In this document: positions 1 to 64,000 of the stretch, in pieces
Position numbering within the stretch: the first letter of the stretch is position 1
How the letters are laid out: the number at the start of each line of letters is the position of its first letter
Assembly (NCBI RefSeq): GCF_018448935.1
Contig: NZ_RCWC01000008.1
Location: 62,001-126,000 of the forward strand
Direction: 5' to 3'
Source of the DNA: Photorhabdus noenieputensis
GTDB lineage: Bacteria; Pseudomonadota; Gammaproteobacteria; Enterobacterales; Enterobacteriaceae
DNA length: 64,000 nucleotides
The notes under the pieces: generated by a model
What the model was told of the DNA's origin: nothing
Databases searched by the model: none
The model's input: the letters and a program-made list of their open reading frames with translations, nothing else
Translations under genes and position numbers: made by a program

Positions 1-459
1 GGAGAACATACCCGGTACGGGTTAACGAACGGCACAGTTGGTAATTTATATCTTGCCAACTCGCCAAGAACATCGATGAAGGAGGTGTTTCAAAGTCTGC
101 CAGCCATAACAGACCGGGAACTGGATGGGTACCATATGGCTACATTAGTGACAGAGAAAGATTTACGCATTGTAGACATTACCCGGCTTGCGCCGAAAAT
201 GCATATCACCGCCCATCAGCTAACTGGCACAGACTATCGGATCACACAGCAACTCGCGGCGAAGCTGTCACCGCACGCGGATGGGCTGGCCTACATGTCC
301 AACGTCACGCTTGAGCCTTGCATCGTGCTCTGGCATGACGAGCCTTCTGGTAAAGACGTGATACGCACCGAAGAACTTAAAGTGCTCAGGGAATTTGAGT
401 ATGAAGGAGAAATTGCCGAAGATATCCTGGTGAACGACCTGGATATCCCCGTAATATGA
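1..459 (+). CDS. RES-domain toxin, 5'-truncated by window edge
   Basis: The reading frame is open from base 1, so the gene begins upstream; the visible part is about 152 residues. The segment GTVGNLYLANSPRTSMKEVF matches the RES-domain block around a vYla..petAl.Ev pattern. A later block (LSPHADGLAYMSN followed by CIVLWHD) matches the GllYpS...lvlF end of RES domains. RES proteins are the toxin half of RES-Xre toxin-antitoxin systems and degrade NAD+. The usual partner would be encoded just upstream, outside the window. A helix-turn-helix gene lies immediately downstream but in convergent orientation. The domain match is recalled, not searched, and the N-terminal catalytic arginine region is not visible. 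Confidence 0.7.
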   Translation, partial: GEHTRYGLTNGTVGNLYLANSPRTSMKEVFQSLPAITDRELDGYHMATLVTEKDLRIVDITRLAPKMHITAHQLTGTDYRITQQLAAKLSPHADGLAYMSNVTLEPCIVLWHDEPSGKDVIRTEELKVLREFEYEGEIAEDILVNDLDIPVI

Positions 460-499
460 CAAAAGGGGGAGCTAGCATGTGCCTGTTCCCCTTCTTTAT

Positions 500-1189
500 T
501 TATGCAGCATCTTGAGTGCCAAACAACTTGGCTAAGCGGATTATCTGTTGAAGCTTATCATCCGAAACATCCTCTCTCAGCAAATCAATAACAGTGAACT
601 CTTGACCTTCTGGTAAACGATGATCCAGTACATTACGTTTCTGCACGAAAAATCCGTACTGCATCACACCGCTAAAGTGATTGAGATGAAACAGAATCTC
701 CGCCACCCCCCTGAGCACACCTTTTTCGCCTTTGCTTTCATCATCGGTGAACTGAAAAGCCGGATAAATAAACTCACCATCGTATTCCAAGGCCAGTAAT
801 TTACCGGTGTCCTTTTTCTTTTTAACGGTTACTTTACTGACACCTAGCAAACTCGCCACCTCGGCCGAATTTAACACACCGCCGTTTTCACGCACATTAT
901 CAAAAAAGCGCGCTCGGCTACGCACACGATTGAGTAACCTCTTCTTTTCCGGCGTCAGTTCAGCAAGCGCCCGTGCCGGTATCGCCAAAAACAACATATT
1001 CATCAGAAACTGATTATCCGGCAACGCTAGCTGACGCTTGATGTTAGCCTTACCTTTACTGCGAATACCATCAGCCAGTTCCTTAATAATATTCTCAAGG
1101 CGATCAGCCGCGGCATTAGCGTCGTCATACTCATCATGAGGTGCCGACACGTTATTATCGAATCTGGTTTTCCTATACAAAGTTTGCAT
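500..1189 (-). CDS. Helix-turn-helix DNA-binding protein, possibly antitoxin-like
   Basis: A protein of about 229 residues. The ATG at 1189 is preferred over the longer frame from 1252 because a GAGGTG ribosome site sits just upstream and the longer frame adds an implausible hydrophobic tail. The N-terminal third is charged and helical. A helix-turn-helix (SAEVASLLGVSKVTVKKKKD) lies near residues 108-127. A C-terminal region (GVLRGVAEILFHL, later FTVIDLLRED) resembles the toxin-binding part of Xre/MbcA/ParS antitoxins. It ends 40 bp from the RES gene and is transcribed towards it. That is unusual for an antitoxin, so it may instead be an independent regulator. The DNA-binding call is fairly sure; the antitoxin role is inference. 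Confidence 0.5.
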   Translation of the reverse strand: MQTLYRKTRFDNNVSAPHDEYDDANAAADRLENIIKELADGIRSKGKANIKRQLALPDNQFLMNMLFLAIPARALAELTPEKKRLLNRVRSRARFFDNVRENGGVLNSAEVASLLGVSKVTVKKKKDTGKLLALEYDGEFIYPAFQFTDDESKGEKGVLRGVAEILFHLNHFSGVMQYGFFVQKRNVLDHRLPEGQEFTVIDLLREDVSDDKLQQIIRLAKLFGTQDAA

Positions 1190-1272
1190 GACGCACCTCA
1201 AGTTAACGATTGATATAATCAAGAATATACATACAATCGTTAACCAATGCAAATTTTAATCAGTCTGTACAC

Positions 1273-1279
1273 TAACTTA
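1273..1279. repeat. Target-site duplication, left copy
   Basis: TAACTTA immediately left of the decayed IS982-family element, matching 2255-2261 on its right. The same 7-mer flanks the second IS982 copy near 26.3 kb. Confidence 0.7.
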
Positions 1280-2254
1280 ACCTGAAGTTTGCTTAAGAAG
1301 GGAACCAAGTGCCTGAGGCACGATCAAAGTTTTTGTCAAAGAAAACAAAATCGTGGAGATCCTCAGGCATGTTTAATTTAGAAGAACTTTACTGCTGCAT
1401 CGATGACTTTTGCCAAAAATTTATTCCTCTCTGGCATCAACAGTTAATTGAACATGGTTTGCTCAAACGTCGCCGCGAAGCTTCCCTTTCTCTCAGTGAA
1501 GTCATGACGATACTCATTTTGTTCCACATGAGCCATTATCGTGATTTTAAAACGTTTTATATTCAGCATGTTAAACACTATCTTCAGGCCGATTTTCCCC
1601 GGTTGGTCAGCTACACCCGGATGTTAACCTTGAAGCAAAGGGCGCTCATTCCCCTCTGTGCTTTTCTTTCGTCACGCAAGGCTGAAACCCAGGGGATCGC
1701 TTTTATTGATTCAACCAAAATTACCGTTTGCCACAATCTCCGTATTCCCGTCATCGCGTATTTCAGGGCGTCGCACAGCGAGGGAAAACGAGTACAGGCT
1801 GGTTTTATGGCTTTAAACTTCATCGGGTTATCAATGATTGTGGTGAACTTTTGGCGGTTAAGTTGACCTCAGGAAATAAAGATGATCGTCATCCCGTCAA
1901 AGCACTGGTACAAGGGTTAACAGGGTGTTTGTATGGCGATAAAGGGTATTGTCACAGGCTTTGTGCGATGAACTGGAAGAAGAAGGAATAACGTTAATCA
2001 CTCATGTCCGTAGTAACATGAAGGCAAAAGCGTTATCTCTCTGGGATAAGCTGATGTTAAGAAGGCGATTTTTGATATAAACGGTCGTGGATCAGCTCAA
2101 AAATATTTCGCAGATAGCGCATTCAAGACACCGCAGTCAGCTCGGTTTTTTATTGGAAATCGTCGCTGGCTTAATTGCTTATACATTCCAACCTAAAAAA
2201 CCGAGCTTGAATTTACGGGATTGTGATATCGCTATTTTTAAATGAAGCTGAGAT
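1280..2254 (+). mobile_element. IS982-family insertion sequence, decayed copy
   Basis: About 975 bp. The left end reads ACCTGAAGTTTGC and the right end, on the opposite strand, ATCTCAGCTTC, a weak inverted repeat. It is bracketed by identical 7-bp direct repeats TAACTTA (1273-1279 and 2255-2261), read as the target duplication. The transposase inside is broken by frameshifts and a stop. The same family occurs intact at 26348-27335. Confidence 0.75.
1369..2245 (+). pseudogene. IS982-family transposase, frameshifted
   Basis: The product begins MFNLEELYCCIDDFC and aligns along its length with the intact transposase at 26438-27322 (SEVMTILILFHM, AFIDSTK, RGKTSTGWFYGFKLH, LYGDKGY, SRHRS). The frame breaks near 1749 (after CHNLRIP), again near 1950 (after GDKGY), and a TAA stop interrupts it near 2079 (after RRRFLI). 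All the usual blocks of the DDE transposase can be found, but in three frames, so the copy cannot make a full-length enzyme. It is diverged from the intact copy and is therefore not a recent duplicate. Confidence 0.85.
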
Positions 2255-2261
2255 TAACTTA
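2255..2261. repeat. Target-site duplication, right copy
   Basis: TAACTTA immediately right of the decayed IS982-family element; identical to 1273-1279. Confidence 0.7.
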
Positions 2262-2492
2262 CCGATCCTTTGTGCTCAAATTTACATCTATTTTTGCCAC
2301 TTTCTAATGGCCTTATTGTCCATAGGGTTGATGCTACCGTAGCTATGGGAAAACGATGTTCTTCATTACTAGTGAGCAATGAAGCGCTAGAAGGTTTCAT
2401 GGTAAATTAGGATGTATAATAATTTTGACACATCGCTGCATCCGTCTAAAGTAGATTATCTTTACCTTAGAAAGGTACTCCCAAAGAGTCGC
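2262..2492. other. Non-coding gap between IS remnant and RiPP-like cluster
   Basis: No coding sequence with a ribosome site is visible. Short open stretches are too brief to assign. It separates the insertion sequence from the end of the ABC transporter gene. Confidence 0.5.
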
Positions 2493-3872
2493 TTACACGT
2501 TGTGGCGAACTTCTATAATTAGCAGAGACTCACTTAGCTTATCGATAAGCTCGCTGAATACCTGACGAGATTGAATATCTAAATTAGCATCCCACTCATC
2601 TAACATCAGGATCTCTATCTTATCCACTGCCTTAACAGAGATTTCCTTAAGAAATTCCCGCAGTTCCTGCCCAGTCGACAGATTCTTTTCATTAGTTTTT
2701 TCAAAAACAAGTTCATGATGTGCCGGAAGGTAATAAGCCGACTCACCCAGCTGCTCCTTGAGCCAGCAAAGAAAAGTAGACTTACCCACTCCATTTGGCC
2801 CTCTAATTGTGATTCGGCCAGACGACGGAACTGGCTTAATAATAAGTTCTTTTAAACTCGCCAAGTCTGGCAAAGTGCCATGAGTTTCGTATTTCAAGCG
2901 ATTCCATTGGATTCGCTCCTCCAGATTCTGCGATGTCCTTGGAGTCTCTACAGCCTGTCCTAACCCCTTGAGCCTCGCACTCAATGCCGACCAACTCGTA
3001 GAATAGAAAATCACGACATATGCGTGCTGAAGAATAAGAACTTGGCGAGGTAAGGTTGCAACTAAAACCGTGAGAACAGGAGGATTGTCCATATTTTCCA
3101 AGAAGAGAACACTTGTCCAGACAAGTACCGGTGCCATCATTAGTAGCATTCCCAACGCTGAAGCAAGATTATTCCAGTATTGGCTACGAACCGCTGTTCC
3201 TAAAGCCAAACTCTGTCGGACCTTCAGTTCACTTTGATAAATAGACTGATTGTATTTATTGCCCAATAGGAAATTGTCCCACGCCAAAGATAAAACACGT
3301 TGAAGGGCTGTTCTGGCAGATTGAGCTTCTGTTCCCTTTGCATGAATTCTTTTTCTAAAGAAAAAAATGACGCTCGAAACAAAGGCAAGACCAACAAGGT
3401 AGGACCATGCAATCGACGTATCAAGGACAAAAGAAAGGGCAAGTACATTCAATGAAACATTTAGAACAACAGAGGCCCAATCAAAGATAAATTTGGAACT
3501 TTCATTAAAAACCAAAAACCCTTCTGAGGACACATAGGGCAAATGATAGTCTTTAAACTCTTTACTCGTTCGAATAGAAGCCCGATTCCAGAAATTAAGA
3601 CGAAACCTTTCGACATATTTCTCAAGTGCAAGAAACTTAGACTTCTCAAGAAAAACAGCAGCTAAGCTAGAAGGAATATAGACGAGTGTAAGAGAAAGTA
3701 TAAAAAGGACAAGATACAGAGTAAAATTCTCATTGGCACTTACCTGTTTTGCCAGCCCCGCTATCCAATAAGTAGAGGAGGCCACAATTAACTGTTGGAC
3801 AATAAGAAAAATCAAAGCAAAGGCAAATGCTTTATTAATTAAAAATTCAATAGCCGACTTTTTTACTTCCAT
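2493..3872 (-). CDS. ABC transporter (fused membrane and ATPase domains), probable peptide exporter
   Basis: A 459-residue half-transporter. Residues 1-300 hold about six hydrophobic segments. The ATPase part is short: Walker A GPNGVGKS near 358-365, a signature-like LSTGQ near 398-402, Walker B ILMLDE near 421-426, and the H-loop histidine two residues before the end. The region between Walker A and signature is only about 35 residues, so the ATPase domain is reduced compared with the usual 200 or so. No N-terminal C39 peptidase domain is present, so leader removal must come from elsewhere. The start overlaps the methyltransferase gene by 10 bp, implying translational coupling. Export of the modified peptide is inferred from context; self-immunity by efflux is equally possible. 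Confidence 0.75.
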   Translation of the reverse strand: MEVKKSAIEFLINKAFAFALIFLIVQQLIVASSTYWIAGLAKQVSANENFTLYLVLFILSLTLVYIPSSLAAVFLEKSKFLALEKYVERFRLNFWNRASIRTSKEFKDYHLPYVSSEGFLVFNESSKFIFDWASVVLNVSLNVLALSFVLDTSIAWSYLVGLAFVSSVIFFFRKRIHAKGTEAQSARTALQRVLSLAWDNFLLGNKYNQSIYQSELKVRQSLALGTAVRSQYWNNLASALGMLLMMAPVLVWTSVLFLENMDNPPVLTVLVATLPRQVLILQHAYVVIFYSTSWSALSARLKGLGQAVETPRTSQNLEERIQWNRLKYETHGTLPDLASLKELIIKPVPSSGRITIRGPNGVGKSTFLCWLKEQLGESAYYLPAHHELVFEKTNEKNLSTGQELREFLKEISVKAVDKIEILMLDEWDANLDIQSRQVFSELIDKLSESLLIIEVRHNV

Positions 3873-4741
3873 CTTAATCTTATTTTTCTTTCAGTAGATA
3901 CAAACTTCAATTGTCCACTAGAGATTCCCTTGGGAATTCCTGCATAACTGTGAAGCCAGTGCGTCTTAGGTTCGAATACGTAATTACTTAACTTAACACC
4001 GTCTGCAAGCTCAGCCTCAAAATAAAAATGGATAGCATTTGCACGTTGAGACGCCTTGCATTCGACGGAATACTCTGTGTCTGAGTTCTTATCCAGTCCA
4101 AGATTAAATCGACGAATGAGTTTTGGTTCAGAGCAAACTTCCACTCCATCTGATTTGATAATTTTTTTTCTAATCAAATTGCAGAATAAGCGTTCAAACT
4201 CGGACACTAGTTCTGCCGGAACAGGACCAAATCGAGAGGCGTAACTACTCAATAAAAGATCAAAATCGGCGTTTAGTTCAGGCAAGTGTATAAACTGATA
4301 TTTAAGACTCACTTTAGAAGGAATCAGCATTTTGATACTTGGGTGTCTAGTACAAAAATCGTGGCAGATCTCAACAATACCTTCATCGATTCCAAAATAA
4401 CCCAAGGTTTCTGTCACAAGAACATCCGGCAGATTCTTCAACTGGACATCAAAAGATTTTTTGCTAATGTACTGGATATTTTTACTTAAACCCCTATTGA
4501 GTATTTGAGCAACAATACTACTAGCTTCCAACATGTCTATATAAGTAACCAATCCATTAGTTTTCTGAGCTAACATCTGAGTTAGAACTCCAGTCCCTCC
4601 CCCTAAATCAACTACATGAGAATCCTCTTGAACAATTCGATCGATTGCAGTTTTGAAGCAGTTCAAACGATGTTCATCAGCAAGCATTCTCGAATGGTAC
4701 AAAAGTGGAAATGTTTCCATAGAGCCTTTTATTTCAACCAT
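3863..4741 (-). CDS. SAM-dependent methyltransferase, PRMT-like
   Basis: A 292-residue class I methyltransferase. LLYHSRMLADEHRLNCF (residues 13-29) resembles the first signature of protein arginine methyltransferases. VVDLGGGTG (43-51) is the SAM-binding motif I, and VTETLGYFGIDE (109-120) resembles their double-E loop region. The C-terminal half is beta-rich, like the PRMT barrel. The ATG overlaps the stop of the HExxH gene (TAATG), so the two are coupled. By context it would methylate the 45-residue precursor peptide encoded upstream, which carries two arginines in its C-terminal part. The fold is well supported; arginine as the target residue is inference, and another nucleophile is possible. 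Confidence 0.75.
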   Translation of the reverse strand: MVEIKGSMETFPLLYHSRMLADEHRLNCFKTAIDRIVQEDSHVVDLGGGTGVLTQMLAQKTNGLVTYIDMLEASSIVAQILNRGLSKNIQYISKKSFDVQLKNLPDVLVTETLGYFGIDEGIVEICHDFCTRHPSIKMLIPSKVSLKYQFIHLPELNADFDLLLSSYASRFGPVPAELVSEFERLFCNLIRKKIIKSDGVEVCSEPKLIRRFNLGLDKNSDTEYSVECKASQRANAIHFYFEAELADGVKLSNYVFEPKTHWLHSYAGIPKGISSGQLKFVSTERKIRLRWK

Positions 4742-5613
4742 TATGCAAGCTTCTTCTCTCGTCCTACCATTAGATCAAGATACCCCTGACACTTCTTCAT
4801 AATTGACTGGCCTCTTTCCGTGATTAAATCCCTATAGTTAGGAAGATCAGCCAAAGAATTTAATGCCTCCAGCGCCTGTGTAAGCATCTTATCCGATGGC
4901 GGATGAACGTGGCATTTTTCTGGTTCTCCGAGATAGTTTCGTCTCACCAAGAGAACTTCTACAGCTACGACGATACTATGAAAGACTTTATCGATAGGGC
5001 GCTTAATGTTGAGTATTGCTGATTTTGCAAAATTGGCTTCATTCTGGAGAAGCTTGTAGTCATGGAAGTGCAAGTATCTGAGTTCGTCTATAAAAACTAG
5101 ATTATGAGTAAGTTCATGGACCAACAATTCCGTGAGATCTTGTACGTGCCAGTGTTTACGGCTGTTAATCCAAATCACACCCACAGCGTTCGAGGTAGAA
5201 CCGCCCCCTGAATTCTTTGAGTCTCTCAGAAATAAACTATCTATCGCCATCTGAAATACAGCGTATATCTGTGGCATCCTTAGCTTCAATTCTTCTAATG
5301 CAGCTAACAAAAACTCCAGTCGTTGCTTACGAACATCGTCTTTCAGACTATCGCCAATCAGAGATGATTGATCTCTATCATTTAGCAAAGCGTCTGTTCG
5401 ATAAAGCTCTACCAGCTTGTCTTCCATCTCAGGGGTCTCGACTATCTGAGTTCCTACACTCTCTAACCGCGGAACGTTGGGTTGATAGCCCTTTAAAAAA
5501 TTATGAAATCCAAGCTCCAATTCTTCAGACGTTTTGGGAGCTATTTTTGATTTTAATGCACTAAGAACAGCTAGATTTCTGTAAACCTCGTTAATACCAA
5601 TGAGGTGTATCAT
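4741..5613 (-). CDS. HExxH peptide-modification protein (alphaKG-HExxH hydroxylase-like)
   Basis: About 290 residues. The ATG at 5613 is chosen because AGGGGG lies 6 bp upstream; an in-frame TTG at 5655 would add 14 residues and overlap the attenuator hairpin. HELTH lies at residues 166-170, inside a helical segment (LTELLVHELTH). A later block RPIDKVFHSIVVAVEVLLVR (205-224) matches the second conserved region of HExxH putative peptide-modification proteins. Members of that group studied in RiPP pathways are alpha-ketoglutarate and iron dependent beta-hydroxylases of peptide side chains, not proteases. The gene sits directly after a short precursor-like gene and before a coupled methyltransferase. 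A metalloprotease function is the alternative and cannot be excluded from sequence. Confidence 0.65.
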   Translation of the reverse strand: MIHLIGINEVYRNLAVLSALKSKIAPKTSEELELGFHNFLKGYQPNVPRLESVGTQIVETPEMEDKLVELYRTDALLNDRDQSSLIGDSLKDDVRKQRLEFLLAALEELKLRMPQIYAVFQMAIDSLFLRDSKNSGGGSTSNAVGVIWINSRKHWHVQDLTELLVHELTHNLVFIDELRYLHFHDYKLLQNEANFAKSAILNIKRPIDKVFHSIVVAVEVLLVRRNYLGEPEKCHVHPPSDKMLTQALEALNSLADLPNYRDLITERGQSIMKKCQGYLDLMVGREKKLA

Positions 5614-5628
5614 ACTATACCCCCTTTG

Positions 5629-5664
5629 AAAAAAGAGGGGATACTGTCGAATCAAATCCCCCCT
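5629..5664 (-). terminator. Attenuator-like hairpin between precursor and modification genes
   Basis: On the minus strand AGGGGGGAT pairs with ATCCCCTCT (9 bp, one G-U) across a 13-base loop, followed by a run of T. It lies just after the precursor stop codon and before the HExxH start. It would end most transcripts after the precursor and let some through, a common RiPP arrangement that yields excess precursor. Confidence 0.65.
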
Positions 5665-5672
5665 ATTTATAA

Positions 5673-5810
5673 TTAGACCAAATCATCATAAGCGATCATT
5701 CGAACATGAACGAAACAGCCTTCCTCATTTCGCATAACTTCAACATTGTCTTGTGCTTGTATGAAATCAAGTTCGTTTAGATCTTCTAAAATCTGTTCAA
5801 GAGTAGCCAT
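5673..5810 (-). CDS. RiPP precursor peptide candidate, 45 aa
   Basis: The first 24 or so residues are acidic and leader-like (MATLEQILEDLNELDFIQ...). The C-terminal 20 (MRNEEGCFVHVRMIAYDDLV) are richer in Cys, His, Arg, Tyr and Asp and form the likely core. AGGGG lies upstream of the ATG at 5810, and a strong promoter lies 33 bp before the ATG. The gene is followed by a terminator-like hairpin, then by a modification enzyme, a methyltransferase and an ABC transporter on the same strand. There is no Gly-Gly cleavage site. Being first in the operon, of this size and with this composition, it fits a ribosomally made, modified peptide. I do not recognise the product. It could alternatively be a small unrelated protein. 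Confidence 0.65.
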   Translation of the reverse strand: MATLEQILEDLNELDFIQAQDNVEVMRNEEGCFVHVRMIAYDDLV

Positions 5811-5842
5811 ATTTTTCCCCTTTTTTACCGTGGTTAAAGATA

Positions 5843-5871
5843 AAAGTAGAAGTTGATCAGAGTTCTGTCAA
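5843..5871 (-). promoter_or_regulatory. Sigma70-type promoter of the RiPP-like operon
   Basis: On the minus strand TTGACA (5871-5866), a 17-bp spacer and TACTTT (5848-5843). The -35 is a perfect match with optimal spacing; the -10 matches at the first and last positions. It faces the 45-residue precursor gene. Confidence 0.65.
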
Positions 5872-6165
5872 TTGAGTATTTACAAAAAATTCATGGGACG
5901 AAGCTAAGCTATAGCCGCCTAGTTACAGTTATAAACATGTGAATATGCTTGACCACTACTCATTCCTCTTGGTAGAACAAGTCATAAACAGGAATCTCAG
6001 ACTATTGAATACAACCATAGGATCTGGCCGAATATCATTCGCTTACGTCTTTATTCCATTAAATTTAAAACTAAAATCCCATTTACAGAAGAAATAATAT
6101 CGGGTATTGCTTAATTTTTTTATAGTATCAATCTGAAAAAATGCATTATTATTGGAGAAATTACG

Positions 6166-7773
6166 ATGAAAAAAACAATAAAAAACATATCATTATTCAC
6201 AGGAATAATAATTGGAAACTTAACATTATCTTATGCGGCAATTATTCCACCCGGTACACAACTGGCAACCAACCAGAATATTGTTCGTCATAATGGCTCA
6301 GAACCTGCTTCTCTTGACGTGCATAAAGTTGAAAGCGATGTTGAGTTTGATATTATAAACGACTTTTTTAGTGGCTTAATTAGTATAGGAAATGATGGTA
6401 AGTTTAATCCTAATTTAGCTATCCGTTGGGAAACTAACGATAATAAAACCTGGGTGTTTCATCTAAGAGAAGGAATAAAATGGTCTGATGGTTCACCTAT
6501 TACCGCTCACGATGTGGTTTTTAGTTGGAGACGTTTAATTGATCCTCAAATGGCATCCCCGTATGGCAGTTATATTGAAAACATGTATATAGTCAATGCT
6601 AAAGATATTCTTGCTGGTAAGAAAAAAACCGATGAATTAGGTGTAAAAGCATTAGATAATTTAACGGTAGAAGTAACATTAGAGCAACCGTTATCCTATT
6701 TTTTAAATATGCTGGCACATCCAGTGATGGTTCCTATCAGCCAGAAAGCGGTTGAGAAGTATGGTGAAAAATGGACTCAACCGAATATGTTTGTCAGTAG
6801 CGGCCCATTTAAACTCTCTGAATGGATCGTCAATGAGAAGGTAATTGGCATCAGGAATCCACAATATTGGGATAATGAACACACCGTGATTAATAAAGTC
6901 ACCTATCTTAACGTAACATCAGAAACAGCAGTGGTGAACCGTTATTTAGCAGGAGAAATAGATATTACCAAGGGTATCCCATCGGTTTTATTTAAATCAT
7001 TAAAAAACAAGTTAGGCAGCCAGGTCCATATTTCACCTAAATTATCTGTTTATTATTACGAATTTAACACCCAAAAAGCCCCTTTTAACGATATTAGAGT
7101 CAGACAAGCATTAAATCTGGCTTTAGACAAAGACATCATAACCAATAAAGTTTTGGGGCAAGGCCAAAAGCCAGCCTATAATAATACTCCACCAAACGCA
7201 GGAGGAATGAACTTAAAACAGCCTGATTATGCATCATGGACGCTGGCAAAAAGAATTGAAAAAGCCCGGCAGTTATTGAATGAAGCCGGTTATAACAGAA
7301 ATAACCCATTGAAATTTAATCTTCTTTACAATACATCGGAGGATCATAAAAGGATTGCTATTGCAGCTACCTCAATGTGGAAGAAAAATCTGGGCGTAGA
7401 TGCTGTCTTACAAAATCAAGAATGGAAAACAATGTTAGACACCATGCATCAAAGTAACTTTGATTTGGTAAGACACGCATGGATAGCTGATTACGATAAT
7501 CCTGCTTCGTTTTTAAATAATTATGTCACCAATAGTTCTAATAATACATCATTATATCATAACGATATTTATGATGATCTGATTAGTAAGGCCAAAGCAA
7601 CAAACGACATAGAATATTTCCAGCAAGCACAAGATATTCTTACAAGAGATGTCCCGTCAATTCCTATTTATTACTATGTTAGTGCCAGATTAGTAAAACC
7701 TTATATTGGTGGATACTATATCAGCCCTCTCGGTCTTATGTCATCGAAAGATCTTTATGTTATTAAACATTAA
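6166..7773 (+). CDS. Periplasmic oligopeptide-binding protein (OppA/MppA family)
   Basis: A 535-residue extracytoplasmic solute-binding protein of family 5. An N-terminal signal peptide ends near SYAA (about residue 25). Family features include the EPASLDVHK block, GIKWSDGSPITAHDVVFSW, SGPFKLSEW, YYYEFNTQKAPFND and a C-terminal YVIKH identical to E. coli MppA. Length matches OppA/MppA (about 540). It binds peptides, or in MppA murein tripeptide, and delivers them to an Opp-type ABC permease in the inner membrane. No permease or ATPase genes adjoin, so it must share the housekeeping Opp transporter. A hairpin terminator follows. The family is certain; the exact ligand is not. Confidence 0.9.
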   Translation: MKKTIKNISLFTGIIIGNLTLSYAAIIPPGTQLATNQNIVRHNGSEPASLDVHKVESDVEFDIINDFFSGLISIGNDGKFNPNLAIRWETNDNKTWVFHLREGIKWSDGSPITAHDVVFSWRRLIDPQMASPYGSYIENMYIVNAKDILAGKKKTDELGVKALDNLTVEVTLEQPLSYFLNMLAHPVMVPISQKAVEKYGEKWTQPNMFVSSGPFKLSEWIVNEKVIGIRNPQYWDNEHTVINKVTYLNVTSETAVVNRYLAGEIDITKGIPSVLFKSLKNKLGSQVHISPKLSVYYYEFNTQKAPFNDIRVRQALNLALDKDIITNKVLGQGQKPAYNNTPPNAGGMNLKQPDYASWTLAKRIEKARQLLNEAGYNRNNPLKFNLLYNTSEDHKRIAIAATSMWKKNLGVDAVLQNQEWKTMLDTMHQSNFDLVRHAWIADYDNPASFLNNYVTNSSNNTSLYHNDIYDDLISKAKATNDIEYFQQAQDILTRDVPSIPIYYYVSARLVKPYIGGYYISPLGLMSSKDLYVIKH

Positions 7774-7798
7774 TAAGACATCGTTGTAATATTAAAAT

Positions 7799-7829
7799 AA
7801 AGATTACGGTTTTTAACCGTAATCTTTTT
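7799..7829 (+). terminator. Rho-independent terminator of the oppA-like gene
   Basis: AAAGATTACGGTT pairs with AACCGTAATCTTT around a short loop, followed by T residues. It ends the rightward peptide-binding gene before the convergent hca operon. Confidence 0.85.
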
Positions 7830-7883
7830 CAGAGGCAATCATATTCTTAAGGGTAAATACGGGCAAATCTAACCTATCCAATA

Positions 7884-9053
7884 CTACACCGGAACAACCG
7901 TAGGATTAGCAAGTAATTTACGTAAATTGCGCATTTCCCTTCCCTGATTAATCGCCACAGCACCCACTAAGATTTCATTTTCTGTACCAAATAAAATGGC
8001 CTTATCTGATTGCAAATCACCCTGAACATGCCACTCTTCAGCCTGCATGTTGCCAACCATCTGGATGTTAATACCCCACTGATCGGTCCAGAACCACGGA
8101 GCGCCCGGCCGCGGGGGTTCCAACCCCATCATGGCGTGTGCGGCAATAGTCGCTTGACGGTTAGCATTTTCCCAGGTTTCACGGCGCTGGAGATCACCAG
8201 TCAGTGGTTCCCTCTGGAGGCAAACATCCCCGGCAGCGAAAATATCCGGTTCAGAAGTCTGGCAACGGCTGTCAATGACGATACCGCCATTAGTCACCAA
8301 ACCAGCATCAGCGGCAAGCTGATCCCTGAATTCAGCGCCGATACCATAAATAATAATATCTCCGATCACCTTTTCACCGGTGTTCAATATAAGCACTAAT
8401 TCACTTCCTTGCTTTTGTGCGGAAACAATATTGGCATCAAGGAAGAACTGCACCCCCTTTTCCTGATGACGATTCAAAAGATAATCCTGTAATAACGGCG
8501 GAGCACAACGCCCCATGATGTTATCAGCCTGTTCGATAACCGTAACATTTGCCCCTAATTCACAGGAGGTTGCCGCCAGCTCCAAGCCAATCACTCCACC
8601 ACCAACAATCAAAATCCGTTTGTCTTTTTTCACCGCCTGGCGTAAGCGTTGCGCATCATCCAACGTTCTCAGGGTATAAATATTTTCACCCAGTTGATCA
8701 AGTAGCGGAAATCGTCTGGCTCTTGCCCCCATAGCAAGCAGGAGTTTGTCATATCTGAGCTCGCCGCCATTTTCTAAAACAATGCAATGTCTTGATGGCA
8801 TAATCTGGCTGACCGATTGCCCTATGCGTAGGTCTATCTGGTTTTTCAGATAAAAATCTTCGGAGAACAGATACTTCGGCGCTTCCTCTGGGTTGATTAA
8901 ATACTCTTTTGATAAAATTGGCCGCTCGTAAGGCGCATGATATTCCTTACCAATTAAAATAATATCGCCATCAAACTGCTGCTGTCTTAAGGTTGCGGCG
9001 GCCATCGCCCCCGCTTGCCCTGCTCCAACGATAATAAAAGTCTGATTTCGCAT
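7884..9053 (-). CDS. hcaD: Ferredoxin reductase of phenylpropionate/cinnamate dioxygenase
   Basis: A 389-residue FAD- and NADH-dependent reductase (E. coli HcaD is 400). The FAD site GAGQAGAMAAATLR is at the N-terminus; the NAD site GGGVIGLELA lies near residue 150; a second FAD motif IFAAGDV lies near 270. It passes electrons from NADH to the Rieske ferredoxin encoded upstream (hcaC), which feeds the terminal dioxygenase HcaEF in the cytoplasm. It is the last gene of the leftward operon, one base after mhpB. Order, spacing and length all fit hcaD rather than a generic rubredoxin reductase. Confidence 0.88.
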   Translation of the reverse strand: MRNQTFIIVGAGQAGAMAAATLRQQQFDGDIILIGKEYHAPYERPILSKEYLINPEEAPKYLFSEDFYLKNQIDLRIGQSVSQIMPSRHCIVLENGGELRYDKLLLAMGARARRFPLLDQLGENIYTLRTLDDAQRLRQAVKKDKRILIVGGGVIGLELAATSCELGANVTVIEQADNIMGRCAPPLLQDYLLNRHQEKGVQFFLDANIVSAQKQGSELVLILNTGEKVIGDIIIYGIGAEFRDQLAADAGLVTNGGIVIDSRCQTSEPDIFAAGDVCLQREPLTGDLQRRETWENANRQATIAAHAMMGLEPPRPGAPWFWTDQWGINIQMVGNMQAEEWHVQGDLQSDKAILFGTENEILVGAVAINQGREMRNLRKLLANPTVVPV

Positions 9054-9054
9054 A

Positions 9055-10008
9055 TTACGCTCCTATCTGAGTTACAGGTTGAGCACTGACCATTGCCATC
9101 CCTGCCAGCCACTCCTTAATAGGTTGGTAATAATGCCGTTGCGCTTTATATTCGCCATAAACAGAAAGCGCCGCAAAAGCCGCAATCCAACAACGAATTT
9201 CCTGTCCACCTTTCCCGCCCTGAATGGCGATGCCTCCCTCGGTTAATGAAGCAAGACGCCGAATATCGCCACTACAAAAAATACGCAATAACTCGTCATC
9301 CCACTGTGGATTCAACGGAGCAACGATATTCTCGTCACGAGCCAACGATTTTCCAACCTCAATTACCCGGTTTTGCCGTTTTTGACGCGCTTCTTTTGTC
9401 GGATTTCTTCCGGCAATCAGTCCTTCCTCAACTTCCGCTGGCACTTGTCCCATCTGGGGTATCGGTGGATCATGTGATAATCCACCGGAACCTAGCAGCA
9501 ATACCCGCTGATCGGTGGTGAATATGAATTGACCAACCGCACGACCTAGCGCAACCGCACGACGGCATGTCGGCAATGGTTTAGCTGCACAGTTAATAAA
9601 TATTGGGATGGTTGGATAACGCTGTAAATCTTGACAAAGCAGCATCAATGGTTGAGTAAAACCGTGATCAGCCTGCATACGCCAGGACTGGGCAACATCA
9701 ATATCAGCGTTATACAAGGCGGAAATTAAATCCTTCGCTGTGTTCTCAGGAACATTGAGTGGACCTTTGCCAATATCCCAATCCCCCACTGCATTCGCCC
9801 TTACTCCAACGCAAAATGCCGGCATGAGATCATAAAAAAAACCATTAAAATGGTCAGGAGCGAAAATCACTATCAATTGTGGATCGTAGGCTTTTATCTG
9901 TTCAGCCAATTGCTGAAAAACCTGCCGAACATGCTTTTGTGTCGTTTCTGGCGGAGAACCAAAATCCATCAAAGGCGTGTGTGAAGTACAAATCAATTTA
10001 ACAGTCAT
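9055..10008 (-). CDS. mhpB: 2,3-dihydroxyphenylpropionate/cinnamate 1,2-dioxygenase
   Basis: A 317-residue extradiol dioxygenase of the LigB superfamily (E. coli MhpB is 314). It opens with [14 protein letters not shown], with the early conserved histidine, and later has [27 protein letters not shown] and [12 protein letters not shown], all typical of MhpB. It cleaves the catechol ring of 2,3-dihydroxyphenylpropionate or dihydroxycinnamate beside the hydroxyls, using Fe(II). Its start overlaps hcaB by 11 bp and it is followed at once by hcaD, so it is embedded in the hca operon. In E. coli it belongs to a separate mhp operon. Confidence 0.92.
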
Positions 10009-10840
10009 TTGAACTCTCCTTTTTGTTCGGAGACATCACCCCTGCTGTCGTTTGACGAATACCGCGAATACTTAATCCGGCATCAGCCGTTATCATCACT
10101 CCCGTTAAAGTACGGTTATTGGCACGAGAAGCCAGCATGACATACGGACCAGTGAAATCTTCTGGTTGAGGTATGAATTGCAAAGGCAAAATCGCACCGA
10201 GACTTTCTAATGACAGGTTATCTGTAATACATCTATCTTGCTGAGATAGTGAAGCCGCCCCACGAAGATCACTTGGCATACCACAAGGCGCAACACCATT
10301 AACCCTGATAACTGGCGCTAATTCATAAGCTAACTGGCGGATCATGCCGACCACACCGTGCTTGCTGGCGGTATACAACACACCACCACCACCAGAAAAC
10401 CATGACGAGTTTGACAATGTAAAAATCATGCTGCCTTCTGATGCGGTTAACGCCGGTAATGCGGCTTTAGCCCCTAGAATATATCCTTTCAGGTTCACAC
10501 CCATCAGCTCATCAAATCCTTTATCAATCTGCTCTGGTGAGGCGTCAAGCAGGCTGATTTTGTGATCCCATATTCCGGCATTACCAACAAAGCAGTCTAA
10601 TTTGCCAAAACGCCGAACAGTTTCAGCCACTGCTCGTTCATTGTCCTCAAAAGAAGCAGCATCACCGTGAACAACACAAATATCGTTACCAAAACAGTGC
10701 GCCAAAGCGGTCGCTTTTTCTGCCGATAGCTCCAAAACGCCCACTTTAGCGCCTTCAACAATAAAACGTTCTACTAAAGCCAAACCTAAACCGGAGCCAC
10801 CGCCTGTTAATAAAATGACTTGATCTTTGATCCAACTCAT
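9998..10840 (-). CDS. hcaB: cis-dihydrodiol dehydrogenase (short-chain dehydrogenase)
   Basis: A 280-residue short-chain dehydrogenase. The NAD-binding motif TGGGSGLG is at residues 13-20, a conserved NAG block lies near 90, and the catalytic YTASK near 155, with the upstream serine in [10 protein letters not shown]. It oxidises the cis-dihydrodiol made by HcaEFCD to 2,3-dihydroxyphenylpropionate or dihydroxycinnamate and regenerates NADH. The start shares one base with the hcaC stop and the end overlaps mhpB. It is about ten residues longer than E. coli HcaB (270), mainly a polar C-terminal tail that lies in the overlap. Confidence 0.9.
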
Positions 10841-11157
10841 TATTGCTCCTCCGATACAGTGATATAAATGTTTCCGTCTTTAACAACAACAGGATAGGTC
10901 TTCAATGGATCTGTTGCAGGAAGGCAAAGAGCCTTCCCGGTTCTGAGACAAAAACTGGCCGTATGCAGTGGACACTCAACTGTCGCATTGTCTTCCAAAT
11001 ACCCTTCGGATATCGAGGCATTACCATGACTGCACCGGTCATCAACAGCAAAGAATTCGCCATCATAGTGAAACAGCGCAATATCCGGTGTGTATTCAAC
11101 CTTACGCGCTTCTCCGTCGGGCAATTCTTCAACCGTACATACGAATAATTGGCTCAT
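10840..11157 (-). CDS. hcaC: Rieske ferredoxin subunit of the dioxygenase
   Basis: A 105-residue Rieske [2Fe-2S] ferredoxin (E. coli HcaC is 106). The cluster ligands are Cys-Ser-His (CSHG near residue 43) and Cys-Pro-Leu-His (CPLH near residue 62). It carries electrons from the reductase HcaD to the terminal oxygenase. It sits between hcaF and hcaB with one-base overlaps on both sides, so it is clearly part of the hcaEFCB unit. Confidence 0.93.
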
Positions 11158-11699
11158 CAGAATAAGACACTCAAGTTATGGAAAGTTAAGACTGCCTGAT
11201 CCAAAGTAATTTCACGTTTGCAAACCAGCCAGCTATCCGTTTTCGGATTACGGCGAACACAATCCAGCCGTTTTCCAACATAAAAAGCTTCATCTCGCTC
11301 TTTTTGTGAACGGTACAGCAAATAATTGGACTGAACATGAAATTGGTCAGGCAAATCCGTTTCAGTAATCACTAAGTTTGTCAGTAAATGACGTGTACGG
11401 GATGGGGGTTCTTCTGCCCACGCCATACCGGTTTCCAACCGGGCTATCCGGCGTTCAAGCTGAAATTTATTATCATTGAACAACCAAGTGGTTGGCGGCT
11501 GGATACTCTTACGGCGATCGCGGGTTTGAGCATTAACAATGGTGCGCATGGTATAGCTGAGATCTTCTGATAACAACTCAAGCCAATCACGAAATTTCCA
11601 CTCATCCAGTAATGCAATTTCGTAATACAAGAACTGGCTTATTTCATAGTGCAGTTCCGGCGATACCCTTTTTTCCTGATTAACAATTAATTCTTTCAT
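11157..11699 (-). CDS. hcaF: Phenylpropionate/cinnamate dioxygenase, small (beta) subunit
   Basis: A 180-residue beta subunit of a ring-hydroxylating dioxygenase (E. coli HcaF is 172). It shows the family pattern [20 protein letters not shown], the motif [21 protein letters not shown] and a C-terminal [15 protein letters not shown]. The subunit is structural and shapes the substrate pocket in the alpha3beta3 hexamer. The start overlaps the hcaE stop by 4 bp (ATGA), so both subunits should be made in equal amounts. Confidence 0.92.
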
Positions 11700-13057
11700 T
11701 TGACCAACTCCTGCTGATAAACCCGGCTTTTTTCCTCTACTTCATCCCAGGTTTCACTGGTGAGTAAGTCAGCCCAACGCTGATACATGCCACGGGCAAC
11801 AGTTTCGGAAAAAACATAATTGGTCACACCCGGAATTCCATCATCCCGCACTCTTTCTTGTCCCAACCTCATTTCCATACACAATGCGCTGTTACGGGCT
11901 TTGTAACCTCTAAGTACCTTCTGGATTTCTACCCAATTTTCTGAATCATCCTGTTCGAGAAAACCTGCCGGACCAAATGCACGGGTAGTACTGTTCTCAA
12001 AAGCGGCTTTTACTTCCGGAGAAGCGGCTTTATCTGCGATGCAGAATGCCCACACTTCCACCTGATCAGGTCCACGTGGATGCCACACCCGCATAGTTGC
12101 GGTACCGTTAAGCCAGGAAAGTGTCGGGAAGATATTGTTGTGACCGGCAAGACGCCGTGCCCTGACTTTCCCCAGTCGCTGCTCTGCCTCAGCATAGGTT
12201 TCACGGTAGTAACGGGCAACGGCACCATCAACCCAAACATTGGCATCGGGTTTTTCAGTCAGGAAAAATCCACAACCGTGACCATTCTGAGCAAATTGCA
12301 CGGCATCTTTTGCCGTTTCCCAAACTGGCCGTGAAGTCTGATCAGCACCTAATGCTTTGTTACTGTCGCCCTCTTTTACACTTAAAACCTGTACAGCGGA
12401 GGCATGACTGAATAAAGCATGGTATTGATCACCGGCAAACTGTTCAGCGGGTAATTTCCAGTTACAATTAATCACCCACTTTTGCACCCCACCAATAACC
12501 TCAGTTCCTCCTTCACGGCGATCAAGCGCACCATCAAGATACCAAGCCATATCACCAAGATAATCAATCAGGGAGGGGGCTGTCGTATCCCAGTTACCAA
12601 AAATCAATCCCTTATAACTTTCCACACACGGCACTTCCTGAAGTCCCCATTGCTCTTTGCAAAGCCCATGTGGATAAGCACACGCTTCTAACGGAACGTC
12701 GATTAGGCTCCCATCCACACCATATGACCAACCATGATAAGGGCAAGTAAATGCACGGGTATTACCGCTATCCGCGTAACAAACCCGCATGGAACGATGG
12801 CGACACTGGTTAAGGAAAGCTTTGACGGAACCATCTTTCTGGCGGACAACAACAACACTGTCCTCTCCCATATAAGTATTGAAAAAATCACCCGGCTTGG
12901 GGATTTGGCTCTGATGAGCTAGAAACAGCCAACAACGGCCAAATATTCTTTCGAGTTCTAACTGATAGAGCTCGGGATCGATATAAATCTGAGGAGTTAC
13001 ACGACCGGCTCGGGCATCAATCAGGCGGTAAATATCTGAATTTTTGCTCAATGTCAT
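11696..13057 (-). CDS. hcaE: 3-phenylpropionate/cinnamate dioxygenase, large (alpha) subunit
   Basis: A 453-residue Rieske non-haem iron oxygenase (E. coli HcaE is 453). The Rieske ligands are CRHR near residue 86 and CPYHGW near 105. The catalytic iron region contains [14 protein letters not shown] near 205-218, with the bridging Asp and two His. It adds both atoms of O2 to the ring of 3-phenylpropionate or cinnamate to give the cis-dihydrodiol, using electrons from HcaD and HcaC. It is first in the leftward operon and is divergent from a LysR regulator of HcaR type, which should control it. Confidence 0.94.
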
Positions 13058-13193
13058 ATTATTTTATCCTCAAGTAAAAGAAAGGTTGACTTTTTGCCAA
13101 CATGCAAAATGAATGCTATTAATAGATTAATATTTTGTGAAATACATTGTTTGTTTAAATTGAGACTTTTTTTCGATATGTGAGGAAACGGCA
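13058..13193. promoter_or_regulatory. Divergent control region hcaE/hcaR
   Basis: A 136-bp AT-rich spacer between two divergent starts, where a LysR-type regulator normally binds. I could not define a reliable TnnnnnnnnnnnA operator or promoter by eye. Confidence 0.45.
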
Positions 13194-14072
13194 ATGGAAT
13201 TAAGACACTTACGCTATTTTATTGCAGTGGCAGAAGAATTAAACTTTACTAAAGCCGCAAAAAAGCTACATACTGCACAACCTTCATTAAGTCAACAAAT
13301 AAAAGATTTAGAAGATTATATTGGTTCCACACTATTAGAGAGAAATAAACGCAGAGTCTCTCTAACCAAAGCGGGAGAAGTTTTTTTCCAACAAGCCAGG
13401 CTTATTCTTGATAATGCAGAAAAAGCAAAAAAAATGGCACGCAGAGCGGCGCAAGAACAAATTGTGCTAACTATTGGATTTGTCCCATCAGCAGAAGTTA
13501 AAGTATTACCAGAAGTCATCCCAATATTTCGCTTGGCTCATCCTGGAGCAAAAGTAGAACTTATTAGTTTATTTAATCCAGGACAAGAAGAGAAATTATT
13601 ACAAGGTGACATTGATGTCGCTTTCATGCGTCCGCCAATAAAGAGTGATTACATTGATTTTAAAGTCATTCTTAATGAACCGCTGGTGGTTCTGATGCCT
13701 GCTAATCACAGGCTAAGATATTGTGAGAAAATTTCAGTCAACGACCTACACGGAGAAAATTTTATTATTCCCGATCCAACACAATCTGGCGTATTACAAC
13801 AGATTATAGAAAATTACTTTACCGAACATAATGTCGTTCCTAATATTATTCAAACAGCTAATAATATGCTATTAATCTTAAACATGGTTAGTCTGAATTT
13901 AGGGTGTGCAATAGTACCACTCTATATTACCAGCATCATGACAGACGCCGTTATTTGCCGCCCATTATCAGGCTATTCTCCAACAATAGAATTAATAATG
14001 GCATGGCGAAAAGACAACACATCAGAATTATTATCGCACTTAATAGATGTTGTTGAAAATAAATACCTGTAA
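13194..14072 (+). CDS. hcaR: LysR-family activator of the hca genes
   Basis: A 292-residue LysR-type regulator (E. coli HcaR is 296). The N-terminal winged helix-turn-helix reads MELRHLRYFIAVAEELNFTK then KKLHTAQPSLSQQIKDLE, and the rest is a periplasmic-binding-like effector domain starting near residue 90. It is divergent from hcaE and upstream of mhpC-mhpD. HcaR of E. coli activates hcaEFCBD in response to phenylpropionate or cinnamate, and the same role is inferred here. The gene is AT-rich. Confidence 0.85.
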   Translation: MELRHLRYFIAVAEELNFTKAAKKLHTAQPSLSQQIKDLEDYIGSTLLERNKRRVSLTKAGEVFFQQARLILDNAEKAKKMARRAAQEQIVLTIGFVPSAEVKVLPEVIPIFRLAHPGAKVELISLFNPGQEEKLLQGDIDVAFMRPPIKSDYIDFKVILNEPLVVLMPANHRLRYCEKISVNDLHGENFIIPDPTQSGVLQQIIENYFTEHNVVPNIIQTANNMLLILNMVSLNLGCAIVPLYITSIMTDAVICRPLSGYSPTIELIMAWRKDNTSELLSHLIDVVENKYL

Positions 14073-14191
14073 GAATAAAAATAAGCATCATTGTTTTTAC
14101 CTTTCAGGCTAGACATATTAAGTATTAGTGAATATTACCGGTTGTCGTTATATTAATAACGTATTAACTTAAAATAAATAAGGGAAATATC

Positions 14192-15091
14192 ATGATGTTA
14201 TCAGCGAATCCTCAACATAAACCTATACAACCTGAATTACGTTCGCTTTGGTCGGCCATTGCCAGTGGTGAAATCCACCTACATCATCTCAATGTAAAAG
14301 GGATAAAAACCCGTGTTCTTGAAGCAGGTAATGGACCTATTCTCATTTTCTTACATGGTATTGCAGGTCATTTAGAAGCTTATATGCGCAACATACTGCC
14401 CCATGCTGCCCATTTTCGTGTACTGGCGATCGATATGCTAGGGCATGGCTTCACGGATAAACCTGTCCGTTCCTATGAAATTATCGATTATGTGGAACAC
14501 CTACGAGATCTTATTGAGACATTAAATCTGAAAAAAATTCACCTTTCTGGCGAGTCGTTAGGTGGATGGGTTGCAGCCCGGTTTGCAGCAAAATATCCGC
14601 AATATATTCACCGTCTGGTGTTGAACACAGCAGGTGGCATGATTGCTGATCCAAATGTGATGGAACGCCTGCGCACACTGAGCTTGAATGCAGTGAAAAA
14701 CCCGGATCGGGAAGCTACCCGCAAGCGTCTTGAATTCCTGATGGAAGATCCTGCTATAGTGACGGAAGACCTGGTTGAAGCCCGTTTTGCCATTTATCGT
14801 CAACCGGGAATGTTGTCCGCAATGGAAAACATTATGTGTCTGCAAGATATGGATACCCGCTTACGTAACCTGTTGACCGAAGATGAGCTGGCAAAGATCC
14901 AGGCTGAAACCCTAGTGCTATGGACCACACATGATCCGACTGCTGCGGTTTCAGTAGGTCAGCGCCTTGCCGGACTTATCAAAAAGAGCCGTTTTGTCGT
15001 GATGGAAAAATGCGGTCACTGGCCTCAATATGAAGACCCGGATACATTCAACCGGCTCCATATCGATTTTTTACTCAACGGCAACAAATAA
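14192..15091 (+). CDS. mhpC: 2-hydroxy-6-oxonona-2,4-dienedioate (ring-cleavage product) hydrolase
   Basis: A 299-residue alpha/beta hydrolase. The oxyanion-hole motif FLHGIAG lies near residue 54, the nucleophile elbow GESLGGW near 120, and the late acid/His region ends in KCGHWPQYEDP. These are typical of meta-cleavage product C-C hydrolases. It splits the ring-opened product of MhpB into 2-hydroxypenta-2,4-dienoate and succinate (or fumarate from cinnamate). It is followed 70 bp later by mhpD, which takes the dienoate. It is somewhat longer than E. coli MhpC (about 290), mainly at the N-terminus. Confidence 0.85.
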   Translation: MMLSANPQHKPIQPELRSLWSAIASGEIHLHHLNVKGIKTRVLEAGNGPILIFLHGIAGHLEAYMRNILPHAAHFRVLAIDMLGHGFTDKPVRSYEIIDYVEHLRDLIETLNLKKIHLSGESLGGWVAARFAAKYPQYIHRLVLNTAGGMIADPNVMERLRTLSLNAVKNPDREATRKRLEFLMEDPAIVTEDLVEARFAIYRQPGMLSAMENIMCLQDMDTRLRNLLTEDELAKIQAETLVLWTTHDPTAAVSVGQRLAGLIKKSRFVVMEKCGHWPQYEDPDTFNRLHIDFLLNGNK

Positions 15092-15160
15092 TGTCTCTTT
15101 CAAACGAGTGATATTCCAGTTGGAATGTCACTTCTTTGGTTTGATTAGGAGCAACAACAG

Positions 15161-15943
15161 ATGAATAACGTCATAACCCATCTCAGTGAAAAACTATTTC
15201 AATCGTGGCAAAATCGCCAAGCTATCGATCCTATCTCTGATGAATATCCAGAACTAACATTACACGATGCCTATCTCATCCAGCAAAAAGTTATTGTTCG
15301 CCGGTTGGAAGCAACTGGAGCACAAATTGTCGGTAAAAAGATCGGTATCACTAGCCAGGCAGTTATGGATATATTGGGCGTCAATCAACCCGATTTTGGC
15401 ATTCTCACCTCAGATATGCATTACAAAAACAACGCCACTGTACCCATTGAGCAATTAATTGCGCCGAAAGCTGAAGGTGAAATTGGCTTTATCCTGAAAC
15501 ACAATCTGAGTGGACCAGGTATTACGGCGGGAGATGTACTCAGAGCAACAGATTATGTCGTGCCCTGTATCGAAATTGTTGACTCCCGTATCCGTGACTG
15601 GAAAATAAAAATCACAGATACGATTGCTGATAACGCCTCATCAGGATTATTTGTCATTGGCGATGGTACCCGTTTGCCATCAGAAATTGATTTAGCTGCC
15701 GTTACAATAACGCTAGAGAAAAACGGTAAACTGGTTGACACTGGCATTGGTGCCGCTGCACTAGAGCATCCCGCTAACGCTGTTGCCTGGCTAGCAAATA
15801 TGTTGGGAACACTGAATATGGCATTACTTCATGGAGAAATCATTCTCTCTGGCTCCCTTACCACAATGGTGCCAGTTAATACTGGAGACCAGTTGAAAAT
15901 TAACTTACTGGGCGTGGGATCTGCCAAGGTAAGTTTCGCCTGA
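15161..15943 (+). CDS. mhpD: 2-keto-4-pentenoate hydratase
   Basis: A 260-residue member of the MhpD/FAH-related hydratase family (E. coli MhpD is 269). It has the conserved VGKKIGITSQAVMDILGV, LIAPKAEGEIGF, VVPCIEIVDSRI and LANMLG segments. It adds water to 2-hydroxypenta-2,4-dienoate to give 4-hydroxy-2-oxovalerate. AGGAG lies upstream of the ATG. The next steps (MhpE aldolase, MhpF dehydrogenase) are not encoded here, so they must lie elsewhere or be supplied by other enzymes. Confidence 0.9.
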   Translation: MNNVITHLSEKLFQSWQNRQAIDPISDEYPELTLHDAYLIQQKVIVRRLEATGAQIVGKKIGITSQAVMDILGVNQPDFGILTSDMHYKNNATVPIEQLIAPKAEGEIGFILKHNLSGPGITAGDVLRATDYVVPCIEIVDSRIRDWKIKITDTIADNASSGLFVIGDGTRLPSEIDLAAVTITLEKNGKLVDTGIGAAALEHPANAVAWLANMLGTLNMALLHGEIILSGSLTTMVPVNTGDQLKINLLGVGSAKVSFA

Positions 15944-16775
15944 AAAATTAGCCTTAGTTTCTTAATAGGAGTCATAAAAAGCCCCCACCGAAGTCACTAC
16001 AAAGTTACTAGCAACTTAGTGGCAGGGGCGTAAATGGCTTATTATCATTTTAAGCTTAATTGAAAAATACAATTAATATCTTTATGAGAGTGTGGTAGGT
16101 ACCAACATCGACTAATTTTTATTAAAATAATTTCAAATTTAAATAATTACCAATAGGTATCATATGGCGTGTCCAAATAGATACATGAACACCGACTCGA
16201 TTCAAGTAGATGAATAAATTTTCTAGCAATGAAGTCACAAACATATATTCGGCTTCAATGAGCCAAGATGAAAATCCGTATTACCTGCCCTCATTATTTC
16301 AGTTGATGCTATAGGGTTAATTCTTATCGCATTAAGTTACGTTTTAACAAATACTTCGCATAATAGGGAGGTAATAATCGAATGGTCTATTGTCGATATT
16401 GGTTGCCATCGAAGGACTGGCAAATCTACTTAGTCAGCAACATCATTCACACTGCAATTGATATTTCCACAAAACATAATAACCAAGTTGCTGTAGATGT
16501 GCTGGTTGAGCAGGAAAAGGCGCTTTTAATGTTCTGTCATTTATCAGTAATATTATCGATAATATCATAAATATTAATAAAGAAATCACAATCCCTTAGT
16601 CTTGCGATGACAATAAGTGAACATCAACTCCATACCATGCAATAATTTCTTATGGATAGGATCAACAGGTAATACATTTTCCTAAATAAATTGCAGAAAA
16701 CTATTATAGCTCTTACCAGAATCATCAAGAAATGCTAAAGTTGAAGGATATGAATATTTCAAATGAGCGTGCCAT
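15944..16775. other. Long intergenic region between mhpD and fnr
   Basis: About 830 bp, AT-rich, without a convincing gene. It contains the structured element at 15975-16031 and scattered short frames lacking ribosome sites; the 62-codon frame at 16382 has no recognisable product. The fnr promoter must lie at its right end, but no classical FNR box was found by eye. It may hold gene remnants too decayed to recognise. Confidence 0.5.
15975..16031 (-). terminator. Branched hairpin with T-run on the minus strand
   Basis: GCCCC at one edge pairs with GGGGC at the other. Nested inside are CACTA/TAGTG and GTT/AAC pairings, and the minus strand continues GGGGGCTTTTT. This is a good intrinsic terminator shape, yet no leftward gene is known to its right. 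It could be the 3' end of a small RNA or a remnant. Confidence 0.4.
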
Positions 16776-17531
16776 ATGATCCAGGAAAAACGTGTTATTC
16801 GTCGAATCCAGTCTGGTGGTTGTGCGATCCACTGCCAGGATTGCAGCATTAACCAGCTATGCATTCCTTTCACCCTGAATGAGCACGAGCTTGACCAGCT
16901 TGATAATATCATTGAGCGTAAGAAACCTATCCAGAAAGGGCAAACGTTATTTAAAGCAGGCGATGAGTTGAAATCTCTTTACGCTATCCGTTCTGGCACA
17001 ATTAAAAGCTACACTATCACTGAAGAAGGTGATGAGCAAATTACAGGTTTCCACCTCGCGGGGGATTTAGTCGGTTTTGACGCGATCCTCAATACTAAGC
17101 ACCCAAGTTTTGCTCAAGCTTTGGAAACATCAATGGTCTGTGAAATTCCATTTGAAACATTAGATGACCTGTCCGGGAAAATGCCTAATCTTCGCCAGCA
17201 GATGATGCGCCTAATGAGTGGGGAAATTAAAGGCGACCAAGAAATGATATTGTTGCTATCTAAGAAAAATGCTGAAGAACGGCTAGCTGCATTTATTTAT
17301 AATCTCTCTCGTCGTTTCGCTCAGCGTGGTTTCTCACCAAGAGAATTCCGTTTAACCATGACCCGCAGTGATATTGGTAACTACCTGGGTTTAACGGTTG
17401 AAACTATTAGTCGTCTGCTTGGACGTTTCCAGAAAAACCAAATTCTCGGTGTAAAAGGTAAATACATCACGATTGAAAACATGGATAAGTTGTCTGAATT
17501 AGTCGGAAAAAAATCCGTTTCAATTACCTGA
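16776..17531 (+). CDS. fnr: Anaerobic global regulator FNR
   Basis: A 251-residue CRP/FNR-family regulator, nearly colinear with E. coli FNR (250). Cysteines at 16, 20, 23 and 29 and a further one near 122 (SMVCEI) are kept; C20, C23, C29 and C122 are the known [4Fe-4S] ligands. The C-terminal helix-turn-helix [20 protein letters not shown] reads FNR boxes. Oxygen destroys the cluster and dissolves the active dimer. The ATG is confirmed by the N-terminus [16 protein letters not shown] strong terminator follows and uspE is next, as in E. coli. Confidence 0.98.
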
Positions 17532-17534
17532 CCT

Positions 17535-17572
17535 TAAGACCAGATCATCTTATTTTGTTGATCTGGTTATCC
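17535..17572 (+). terminator. Rho-independent terminator of fnr
   Basis: An ACCAGATCA arm pairs with TGATCTGGT across a loop, just after the fnr stop, followed by TATCC. It separates fnr from uspE. Confidence 0.75.
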
Positions 17573-17666
17573 TCTGACCTGTTCGGTTTGCTTATATTGG
17601 TTTATCTTTAGTATTGAAGCATGAGTATTGAAGCGTGTTTTGTCTAGCCTCTGTGAGGATACCATT

Positions 17667-18611
17667 ATGGCAAACTATCAAAACCTTTTAGTTGCAATTG
17701 ACCCAAGTCAGGACGATCAACCAGCGTTAAGACGCGCAGTTTATATAGTGCAACGCAACGGTGGCCGGATTAAGGCTTTCTTGCCCATTTATGATCTTTC
17801 TTATGAAATGACCACCTTGCTCTCCCCAGAAGAAGGTAGTGCTATGCGTAAAGGTGTTACCAGCCAACGCACTGCCTGGCTTAAGCAGCAAGCGTACTAC
17901 TATCTGGAAGCCGGTATTGATATTGAAATAAAAGTGATATGGCATAATCGACCTTATGAAGCGATTATCCAGGAGGTCATTACAGGTAATCACGATTTAC
18001 TTCTGAAAATGACGCATAAACATGACAAGCTAGGCTCCTTGATTGTTACCCCACTTGACTGGCAGTTACTCCGCAAATGCCCATGTCCAGTATGGATGGT
18101 AAAAGATCAGATATGGCCGGACCAAGGCTCCGTTGTAGTCGCGGTCAATTTGTCTAATGAGGAATCATATCATCATGAGCTGAACCTGAAACTGGTTAAG
18201 GAAACTCAGGAACTGGCAAATCAGGTAATGAAAAACCCGGAAATTCATTTGGTCAGCGCTTATCCTGTTGCGCCACTGAATATCGCTATTGAGCTACCCG
18301 ATTTCGATCCAAGTGTTTATAACCATGCTCTACGTGGCCAGCATCTTATTGCCATGAAAGAATTGCGCCAAAAATTCTGCATTGATGAAAAATATACTCA
18401 TATCCATGAAGGGCTACCAGAGAGTGTTATTCCCAAAATGTGTGATGAGATGAATGCGGGTATTATTGTTCTTGGTATCCTTGGCAGAACCGGGCTATCC
18501 GCTGCTTTTCTAGGAAATACCGCAGAACATGTGATCGACCATCTTAAATGTGACATTCTGACAATCAAACCTGATGGTTTTGAATGTCCAATTAAAACCG
18601 CTAAAGAGTGA
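17667..18611 (+). CDS. uspE: Universal stress protein E
   Basis: A protein of 314 residues with two tandem Usp domains (about 1-150 and 155-305), like E. coli UspE (316). The ATG at 17667 ([17 protein letters not shown]) is chosen over an upstream in-frame ATG because it matches the family start. Domain 2 ends with [20 protein letters not shown], the Usp nucleotide-binding-like loop. UspE is a cytoplasmic stress-resilience protein, tied in E. coli to DNA damage and starvation. The fnr-uspE order is conserved in enterobacteria. A long hairpin after the gene separates it from the convergent urease operon. Confidence 0.95.
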
Positions 18612-18639
18612 TAGAGTAATAGCATGATAATTATCCATT

Positions 18640-18685
18640 TGGCGATAAAACCCGAAACAGATTTTCATCTCAGGTTTTATCGCCA
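18640..18685. terminator. Hairpin between uspE and ureD
   Basis: TGGCGATAAAACC pairs perfectly with GGTTTTATCGCCA (13 bp). The right arm overlaps the last codons of ureD. It lies between convergent genes and may end transcription from both sides, although neither side has a long T-run. Confidence 0.6.
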
Positions 18686-19642
18686 GATAAACGGTTCAGG
18701 CAGTGTAACACCCAAGATCTCTTCACGGGCTATACGCCAGAAAAAACGAATACCCGCTTTAACTTGATAAGTTTCTTTTCCCAATACTTTAAAGATTAGA
18801 CCACACTGATTGGGTAAACGGCTGGTACCACTCGCTATACCCGTTTCAGCATCGTACTGAGGAGGCATACGCGCCAGAATACGATCGTGGTGAACCTGAG
18901 GCGTTAGCAAGACCACATTACCGAACACATGGAACGGCCCCATCACCCCTACGCTGTTCAACGGTTGTTTTTTTGGCTCCAGTACATAGCGTTCCGCGAA
19001 CAATACCTTGCCATCAAAATCAGTTGCCGCAATGCGTGATGAGTAAACATCAAATTTAAACCCTTGATCAGCTAGATGATACTTGCGACCAGACATAATC
19101 ACCTCAGAATAAATCAGGGTGGCTGTCGGATGAATGGTTATCTGAGTGTCAGTAATAAACCGAGAACCACTGTGAGGTATAATCGGATCAGGCATCATTT
19201 CCAGATAGCCTCCCTGCTCTATCTGGATAGTCTGCACTTGCGCCGCGTAGTTATTCACCATCGAATGAATCTTAGTCGCCGATTGGGTCGTGACATGACC
19301 AAGCGCCTCTGGAGCGACATGAATGTCCAGAGCCAATCTATCCCCTTGCAATATACATCCCGACGTGGAGATCATAAATACGCACGGCATCTGCGGTAAT
19401 GCCTCATCCCAATACAGCGCCCGCTGCACCAAATAAGGAACCCGGCGTTTCATTTGCGCTAAAATGCTACGATCACCACGCCGGGCAAATCCCAACCGCA
19501 GATAACCACTTTTACCTACATCACCGCTTGCCATTTGGGGAGGTTCATCCTGAAATCGAGCAAGTTCTGGCGCATTGACACCAAGATTATTTGCCCGTTG
19601 ACATGCTTCTCCAATATTTTGCGGTGAGCTGGTGGAAGTCAT
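18677..19642 (-). CDS. ureD: Urease accessory protein UreD (UreH)
   Basis: A 321-residue UreD-family protein with the conserved [33 protein letters not shown] and [12 protein letters not shown] segments. UreD forms a complex with UreF and UreG on apo-urease and channels nickel into the active site. It is the last gene of ureABCEFGD; its start overlaps ureG by 4 bp. Placing ureD at the end follows the Yersinia/Photorhabdus layout and differs from Klebsiella, where ureD is first. The N-terminus is about 40 residues longer than the shortest homologues. Confidence 0.93.
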
Positions 19643-20274
19643 TGCGTCGCCTGTAATGAATGGGTAAACAGGAAATCACGCATGATCATGTTTACCAACG
19701 TTTCAACACCCTCACCAGTTTTGCAATTGGTAAGGATATAAGGACGCTGACCACGTACAACTTGAGTGTCATGCTCCATTACCTCCAAACTGGCACCAAC
19801 ATAAGGCGCTAAATCAATTTTGTTGATCACCAGAATATCGGCCTGTACCAAACCCGGTCCGTTCTTACGCGGAATTTTCTCCCCTTCGGCGACATCAATC
19901 ACATAAATATAAAAATCGGCCAGCGCCGGACTAAAAGTGAGTGTCAGATTATCACCACCACTTTCAATCAACACAACGTCGCTATCAGGAAAACGCGCTT
20001 CCATCTCCTCTACCGCAGCAATATTCATACTGGGATCTTCGCGCACCGCGGTATGAGGGCAAGCACCGGTTTCTACACCAAGTATCTTTTCTTCATCTAA
20101 AATGCCTTTCAAGGTACGTTTAACCTGTTTAGCATCCTCAGTAGTAACAATATCATTAGTGATAATCAGAGGTTTTATTCCACGCTGAATCAAGATAGGC
20201 GTGATCACTTCAATAACGGCAGTTTTGCCTGAACCCACCGGACCGCCAATACCAATTCGGGTAATTTTTTTCAC
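19639..20274 (-). CDS. ureG: Urease accessory GTPase UreG
   Basis: A 211-residue SIMIBI-class GTPase. The P-loop [10 protein letters not shown] is at residues 8-17, the CPH nickel-site motif ([11 protein letters not shown]) near 70, the metal/switch region ESGGDNL near 103, and the guanine-specificity motif NKID near 150. It delivers nickel and couples GTP hydrolysis to urease activation. It lies between ureF (51-bp gap) and ureD (4-bp overlap). Confidence 0.97.
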
Positions 20275-20325
20275 AAGGATTTCCTCATACGATTAAGAGG
20301 TGGTTAAAAGCGATATCAGGATCAA

Positions 20326-21012
20326 TTAATTACTAAACAGCCGGGTAAACGCGCTAACGTGCAATGCTGCCAGAACATCGGTCATCGGTGCATAAGATGT
20401 CATCTGTTCAATCCCTCCCTTTTCCGCCTCATCACAAAACAGTTCAATATCTTGATTCAATGAAAACAAAATACGTTGAATTTCAATATGGGTAACACGC
20501 ATCAAGCGTATAGCCGCACTGAGTATCGTCATTGCAACGCCATATTGATGCATGACGATCACTTCACGTGGAGCCGCACCCAATGCACTCATGACGACCG
20601 CCAAAGTAATCGGATAGGTACCTGCGGCAATATCGCTCTTTATTTGTGCTAGCCACCATGCAATTAACGACTCACCGGTGACTTCAACCGCCATTTCCGC
20701 TAACTTTTTCCCCATCCGCGTGACCATCGTGCGGCTTTCTTCATTTAATTTGCGGTTAAGTACTGCCCAATCATGGGAGATAGCGGCATCATGCTGTCCA
20801 CTATTCAGCGCTTGACACGCGGCTACTACTGCTCGGCCATCACTACTCACCGCCTGTAGCAACGCTGTTCGCGTAAACTCGCTTAGCGTTGCCACGTCAT
20901 ACACGATTTTGCTCTGAATAGCCGATTCCAGACCGTTTGAAAAAGAAAATGCGCCAACAGGCAGTACTGAATCAGCAAACTGCATGATTCTAATTAAGCG
21001 GAGAGCGTTCAT
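20326..21012 (-). CDS. ureF: Urease accessory protein UreF
   Basis: A 228-residue all-helical UreF with the conserved start [20 protein letters not shown] and the pattern [14 protein letters not shown] near the C-terminus. It bridges UreD on urease and the UreG GTPase, helping to gate nickel transfer. The start overlaps the ureE stop by 4 bp (ATGA). Confidence 0.95.
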
Positions 21013-21605
21013 TTTAGTTTGATCACATGCTGGTTCAGAAATGTATTATCGACATGAACGTGTGTCGCGGAATCCTCTGCACCACCGAATAATAAGCGAG
21101 CCTCTGAGTTGTTAAGAGAAGGCAATATCTCTTCACCTTTAACAAAGGAGTAAGGCAATGCATGAAAACCGTGAGTTTTCATGACTGAATCCATGACCTT
21201 AGTTGATACTGTCAGCGGAATATAAATCTGATTATTTTTAATCACTGACTTCCAATGCTGGTTACCTAAAGCATGACCAAGTTCAAAGCTGGTTTTCATT
21301 ACCGTCTCTAAATCTAATGACAACAATGACTTCAAGTGAATAACCATCACATCACGCAAACTCATTTGAACAATAACCGCCAGCCCTTTAGCTTCGTCCC
21401 ACAACAAAACGTCACCATCAGACAATACCTGATGACGGTCAAGGGAAATGCCTAAATCCAATCCGTTAAGGGTGGATTTACGACAACGGCTTTTTTGCGC
21501 TTCCCATTGCGAAAGCACCAAGATATCCGGCGAGATCCCTTGTAAGCGATCTCGCCAGAAAACATCCTTTTTGGCATTACCAAGAATCTGTTCAATAACA
21601 ATCAT
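21009..21605 (-). CDS. ureE: Urease nickel metallochaperone UreE
   Basis: About 198 residues. The ATG at 21605 ([12 protein letters not shown]) is preferred because it has AGAGGA upstream and matches the family start; a longer frame reaches 21671. The N-terminal peptide-binding domain is followed by the metal domain containing [11 protein letters not shown], with the family histidine. The C-terminus ends [17 protein letters not shown] and has only a few histidines, unlike the His-rich tails of Klebsiella or Yersinia. UreE stores and hands nickel to UreG. The gene follows ureC by 74 bp. Confidence 0.92.
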
Positions 21606-21679
21606 AAGATAATCCTCTGAACGCATGGATCGGTTAATCCGGCCAGAAACATATTCTCTGACCGGCAGCAAAAAATAGA

Positions 21680-23395
21680 TTAACTAAAAAAATAGCGCTG
21701 ATTGAGCGCGACTGTCCTGACCGGTTTTACTGTGGCATATTCACCATTCACCTTGACAGCAAAAGTCTCTGCATCCACTTCAATCGCGGGCGTTTCAGCA
21801 TTACGCACCATATCTTTCTTAGAGATAGCCCGGCAGTTACGCACCGCCATAACCTGACGTTCCAAACCAAGGCTCTCTTTTACCCCCAGTTCCATTGCCG
21901 CCTGAGACACAAAAGTGACACAGGTTTCCTGAAGGGTTTTGCCTAATGCGCCAAACATCGGACGATAAAATGTCGGTTGTGGCGTCGGCAATGAAGCATT
22001 TGGGTCCCCCATCACCGCCCAATTAATCATACCGCCTTTGATGACCAACTTAGGTTTTGCGCCAAAGAAACGTGGCTCCCACAGCACAAGATCAGCCATT
22101 TTCCCCACTTCAACCGAACCGAGCACATGACTTATTCCCTGCGCAATCGCCGGGTTAATCGTAATTTTGGCAACGTAACGTAATACGCGGAAGTTATCGT
22201 TATATGCTGCATCCTCCGGCAACTTGCCGCGTGCCGCTTTCATGGCATGAGCAGTTTGCATCACACGCAGCCAGTTTTCTCCCACTCGTCCCATTGCCTG
22301 AGAATCACTGGAAAACATCGACAGTACGCCTATATCATGCAAAACATTCTCCGCAGCAATGGTCTCTGGACGTACACGGCTTTCCGAAAATGCAACATCA
22401 GCCGGCACTTTGGGATTAAGGTTATGGCAAACCATAATCATATCAAATAGTTCTGCCTGACTATTGATACCGTAAGGCAGTGTGGGATTAGTCGAGCTGG
22501 GCAACACATTCATCTGGCTGGCAACTTTAATGATATCCGGTGCATGTCCGCCACCGGCACCTTCGGTGTGGAACGTATGAATGGTGCGACCTTCAAAAGC
22601 ATCAATGGTATCCTCAACATAACCGCTTTCGTTCAGGCTATCAGTATGCACTGCGACTTGGATATCCATTTCATCCGCTACACGTAAGGCATTACGCAAT
22701 GCGGAATTAGTTGCGCCCCAGTCCTCATGCACTTTCAACCCGGCAACGCCCGCTTTGATCTGTTCAACCAACGGCATAGCCACCGCAGCATGGCCTTTTC
22801 CCAAAATACCTACGTTAACCGGTAAACTTTCAAAAGCACGCAACATACGGTGGATATGCCACGGACCGGCGGTAACAGTGGTGCCATTAGTGCCGTCAGT
22901 GGGGCCAGCACCACCGCCAAAAAAAGTCGTCACACCATTGGATAAAGCATGTTCAGCCTGTTGAGGAGAAATAAAATGAATATGGGTATCAATGCCCGCA
23001 GCCGTGAGGATAAGATGCTCTCCAGATATAGCATCGGTACTCACACCAACGACCATACCGGAGGTAACACCATTCATCATGTTAGGATTACCACTTTTAC
23101 CTATCCCGACAATGCGTCCCCCTTTTATGCCGACATCCGCTTTAATAACCCCTTGCCGGGCATCCAAAATAGTGACGCTGGTAATCACCAAATCCAAGAC
23201 GTTTTCGCTGGTCATACGGTTATCCGCACCCATACCATCACGCAGCGATTTACCTCCTCCATAGACCGATTCATCACCATAGCCACGCAGATCTTTCTCA
23301 ATTTCAATAAATAGATTGGTATCACCTAAGCGGATCTTATCGCCGGTCGTTGGGCCAAAAAGACCTACATATTCCTGTCGGGAAATGGTTGGCAT
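21680..23395 (-). CDS. ureC: Urease alpha subunit (catalytic)
   Basis: A 571-residue urease alpha subunit. Nickel ligands and the carbamylated lysine are all visible: THIHF (about 137), [11 protein letters not shown] with the lysine, [11 protein letters not shown], the [12 protein letters not shown] loop, and [11 protein letters not shown] with the final aspartate. The flap-cysteine region [16 protein letters not shown] is present. It hydrolyses urea to ammonia and carbamate in the cytoplasm as part of UreABC. Full length and all key residues predict an active enzyme once loaded with nickel. Confidence 0.99.
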
Positions 23396-23473
23396 AGTTT
23401 ATTCCTTTGTTCGAAAAATTTTCCGACGTTCGTTAACTCTACCTTAAATTTATTCGATAATAACTCAATTCTA

Positions 23474-23863
23474 CTACCCGGCATGTAACCAAGTTTTCTC
23501 CACAGGTTCATCAATAGCAACCTGACTTTTACCCGTCCAACCATCGACTAAATTATTAAATCCATAAACGTTTTGTTTCCCACCAATCGGGATTAATGAC
23601 ACCTCGATTTCATCACCGGGTTCAAAACGGATAGCAGTTGTTGCTGTGATATTAAGTCGTTTACCAAACGCAGCCGCACGATTAAATTGCAAAGCTTTAT
23701 TTACTTCGAAAAAATGGAAATGAGATCCTACCTGAATAGGACGATCACCTGAATTACGAACTTTTAATTGAATAACTGGACGATCTTCATTAAAGGAGAT
23801 CGGGTCTTTAGCCAGAATATACCCCCCCAACGGAGTAATATCTTCTTTATTATTTTTTTCCAT
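23474..23863 (-). CDS. ureB: Urease beta subunit
   Basis: A 129-residue beta subunit with the family core [20 protein letters not shown] and [21 protein letters not shown]. It is about 20 residues longer than Klebsiella UreB at both ends. GGAG lies 8 bp before the ATG. It helps hold the alpha-subunit trimer together. It lies 91 bp after ureA and 78 bp before ureC. Confidence 0.96.
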
Positions 23864-23954
23864 CGGAAAATCTCCACGTTAAGACGTGAGTCAAGACATA
23901 AGTTAATATTTTGTCTAGATAATTTTTCCTGCGATTTACAATTTGTTTCAGCAA

Positions 23955-24257
23955 TTATTGAATGGGATCATGCACAGTGACCAAACGACTACCATCAGTA
24001 AATATTGCTTCAACCTGTACATGCGGAATAAGATCAGCGACACCATCCATTACATCTTCTTTAGTCAGAACATGCCTGGAATCATCCATCACTTCTTCCA
24101 ATGTCTTCCCCTCTCTGGCACCTTCCAATGCAGCCGCAGTAATAATCGCAACGGCTTCAGGATAATTGAGTTTTAAACCACGAGACTTACGCTTTAATGC
24201 GACATCAGCCAGTGTATATACCATGAGTTTTTCGATTTCCCTTGGTGTTAATTGCAT
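23955..24257 (-). CDS. ureA: Urease gamma subunit
   Basis: A 100-residue gamma subunit, exactly the family length, starting [20 protein letters not shown] and containing [20 protein letters not shown]. It is first in the leftward ureABCEFGD operon. No UreR-type activator gene is adjacent, so regulation by urea through UreR is not indicated here. Confidence 0.97.
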
Positions 24258-24629
24258 AAAGCCCCCTAATCATTGGTTATTCCATACGGCCACACTGCTA
24301 TGTCAATATATAACCTAATACAATTTTTCCAACAAACTTTATTCAAAAGCTGCTGTCCCTATCCGAATATTGATTTAGATAATCTTTTAGTAAAAAAGCT
24401 TTGACACAAAGACCATAATATGTCAATTAAGATCATTCTTTTCAACACAGGTTAGTCCTCTTACCTCTTATTTAAGTTTATCCAAGGTAATATTACAAGC
24501 TGATTAGTATGTCCACTTGGTAAAAAAATTATAGGTCATGAAGTCAGAAAATACTTACTGTTTTTTTGGACTTCTAGCAATCACCCGTAAGACGGGTTTT
24601 ACATTTACAGATTTACAGGTATTCCATAT
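24258..24629. promoter_or_regulatory. Divergent region ureA / nickel permease
   Basis: A 372-bp AT-rich spacer that must carry both promoters. A small hairpin (ACCCGT-aag-ACGGGT, 24583-24597) followed by TTTTA lies 30 bp before the permease start and looks like an attenuator or short terminator. I saw no certain NikR, Fur or riboswitch signature. Confidence 0.45.
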
Positions 24630-25655
24630 ATGAATAATTTAACGGATAAAAAACGTGCTGTATCTCTTCTGGTTGTTTTGATTGCCGCCAACATACTGGC
24701 CTGGGTTTGGGCATTTATCGCTTTCCGTCATCATGCGATTATGATGGGGGCAGCCCTGCTGGCTTACGGTTATGGCCTGCGCCATGCGGTCGATGCTGAT
24801 CATATCGCAGCAATTGATAACGTCACCCGTAAATTAATGCAACAGGGTAAATCCCCCATTGCTGTCGGCGCTTTCTTTTCTCTTGGGCACTCTACCATTG
24901 TTATTCTGGCCTGCTTCGCCATCGTTCTAACCTCTATGGCATTTAAAGATCAAATGGGCTGGGTTCATGACTATGGCGGCATTGTTGGTACCTTAGTTTC
25001 TGCCTGCTTTCTGCTAGCCATAGCACTGATTAATTTGCTGATATTAAAAAGCGTCTATCAGAAGTTTCAGGAGATCAAACGTGGCAGAAATCTGGCTAAC
25101 AGTGATTTGACTGTACTAGAAACGACGCCGGGGGGAATTATGACGCGCCTGTTTCACTCGGTCTTCCGGCTGGTAAGCAAAAGCTGGCATATGTATTTGG
25201 TCGGTTTTCTGTTTGGATTGGGTTTCGACACCGCTACCGAAGTTGGGCTATTAAGTATATCTGCCGCCGGTTCTCTCAGTGGACTTCCTCTGTGGTCGTT
25301 GATGGTATTCCCGGCGCTATTTACCAGCGGTATGGCACTCATCGACTCACTGGATAATTTTGTGATGGTAGGGGCCTATGGTTGGGCGTTTTCCCAACCG
25401 ACCCGCAAACTCTACTACAACATGACCATTACCGCCGCTTCCGTCGCCGTAGCACTGTTCATTGGTGGATTGGAAGCGCTTGGACTTATCGCTGAACAAT
25501 GGGATTTGCATGGCATTTTCTGGGACACTATCGGAGCATTAAACGACAACATGGGAAATGTTGGTTTTTGGGTTGTCGGGATTTTTATTCTGTTCTGGAC
25601 TTTATCAGTGATGAATTATCGCTGGCGGGGATACGATACGCTGGAAATTAAATAA
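24630..25655 (+). CDS. Nickel/cobalt permease of the NiCoT family
   Basis: A 341-residue inner-membrane protein with about eight hydrophobic segments. The NiCoT signature RHAVDADHIAAIDN (residues 51-64) is complete, as are FSLGHSTIVIL and GFLFGLGFDTATEVGLL. The family takes up Ni2+ and/or Co2+ with high affinity. Its place divergent from a complete nickel-enzyme operon strongly suggests it supplies nickel to urease; in Yersinia an equivalent gene (ureH/yntABCDE region) has that job. Metal preference cannot be read from the sequence. Confidence 0.92.
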   Translation: MNNLTDKKRAVSLLVVLIAANILAWVWAFIAFRHHAIMMGAALLAYGYGLRHAVDADHIAAIDNVTRKLMQQGKSPIAVGAFFSLGHSTIVILACFAIVLTSMAFKDQMGWVHDYGGIVGTLVSACFLLAIALINLLILKSVYQKFQEIKRGRNLANSDLTVLETTPGGIMTRLFHSVFRLVSKSWHMYLVGFLFGLGFDTATEVGLLSISAAGSLSGLPLWSLMVFPALFTSGMALIDSLDNFVMVGAYGWAFSQPTRKLYYNMTITAASVAVALFIGGLEALGLIAEQWDLHGIFWDTIGALNDNMGNVGFWVVGIFILFWTLSVMNYRWRGYDTLEIK

Positions 25656-25716
25656 CAAACGCAGAACTCTTCACATAACCGTGCGATGTATTACATCCTG
25701 AAATGTTGTTATGCTC

Positions 25717-25732
25717 GCTATCTAATGATAGC
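25717..25732. promoter_or_regulatory. Palindromic operator candidate of the toxin-antitoxin operon
   Basis: GCTATC-taat-GATAGC, a perfect 6-bp inverted repeat 37 bp before the antitoxin ATG, with a related half-site (GTGATATC) further on. RHH antitoxins commonly bind such repeats to repress their own operon. Confidence 0.5.
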
Positions 25733-25768
25733 ATTTGTGTTACTAGTGATATCATTGTGAGAAAGGTT

Positions 25769-26059
25769 ATGCATAAACAAACGAAACAGACAATAACCCT
25801 TCGCTTAGATGAAGGGTTAAAAACACGCATTAAAGCGTTGGCTGACACGCAAGGCATTTCTGCCCATTCGCTTATGGTACGTTCAATCGAAAGTGAAATT
25901 GATACTTTGGAGGCCAGACAACAATTTTTACGTGATGCCGAAAACGCTTGGTTAGAATATGAAGCCACCGGTTTACATTTAACTGGCAGTGAACTTTGTA
26001 ATTGGCTGGATGCGATTGTACGTGGCGAGGATAAGGAGCCACCTGAATGCCATCTGTAA
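25769..26059 (+). CDS. Ribbon-helix-helix antitoxin (CopG/ParD-like)
   Basis: About 96 residues. The ATG at 25769 follows a GAAAGG ribosome site; a longer frame from 25703 runs through the operator and is unlikely. The N-terminus KQTITLRLDEGLKTRIKALA is a typical ribbon-helix-helix strand and first helix, with the second helix at SAHSLMVRSIESEI. The C-terminal half is acidic and should wrap the toxin. Its end overlaps the toxin start by 13 bp, the usual coupled antitoxin-toxin arrangement. Confidence 0.85.
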   Translation: MHKQTKQTITLRLDEGLKTRIKALADTQGISAHSLMVRSIESEIDTLEARQQFLRDAENAWLEYEATGLHLTGSELCNWLDAIVRGEDKEPPECHL

Positions 26060-26343
26060 TAGTCACTCCCGCAGCAACAAGGGATATAAATCGTCATATT
26101 GATTTCTTATATCAACGCGATACAGTTGCTGCGAAGTCGGCACTTAGTATCATTAGCAAACACATCCAAGCACTGGAATCTAACGTCTTATCTGGACGGC
26201 CAACAGAAATTTATCCACTCTTTGAGTTAATTATCCCTTTTGGTGGTACAGGCTATATATTGTTATACAGAGAACTTCCCGGAAGTAATACGCGTTACAT
26301 TTTGGCTATCCGTCACCAGCGAGAAATCAACTATAAGCACTAA
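26047..26343 (+). CDS. RelE/ParE-family toxin
   Basis: A 98-residue RelE/ParE-superfamily protein with the patterns VTPAATRDINRHIDFLY, VLSGRPTEIYPLFELIIPFG, YILLYRE and ILAIRHQREINY. The last is the conserved Rhh.re..Y end of ParE-like toxins. It is either a gyrase poison (ParE-like) or an mRNA interferase (RelE-like); the lack of clear RelE catalytic residues leans to ParE. Its TAA stop is also the first three bases of the 7-bp target duplication of the IS982 element that follows, so the gene is intact although the element landed at its very end. Confidence 0.82.
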   Translation: MPSVIVTPAATRDINRHIDFLYQRDTVAAKSALSIISKHIQALESNVLSGRPTEIYPLFELIIPFGGTGYILLYRELPGSNTRYILAIRHQREINYKH

Positions 26344-26347
26344 CTTA
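26341..26347. repeat. Target-site duplication of the intact IS982 element, left copy
   Basis: TAACTTA, repeated at 27336-27342. It includes the stop codon of the upstream toxin. Confidence 0.8.
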
Positions 26348-27335
26348 ACCAGAATTCTGGATAAGAAATTGACATGAAGCCTGTTCCAGGAGCAATGTTT
26401 TGGTGCACGCCGAAACAGCTCCGGGGAGGAACAGGCTATGAACAAGTTAGTTGAAATTTTCTGCGATGTCGATGATTTTTGCCGCTTCTTCATTCCTCAA
26501 TGGGAATTATTTTGTTTCGAAAAAGGGTACCGCCAGCGTCATCGGCAAGGCCATATGTATCCCAGTGAAATCATGACTATTTTGATCCTTTTTCATATGG
26601 CGCATTACCGTGATTTTAAACATTTTTATCTGGAACATATTTGGAAATATCACCACAAAGATTTCCCCACCCTGCTCAGTTATACCCGTTTTGTCAGTGT
26701 CGCCCCTTCCGTTTTGGTCCCACTATGTAGTTATCTGACTCAATTAAAAGGAAAACCGACCAAGATTGCTTTTATTGATTCCACGAGTTTGTGCGTCTGT
26801 CATAACATCCGTATCCCGCGTCATAAGGTTTTTAAGGGAATAGCCCAGCGCGGAAAAACATCAATGGGCTGGTTTTACGGCTTCAAATTACACTTGGTTG
26901 TTAACCATTTGGGCGAAATTCTCGCGCTAAAAGTGACTCCCGGTAATGTGAATGATCGAGAGCCTGTACGCGAATTATCAAAATCGTTAACGGGTTATCT
27001 TTACGGTGATAAAGGTTATCTCAGTCAGGAACTGGCCGATGATTTAGCCAAAATCGGTGTGACTTTCATCACGAAGAAACGCCGTAATATGAAAGCACAA
27101 GCGCTGTCTGAGTGGAATAACTTAATGTTAAAAAAGAGATTTATCATCGAAACGATTAATGGACAATTAAAGACCATTTCTCAAATTGAGCACTCGCGCC
27201 ACCGAAGTATAAAAGGCTTTCTGTTGTGTGTTTTAGGTGGATTGATTGCTTACAGCCTTAAATTGAAAAAGCCATCACTGAAAATTTTCTACTCAGAGAA
27301 AGATATTTCAATGACGGCTTAAGCAGAATTCGGGT
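26348..27335 (+). mobile_element. IS982-family insertion sequence, intact
   Basis: 988 bp. Ends are ACC(A/C)GAATTCTG inverted repeats (left ACCAGAATTCTG; right, minus strand, ACCCGAATTCTG), flanked by direct repeats TAACTTA. One full transposase is inside. Length and duplication size fit IS982. It is potentially mobile. Confidence 0.88.
26438..27322 (+). CDS. IS982-family transposase
   Basis: A 294-residue DDE transposase of the IS982 family. Typical blocks are DVDDFCRFFIPQWE, PSEIMTILILFHMAHYRDFK, KIAFIDSTSLCVCHNIRI, RGKTSMGWFYGFKLH, LYGDKGYLS and RFIIETINGQLK, which include the catalytic acidic residues. A GGGGAGGA ribosome site lies upstream of the ATG. The frame is complete. A diverged, broken relative lies at 1369-2245. 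Confidence 0.93.
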   Translation: MNKLVEIFCDVDDFCRFFIPQWELFCFEKGYRQRHRQGHMYPSEIMTILILFHMAHYRDFKHFYLEHIWKYHHKDFPTLLSYTRFVSVAPSVLVPLCSYLTQLKGKPTKIAFIDSTSLCVCHNIRIPRHKVFKGIAQRGKTSMGWFYGFKLHLVVNHLGEILALKVTPGNVNDREPVRELSKSLTGYLYGDKGYLSQELADDLAKIGVTFITKKRRNMKAQALSEWNNLMLKKRFIIETINGQLKTISQIEHSRHRSIKGFLLCVLGGLIAYSLKLKKPSLKIFYSEKDISMTA

Positions 27336-27342
27336 TAACTTA
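27336..27342. repeat. Target-site duplication of the intact IS982 element, right copy
   Basis: TAACTTA, matching 26341-26347 in direct orientation. Confidence 0.8.
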
Positions 27343-27393
27343 AGCATTAATAACTAGTGAATCGCAAATAAAGTAAAACAACGAATGTAATTT

Positions 27394-27428
27394 CTGTCTC
27401 TTAATCAAGAAATCTGACTAAGAGACAG
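27394..27428 (-). terminator. Hairpin downstream of pntB
   Basis: CTGTCTCTTA pairs with TAAGAGACAG (10 bp) across a 15-base loop, 38 bp past the pntB stop. It is probably the end of the pntAB transcript, although the T-run is short. Confidence 0.55.
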
Positions 27429-27465
27429 TAAATCCATCATAGCTGTAAGTTAAAACAATAGAAAA

Positions 27466-28854
27466 TCACAGTGCACGCAGGATTGCCTCTACGCTCGCCT
27501 TCGCATCACCGAACAACATCTGGCTATTGTCTTTAAAGAACAATGGATTTTGCACACCGGCGTAACCTGTGTTCATAGAACGTTTGAACACAACAACATT
27601 TTGTGCTTTCCAAACCTCCAGAACAGGCATACCCGCAATCGGGCTGTTGGGATCTTCCTGTGCCGCAGGGTTAACGGTGTCGTTGGCACCAATGACCAAC
27701 ACAGTATCGGTATCAGAGAAATCATCATTGATTTCGTCCATTTCCAAAACAACGTCGTAAGGCACTTTTGCTTCTGCCAACAGCACGTTCATATGCCCAG
27801 GCAGACGCCCCGCAACGGGATGAATACCAAAGCGGACATTAACTCCCTTCTCTCGCAATTTAGCTGTGATGTCATGTACCGGATACTGCGCCTGTGCAAC
27901 AGCCATACCGTACCCCGGCGTGATGATAACAGAAGTTGAGTTTTTCAATAGTTCAGCAACCTCTTCCGCTGAGGTTTCGCGGTACTCGCCCATCTCCTGC
28001 TCATCACCGGTTGAAGAACCATCGGTACCAAACCCGCCGGCAATCACACTGATAAAAGACCGATTCATGGCCTTACACATGATGTAAGAAAGAATCGCCC
28101 CCGAAGAACCAACCAGTGCACCCGTTACAATCAACAAATCATTGCTCAACATGAAACCCGCAGCAGCGGCAGCCCAGCCAGAATAGGAGTTCAGCATTGA
28201 AACCACCACTGGCATATCCGCACCACCGATGGAAGCGACCAAATGCCAACCAAACGCCAATGCAATTGCTGTCATGAGCAACAACGTGAACACTTGCAGG
28301 CCCGTACTTTCCGTTTTCACAAAGGTAATCAACAGCACAAAGGAGATCACAAGCGCTGCAAGGTTTAATTTATGACGATTTGGCAACATCAACGGCTTAG
28401 AAGATATTTTTCCACATAATTTACCAAACGCCACAACAGAACCGGTGAAAGTAACCGCACCAATGAAAACCCCTAAGAAGACCTCTGTTAGATGGATATT
28501 CTCCATCACGGGTTCTGCAAAATTATCGTGAGCAATAAAACTATTAAAACCGACCAGAACGGCGGCCAAACCGACAAAACTGTGCAGAATAGCAACTAAT
28601 TCCGGCATTTCAGTCATTTCAACTTTATTTGCCAGACGAATACCAATAACCGCACCGATCACCATCGCCAGAATAATCCAGACAACACTTCCGGTATCAG
28701 GCCCGAAAATAGTCGCAATCAATGCGATTGCCATCCCGGTGATACCAAAAATATTTCCGCGTTTAGAACTCTCATGACGAGATAAACCTGCCAGACTGAA
28801 AATAAATAAAACGGCGGCAACAATATATGCTGCTGTAACGACTCCACTCGACAT
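27466..28854 (-). CDS. pntB: NAD(P) transhydrogenase subunit beta
   Basis: 462 residues, the same length as E. coli PntB. The N-terminal two thirds form about eight membrane helices (domain II), with the [21 protein letters not shown] block. The C-terminal domain III binds NADP(H), with [10 protein letters not shown] and [14 protein letters not shown]. With PntA it uses the proton gradient to reduce NADP+ with NADH at the inner membrane. It lies 10 bp after pntA in the same operon. Confidence 0.97.
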
Positions 28855-28864
28855 TAGTTACCCC

Positions 28865-30797
<1,933 letters not shown>

Positions 30798-31751
30798 ATG
30801 AAGCTGAAAACAACGATGATTGCAGCGGTGGTACTCTCATTAACGGGTATTACCACTGTTCAAGCAGCCCAGGAGTTATCCCCGGAGAAAGCAGCGGAAC
30901 TGAAACCGTTTAAACGTATTACGGTTACAGGCCCTTTTAATGCTATTTATGAAGCTGCCGATGCGGTTTCCCGTCGTGCAGATAAAATGGGGGCAGATGG
31001 GTTTTATATCCAAAGCCTTGACGATCTGAATAATAGTGGCAACCTGCGCGTTGTAGCTGATCTGTATCACAAAGATGCAGAGAAAATTGATAATTCACCT
31101 AAATATCGTGAGTTTCGCGGCATCAAAGAATTACCCAAAACAGAAACTGTAACGCTGGAGCCATTCGATACTGTCACTATCAGCGGTTTTTACGACAATG
31201 AACCTGATTTGAATGAAGCCATTGCAAAAGAAGCCAAGAAAAAAGGCGCTGCGTTTTTCTATATTGTTCGTCAGGTTGCAATCAATGATGGCGGTAATCA
31301 GACGGTTACCGCTTATGTTTATAAAGATGATGCGCCAAAACGCCAAATTCAGTCTAATGAAGCTGTCATCCCGGCAGATTCCGATTCTGGACGCATTGCA
31401 TTGGCTGCTGGTGGCGAATCAGCTAAAAAAGTAGAAATTCCTGGTTTAGCCTCTTCAACTTCAACCAGTAATTCTGTTGGCCGCTTCTTTGAAACCCAAT
31501 ATTCTAAAGGTGAGCGTTACACCGTAACTCTTCCTGATGGTACGAAAATCCAGGAATTAAATAAAATCAGCGCTGCTCAAATGGTACCTTTTGATTCCAT
31601 CACCTTTTCAGGTTTCTACAACAGCATGCCTGATGTTTCCTATGAAGTCGCTAAACGTGCCGCGGCTAAAGGCGCTAAGTACTATCATATTACTCGTGAA
31701 TGGCAATCCAGTGGTGGAACCTCCACTATTAGTGCCGACCTGTTCAAATAA
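30798..31751 (+). CDS. ydgH: Periplasmic YdgH, three DUF1471 repeats
   Basis: About 317 residues. The ATG at 30798 (MKLKTTMIAAVV) begins a signal peptide ending near VQA-A and matches E. coli YdgH. Three repeated YhcN/DUF1471 (BhsA/McbA-type) domains follow, each with a PF(k/d)(r/t)(i/v)..(t/s)G.(f)(n/y) start near residues 30, 115 and 255 and a later .aa.kGa..yyi(t/v)r. YdgH is exported and linked to envelope stress and outer-membrane homeostasis; the biochemical role is unknown. The ydgH-pntAB head-to-head order is as in E. coli. An ERIC element begins 6 bp after the stop. Confidence 0.93.
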   Translation: MKLKTTMIAAVVLSLTGITTVQAAQELSPEKAAELKPFKRITVTGPFNAIYEAADAVSRRADKMGADGFYIQSLDDLNNSGNLRVVADLYHKDAEKIDNSPKYREFRGIKELPKTETVTLEPFDTVTISGFYDNEPDLNEAIAKEAKKKGAAFFYIVRQVAINDGGNQTVTAYVYKDDAPKRQIQSNEAVIPADSDSGRIALAAGGESAKKVEIPGLASSTSTSNSVGRFFETQYSKGERYTVTLPDGTKIQELNKISAAQMVPFDSITFSGFYNSMPDVSYEVAKRAAAKGAKYYHITREWQSSGGTSTISADLFK

Positions 31752-31756
31752 AAACC

Positions 31757-31883
31757 TATACCCGTTATCTTTCAAGTTGCCTCTTTGTTGGCTGCACTCA
31801 CTCACCCCGGTCACATAGTTATCTATGCTCCCGGGGATTCTCTCCCTTGCCGTCGCGATGCATCTTGAAATCCATTGGGTATA
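31757..31883 (-). repeat. ERIC element, copy 1
   Basis: 127 bp, beginning and ending with TATACCC.../...GGGTATA. It shows the ERIC core (TTGCC...GGCTGCACTCACTC, CCCCGG...CCGGGG) and is in the opposite orientation to copies 2 and 3. It lies between ydgH and the stlE-type gene. Confidence 0.93.
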
Positions 31884-31968
31884 TTGAACCAAGAACAAAA
31901 AAGGCACACATGATAATCATATGTGCTTTTTTACTTAAAATAGTATAAAGATAATAAAGTTCTTCAAA

Positions 31969-32211
31969 TTAGTTAGCAGATTCCAACTTCGAATCGATAC
32001 AATCAATGGCGTTCTGTATGGTCACTATTTTTTCCGCTTCTTCATCATCAATAGTTATTCCGAAATGCTCTTCTAGAGCCATAATCAGTTCAACATTATC
32101 TAACGAGTCGGCACCTAATTCCTCGAATGTTTGTGTATTAAGAATCTGGGTTTCAGGTATTCCAAGTTGTTCTGCAACAACACTCTTGACACGATTCTCT
32201 AAATTTTCCAC
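31969..32211 (-). CDS. stlE: Acyl carrier protein of the stilbene cluster
   Basis: An 80-residue acyl carrier protein with the phosphopantetheine site [14 protein letters not shown] (serine near residue 36). It lies downstream of a DarB-type ketosynthase and a DarA-type protein, in the stlC-stlD-stlE order known from Photorhabdus, where the ACP carries the beta-ketoacyl unit used to build the isopropylstilbene ring. It differs from fatty-acid AcpP in context and sequence, so it is probably dedicated. The gene symbol rests on this arrangement. Confidence 0.82.
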
Positions 32212-32290
32212 GCTGTATTTTCCTAGATGTACCCATTACGAGGGGAAACCGGTTGTTTCCCCATTCTTCATTAACACTAAGATTAAATAT

Positions 32291-33439
<1,149 letters not shown>

Positions 33440-34387
33440 TTACTTATTTATCTCCTTATCATCATAGCGGGCAGAACCAGAAGGTTGTTCATAGTATTTC
33501 TGTAATTCATTAAGACGTTCTTTAAGTAATGGGGTAAGCAAACGGCGAACAACTACCGAAATAGGAAAAACAACTAGTACCATCAATATCAAATAGGTTA
33601 CAAACAACGCTAATAAAGAGCGTCTTACCCATATCCCTCGTTTGCCTACACGGCAAATCAGCCCGGACCAAAATCTAAACCCTCGATGCGCCGCACGTTC
33701 ACCGAAAATAAAAGCTTGGTCGACAACCGCCGCTCCCATACCTTTCAACATTGGAGCATCAACTTTCTCTTTATCCGTTTTGAGCGCAGCCAATAACGCA
33801 TCACCAAAACGTGTGGCATCTTTAACGTCTTCCTCCGATACGCCCGCCCGCGGTAAGCTAGGAAATGGCTGTCTTTTTCCTGTCATTAGCCATATCGGGG
33901 TTGTGAATACTGTTGCAAAAAAGTTTGCTTTATCAACAAAAACCACGTTATCGCGCAAATACGCGCCACTTTCATGCAACAATCTTTTGACAGTTTCCTG
34001 AGCTATCAACCACATGTTTCGGCAAGCAATAACTGTCACCACCGGTCGGCCATTAAGTACACGCTTTCCTTCTTTACTCTTAAGAAATGCTGTTATCGGA
34101 GGAGCCGGCGATAAATACCAAACCTGGTAGCCTAATATGACCAAATCAAAAGGTTCTTCGTCTTCCAGATTCAAAGGCGCTAGCTCAGGCGGGTGTAACT
34201 GCACTGTTTCTGGAAAAACATCAACAAACTTGGAAAACTTCCAGGGAAACTCAAATTCTGGAACCGGTTTCAGAACAACTTCACGGATGTATATCTCGTC
34301 AGACTCTTGCAGGGGAGAGATTAAGCTTTTTACCACCTCGGTCAATTGACCACTTTGGGAATATGACACTACAAGAACACGTTTCAT
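33440..34387 (-). CDS. stlC: Aromatase/cyclase StlC (DarA family)
   Basis: A 315-residue DarA-family protein. The N-terminal 180 residues have a flavodoxin-like fold (VLVVSYSQSGQLTEVV, DLVILGYQVWYLSPAPP). A C-terminal hydrophobic stretch near 265-290 would anchor it to the membrane. In the dialkylresorcinol and stilbene pathways this partner of the ketosynthase oxidises (aromatises) the cyclohexanedione to the resorcinol ring. It is the first gene of the leftward stlCDE operon, behind a long AT-rich region. Family placement is by recalled similarity. Confidence 0.82.
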   Translation of the reverse strand: MKRVLVVSYSQSGQLTEVVKSLISPLQESDEIYIREVVLKPVPEFEFPWKFSKFVDVFPETVQLHPPELAPLNLEDEEPFDLVILGYQVWYLSPAPPITAFLKSKEGKRVLNGRPVVTVIACRNMWLIAQETVKRLLHESGAYLRDNVVFVDKANFFATVFTTPIWLMTGKRQPFPSLPRAGVSEEDVKDATRFGDALLAALKTDKEKVDAPMLKGMGAAVVDQAFIFGERAAHRGFRFWSGLICRVGKRGIWVRRSLLALFVTYLILMVLVVFPISVVVRRLLTPLLKERLNELQKYYEQPSGSARYDDKEINK

Positions 34388-35459
34388 ATGTTCTAACCTT
34401 TATGAATATTTAATACTGAGCCATTCATCGGCACCTAAAAGATAAGAATTTGAATGACAGTTGTCCTCTAACCATCTGAGAATATTTTTTGGCATATGTA
34501 CATATAATCATTCCTGAAAATTAAAAACATATACAAGAAAAACAAGTTAATAAATGGCAGAGTAATATTTTCACAAACAATATAAATCAAAACAGTCGTT
34601 GTCAACATGATTTTTTTATTTTTATATAAGATTAGTTTTATATCACATTGTAGAAATTTAATTAGTTACTGATAGAAAATTCAATGAAAAATATATTAAC
34701 TTGAATATAAAATTAACAAAGTCAATTAAAATAAAACAAACATTTAAATTAAATCAACAAATTAAAAAAACATTCTAAGTGTTTTAATTTAATGAAATAT
34801 TTATAACATCATGAAACTACATGTTCAATAGATTAATTTAATAATTTGACATGAAAACAAAAGATGATTATTACTTGGCAATAATATTACATAACAAAAT
34901 AAAAATTAGAGATAAAATTTTTCACAAGCATTTTTATTAAATTTTGATATCGATCGAAAAAATTAAAATAAAAATTACTTAATTAGTAATAACATCATAG
35001 CACTTCATAATTATCACCTATTCACCTCAATACAAAAAACAGCATTATAAAAATAACTCATATAAGCTTATAAAAATAAATTGATCTTACTATACCTTAT
35101 GGATTTCAAGATGCGTCTCGGCGGCAAGGGAGCGAATCCCCGGGATCATAGATAACTATATGACTGGGGTGAGTGAATGCAGCCAACAAAGAAGCAACTT
35201 GAAAGATAACGGATATACACTTAATCATCCCTAAACTCACCATCAAACAATGCATAAATTTTACAGTTAGTTGCATAGAAAACCATTGCATCCAGCTCAT
35301 ACCCTTCGTAGAATCCCCCCTCTATTTCTAGGTTCAATCAGTCTGTTTTTCCGTTCTGTACAGCTTGGAAGCGACGAAAACCCGATACCCAGTTCATCTT
35401 TATGATCGGGGTAACAAATTGGGTAACAATGCAGTTTATGTCACATTAGGAACACATCT
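34388..35459. other. AT-rich region between stlC and ydgI
   Basis: 1.07 kb, strongly AT-rich near stlC (34.4-35.05 kb), no supported gene. It must hold the stlC promoter. An ERIC element occupies 35091-35217. The right end (35340-35450) contains short direct repeats of GGGTA(A/T)CAA type just before ydgI. Such AT-rich upstream DNA is typical of H-NS-silenced loci, which is inference here. Confidence 0.5.
35091..35217 (+). repeat. ERIC element, copy 2
   Basis: 127 bp, TATACCTTATGGATTTCAAG to GATAACGGATATA, with the ERIC core. It is inverted relative to copy 1 and together they bracket stlCDE. Small frames reading through it are artefacts. Confidence 0.92.
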
Positions 35460-36851
35460 TTGGAAAAGAAACTAGGTCTCACAGCTCTTACTGCTCTGGT
35501 ACTCAGCTCTATGGTCGGTGCAGGCGTTTTCAGCTTACCGCAGAATATGGCTGAAATCGCCAGCCCAGCAGCGTTAATGATTGGTTGGGGAATAACAGGT
35601 GTCGGTATCCTGTTCCTGGCTACCTCGCTATTATTGCTCTCTCGTCTTCGTCCGGATCTTGATGGAGGGATTTTCACTTATGCTAAAGAGGGCTTTGGTG
35701 AACTAGTAGGCTTCTGTTCTGCCTGGGGATATTGGTTATGCGCAGTTATTGCCAATGTTTCTTATCTGGTTATCGTTTTTGCCGCCCTAAGTTTCTTTAC
35801 TGACAAAGAGGGTACCGTCATCTTTGGTGATGGCAATACCTGGCAGTCCCTATTGGGAGAATCTATTCTACTCTGGTTCGTACATTGGCTGGTACTCCGC
35901 GGCGTTCAAACCGCAGCCGGAATCAATAAATTGGCGACAATGGCAAAGTTGTTGCCTTTAGGTGCTTTCATCATACTTGCCGCCATAGCCTTTAAAATGG
36001 ATATCTTTGCTCTCGACTTTAGAGGCATCGAGCTAGGAGTTCCTGTCTGGCAACAAGTAAAAGACACTATGTTGATTACTCTCTGGGTTTTTATCGGTAT
36101 TGAAGGTGCTGTCGTAGTTTCTGCCAGGGCGAAAAAACGGACAGATGTTGGTATTGCAACCATGCTAGCTGTCGTTGCAGCATTAGCAATATACATCTTA
36201 GTCACCCTACTCTCCCTTGGATTAGTACCACGACCTGAGTTAGCAGAAATACGCAACCCGTCAATGGCAAACCTGATGGTAGGACTTGTTGGTTCCGCAG
36301 GTGAAATCATTATTGCTGCCGGATTGATTATCTCCGTCTGTGGTGCTTATCTGAGTTGGACGATCATGGCAGCAGAAGTGCCATTTATCGCTTCCCAACA
36401 CGGTTCTTTTCCAAAAGTATTTAGCCAGCAAAACCGCAATAATGCACCATCATCTTCCTTGTGGTTCACTAATGGCGCTGTACAACTCTCTCTCATTTTG
36501 ATCTGGTTGAGTGGAAGTAACTACAATTCATTACTGGCAATTGCATCAGAGATGATTTTAGTGCCCTATTTCCTTGTCGGAGCATTTCTTTTAAAAGTCG
36601 CTTTTGAGCGTAGCAATAAAGGATTATTACTCGTTGCTATTGGAGCCTGTATTTATGGCATATGGTTACTTTATGCATCCGGTTTGATGAATTTGCTATT
36701 GTCTGTTGTTCTCTATGCACCAGGTCTTATTGTTTTTCTGTATGTACGCCGTCAAAACCCACAGAAAAATAGCTTACATCTGGCTGAAAAGCTCACTATT
36801 GTCGTGTTGCTGGTAACAGCAATTCCTGCCACTGGGTTGCTAATCAAGTAG
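35460..36851 (+). CDS. ydgI: APC-family amino-acid antiporter YdgI
   Basis: A 463-residue APC-superfamily transporter with about twelve membrane helices and the family motif LSSMVGAGVFSLPQ near residue 15. It starts at TTG (MEKKLGLTALTALVL), which matches the E. coli YdgI N-terminus, with AGGA upstream. It resembles basic amino-acid antiporters such as ArcD (arginine/ornithine); the real substrate of YdgI is not established. In E. coli it follows ydgH directly, so the stilbene genes split a conserved pair. Confidence 0.9.
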   Translation: MEKKLGLTALTALVLSSMVGAGVFSLPQNMAEIASPAALMIGWGITGVGILFLATSLLLLSRLRPDLDGGIFTYAKEGFGELVGFCSAWGYWLCAVIANVSYLVIVFAALSFFTDKEGTVIFGDGNTWQSLLGESILLWFVHWLVLRGVQTAAGINKLATMAKLLPLGAFIILAAIAFKMDIFALDFRGIELGVPVWQQVKDTMLITLWVFIGIEGAVVVSARAKKRTDVGIATMLAVVAALAIYILVTLLSLGLVPRPELAEIRNPSMANLMVGLVGSAGEIIIAAGLIISVCGAYLSWTIMAAEVPFIASQHGSFPKVFSQQNRNNAPSSSLWFTNGAVQLSLILIWLSGSNYNSLLAIASEMILVPYFLVGAFLLKVAFERSNKGLLLVAIGACIYGIWLLYASGLMNLLLSVVLYAPGLIVFLYVRRQNPQKNSLHLAEKLTIVVLLVTAIPATGLLIK

Positions 36852-37229
36852 TCCCGTCAGATTCAGGCCATTACTTTCCTGTGATGGCTTTCTGGGTTTT
36901 TCATATAGCAGTTTGTTTAATTTTTTGTGGTTCTGCCATATTTTTGTTGGTGTTATCTTTAACTGTATGTTGTAACTAATATTGTTAATACAACTTGATA
37001 GGTATGGTACTTTAGTCAATTTTGTCGATGCAAAGTGTTGAAGAACGAAACTAAGATGACTTTCAAGGCAACGATGTTGGTGGATCTATTCCAGCTCATC
37101 ATAAGCAAAGGTGTAAAACTTGAGGTAGAGCGTCTATTTCGCCCTATTGGAATCATCTCTGATTGGGGCATTCGCACCGCAACAAATTCAGTACGAACGC
37201 CCTGATAAAGACCGGATATTGTCCTTAAG
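36852..37229. other. Gap between ydgI and the alpha/beta hydrolase gene
   Basis: 378 bp without a clear gene. A 49-codon open stretch (37056-37205) has no recognisable product and may be a remnant. The hydrolase on its right has a very different base composition, so an old junction may lie near 37.2 kb. Confidence 0.4.
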
Positions 37230-38072
37230 TTATTTCAATTTGTCGGCCCAATTCGCAATTGCATCCGCTGTTTCGAGCGGCTTCTCAGCAGGTAATGCGT
37301 GGCTGGCCCCTTCAATCACTGCGACAGTAACGCGGTTACCGAACTCATCCTTCGCCTCCATTCGAGACGATTCAGGTCGAAATGGGTCGGAATCCGCCTG
37401 TAGATCGAGGATTGGTGCTGTCCCGCCAGCCCACCAATCCTTGCGATTGGTCAGTTCACGCGCCGAGGACTGGCTTTTTATGACATCAGAATGCCAACCC
37501 TCAAGCCAAGGCGTTGGGTCATTGCCTTCCGCGAAGAAGGCAAGTCTAAGTTTGGCCAGCCGCTCCTCACGAGTGGATTTCGGATCACTAATCACCATAA
37601 TCGCATCCGAGAGCTCTGAAGGCCAAGATTTCGCCGCCCCTGCCAGAAGTACTATGCCACGCGTCATTTCGGGATAATCCGAGGCAATCGTCTTAGCGAT
37701 CCAGTGGCCATAAGCGTGCCCCACTACGATTGCCTTGCCTCCTTCCGCCGCAACTACAGACGCAAAATCGTCGGCAAAGTCGTGGAAGGTCACATTTTCC
37801 ATCGGGCCGACTGACCTTGAGATTCCGCGTGGTTCCGGCAGAGCAACGCGATAGCCACGCATCGCCAGTCGATCCGCAAGTGGCGCGAATTCCGCGGTTC
37901 CTCGCCCGGTTGAAGCAATCACCACAAGCAGTGGCCCTTCCCCACGCACCGAATATTCGATCGATGCCACACCATTGGTAGCAATTTTTTGCTCTACATG
38001 CATGGCCGAAGCAGGACGCGCGGCTGCAAGCACGATGGACAAAAAGCCTAATATCAAGACGAACTGTTTCAT
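37230..38072 (-). CDS. Exported alpha/beta-hydrolase-fold protein, nucleophile replaced by Ala
   Basis: A 280-residue protein. A signal peptide ends near ASA-M (residue 24). The fold shows the nucleophile elbow VVGHAYGHW near residue 118, where the usual Gly-x-Ser-x-Gly has Ala instead of Ser; the late His region is EGASHALPAEKP. Without the serine, classical esterase chemistry is unlikely. Relatives with GHA(F/Y)G elbows exist among alpha/beta hydrolases of unknown function. The gene is visibly richer in G+C than its surroundings and uses GC-ending codons, which points to acquisition from a high-GC bacterium. It stands alone, with AT-rich spacers on both sides. Confidence 0.75.
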   Translation of the reverse strand: MKQFVLILGFLSIVLAAARPASAMHVEQKIATNGVASIEYSVRGEGPLLVVIASTGRGTAEFAPLADRLAMRGYRVALPEPRGISRSVGPMENVTFHDFADDFASVVAAEGGKAIVVGHAYGHWIAKTIASDYPEMTRGIVLLAGAAKSWPSELSDAIMVISDPKSTREERLAKLRLAFFAEGNDPTPWLEGWHSDVIKSQSSARELTNRKDWWAGGTAPILDLQADSDPFRPESSRMEAKDEFGNRVTVAVIEGASHALPAEKPLETADAIANWADKLK

Positions 38073-38250
38073 TTTCCTCCCTTACAGGGTTAATTGTGTT
38101 GAGTGTTTATAACGTCAACTAAGATAGGCATCGCTATAAACAATAAAATAGAAAGATCACATGAGAAGACTCTAGAGTAATTTAAACCAGATGACTTACT
38201 CTATTAGAATAAAAATTCTCAGAGGGCAAATGATAGCGAGAGGTAATAAC

Positions 38251-38298
38251 ATGAAAATAATAGAACAAAAAAATAAATTCTTAAGCGTGATAAATTAA
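38251..38298 (+). other. Possible 15-codon leader ORF
   Basis: GAGAGG stands 8 bp before an ATG opening MKIIEQKNKFLSVIN, ended by TAA. It overlaps the CRP-like palindrome. It could be a leader peptide or the remnant of a lost gene; there is no further support. Confidence 0.25.
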
Positions 38299-38320
38299 TT
38301 GTGATCTATATCACAATTAA
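38295..38320. promoter_or_regulatory. CRP-binding-site palindrome
   Basis: TTAATTGTGAT-ctat-ATCACAATTAA, an 11-bp perfect inverted repeat containing TGTGA-N6-TCACA, the CRP consensus. It lies about 350 bp before the major fimbrin gene. Confidence 0.6.
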
Positions 38321-38665
38321 TTTTATAACCAATTATTAATTAAAAAGATATTCTCATTAATTAGCATAATGATTTATTACATACAATAAATCACCTTAAT
38401 ATTAAAAAATAATCCTATTTAAGAAGCAAATACAGATAAAAATCTTAAATACAGCATATTATCCAGTCATTCTTTGGATTTTTCCTAATTAATCGCTATG
38501 ATCACTCAGCTTTATCCCAAAAAAGACACAGTTTGAGTTATCGCTATTGTTATTGGGTAAAAGTCATAAATATTTACACGCTGTATTGATGTTTATACAG
38601 TTCCCATTAAATCAATATTTCTATTTCCCTAACGCCATACTTGGCAGGGTTAGGATCTATTTAAA

Positions 38666-39196
38666 ATGAAAGCTAAACTGATTATTTCATGCTTACTTGC
38701 ATCTTCTGTATTTATTTCTGTAGCAAATGCAGCCGACGGAAAAATCAACTTTACAGGTAATATCATCGCAAATGCCTGTAAAATCGATACTGACTCTGCA
38801 AATCAAAACGTAAACATGGGAACAATTGGCTCAAATGCATTTAGTGGTGTAGATAGTACCGCAGCAGCAACACCCTTTAGCATTAAAATGAGTGATTGCC
38901 CACCAGAATATACTCATGCACAAGTCAAATTTGACGGGCAAATAGATAGTAGAAATAACAGTCTTCTGGCCTTATCCAATGATAAAGGCGATAACGTCGC
39001 CGATGGTGTTGCTATTGGTATCTATGAAGAAGATAACTCAACGCTGATCCCTTTAGCAAAAGCTTCCAAATCTCAAGCTTTTACTGACCAAAAAACAGCA
39101 GAGTTGAAGTTTATTGCAAAATATGTTGCTACAGCTCAAGACATTAGTCCAGGTTCAGGTGATGCAGTCGCCAATTTTACGATCGTTTATAACTAA
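38666..39196 (+). CDS. Major fimbrial subunit (FimA family)
   Basis: A 176-residue chaperone-usher pilin. A signal peptide ends at ANA-A (about residue 22). The mature protein has the paired cysteines NACKID and SDCPPE, a FimA-like GIYEEDNSTLIPL strand, and the C-terminal beta-zipper ending VANFTIVYN. It is secreted, capped by the chaperone, and polymerised at the usher by donor-strand exchange. It is first in a four-gene operon (subunit, chaperone, usher, adhesin). Confidence 0.92.
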   Translation: MKAKLIISCLLASSVFISVANAADGKINFTGNIIANACKIDTDSANQNVNMGTIGSNAFSGVDSTAAATPFSIKMSDCPPEYTHAQVKFDGQIDSRNNSLLALSNDKGDNVADGVAIGIYEEDNSTLIPLAKASKSQAFTDQKTAELKFIAKYVATAQDISPGSGDAVANFTIVYN

Positions 39197-39311
39197 GACA
39201 GGCTAAATTTAGAACAGAACTTTGATTCACGTTTTGTTTCTAATAAAGCAGTATAGGGAATGGATGCCCACAAAATAACGCATAAAAACACGATAAAACG
39301 GAGATGCCACC

Positions 39312-39986
39312 GTGCAGTATCAACGCCTATTCACAATAGTTTTTCTATATATTATCAGTATAAATTTCGCTATCGCAGGTGTCGTCATTGGTGGGACTCG
39401 TGTTATCTACATGAGTGACAAAAAAGAAGCCTCCATTTCTATAAACAACCCAGAAAAAGATGCACCTTATCTGATTCAGTCTTGGATGCAAGATGAAAAT
39501 GATAATACGAAGACCCCTTTTATCGTTACTCCTCCCATCTTTAAACTCGCCGCAGGCCATGAAAATATCCTGCGTATTGTAAAAACAGAAAGCAACCTGC
39601 CTCAAGATCGGGAGTCACTTTTTTGGTTAAATATAAAGTCTATCCCTACCTCTGTGAAATCAGATCAGAATCAATTACAAATAACAGTTAAGTCAAAGTT
39701 TAAATTGTTTTACCGTCCTGCAAGTTTGGCAGAAAAGTCAAGTACTGCATATAAAGAGCTAAAATTCCGTACAGAAAACAACTCATTGATCGCAGAAAAT
39801 CCTACCCCTTACTTCATTTCATTCTCTTACCTTAAAGCAGATCAACATGAAATAAAACCTGCGGGCATGATTAAACCCTTTAGTCAACTAAGTTGGCCTC
39901 TGCCGACAAAACACATAAAGCAGGTAAATTGGAAAGCAATTAATGATTTTGGTGGTGTTACTGCCGAGGAAAAAACAGCTATTTAA
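39312..39986 (+). CDS. Fimbrial periplasmic chaperone (PapD/FimC family)
   Basis: A 224-residue chaperone starting at GTG with GGAG 8 bp upstream. A signal peptide ends near AIA-G. The first strand GGTRVIYMSDKKEASISINN carries the conserved Arg, and the G1 strand region ITVKSKFKLFYRP carries the conserved Lys and Arg-Pro. The FWLNIKSIP motif is typical. It binds fimbrial subunits in the periplasm by donor-strand complementation. It lies 115 bp after the pilin gene and 42 bp before the usher. Confidence 0.94.
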   Translation: MQYQRLFTIVFLYIISINFAIAGVVIGGTRVIYMSDKKEASISINNPEKDAPYLIQSWMQDENDNTKTPFIVTPPIFKLAAGHENILRIVKTESNLPQDRESLFWLNIKSIPTSVKSDQNQLQITVKSKFKLFYRPASLAEKSSTAYKELKFRTENNSLIAENPTPYFISFSYLKADQHEIKPAGMIKPFSQLSWPLPTKHIKQVNWKAINDFGGVTAEEKTAI

Positions 39987-40028
39987 TAAAACCGTTACAT
40001 TACTTTACTCTATACTAAAAAGTTAATT

Positions 40029-42569
40029 ATGGGAAAGTGCTCACAGCATAAGATTAATAAGCAACCATATGATATTAAACATTCATGGCTCTTATTATTG
40101 CCATTTATCGCTGCTGGCATATTTTTTTACCCTACAAAGACTTATTCTGAAGATTATTTCAACATTCATGCACTGGAGATAGGTACTGATTCTGGTTCAC
40201 CAGAAAACATTGATCTCTCTATTTTCACACAAGATGACTATCCGCCCGGTATTTACTGGGTAGATATTTACCTTAATAGAGAGAAAATAGATACCAGGAA
40301 CGTAACCTTTGTCACGATAAATAACAAATTGCTGCCTAAGCTGACAATTCAGCAATTACAGGATATGGGAGTAAAAATTGATACATTTCCAGAGCTGATC
40401 AGTTTACCATCAGAAACAGAGTTGTCTGATTTAAGTCAATATATTCCATCAGCAAGCACCCTCTTCAATTTTAGTCAACAAAGACTGGATATCAGTATTC
40501 CACAAGCAATGCTAAACAATCAGGCAAGAGGTTATGTTTCGCCTGAATTATGGCAGCAAGGATTAACTTCACTATTAATTAACTATAATTATAGTGGTTC
40601 AAATACCTGGCAAGATAATCCATCTAGCTCTACGCAGACCCATTATCTGAATCTTCGAACAGGCGCTAATTGGCAAGCATGGCGTCTACGCAATTATTCT
40701 ACCTATACCAGCCGTGACAAGAGTTGGAAAAGTATTAACACCTATTTACAACGGGATATTCACACTCTAAAAGGGCAATTAACGCTAGGTGACAGCTTCA
40801 CCCCTTCCTATATTTTTGAGGGTGTCCAATTCCGGGGCTTACAATTAGCTTCTGATGATAATATGTTACCAGACAGCTTGCAAGGTTTCGCCCCTAGTGT
40901 TCGAGGAATTGCTCAAAGTAACGCTCAGGTTACAATCAAACAAAACGGCTATATCATTTATCAAACTTATGTTTCACCAGGCCCATTTGTCATTAATGAC
41001 CTTTTCCCAACCACAACAAGTGGAGATTTAGAAGTTATTATCAAAGAAGCAGATGGTCAGGAATACCGATCTACTCAATCTTTTTCAACTATACCGATTA
41101 TGTTACGAGAAGGCGGTCTCCAATATTCGATAACACTGGGCCAGTATCAATCATCAAATCATCATGGGCAAGAACCCAATTTTGTCCAAAGTGCATTGGT
41201 CTATGGTTTTTCTAATAATATCACTACCTATGGCGGTACGATTTTTTCAAAAAATTATCAATCCGTCGCTTTAGGATCAGGTTATAACCTTGGTATATTA
41301 GGTTCTCTCTCTTTTGACATTACTCATGCTAACACTGATTTACCATCCAATATAAGTACCAAAGGGCAATCTTATCGTTTTCAATATGCAAAAGATCTTT
41401 CATTAACAGGAACTAATTTCACTTTGGCAGGATATCGCTATTCGACACGTGGTTTTTACGATTTTAAAGAAGCCAATGACATAGATGATGCTAATAAAAA
41501 TGACCGGCGTTACCGCACCAATAAAAGAAGTAAATTGCAACTGCATATTAATCAATCTTTAGGAAATTTTGGCAGTTTATATCTGTCCGCTCTTCAACAA
41601 AATTATTGGCAACAATGTGGCTATGAACGTAATATCAACGCAGGTTATAGCATCAATTATAATAATATTAATTACAGCCTGAATTATACCTATAGCCAAC
41701 TTCCAGATACGGATAAAAATGAACAGCTCTTTTCATTCAGCATACAGATTCCATTAGATCGCTGGCTAAAGAATAGCTGGACCAGTTACAATTTTAATAC
41801 CAATAAAAACAAAGATATTTCCCACCAAATCGGTTTAAGCGGCACAGCGCTGGAAGATAATAATTTAATCTATAGTTTGCAGCAAAGTTACACAAATCAC
41901 GGTACTGGCGCTGGCGGTCATATTCATGCGGAATATAAAGGTGCTTATGGTCAACTCAGTACCGGTTATAGCTATGATCGCCATTCTCATCAACTGAATT
42001 ATGGCCTTCAAGGAGGCATTGTCGCTCACCCATACGGTATTACTTTTTCACAACATTTGGGAGATACATTAGCATTAGTCCGGGCTGATGGTGCTCAAGG
42101 AATAAAGATCCAAAATAATGTTGGTATTGCCACCGATTGGAATGGTTATGCGATTATTCCCTATGTCAGCAGTTACCGGAAAAATCGAATTGCATTGGAT
42201 ACTCATTCATTAGCAGATAATGTCGATATTGACATTAATGCCCAAACCGTTATTCCTACTCGGGGAGCATTAGTTCTGGCCGATTTTAAAACCCGGATAG
42301 GTCACAGAGTTCTCATCAATCTCTACTATCAAGAAAATCCTATTCCTTTTGGCGCGGTTGTCACGTTAGAAAAACACCATGACATTGATGAAACAAACAG
42401 CGCAATTGTCAGTCACGGAGGGCAAGCTTACCTCACTGGTTTACCCGATAGTGGACGATTATTAGTTAAATGGGGTTATAAAGATATTCAGGAATGTATC
42501 GTTAATTACAAATTACCGGAAAAAACTCCTTTATCCGGTATTTACATAATAGCAGCGCACTGTAAATAA
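40029..42569 (+). CDS. Fimbrial outer-membrane usher (FimD/PapC family)
   Basis: An 846-residue usher. After an N-terminal hydrophobic segment (about 20-35) comes the chaperone-binding N-domain (FNIHALEIG...). The beta-barrel and plug region contain YNYSGSN, LRTGANWQAWRLRNYSTY and GDSFTPSYIFEGVQFRGLQLASDD. The C-terminal domains end with the conserved cysteine pair (IQECIVNY...AAHCK). It exports and assembles the pilus. Its length is typical of the FimD type. Confidence 0.97.
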   Translation: MGKCSQHKINKQPYDIKHSWLLLLPFIAAGIFFYPTKTYSEDYFNIHALEIGTDSGSPENIDLSIFTQDDYPPGIYWVDIYLNREKIDTRNVTFVTINNKLLPKLTIQQLQDMGVKIDTFPELISLPSETELSDLSQYIPSASTLFNFSQQRLDISIPQAMLNNQARGYVSPELWQQGLTSLLINYNYSGSNTWQDNPSSSTQTHYLNLRTGANWQAWRLRNYSTYTSRDKSWKSINTYLQRDIHTLKGQLTLGDSFTPSYIFEGVQFRGLQLASDDNMLPDSLQGFAPSVRGIAQSNAQVTIKQNGYIIYQTYVSPGPFVINDLFPTTTSGDLEVIIKEADGQEYRSTQSFSTIPIMLREGGLQYSITLGQYQSSNHHGQEPNFVQSALVYGFSNNITTYGGTIFSKNYQSVALGSGYNLGILGSLSFDITHANTDLPSNISTKGQSYRFQYAKDLSLTGTNFTLAGYRYSTRGFYDFKEANDIDDANKNDRRYRTNKRSKLQLHINQSLGNFGSLYLSALQQNYWQQCGYERNINAGYSINYNNINYSLNYTYSQLPDTDKNEQLFSFSIQIPLDRWLKNSWTSYNFNTNKNKDISHQIGLSGTALEDNNLIYSLQQSYTNHGTGAGGHIHAEYKGAYGQLSTGYSYDRHSHQLNYGLQGGIVAHPYGITFSQHLGDTLALVRADGAQGIKIQNNVGIATDWNGYAIIPYVSSYRKNRIALDTHSLADNVDIDINAQTVIPTRGALVLADFKTRIGHRVLINLYYQENPIPFGAVVTLEKHHDIDETNSAIVSHGGQAYLTGLPDSGRLLVKWGYKDIQECIVNYKLPEKTPLSGIYIIAAHCK

Positions 42570-42588
42570 CTACCCACAGGAAAACGCT

Positions 42589-43581
42589 ATGTTTAATATT
42601 TACAATAAACTTAAATATTTTCTCATTATCATCAACTTATTAATTGGTTTGATAGTCAATTCTTATAGTTTTGCCGCTAACTGCCTGTTTGAGAAAGGAT
42701 TTAAACCAGAAATCACTCATCTCTCTTTTGGAACATTATATGTACCAAGGGATCAACCTATTGGCACAACCATTTACGAATATCGTGCAGATGAATTAGA
42801 CAATAAAAACAATATTTTCTATTGCGATACAAACGTTAATACATCATGGGGATATACATCCTATAAAAGTACGGATTATAACAAGGATGCTATTTACGAG
42901 TCCGGTGTCCCCGGTGTTGGTATCAGAATAAATACTTGGGGTCCCGGCTATGGTATCGACTGGTTACCACGAATTGCTAATAACCCTGTAAGCTGCGACA
43001 ATTCTGGTCGTTGGTATTGTGGTAAGACATGGGGTTATTTGACAATTCAGCTAATAAAAATAGCACCAACAACAGGTTCTGGTTTTGTCAAAAATGAACA
43101 ATTAATTCAGGCACGGGTAAATAACCACATCGTTCATACTTACCGTTTGGGAAATACCCGAATTATTACTAAAAGCTGCTCACTGAAAAATAGCAATATT
43201 ACTGTTCCTATGGGCGATATTAAAAAAATCGATTTTTCTGGCATTAACAGCACCGCAGGAGGGAAGGATTTTGAAGTTATTTTAGATTGTGATGATGATG
43301 TCCAGATTCAATTAATGCTTGACGGAAATAAAGCAAAAAATAACTTATATCATGTCTGGGCGCTTGATCAAAATGATAATCGCACAACTGCTTCCGGTGT
43401 GGGTATGCAAATTCTTTACAACAACCAACCTGTCATTATCCATTCACAAATAAATATTGGTAATAGCTATTCAGGCGGGAAGTTATCTATCCCTTTACAC
43501 GCCCGCTATTTTCAAACCGATCGCAATATTACCCCTGGGCAGGCAAATGTAACTGCAACAATGACTTTAACTTATCAGTAA
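42589..43581 (+). CDS. Fimbrial tip adhesin (FimH-like two-domain)
   Basis: 330 residues. A signal peptide ends near SFA-A. The N-terminal domain (about 30-200) is variable, as in tip lectins, with cysteines at NCLF, YCDTN, SCDNS and YCGKT. The C-terminal pilin domain (about 205-330) starts at KSCSLKNSNITVPMGDIKK and has the GINSTAGGKDFEVILDCD pattern of FimH-type minor pilins, ending in an alternating strand. It probably caps the fimbria and decides receptor binding; the receptor cannot be inferred. It is the last gene of the operon. Confidence 0.85.
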   Translation: MFNIYNKLKYFLIIINLLIGLIVNSYSFAANCLFEKGFKPEITHLSFGTLYVPRDQPIGTTIYEYRADELDNKNNIFYCDTNVNTSWGYTSYKSTDYNKDAIYESGVPGVGIRINTWGPGYGIDWLPRIANNPVSCDNSGRWYCGKTWGYLTIQLIKIAPTTGSGFVKNEQLIQARVNNHIVHTYRLGNTRIITKSCSLKNSNITVPMGDIKKIDFSGINSTAGGKDFEVILDCDDDVQIQLMLDGNKAKNNLYHVWALDQNDNRTTASGVGMQILYNNQPVIIHSQINIGNSYSGGKLSIPLHARYFQTDRNITPGQANVTATMTLTYQ

Positions 43582-44059
43582 TAAATTTATCTGCATCAGT
43601 TATAGAAAGTTTATTTCTTGGCTGATGCTCGGTTATTTTATTGTTTTTATCTGAAAAATCTTTGATAAAATTCAGTCTGAAATACTGTCTAATAGAAAAT
43701 TCAACAGTTTATGTCAGTTAATTAATATGTTATGAGTTAGTTCCATTTCTCCTGTTGAAGTTAGTGGAACAATTAAATTACTTCCTATGCTCAAAGTTAT
43801 GCGCATAATTGTAATTCAATGAACCTAAAAAAACAAAGAGATTTTAGTGTAAGATTTTATTTTTCACTGAATTAACTTAAGAGCTAAACTTACGGATTTT
43901 CTTAGGAAGGTTTTTTCTTCAATTATACTTTAAATTCCTTCCTATCCCTTCATTTATTTTAATTTACAAAAAATTTATTTTATTTACAAAATTATGCTTT
44001 TAAAAATGTTTTTTAAGTTTAAAGTTAAATTTCTTAATGTTTACTAATGGAAACAAATT
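43582..44059. other. AT-rich gap between fimbrial and effector operons
   Basis: 478 bp. Near the adhesin stop a long hairpin (43593-43628) probably ends the fimbrial transcript. The rest is very AT-rich with no gene seen and should carry the promoter of the effector-immunity operon. Confidence 0.5.
43593..43628 (+). terminator. Hairpin after the fimbrial adhesin gene
   Basis: GCATCAG pairs with CTGATGC, and AGAAA with TTTCT inside it; T-rich DNA follows after a few bases. Likely end of the fimbrial operon. Confidence 0.5.
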
Positions 44060-44425
44060 ATGACGTGGCAATATTCACAAAGCACTGGTGTACTTACACA
44101 TAATGGCTCTTTTATTGCAAAGGGCTATAGCGGTCATGGCGCAGGAGTAAATAATCCATCCATGCAGGACGCATATTTAACAGGACCTATTCCACAAGGT
44201 CATTATAGAATTAATGGATACAATAATCATAAAGGCCCATATACTGTAAAACTCGTTCCCATTTTAGGAACAAACACTTATGGCAGAGATGCTTTTAGAA
44301 TCCACGGAGATAGAAATGATGGTTCATATCATCAAGCTTCTGAGGGGTGTATCGTTATAAACGGGGCTGAATTGAGAAAAAGTATTGCTTCATCCAGTGA
44401 TGATATATTAGTTGTAGTACCATGA
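44060..44425 (+). CDS. Tlde1-like L,D-transpeptidase effector (DUF2778-type)
   Basis: A 121-residue protein with no signal peptide. The motif FRIHGDRNDGSYHQASEGCI (79-98) has the His and the nucleophile Cys of L,D-transpeptidase-fold enzymes; PIPQGHYRIN (44-53) is the usual start of the fold. Tlde1, a type VI secretion effector of Salmonella, belongs to this group and attacks or exchanges peptidoglycan tetrapeptides in the periplasm of rivals. The stop overlaps the ATG of a periplasmic protein by 4 bp, followed by a paralogue of it, an effector-immunity layout. No secretion genes are nearby, so this is an orphan module. Family placement is good; toxicity is inference. Confidence 0.78.
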   Translation: MTWQYSQSTGVLTHNGSFIAKGYSGHGAGVNNPSMQDAYLTGPIPQGHYRINGYNNHKGPYTVKLVPILGTNTYGRDAFRIHGDRNDGSYHQASEGCIVINGAELRKSIASSSDDILVVVP

Positions 44426-44955
44426 AAAAATTACTTCCAATACCAATAATAGCTTTAAATCTTTTAGCTTTTAATTCCTTTGCAACTGAGTTAGAGAAGA
44501 ATAATCCATACCCTAATCTGACACCAAAGCAAATTATTGAAAAAGTAAATTCAATGGGAGCAAGGAAATTCGTAACATCGACCTTACCTAATACCGATGA
44601 CAGCACATGGGATTACATTTTATCCCATATATCAAGTGGTGATCCTGAATGGTTGAACATTGTTCCGATATTATCAACTGGGGTTGATGCAGGCTCAGCA
44701 GAAGATCTCACAATAGCTGTTGCAACAGCAATACCAAAGAATGCCGCTGTTGTTATGTCTGTCCTTAATAACGCCAACATTTCAATTAGCACTGAATCTG
44801 TATGTTCATTGCCTTTTTATTCAGGTACCGAAGCAGAAATAAACAAATATGTCGTCGAAAGCATCAGGGCACTTTACAAATCAAAAAAAGGAGAAAATTG
44901 TTTGAAAATACTTGTTAATACTATCGGTAAATCAAAAAAATTTCAGGAATACTGA
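44422..44955 (+). CDS. Periplasmic immunity protein candidate 1
   Basis: 177 residues with a signal peptide ending near SFA-T (residue 22), as expected for protection against a periplasmic toxin. It has the shared block NPYPNLTPKQIIEKV, a WDYILSHISSGDPEWL segment, and two cysteines (SVCSLPFY, GENCLK) that probably form a disulfide. It overlaps the effector gene by 4 bp (ATGA). It is clearly homologous to the next gene. I do not recognise a characterised family beyond immunity proteins of Tlde1-type effectors; the function rests on context. Confidence 0.68.
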   Translation: MKKLLPIPIIALNLLAFNSFATELEKNNPYPNLTPKQIIEKVNSMGARKFVTSTLPNTDDSTWDYILSHISSGDPEWLNIVPILSTGVDAGSAEDLTIAVATAIPKNAAVVMSVLNNANISISTESVCSLPFYSGTEAEINKYVVESIRALYKSKKGENCLKILVNTIGKSKKFQEY

Positions 44956-45003
44956 ACTATGGCGTTAGATATTCTATTTTAAAAATATAATTTTGGTGGT
45001 TAA

Positions 45004-45531
45004 ATGAAAAAACTGATTATGTTATTAATGCTAGTATCATTTAGTTCACTGGCCGTGGATCGCCATATTACAGCTAAAAATCCATATCCGAATTTAACAC
45101 CAGAGCAATTGATCCTACAAATAAAACAGCAAGGTGCAAGAGCAGTAATTGAAAATATGCCAGAAGGAGATAACGGAGAATGGGATTATATAACAGATCA
45201 TATTGCAAGTGGAGATATAACGTGGCTCAAGGTAGCTCCTTTACTTGCAAAGGGAAGTGATACCCATTCATCAGAAACGCTATCAACAGCATTAGCAACT
45301 GCATTACCTAAAAACGTAAACGGAGTATTATCTATTCTTGATGATTCCAATGTTTCAATTAGCACTGATTCTGTTTGTTCTCTACCTTTTTATCAAGGAA
45401 CAGAAGCAGAATTAAATCAGTATGTCGTTGATAGTATTCGTGCACTGTATAAAAGTAAAAGTGGTGAAAAATGCTTACAAAAGCTTATTTCTGCCACCGG
45501 TAATTCAAAATCATTTTCTGAAGGGGATTAA
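45004..45531 (+). CDS. Periplasmic immunity protein candidate 2 (paralogue)
   Basis: 175 residues with a signal peptide ending near SLA-V. It is a diverged duplicate of the preceding gene (NPYPNLTPEQLILQI, WDYITDHIASGDITWL, STDSVCSLPFYQGTEAEL, GEKCLQ) with both cysteines kept. The start is 48 bp after the first copy. Tandem diverged immunity genes often broaden protection to variant toxins of other strains. Confidence 0.65.
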   Translation: MKKLIMLLMLVSFSSLAVDRHITAKNPYPNLTPEQLILQIKQQGARAVIENMPEGDNGEWDYITDHIASGDITWLKVAPLLAKGSDTHSSETLSTALATALPKNVNGVLSILDDSNVSISTDSVCSLPFYQGTEAELNQYVVDSIRALYKSKSGEKCLQKLISATGNSKSFSEGD

Positions 45532-46105
45532 TAATGGCTATTTCTCTATAAATCGACTAAATAGCCATTAACCACGCATTAAATACGCGACTATATTAAA
45601 TATATTTTTCGACTAGAAAATATTTTGATAAAGAATTGTTGTGGCAAAGAGGCTGAATATGAAAATAATAGTCATTAATAACGATACCCATATGTTTTTT
45701 TACATTTCGTTCTAATATGAAAAAATAGTTAACTAGTATAGTTAAGAAGAAAAACGTTATAATTGACATAAAAAGCATGGCCATGAATGGCATTTTTTAC
45801 ACCCTGTTTAAAAAAATCCATAATATCATTATGGATGAGAATGAAATGAATCATTAGTAGTAAAAATGGCGTTTTTTGACACAATTAACAATTATTTTCA
45901 ATAAATTTTATTGACGTGTTGTTTAGGTTCAAGTAAGTCAAATACGTCACAGATAAATTTGTGACCGGGCGTGGAAACCCGATTAGCTGAATGGCACAAT
46001 TACATAAAATTTGGAACACGCTCGCATATTAGACAATTAGAAAGAATAGTGACAATGTAATATTGGTATAATAAACCACTATCAAAACAGCAACAGTGTT
46101 AAAGA
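45532..46105. other. Intergenic region with paired hairpins
   Basis: 574 bp, no supported gene; a 65-codon frame on the minus strand (45596-45793) is hydrophobic but lacks a ribosome site. Two adjacent hairpins lie at 45946-45965 (GTCACA/TGTGAC) and 45966-45981 (CGGG/CCCG), followed by GATTAGCTGAATGG. This resembles short antisense RNAs of the phage C4 type, but the resemblance is from memory only. Confidence 0.4.
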
Positions 46106-46618
46106 ATGACCAAGTATCATAGTCTCAAGAATAAAGCCATTGGTGGAATCGGTAAGGTTAGCAGTTATGACATTGAATTCACTTTTAACAGTAAAAAACC
46201 GCAAACCTTTCGGTTAGTATTCTTTCCATTAACTGACGATATTGTCGGAGCCGAAAGAATTGCTGAAATATACGATGTTAATCCAAACATTTTATTCGCT
46301 GTATCTATCATCTTCTTCGATCAAGCTTATGAATCAATCCCGATAGACGAATTAAACGGTAGGACTCCATTTGATAAAATAGATAAAACTGTTCATTACA
46401 ATAGAAATGAAAATAACTACTTTTTTAATGTCTTAATATCATACATTCTGGATTATATTGAAGAATCTAAAGTTCATTACTTGTACTTTAGTGGCTACAG
46501 TGATTCTCACAAAAGAACCTATGAAAGACTTTTACAAAAGGTACAGTCAAGATTAATATTAGAGTATGAAGATTTAGGAGGAGGCGATTATGTTGTTAAA
46601 ACGTGCTACAGCAACTAA
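46106..46618 (+). CDS. Protein of unknown function, 170 aa
   Basis: I do not recognise it. It is a soluble, charged alpha/beta-looking protein with no signal peptide or membrane segment. Notable stretches are PQTFRLVFFPLTDDIVGAE, NPNILFAVSIIFFDQAYESI and VHYLYFSGYSDSHKRTYERL. It overlaps by 29 bp a 45-codon basic gene in another frame, whose AGGAGG ribosome site lies inside it, so the two are probably made together. The setting (AT-rich, beside an ERIC, between an effector module and hrpA) is accessory. A defence, phage or toxin role is possible but unproven. Confidence 0.6.
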   Translation: MTKYHSLKNKAIGGIGKVSSYDIEFTFNSKKPQTFRLVFFPLTDDIVGAERIAEIYDVNPNILFAVSIIFFDQAYESIPIDELNGRTPFDKIDKTVHYNRNENNYFFNVLISYILDYIEESKVHYLYFSGYSDSHKRTYERLLQKVQSRLILEYEDLGGGDYVVKTCYSN

Positions 46619-46727
46619 GAAGAAGGCAACTCAGGCTGACTACGCTCGTAACCGCAAAAATAAAACCGCGATGGTTAATGCTTTCGTTGAGGCTAACAAA
46701 ACCAAACATACGGAAAGTACCTGCTAA
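46590..46727 (+). CDS. Small basic protein, 45 aa
   Basis: AGGAGG lies 8 bp before the ATG. The product (MLLKRATATKKKATQADYAR..., ending TKHTESTC) is rich in Lys, Arg and Ala and could bind nucleic acid. It overlaps the end of the 170-residue gene. The strong ribosome site and non-repetitive basic sequence support it as real; its function is unknown. Confidence 0.55.
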   Translation: MLLKRATATKKKATQADYARNRKNKTAMVNAFVEANKTKHTESTC

Positions 46728-46747
46728 CCAGTTCATTCGTTTCAGTC

Positions 46748-46874
46748 TATACCCTATGGATTTCAAGATGCATCACGACAGCAAGGGAGTGAATCCCCGG
46801 GAGCATAGATAACGATGTGACCGGGGTGAGCGAGTGCAGCCAACAAAGAGGCAACTTGAAAGATAACGGGTATA
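46748..46874 (+). repeat. ERIC element, copy 3
   Basis: 127 bp, TATACCCTATGGATTTCAAG to GATAACGGGTATA, in the same orientation as copy 2. It lies between the small basic gene and the end of hrpA. Confidence 0.93.
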
Positions 46875-46994
46875 AGTAAAAAGCCACCTTTAGAAATAGG
46901 AGGCTTTCAGTTTGACGATTTAACTGACCGATAAAAAACTGCATCACAAATGTAAAACTTGGGATGCAGTTTAGAATATGACCGTCTTCTTTGA

Positions 46995-49900
46995 TCAGGA
47001 AGCAATTTGCTCCATCGTTTGCAAAATTCTCTTATCCGAGACCGGATATGGCGTGCCCAGTTGCTGAGCAAACAAGCTGATCCGCAGTTCTTCAATCATC
47101 CAACGAATCTCTTGCACCTCAGGTAACTGTTTCTGTTGCAGTGATAATTTCGCCAGCCATTGCTGCCACTGTTGCTGAACATTTTCGACACGCCCCATTT
47201 GTGCTCTATCTCTGTGCGGATCAACCGCCAATTTTTCAAGACGGCGCTCAATGCCTTGCAGATAACGCAGGACATCCGGCAAACGTTTCCAACCATTAGT
47301 GGTGACAAATCCTTTAAAAACCAAACCAGAAAGCTGCGCTTTGATATCCGATAACGCCAAGGCCAGAGAAATATCAATTTTCCCCTTAAGGCGTTTATTA
47401 ATGGCAAAAATGGTGGTGAGTATCTGTTCCACTTGCTTAGCTATTTCCACAACAGTATCGTTCAACTCAGCCCGAACTTTGTATTGTAGCTGAATAAAAC
47501 CCTGTTCATTCCAAGCCGGCCCACCATTCACTGTCATCAATTTATCCACACCACAAGAGATACAATCGTCAATTAAATCCAATACCTTGCCATAAGGATT
47601 AAAATAGAGCCCCAATTTGGATTTATTCGGCAATTTCTCATGTAAGTATTTAATTGGTGAAGGAATATTAAGCAACAACAGACGACGAGTACCTTCCCAC
47701 ATGGCAATCTGTTGCTCCAATTCAGTTTCAAACAATTTGATACCGATACTCTCTTTTTCATCCACCAGCGCAGGAAATGCTTTAACAGAGTAACCACCAC
47801 GTTTTTGCTCATATCGTCCCGGCAATTCACCAAAACTCCAAATATGCAGCCCACTCTGTTCAATCCCATCATCAGCAACAGCAGAGAGTGTTTCCTGAAC
47901 TTTCTCCTTCAAGCGTAATTTCAGTGCCGATAAATTTTTACCTTCCGCGATAGTCCGATTCTTCTCCCCCACCACTCGAAATGTCATTTTGAGGTGATCG
48001 GGTACTTGTTCTAACTGCCAATCATCACGTGACACCGTAACGCCAGTTATCCGCCGTAACTCCCTCTCAAGACTATCCAACAAAGTGGATTGAGGTTGAG
48101 ATACTCGCTCCATAAATGCCTGAGCATAGTTTGGCGCAGGAACAAAATTACGACGAACTGGTTTTGGCAGTGATTTAATTAGTGCAACAACTAAGTCATA
48201 GCGAATACCTGGGATCTGCCAATCAAATCCTTCATCTTTAACCTGATTCAGTACCGGAAGCGGAATATGCACCGTCACGCCATCAGCTTGCGTGCCCGGT
48301 TCAAACTGGTAGCTAAGCCGTAATTTCAGAGTATCCTGATACCAATAATTAGGGTAATCCAACGCACTGATTTTATCGGCATCACCTTTGATCAACATAT
48401 TTTTTTCAAAGTTGAGCAAGTCTGGTTGCTCTTTACCTGTCTTCATCCACCAGCGATCAAAATGGCGAGCAGAAACCACATTCTGAGGTATCCGTTGATC
48501 ATAGAAACTAAACAAGGTTTCATCATCCACCAAAATGTCACGGCGACGGGATTTATGTTCTAGCTCCTCAATTTCCTCACGTAATTTTAGATTCGCTCGG
48601 AAAAATGCATGCCGAGTTTGCCAGTCGCCCTCCACCAGCGCATGGCGGATAAATAACTCACGACAGAGCATTGGATCAATTTTGCTGTAATTAACCTGAC
48701 GACTAGCCACAATTGGCAAACCATATAAAGTGACTTTTTCCTTAGCCATTACCGCGCCCTGCGATTTTTGCCAGTGCGGTTCGCTATAGTGATACTTCAC
48801 CAAATGCCCGGCTAACGGTTCAACCCATTCAGGTTCTATCCGCGCCGCAATACGCCCCCACAAGCGACTAGTTTCAACCAATTCCGCTGCCATTGACCAT
48901 TTAGGCGGCTTCTTGAATAAACCAGAACCAGGGAAAATAGCAAAACGCGCATTACGCGCACCGGTATATTCCTGTTTATCTGCATCTTTTTGACCAATAT
49001 GGGATAACAGCCCAGTAAGTAACGCAGTATGAATACTGCGGTAATCTGCATCCTGGCTATTTATCGACAAACCAATTTCTTTCACAACTTGTCGTAACTG
49101 AGCGTATATATCCTGCCACTCCCTGACTCTCAGGTAGTTAAGGTAATCTTGACGGCAAAGCTTGCGAAATTGCGAAGAAGAGAGTTCCTTTTGCTGAGCT
49201 TTCAAAAAATCCCATAATTTCAGAAATGCGATAAAATCAGAGTCTTTATCAGCAAATCGCCGGTGTTTCTCATCAGAAGCCTGCTGTTTCTCCAGTGGCC
49301 GCTCCCTTGGGTCCTGAATAGACAGCGCAGAAGTGATAACCATCACTTCACGCACACAACCATGATGACGAGCTTCCAATACCATACGTGCCAACCGGGG
49401 ATCAACCGGAAGCTGAGCAAGTTGTCGGCCAATTGATGTAAGACGGTAATTACTCTTAGTCGTTGTGCTCTGATCAATTGCCCCAAGCTCTTCCAGAAGC
49501 CGAACACCATCCTGAATATTACGTTTATCAGGTGGTTGCACAAATGGAAATGCGCTAACATCCCCAAGACCAATCGCTGTCATTTGTAGAATGACCGATG
49601 CCAAGTTAGTGCGCAGGATTTCTGGATCAGTAAATTCTGGCCGAGAAAGGAAATCATCTTCTGAATACAGCCGGATACAGATCCCGTCAGATACACGTCC
49701 GCAACGCCCTTTCCGCTGATTAGCCGACGCCTGTGATATTGGCTCAATCGGCAATCTCTGTACTTTCGTCCGATAACTGTAACGGCTAATACGTGCATAT
49801 CCGGTATCAATCACATATTTAATTCCCGGTACCGTCAACGAGGTTTCTGCCACGTTAGTTGCCAGCACAATTCTCCGCCCCGTATGTGGCTGGAAAATCC

Positions 49901-64000: not shown

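Follow-up and report, generated by a model that had tools for sequence, protein, structure and literature searches.

A candidate RiPP cluster of Photorhabdus noenieputensis pairing an aKG-HExxH-type oxygenase with a PRMT-like methyltransferase

Introduction

Enzymes of the aKG-HExxH group have recently been recognised as iron/alpha-ketoglutarate dioxygenases, and their transformations are described as not yet predictable (PMC13060819). Members reported from RiPP pathways include PflC/PosC, PesO and BipH (PMC12636437, PMC13060819, PMC12707348). Here we describe a locus of Photorhabdus noenieputensis (GCF_018448935.1, contig NZ_RCWC01000008.1, forward strand 62,001-126,000; this whole stretch of 64,000 nt is referred to as the window) in which four ORFs, all on the minus strand, span positions 2493..5871. 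The best explanation of the whole, to which we assign a probability of roughly 0.66, is a RiPP cluster whose peptide is modified by an HExxH enzyme, methylated by a PRMT-type enzyme on an arginine guanidine (R37 or R27) and exported by an ABC protein.

Results and Discussion

Organization of the cluster

5673..5810, minus strand: precursor peptide gene (ORF), 45 aa
4741..5613, minus strand: aKG-HExxH-type peptide oxygenase gene, 290 aa from ATG
3863..4741, minus strand: PRMT-like methyltransferase gene, 292 aa
2493..3872, minus strand: divergent ABC protein gene, 459 aa
5843..5871, minus strand: promoter-like site with a weak -10; TTGACA at 5871-5866, 17-nt spacer, TACTTT at 5848-5843
5629..5664, minus strand: attenuator-like stem-loop with a T-run, between the precursor and HExxH genes

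Every ORF was found at the position claimed in an earlier note on this DNA, and the overlaps of 1 bp (HExxH and methyltransferase genes) and 10 bp (methyltransferase and ABC genes) given there were correct. For the HExxH gene the ATG at 5613 was chosen as the start, as homologues also begin there, while the mechanically called ORF begins at a TTG at 5655. Searches with Pfam and NCBIfam models found no protease-like gene among the four. Transposase-like fragments lie downstream of the cluster in the window, according to our reading of the ORF list.

The regulatory elements stood in part. It was suggested that a strong sigma70-type promoter drives the peptide gene; the -35 hexamer TTGACA is indeed perfect, but "strong" is an overstatement, since the -10 hexamer TACTTT matches only three of six consensus positions and the pair is absent from the list of the consensus promoter scan. 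The proposed attenuator-like hairpin is present, as a stem-loop of 12 pairs (5664-5634) and a T-run of six, but its stability is not clearly above that of shuffled sequences (z -1.18, with 23 of 200 shuffles equally good, for the window sequence only), and it is missing from the list made by the scanner. Its support comes from its position and from its recurrence in four relatives: folding placed a stem-loop with a T-run at the same place in genome G007, P. akhurstii and P. tasmaniensis, and one without the T-run at the corresponding place in Acerihabitans.

The precursor peptide and its conserved tail

5682..5702, minus strand: RMIAYDD, conserved segment at the C-terminus, residues 37-43 of the precursor

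The 45-codon gene is more than a chance ORF. The encoded peptide is identical in G007 and P. akhurstii, 96% identical in P. tasmaniensis and 71% identical in Acerihabitans; compared with P. tasmaniensis, 12 of its codon differences are synonymous and 2 nonsynonymous (dN/dS 0.028), and its tail recurs in relatives. Across the four cluster genes dN/dS ranges from 0.00 to 0.20. The small ORF is also conserved next to the enzyme: using a motif pattern that was widened after inspection of the loci, the tail was found in an upstream ORF at 23 of 30 HExxH loci, compared with 19 of 3,895 other small ORFs at the same loci. These 30 loci are not independent, as two are from Photorhabdus and several from close Bacillales, and at the remaining 7 no motif ORF was found. 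As the peptide tail recurs in distant bacteria, a real peptide family is likely.

The co-occurrence of precursor and enzyme that was expected was therefore seen, but the variable core peptide that was to accompany it was not: it is the C-terminal segment that is kept, and the part before it that varies among relatives. A tail of this kind suggests that the peptide has a fixed role rather than that of an antimicrobial undergoing diversification, and RMIAYDD is the probable site of modification. The precursor gave no match to Pfam or NCBIfam at E 1 or better, and contains no GG that could serve as a double-Gly site; such a site or a known leader class is frequent among RiPP precursors without being obligatory.

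The HExxH oxygenase

5104..5118, minus strand: HELTH motif, residues 166-170 (alignments A4 and A5)

The HExxH protein scores 59.7 bits against TIGR04267, the model for aKG-HExxH peptide oxygenases (cut-off 40), and residues H166, E167 and H170, as well as H212, are invariant in the 20 sequences of alignment A5. Sequence searches of the PDB with the HExxH proteins gave nothing useful. In a structure search with the AF2 model (pLDDT 92), ChlB-HExxH and SjiH ranked well clear of every other chain; the fold is that of the alpha-ketoglutarate oxygenases and not a protease one. The iron enzyme probably hydroxylates or trims the peptide. At E 1e-12 or better the subfamily was found solely in the window's own genome, among 369 genomes drawn from the class and 398 drawn, with overlap, from the phylum, and a search of viral contigs gave no result. 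A scan of genome contigs relied on two short peptide patterns, so the 27 loci that it found are no full census.

Within the same RiPP family, the main reaction of the enzyme might instead be oxidative backbone cleavage at the conserved Ala (RMIA-YDD), which would shorten the peptide to an amide, with the methyltransferase acting before or after. According to the published description, the oxidative cut of PflC/PosC falls on the Ala in an ARMD motif at the C-terminus, and larger side chains in that position lead to hydroxylation without cleavage (PMC12636437); an Ala occupies this position in most Gram-negative motif ORFs, and the lack of a protease-like gene among the four would also fit. Nevertheless, Ala is not universal, being replaced by Ile or Leu in the tails of Bacillales and Staphylococcus and by Thr at loci L028 and L030, and PflC is likened to the window enzyme by published description only. 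We regard cleavage as the main reaction as unlikely.

The PRMT-like methyltransferase

4382..4414, minus strand: double-E loop TETLGYFGIDE, residues 110-120, aligned with the loop of 6dnz and 1g6q
3956..3964, minus strand: THW loop, T260-H261-W262, in a weak alignment with 6dnz (domain 2, score below zero)

The best PDB sequence matches of the methyltransferase are PRMTs (6dnz, 2e-7; 1g6q, 2e-6). A separate, strong PDB match came from a profile that included clearer PRMT-like homologues and does not belong to the window protein by itself. Motif I of the class I SAM fold, VVDLGGGTG, and the post-I acid D69 align with 1g6q, and E111 and E120 have the same spacing as in 1g6q and 6dnz. The double-E and THW loops are the hallmark, arginine-binding elements of PRMTs. 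Pfam PRMT_C, the model of the C-terminal PRMT barrel, remained below its cut-off (E 0.0034, 17.8 bits, cut-off 27), and the predicted model reached a pLDDT of only 41. The PRMT-like assignment is supported at the level of sequence matches and loops, and by sequence the enzyme resembles animal-type arginine methyltransferases with both hallmark loops kept. No result was obtained for it in viral contigs or plasmids, and in other gammaproteobacteria tblastn found no HExxH relative at 20 loci around methyltransferase matches.

Acerihabitans, Moraxella and Acinetobacter, all of which lack the methyltransferase, likewise carry the motif arginine R37; the enzyme and the arginine therefore do not co-vary. 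It is conceivable that the target is not an arginine but a carboxylate, a new hydroxyl or the N-terminus, as three loci (L025, L026 and L030) have a Methyltransf_11 methyltransferase directly after the HExxH gene and precursors with V instead of R before the motif M. Those enzymes, however, are without the double-E and THW motifs, while the window enzyme keeps both double-E glutamates and THW, and we doubt that a non-arginine target will prove correct.

The ABC protein and the unit of conservation

The long N-terminal region of the ABC protein looks membrane-spanning, and the protein gave no Pfam ABC match above cut-off. Its C-terminus lies at an EVRH segment, where an Acinetobacter homologue likewise ends, so the protein is not truncated. 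Homologues adjoin the HExxH gene at 9 of 30 loci, in keeping with its assignment to the cluster, and it is a probable exporter. The motif ORF, HExxH gene and ABC gene occur together in Acerihabitans, Moraxella, A. gerneri, an Acinetobacter plasmid, a Deltaproteobacterium and a Bdellovibrionales genome. Among the clusters compared, the PRMT-like methyltransferase was found only in Photorhabdus. Given this restriction and the 9 of 30 loci with an adjoining ABC gene, the four-gene set is not supported as the unit of conservation.

In Photorhabdus the cluster could also be an island in decay or of recent acquisition, with no current product and with the methyltransferase as a passenger. This might be read from its presence in only 3 of 12 Photorhabdus genomes, where one copy has broken enzymes (peptide and ABC gene intact), and from the transposase-like fragments, but it seems very improbable in view of the dN/dS of 0.10-0.20 for the three larger genes in intact copies (0.10 and 0.20 for the methyltransferase) and the low value for the peptide.

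Proposed pathway and comparison with known systems

The RiPP-cluster reading of the earlier note thus keeps its small gene, HExxH fold, PRMT-like enzyme and ABC protein, but loses the variable core, the strong promoter and the four-gene unit. In the pathway that we favor, the PRMT-type enzyme of Photorhabdus would methylate the guanidine of R37, within the motif, or of R27, and the ABC protein would export the product. With no protease gene in the cluster, trimming would be oxidative, performed by a protease encoded elsewhere, or absent. More tentatively, the loci may together form a new family of RiPPs, marked by a conserved C-terminal M-x-[AILT]-[YFH] and an aKG-HExxH enzyme. It would reach from Proteobacteria and cyanobacteria as far as Firmicutes, its exporters and methyltransferases being exchangeable, and in Photorhabdus a bacterial PRMT might have been recruited for methylation of a peptide arginine guanidine.

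Among the matches listed from the open-licence literature, neither the precursor family nor a PRMT-type enzyme in a RiPP cluster is described, no description of arginine guanidine methylation of a RiPP was found, and dimethylarginine is unmentioned; PRMT5 was met only in the reference list of a RiPP paper. A precursor with one oxygenase, one exporter and a conserved target segment offers a simple setting in which to learn aKG-HExxH chemistry, and if a PRMT-type enzyme does act on a peptide of 45 aa, bacteria would have a minimal equivalent of the arginine methylation of eukaryotes.

Of the structural matches, the ChlB HExxH domain (PDB 8s5f) shares 14% identity with the window enzyme, which is stand-alone and has another precursor; SjiH, known here from the title of its PDB entry (22ob), shares 12%. 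Like the PflC/PosC clusters of Pseudomonas, as described in PMC12636437, the locus has a stand-alone aKG-HExxH enzyme, no protease gene nearby and a conserved C-terminal motif with Ala, Arg and Met. That text gives PflC/PosC a nitrile-hydratase-like leader, a motif made of a Gln run and ARMD, and GNAT and MNIO-nitroreductase partners, and the word methyltransferase is absent from it. PesO (nitrilobacillin) and BipH (biphenomycin) share an aKG-HExxH hydroxylase acting on a RiPP precursor, but their clusters, in the portions of the descriptions available, have an MNIO with an Asn-synthetase-like partner, or radical SAM, JmjC and arginase partners, and no PRMT-like enzyme. With the PRMT1-type PRMTs 1g6q and 6dnz the methyltransferase has in common its sequence matches, double-E loop spacing and THW; unlike them, it is a bacterial enzyme of 292 aa located inside a peptide operon.

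Results and Discussion

The window, at G000:C8:62001-126000 of a 5.36 Mb genome, carries a genuine RiPP-type cluster, as the earlier note had proposed. The analysis demonstrates the genes themselves, their conservation, the fold and the PRMT hallmarks; the reaction, modified residue, order of steps, export and function are inferred from these.

Genes of the cluster (positions within the window)
5810-5673, minus strand, precursor gene
5613-4741, minus strand, HExxH gene, ATG at 5613 preferred
4741-3863, minus strand, methyltransferase gene
3872-2493, minus strand, ABC protein gene

The start at 5613 is preferred since homologues begin there in an alignment of HExxH proteins (A4), and the overlaps previously claimed, 1 bp between the HExxH and methyltransferase genes and 10 bp between the latter and the ABC protein gene, were confirmed from the ORF coordinates. 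Upstream lies a solute-binding protein (SBP_bac_5; 6166-7773), which also adjoins the cluster in a further genome, G007. Downstream, at 1309-2245, broken ORFs that read as transposase-like are probably an IS remnant. A possible toxin-antitoxin pair was also noticed in comparison with P. tasmaniensis.

Neither Pfam nor NCBIfam matches the precursor peptide at E 1. G007 and P. akhurstii encode exactly the same peptide, and the P. tasmaniensis gene differs by 12 synonymous and 2 nonsynonymous codons (dN/dS 0.028). We examined 30 loci, 27 encoding an HExxH relative from a pattern-based scan of a species-genome collection and three from plasmids (L015-L017); four other plasmid records and the more distant HExxH proteins of L011-L014 are outside this count. 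The motif [RVKIN]-M-x-[AILT]-[YFH], a pattern broadened after inspecting the loci, was sought in the last 32 residues of ORFs that end within the 450 bp preceding the HExxH start, and was present at 23 of the 30 loci (24 of 95 such ORFs), against 19 of 3,895 small ORFs elsewhere in the same loci. Within the last 25 residues, the narrower M-[IA]-A-[YFH]-[DN] was found at 10 loci and in 1 of the 3,895 controls, and [RVIQLN]-M-[QIAN]-[AILT]-[YFH] at 20 loci and in 9 controls. No upstream motif ORF was found at the other seven loci: in L038, L040, L041 and L046 the HExxH ORFs are short, with under 450 bp of preceding sequence in three of them; L042, L044 and L045 are Actinomycetes.

Precursor tails
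Window precursor: RMIAYDDLV
Acerihabitans: RMIAYDDLA
Moraxella bovoculi: RMIAYDNK
Acinetobacter: RMIAYND and RMIAYED
Deltaproteobacterium: RMAAFD
Two cyanobacteria: VMIAHD
Bdellovibrionales: VMIAFN
Bacillales and S. warneri: RMQIH

A variable core had been expected; the opposite was seen, in that the tail of the motif ORFs is conserved and the preceding part variable. In Moraxella bovoculi (L022:5761-5926) the leader-like and motif-bearing stretches lie in two frames, by frameshift, sequencing error or a different start, and the Cohnella candidate precursor (L033:5380-5610) has two copies of LLKMKIHE. ORFs upstream of the HExxH gene in Streptantibioticus (L044:5456-5632) and Streptomyces (L045:5671-5895) end in NVCMMGGWTA and NCMMGGWTS, so that these two related HExxH enzymes are accompanied by a common tail of another kind.

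Ahead of the cluster, a perfect TTGACA is followed by a 17-nt gap and TACTTT. A promoter here is plausible, though not the strong one first described, because this pair is absent from the consensus promoter scan list. The attenuator-like hairpin fared better by position than by stability: the stem-loop between the precursor and HExxH genes was not clearly more stable than shuffled sequence (z -1.18; 23 of 200 shuffles as good), but stem-loops fold at the equivalent position in four relatives: G007, P. akhurstii and P. tasmaniensis, each followed by a T-run, and Acerihabitans, where the T-run is missing. This recurrence is the better argument for a putative attenuator, by which the precursor might be produced in excess.

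The methyltransferase can be called PRMT-like, as claimed, from its top PDB sequence matches, which are PRMTs (6dnz, 2e-7; 1g6q, 2e-6), and from E111 and E120 at double-E loop spacing and T260-H261-W262 as the THW motif, loops that we take to be PRMT hallmarks; Pfam PRMT_C fell under its cut-off, and the PRMT barrel and dimer arm are not part of the claim. By tblastn (E 0.01) against 36 HExxH loci (L011-L046) it was found in P. akhurstii only, giving three intact copies (window, G007, P. akhurstii), with dN/dS point estimates for the window gene of 0.10 (to G007) and 0.20 (to P. akhurstii). At E 0.001 it is matched in 22 of 274 genomes of the class, its own included and not necessarily all PRMTs, and no HExxH relative was found by tblastn in 20 loci around the best matches. 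In Acerihabitans, where the peptide is 71% identical, the HExxH and ABC genes lie 61 bp apart with no methyltransferase in between. A Methyltransf_11-family gene directly follows the HExxH gene in two cyanobacteria and one Acidimicrobiales genome; these three enzymes are related to one another, and the two compared gave no significant match to that of the window. Methylation accordingly looks like an optional step, acquired at least twice.

The cluster occurs in 3 of 12 Photorhabdus genomes, one of the three broken. The P. akhurstii HExxH gene is 99% identical to that of the window; in P. tasmaniensis (L010:3959-6021) it is interrupted and the methyltransferase deleted save for its last 13 residues, with the peptide and ABC genes still intact. 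At E 1e-12 the A4 profile matched the window's own genome alone among 369 class and 398 phylum genomes.

The ABC protein is divergent, with Pfam ABC models below cut-off, and retains a P-loop, LSTGQ and LDEWDANLD; its C-terminus, EVRH, recurs in the Acinetobacter homologue. Its homologues adjoin the HExxH gene in 9 of the 30 loci (one cut by a contig end), and its role is likely export. Elsewhere an MFS protein follows the HExxH gene, as annotated in an S. aureus plasmid and by Pfam in L034 and L039, L033 being just short of the cut-off. In a genome of the same order (L014:4383-6807), a distant HExxH protein (5360-6346) has as neighbours a YcaO protein at 4383-5375, which scores 34.5 bits in Pfam against a cut-off of 25.7, and a GG-containing ORF of 86 aa (6547-6807); together they read as another RiPP-like set. 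On plasmids of Methylophaga (L070:5020-7326), where a small upstream ORF ends in CPPYHLDPDCGWGGGWSW, and Moraxella osloensis (L069:4975-6956), a similar ABC protein follows a DUF6875 protein rather than an HExxH protein, possibly a second peptide-modification system with a common exporter.
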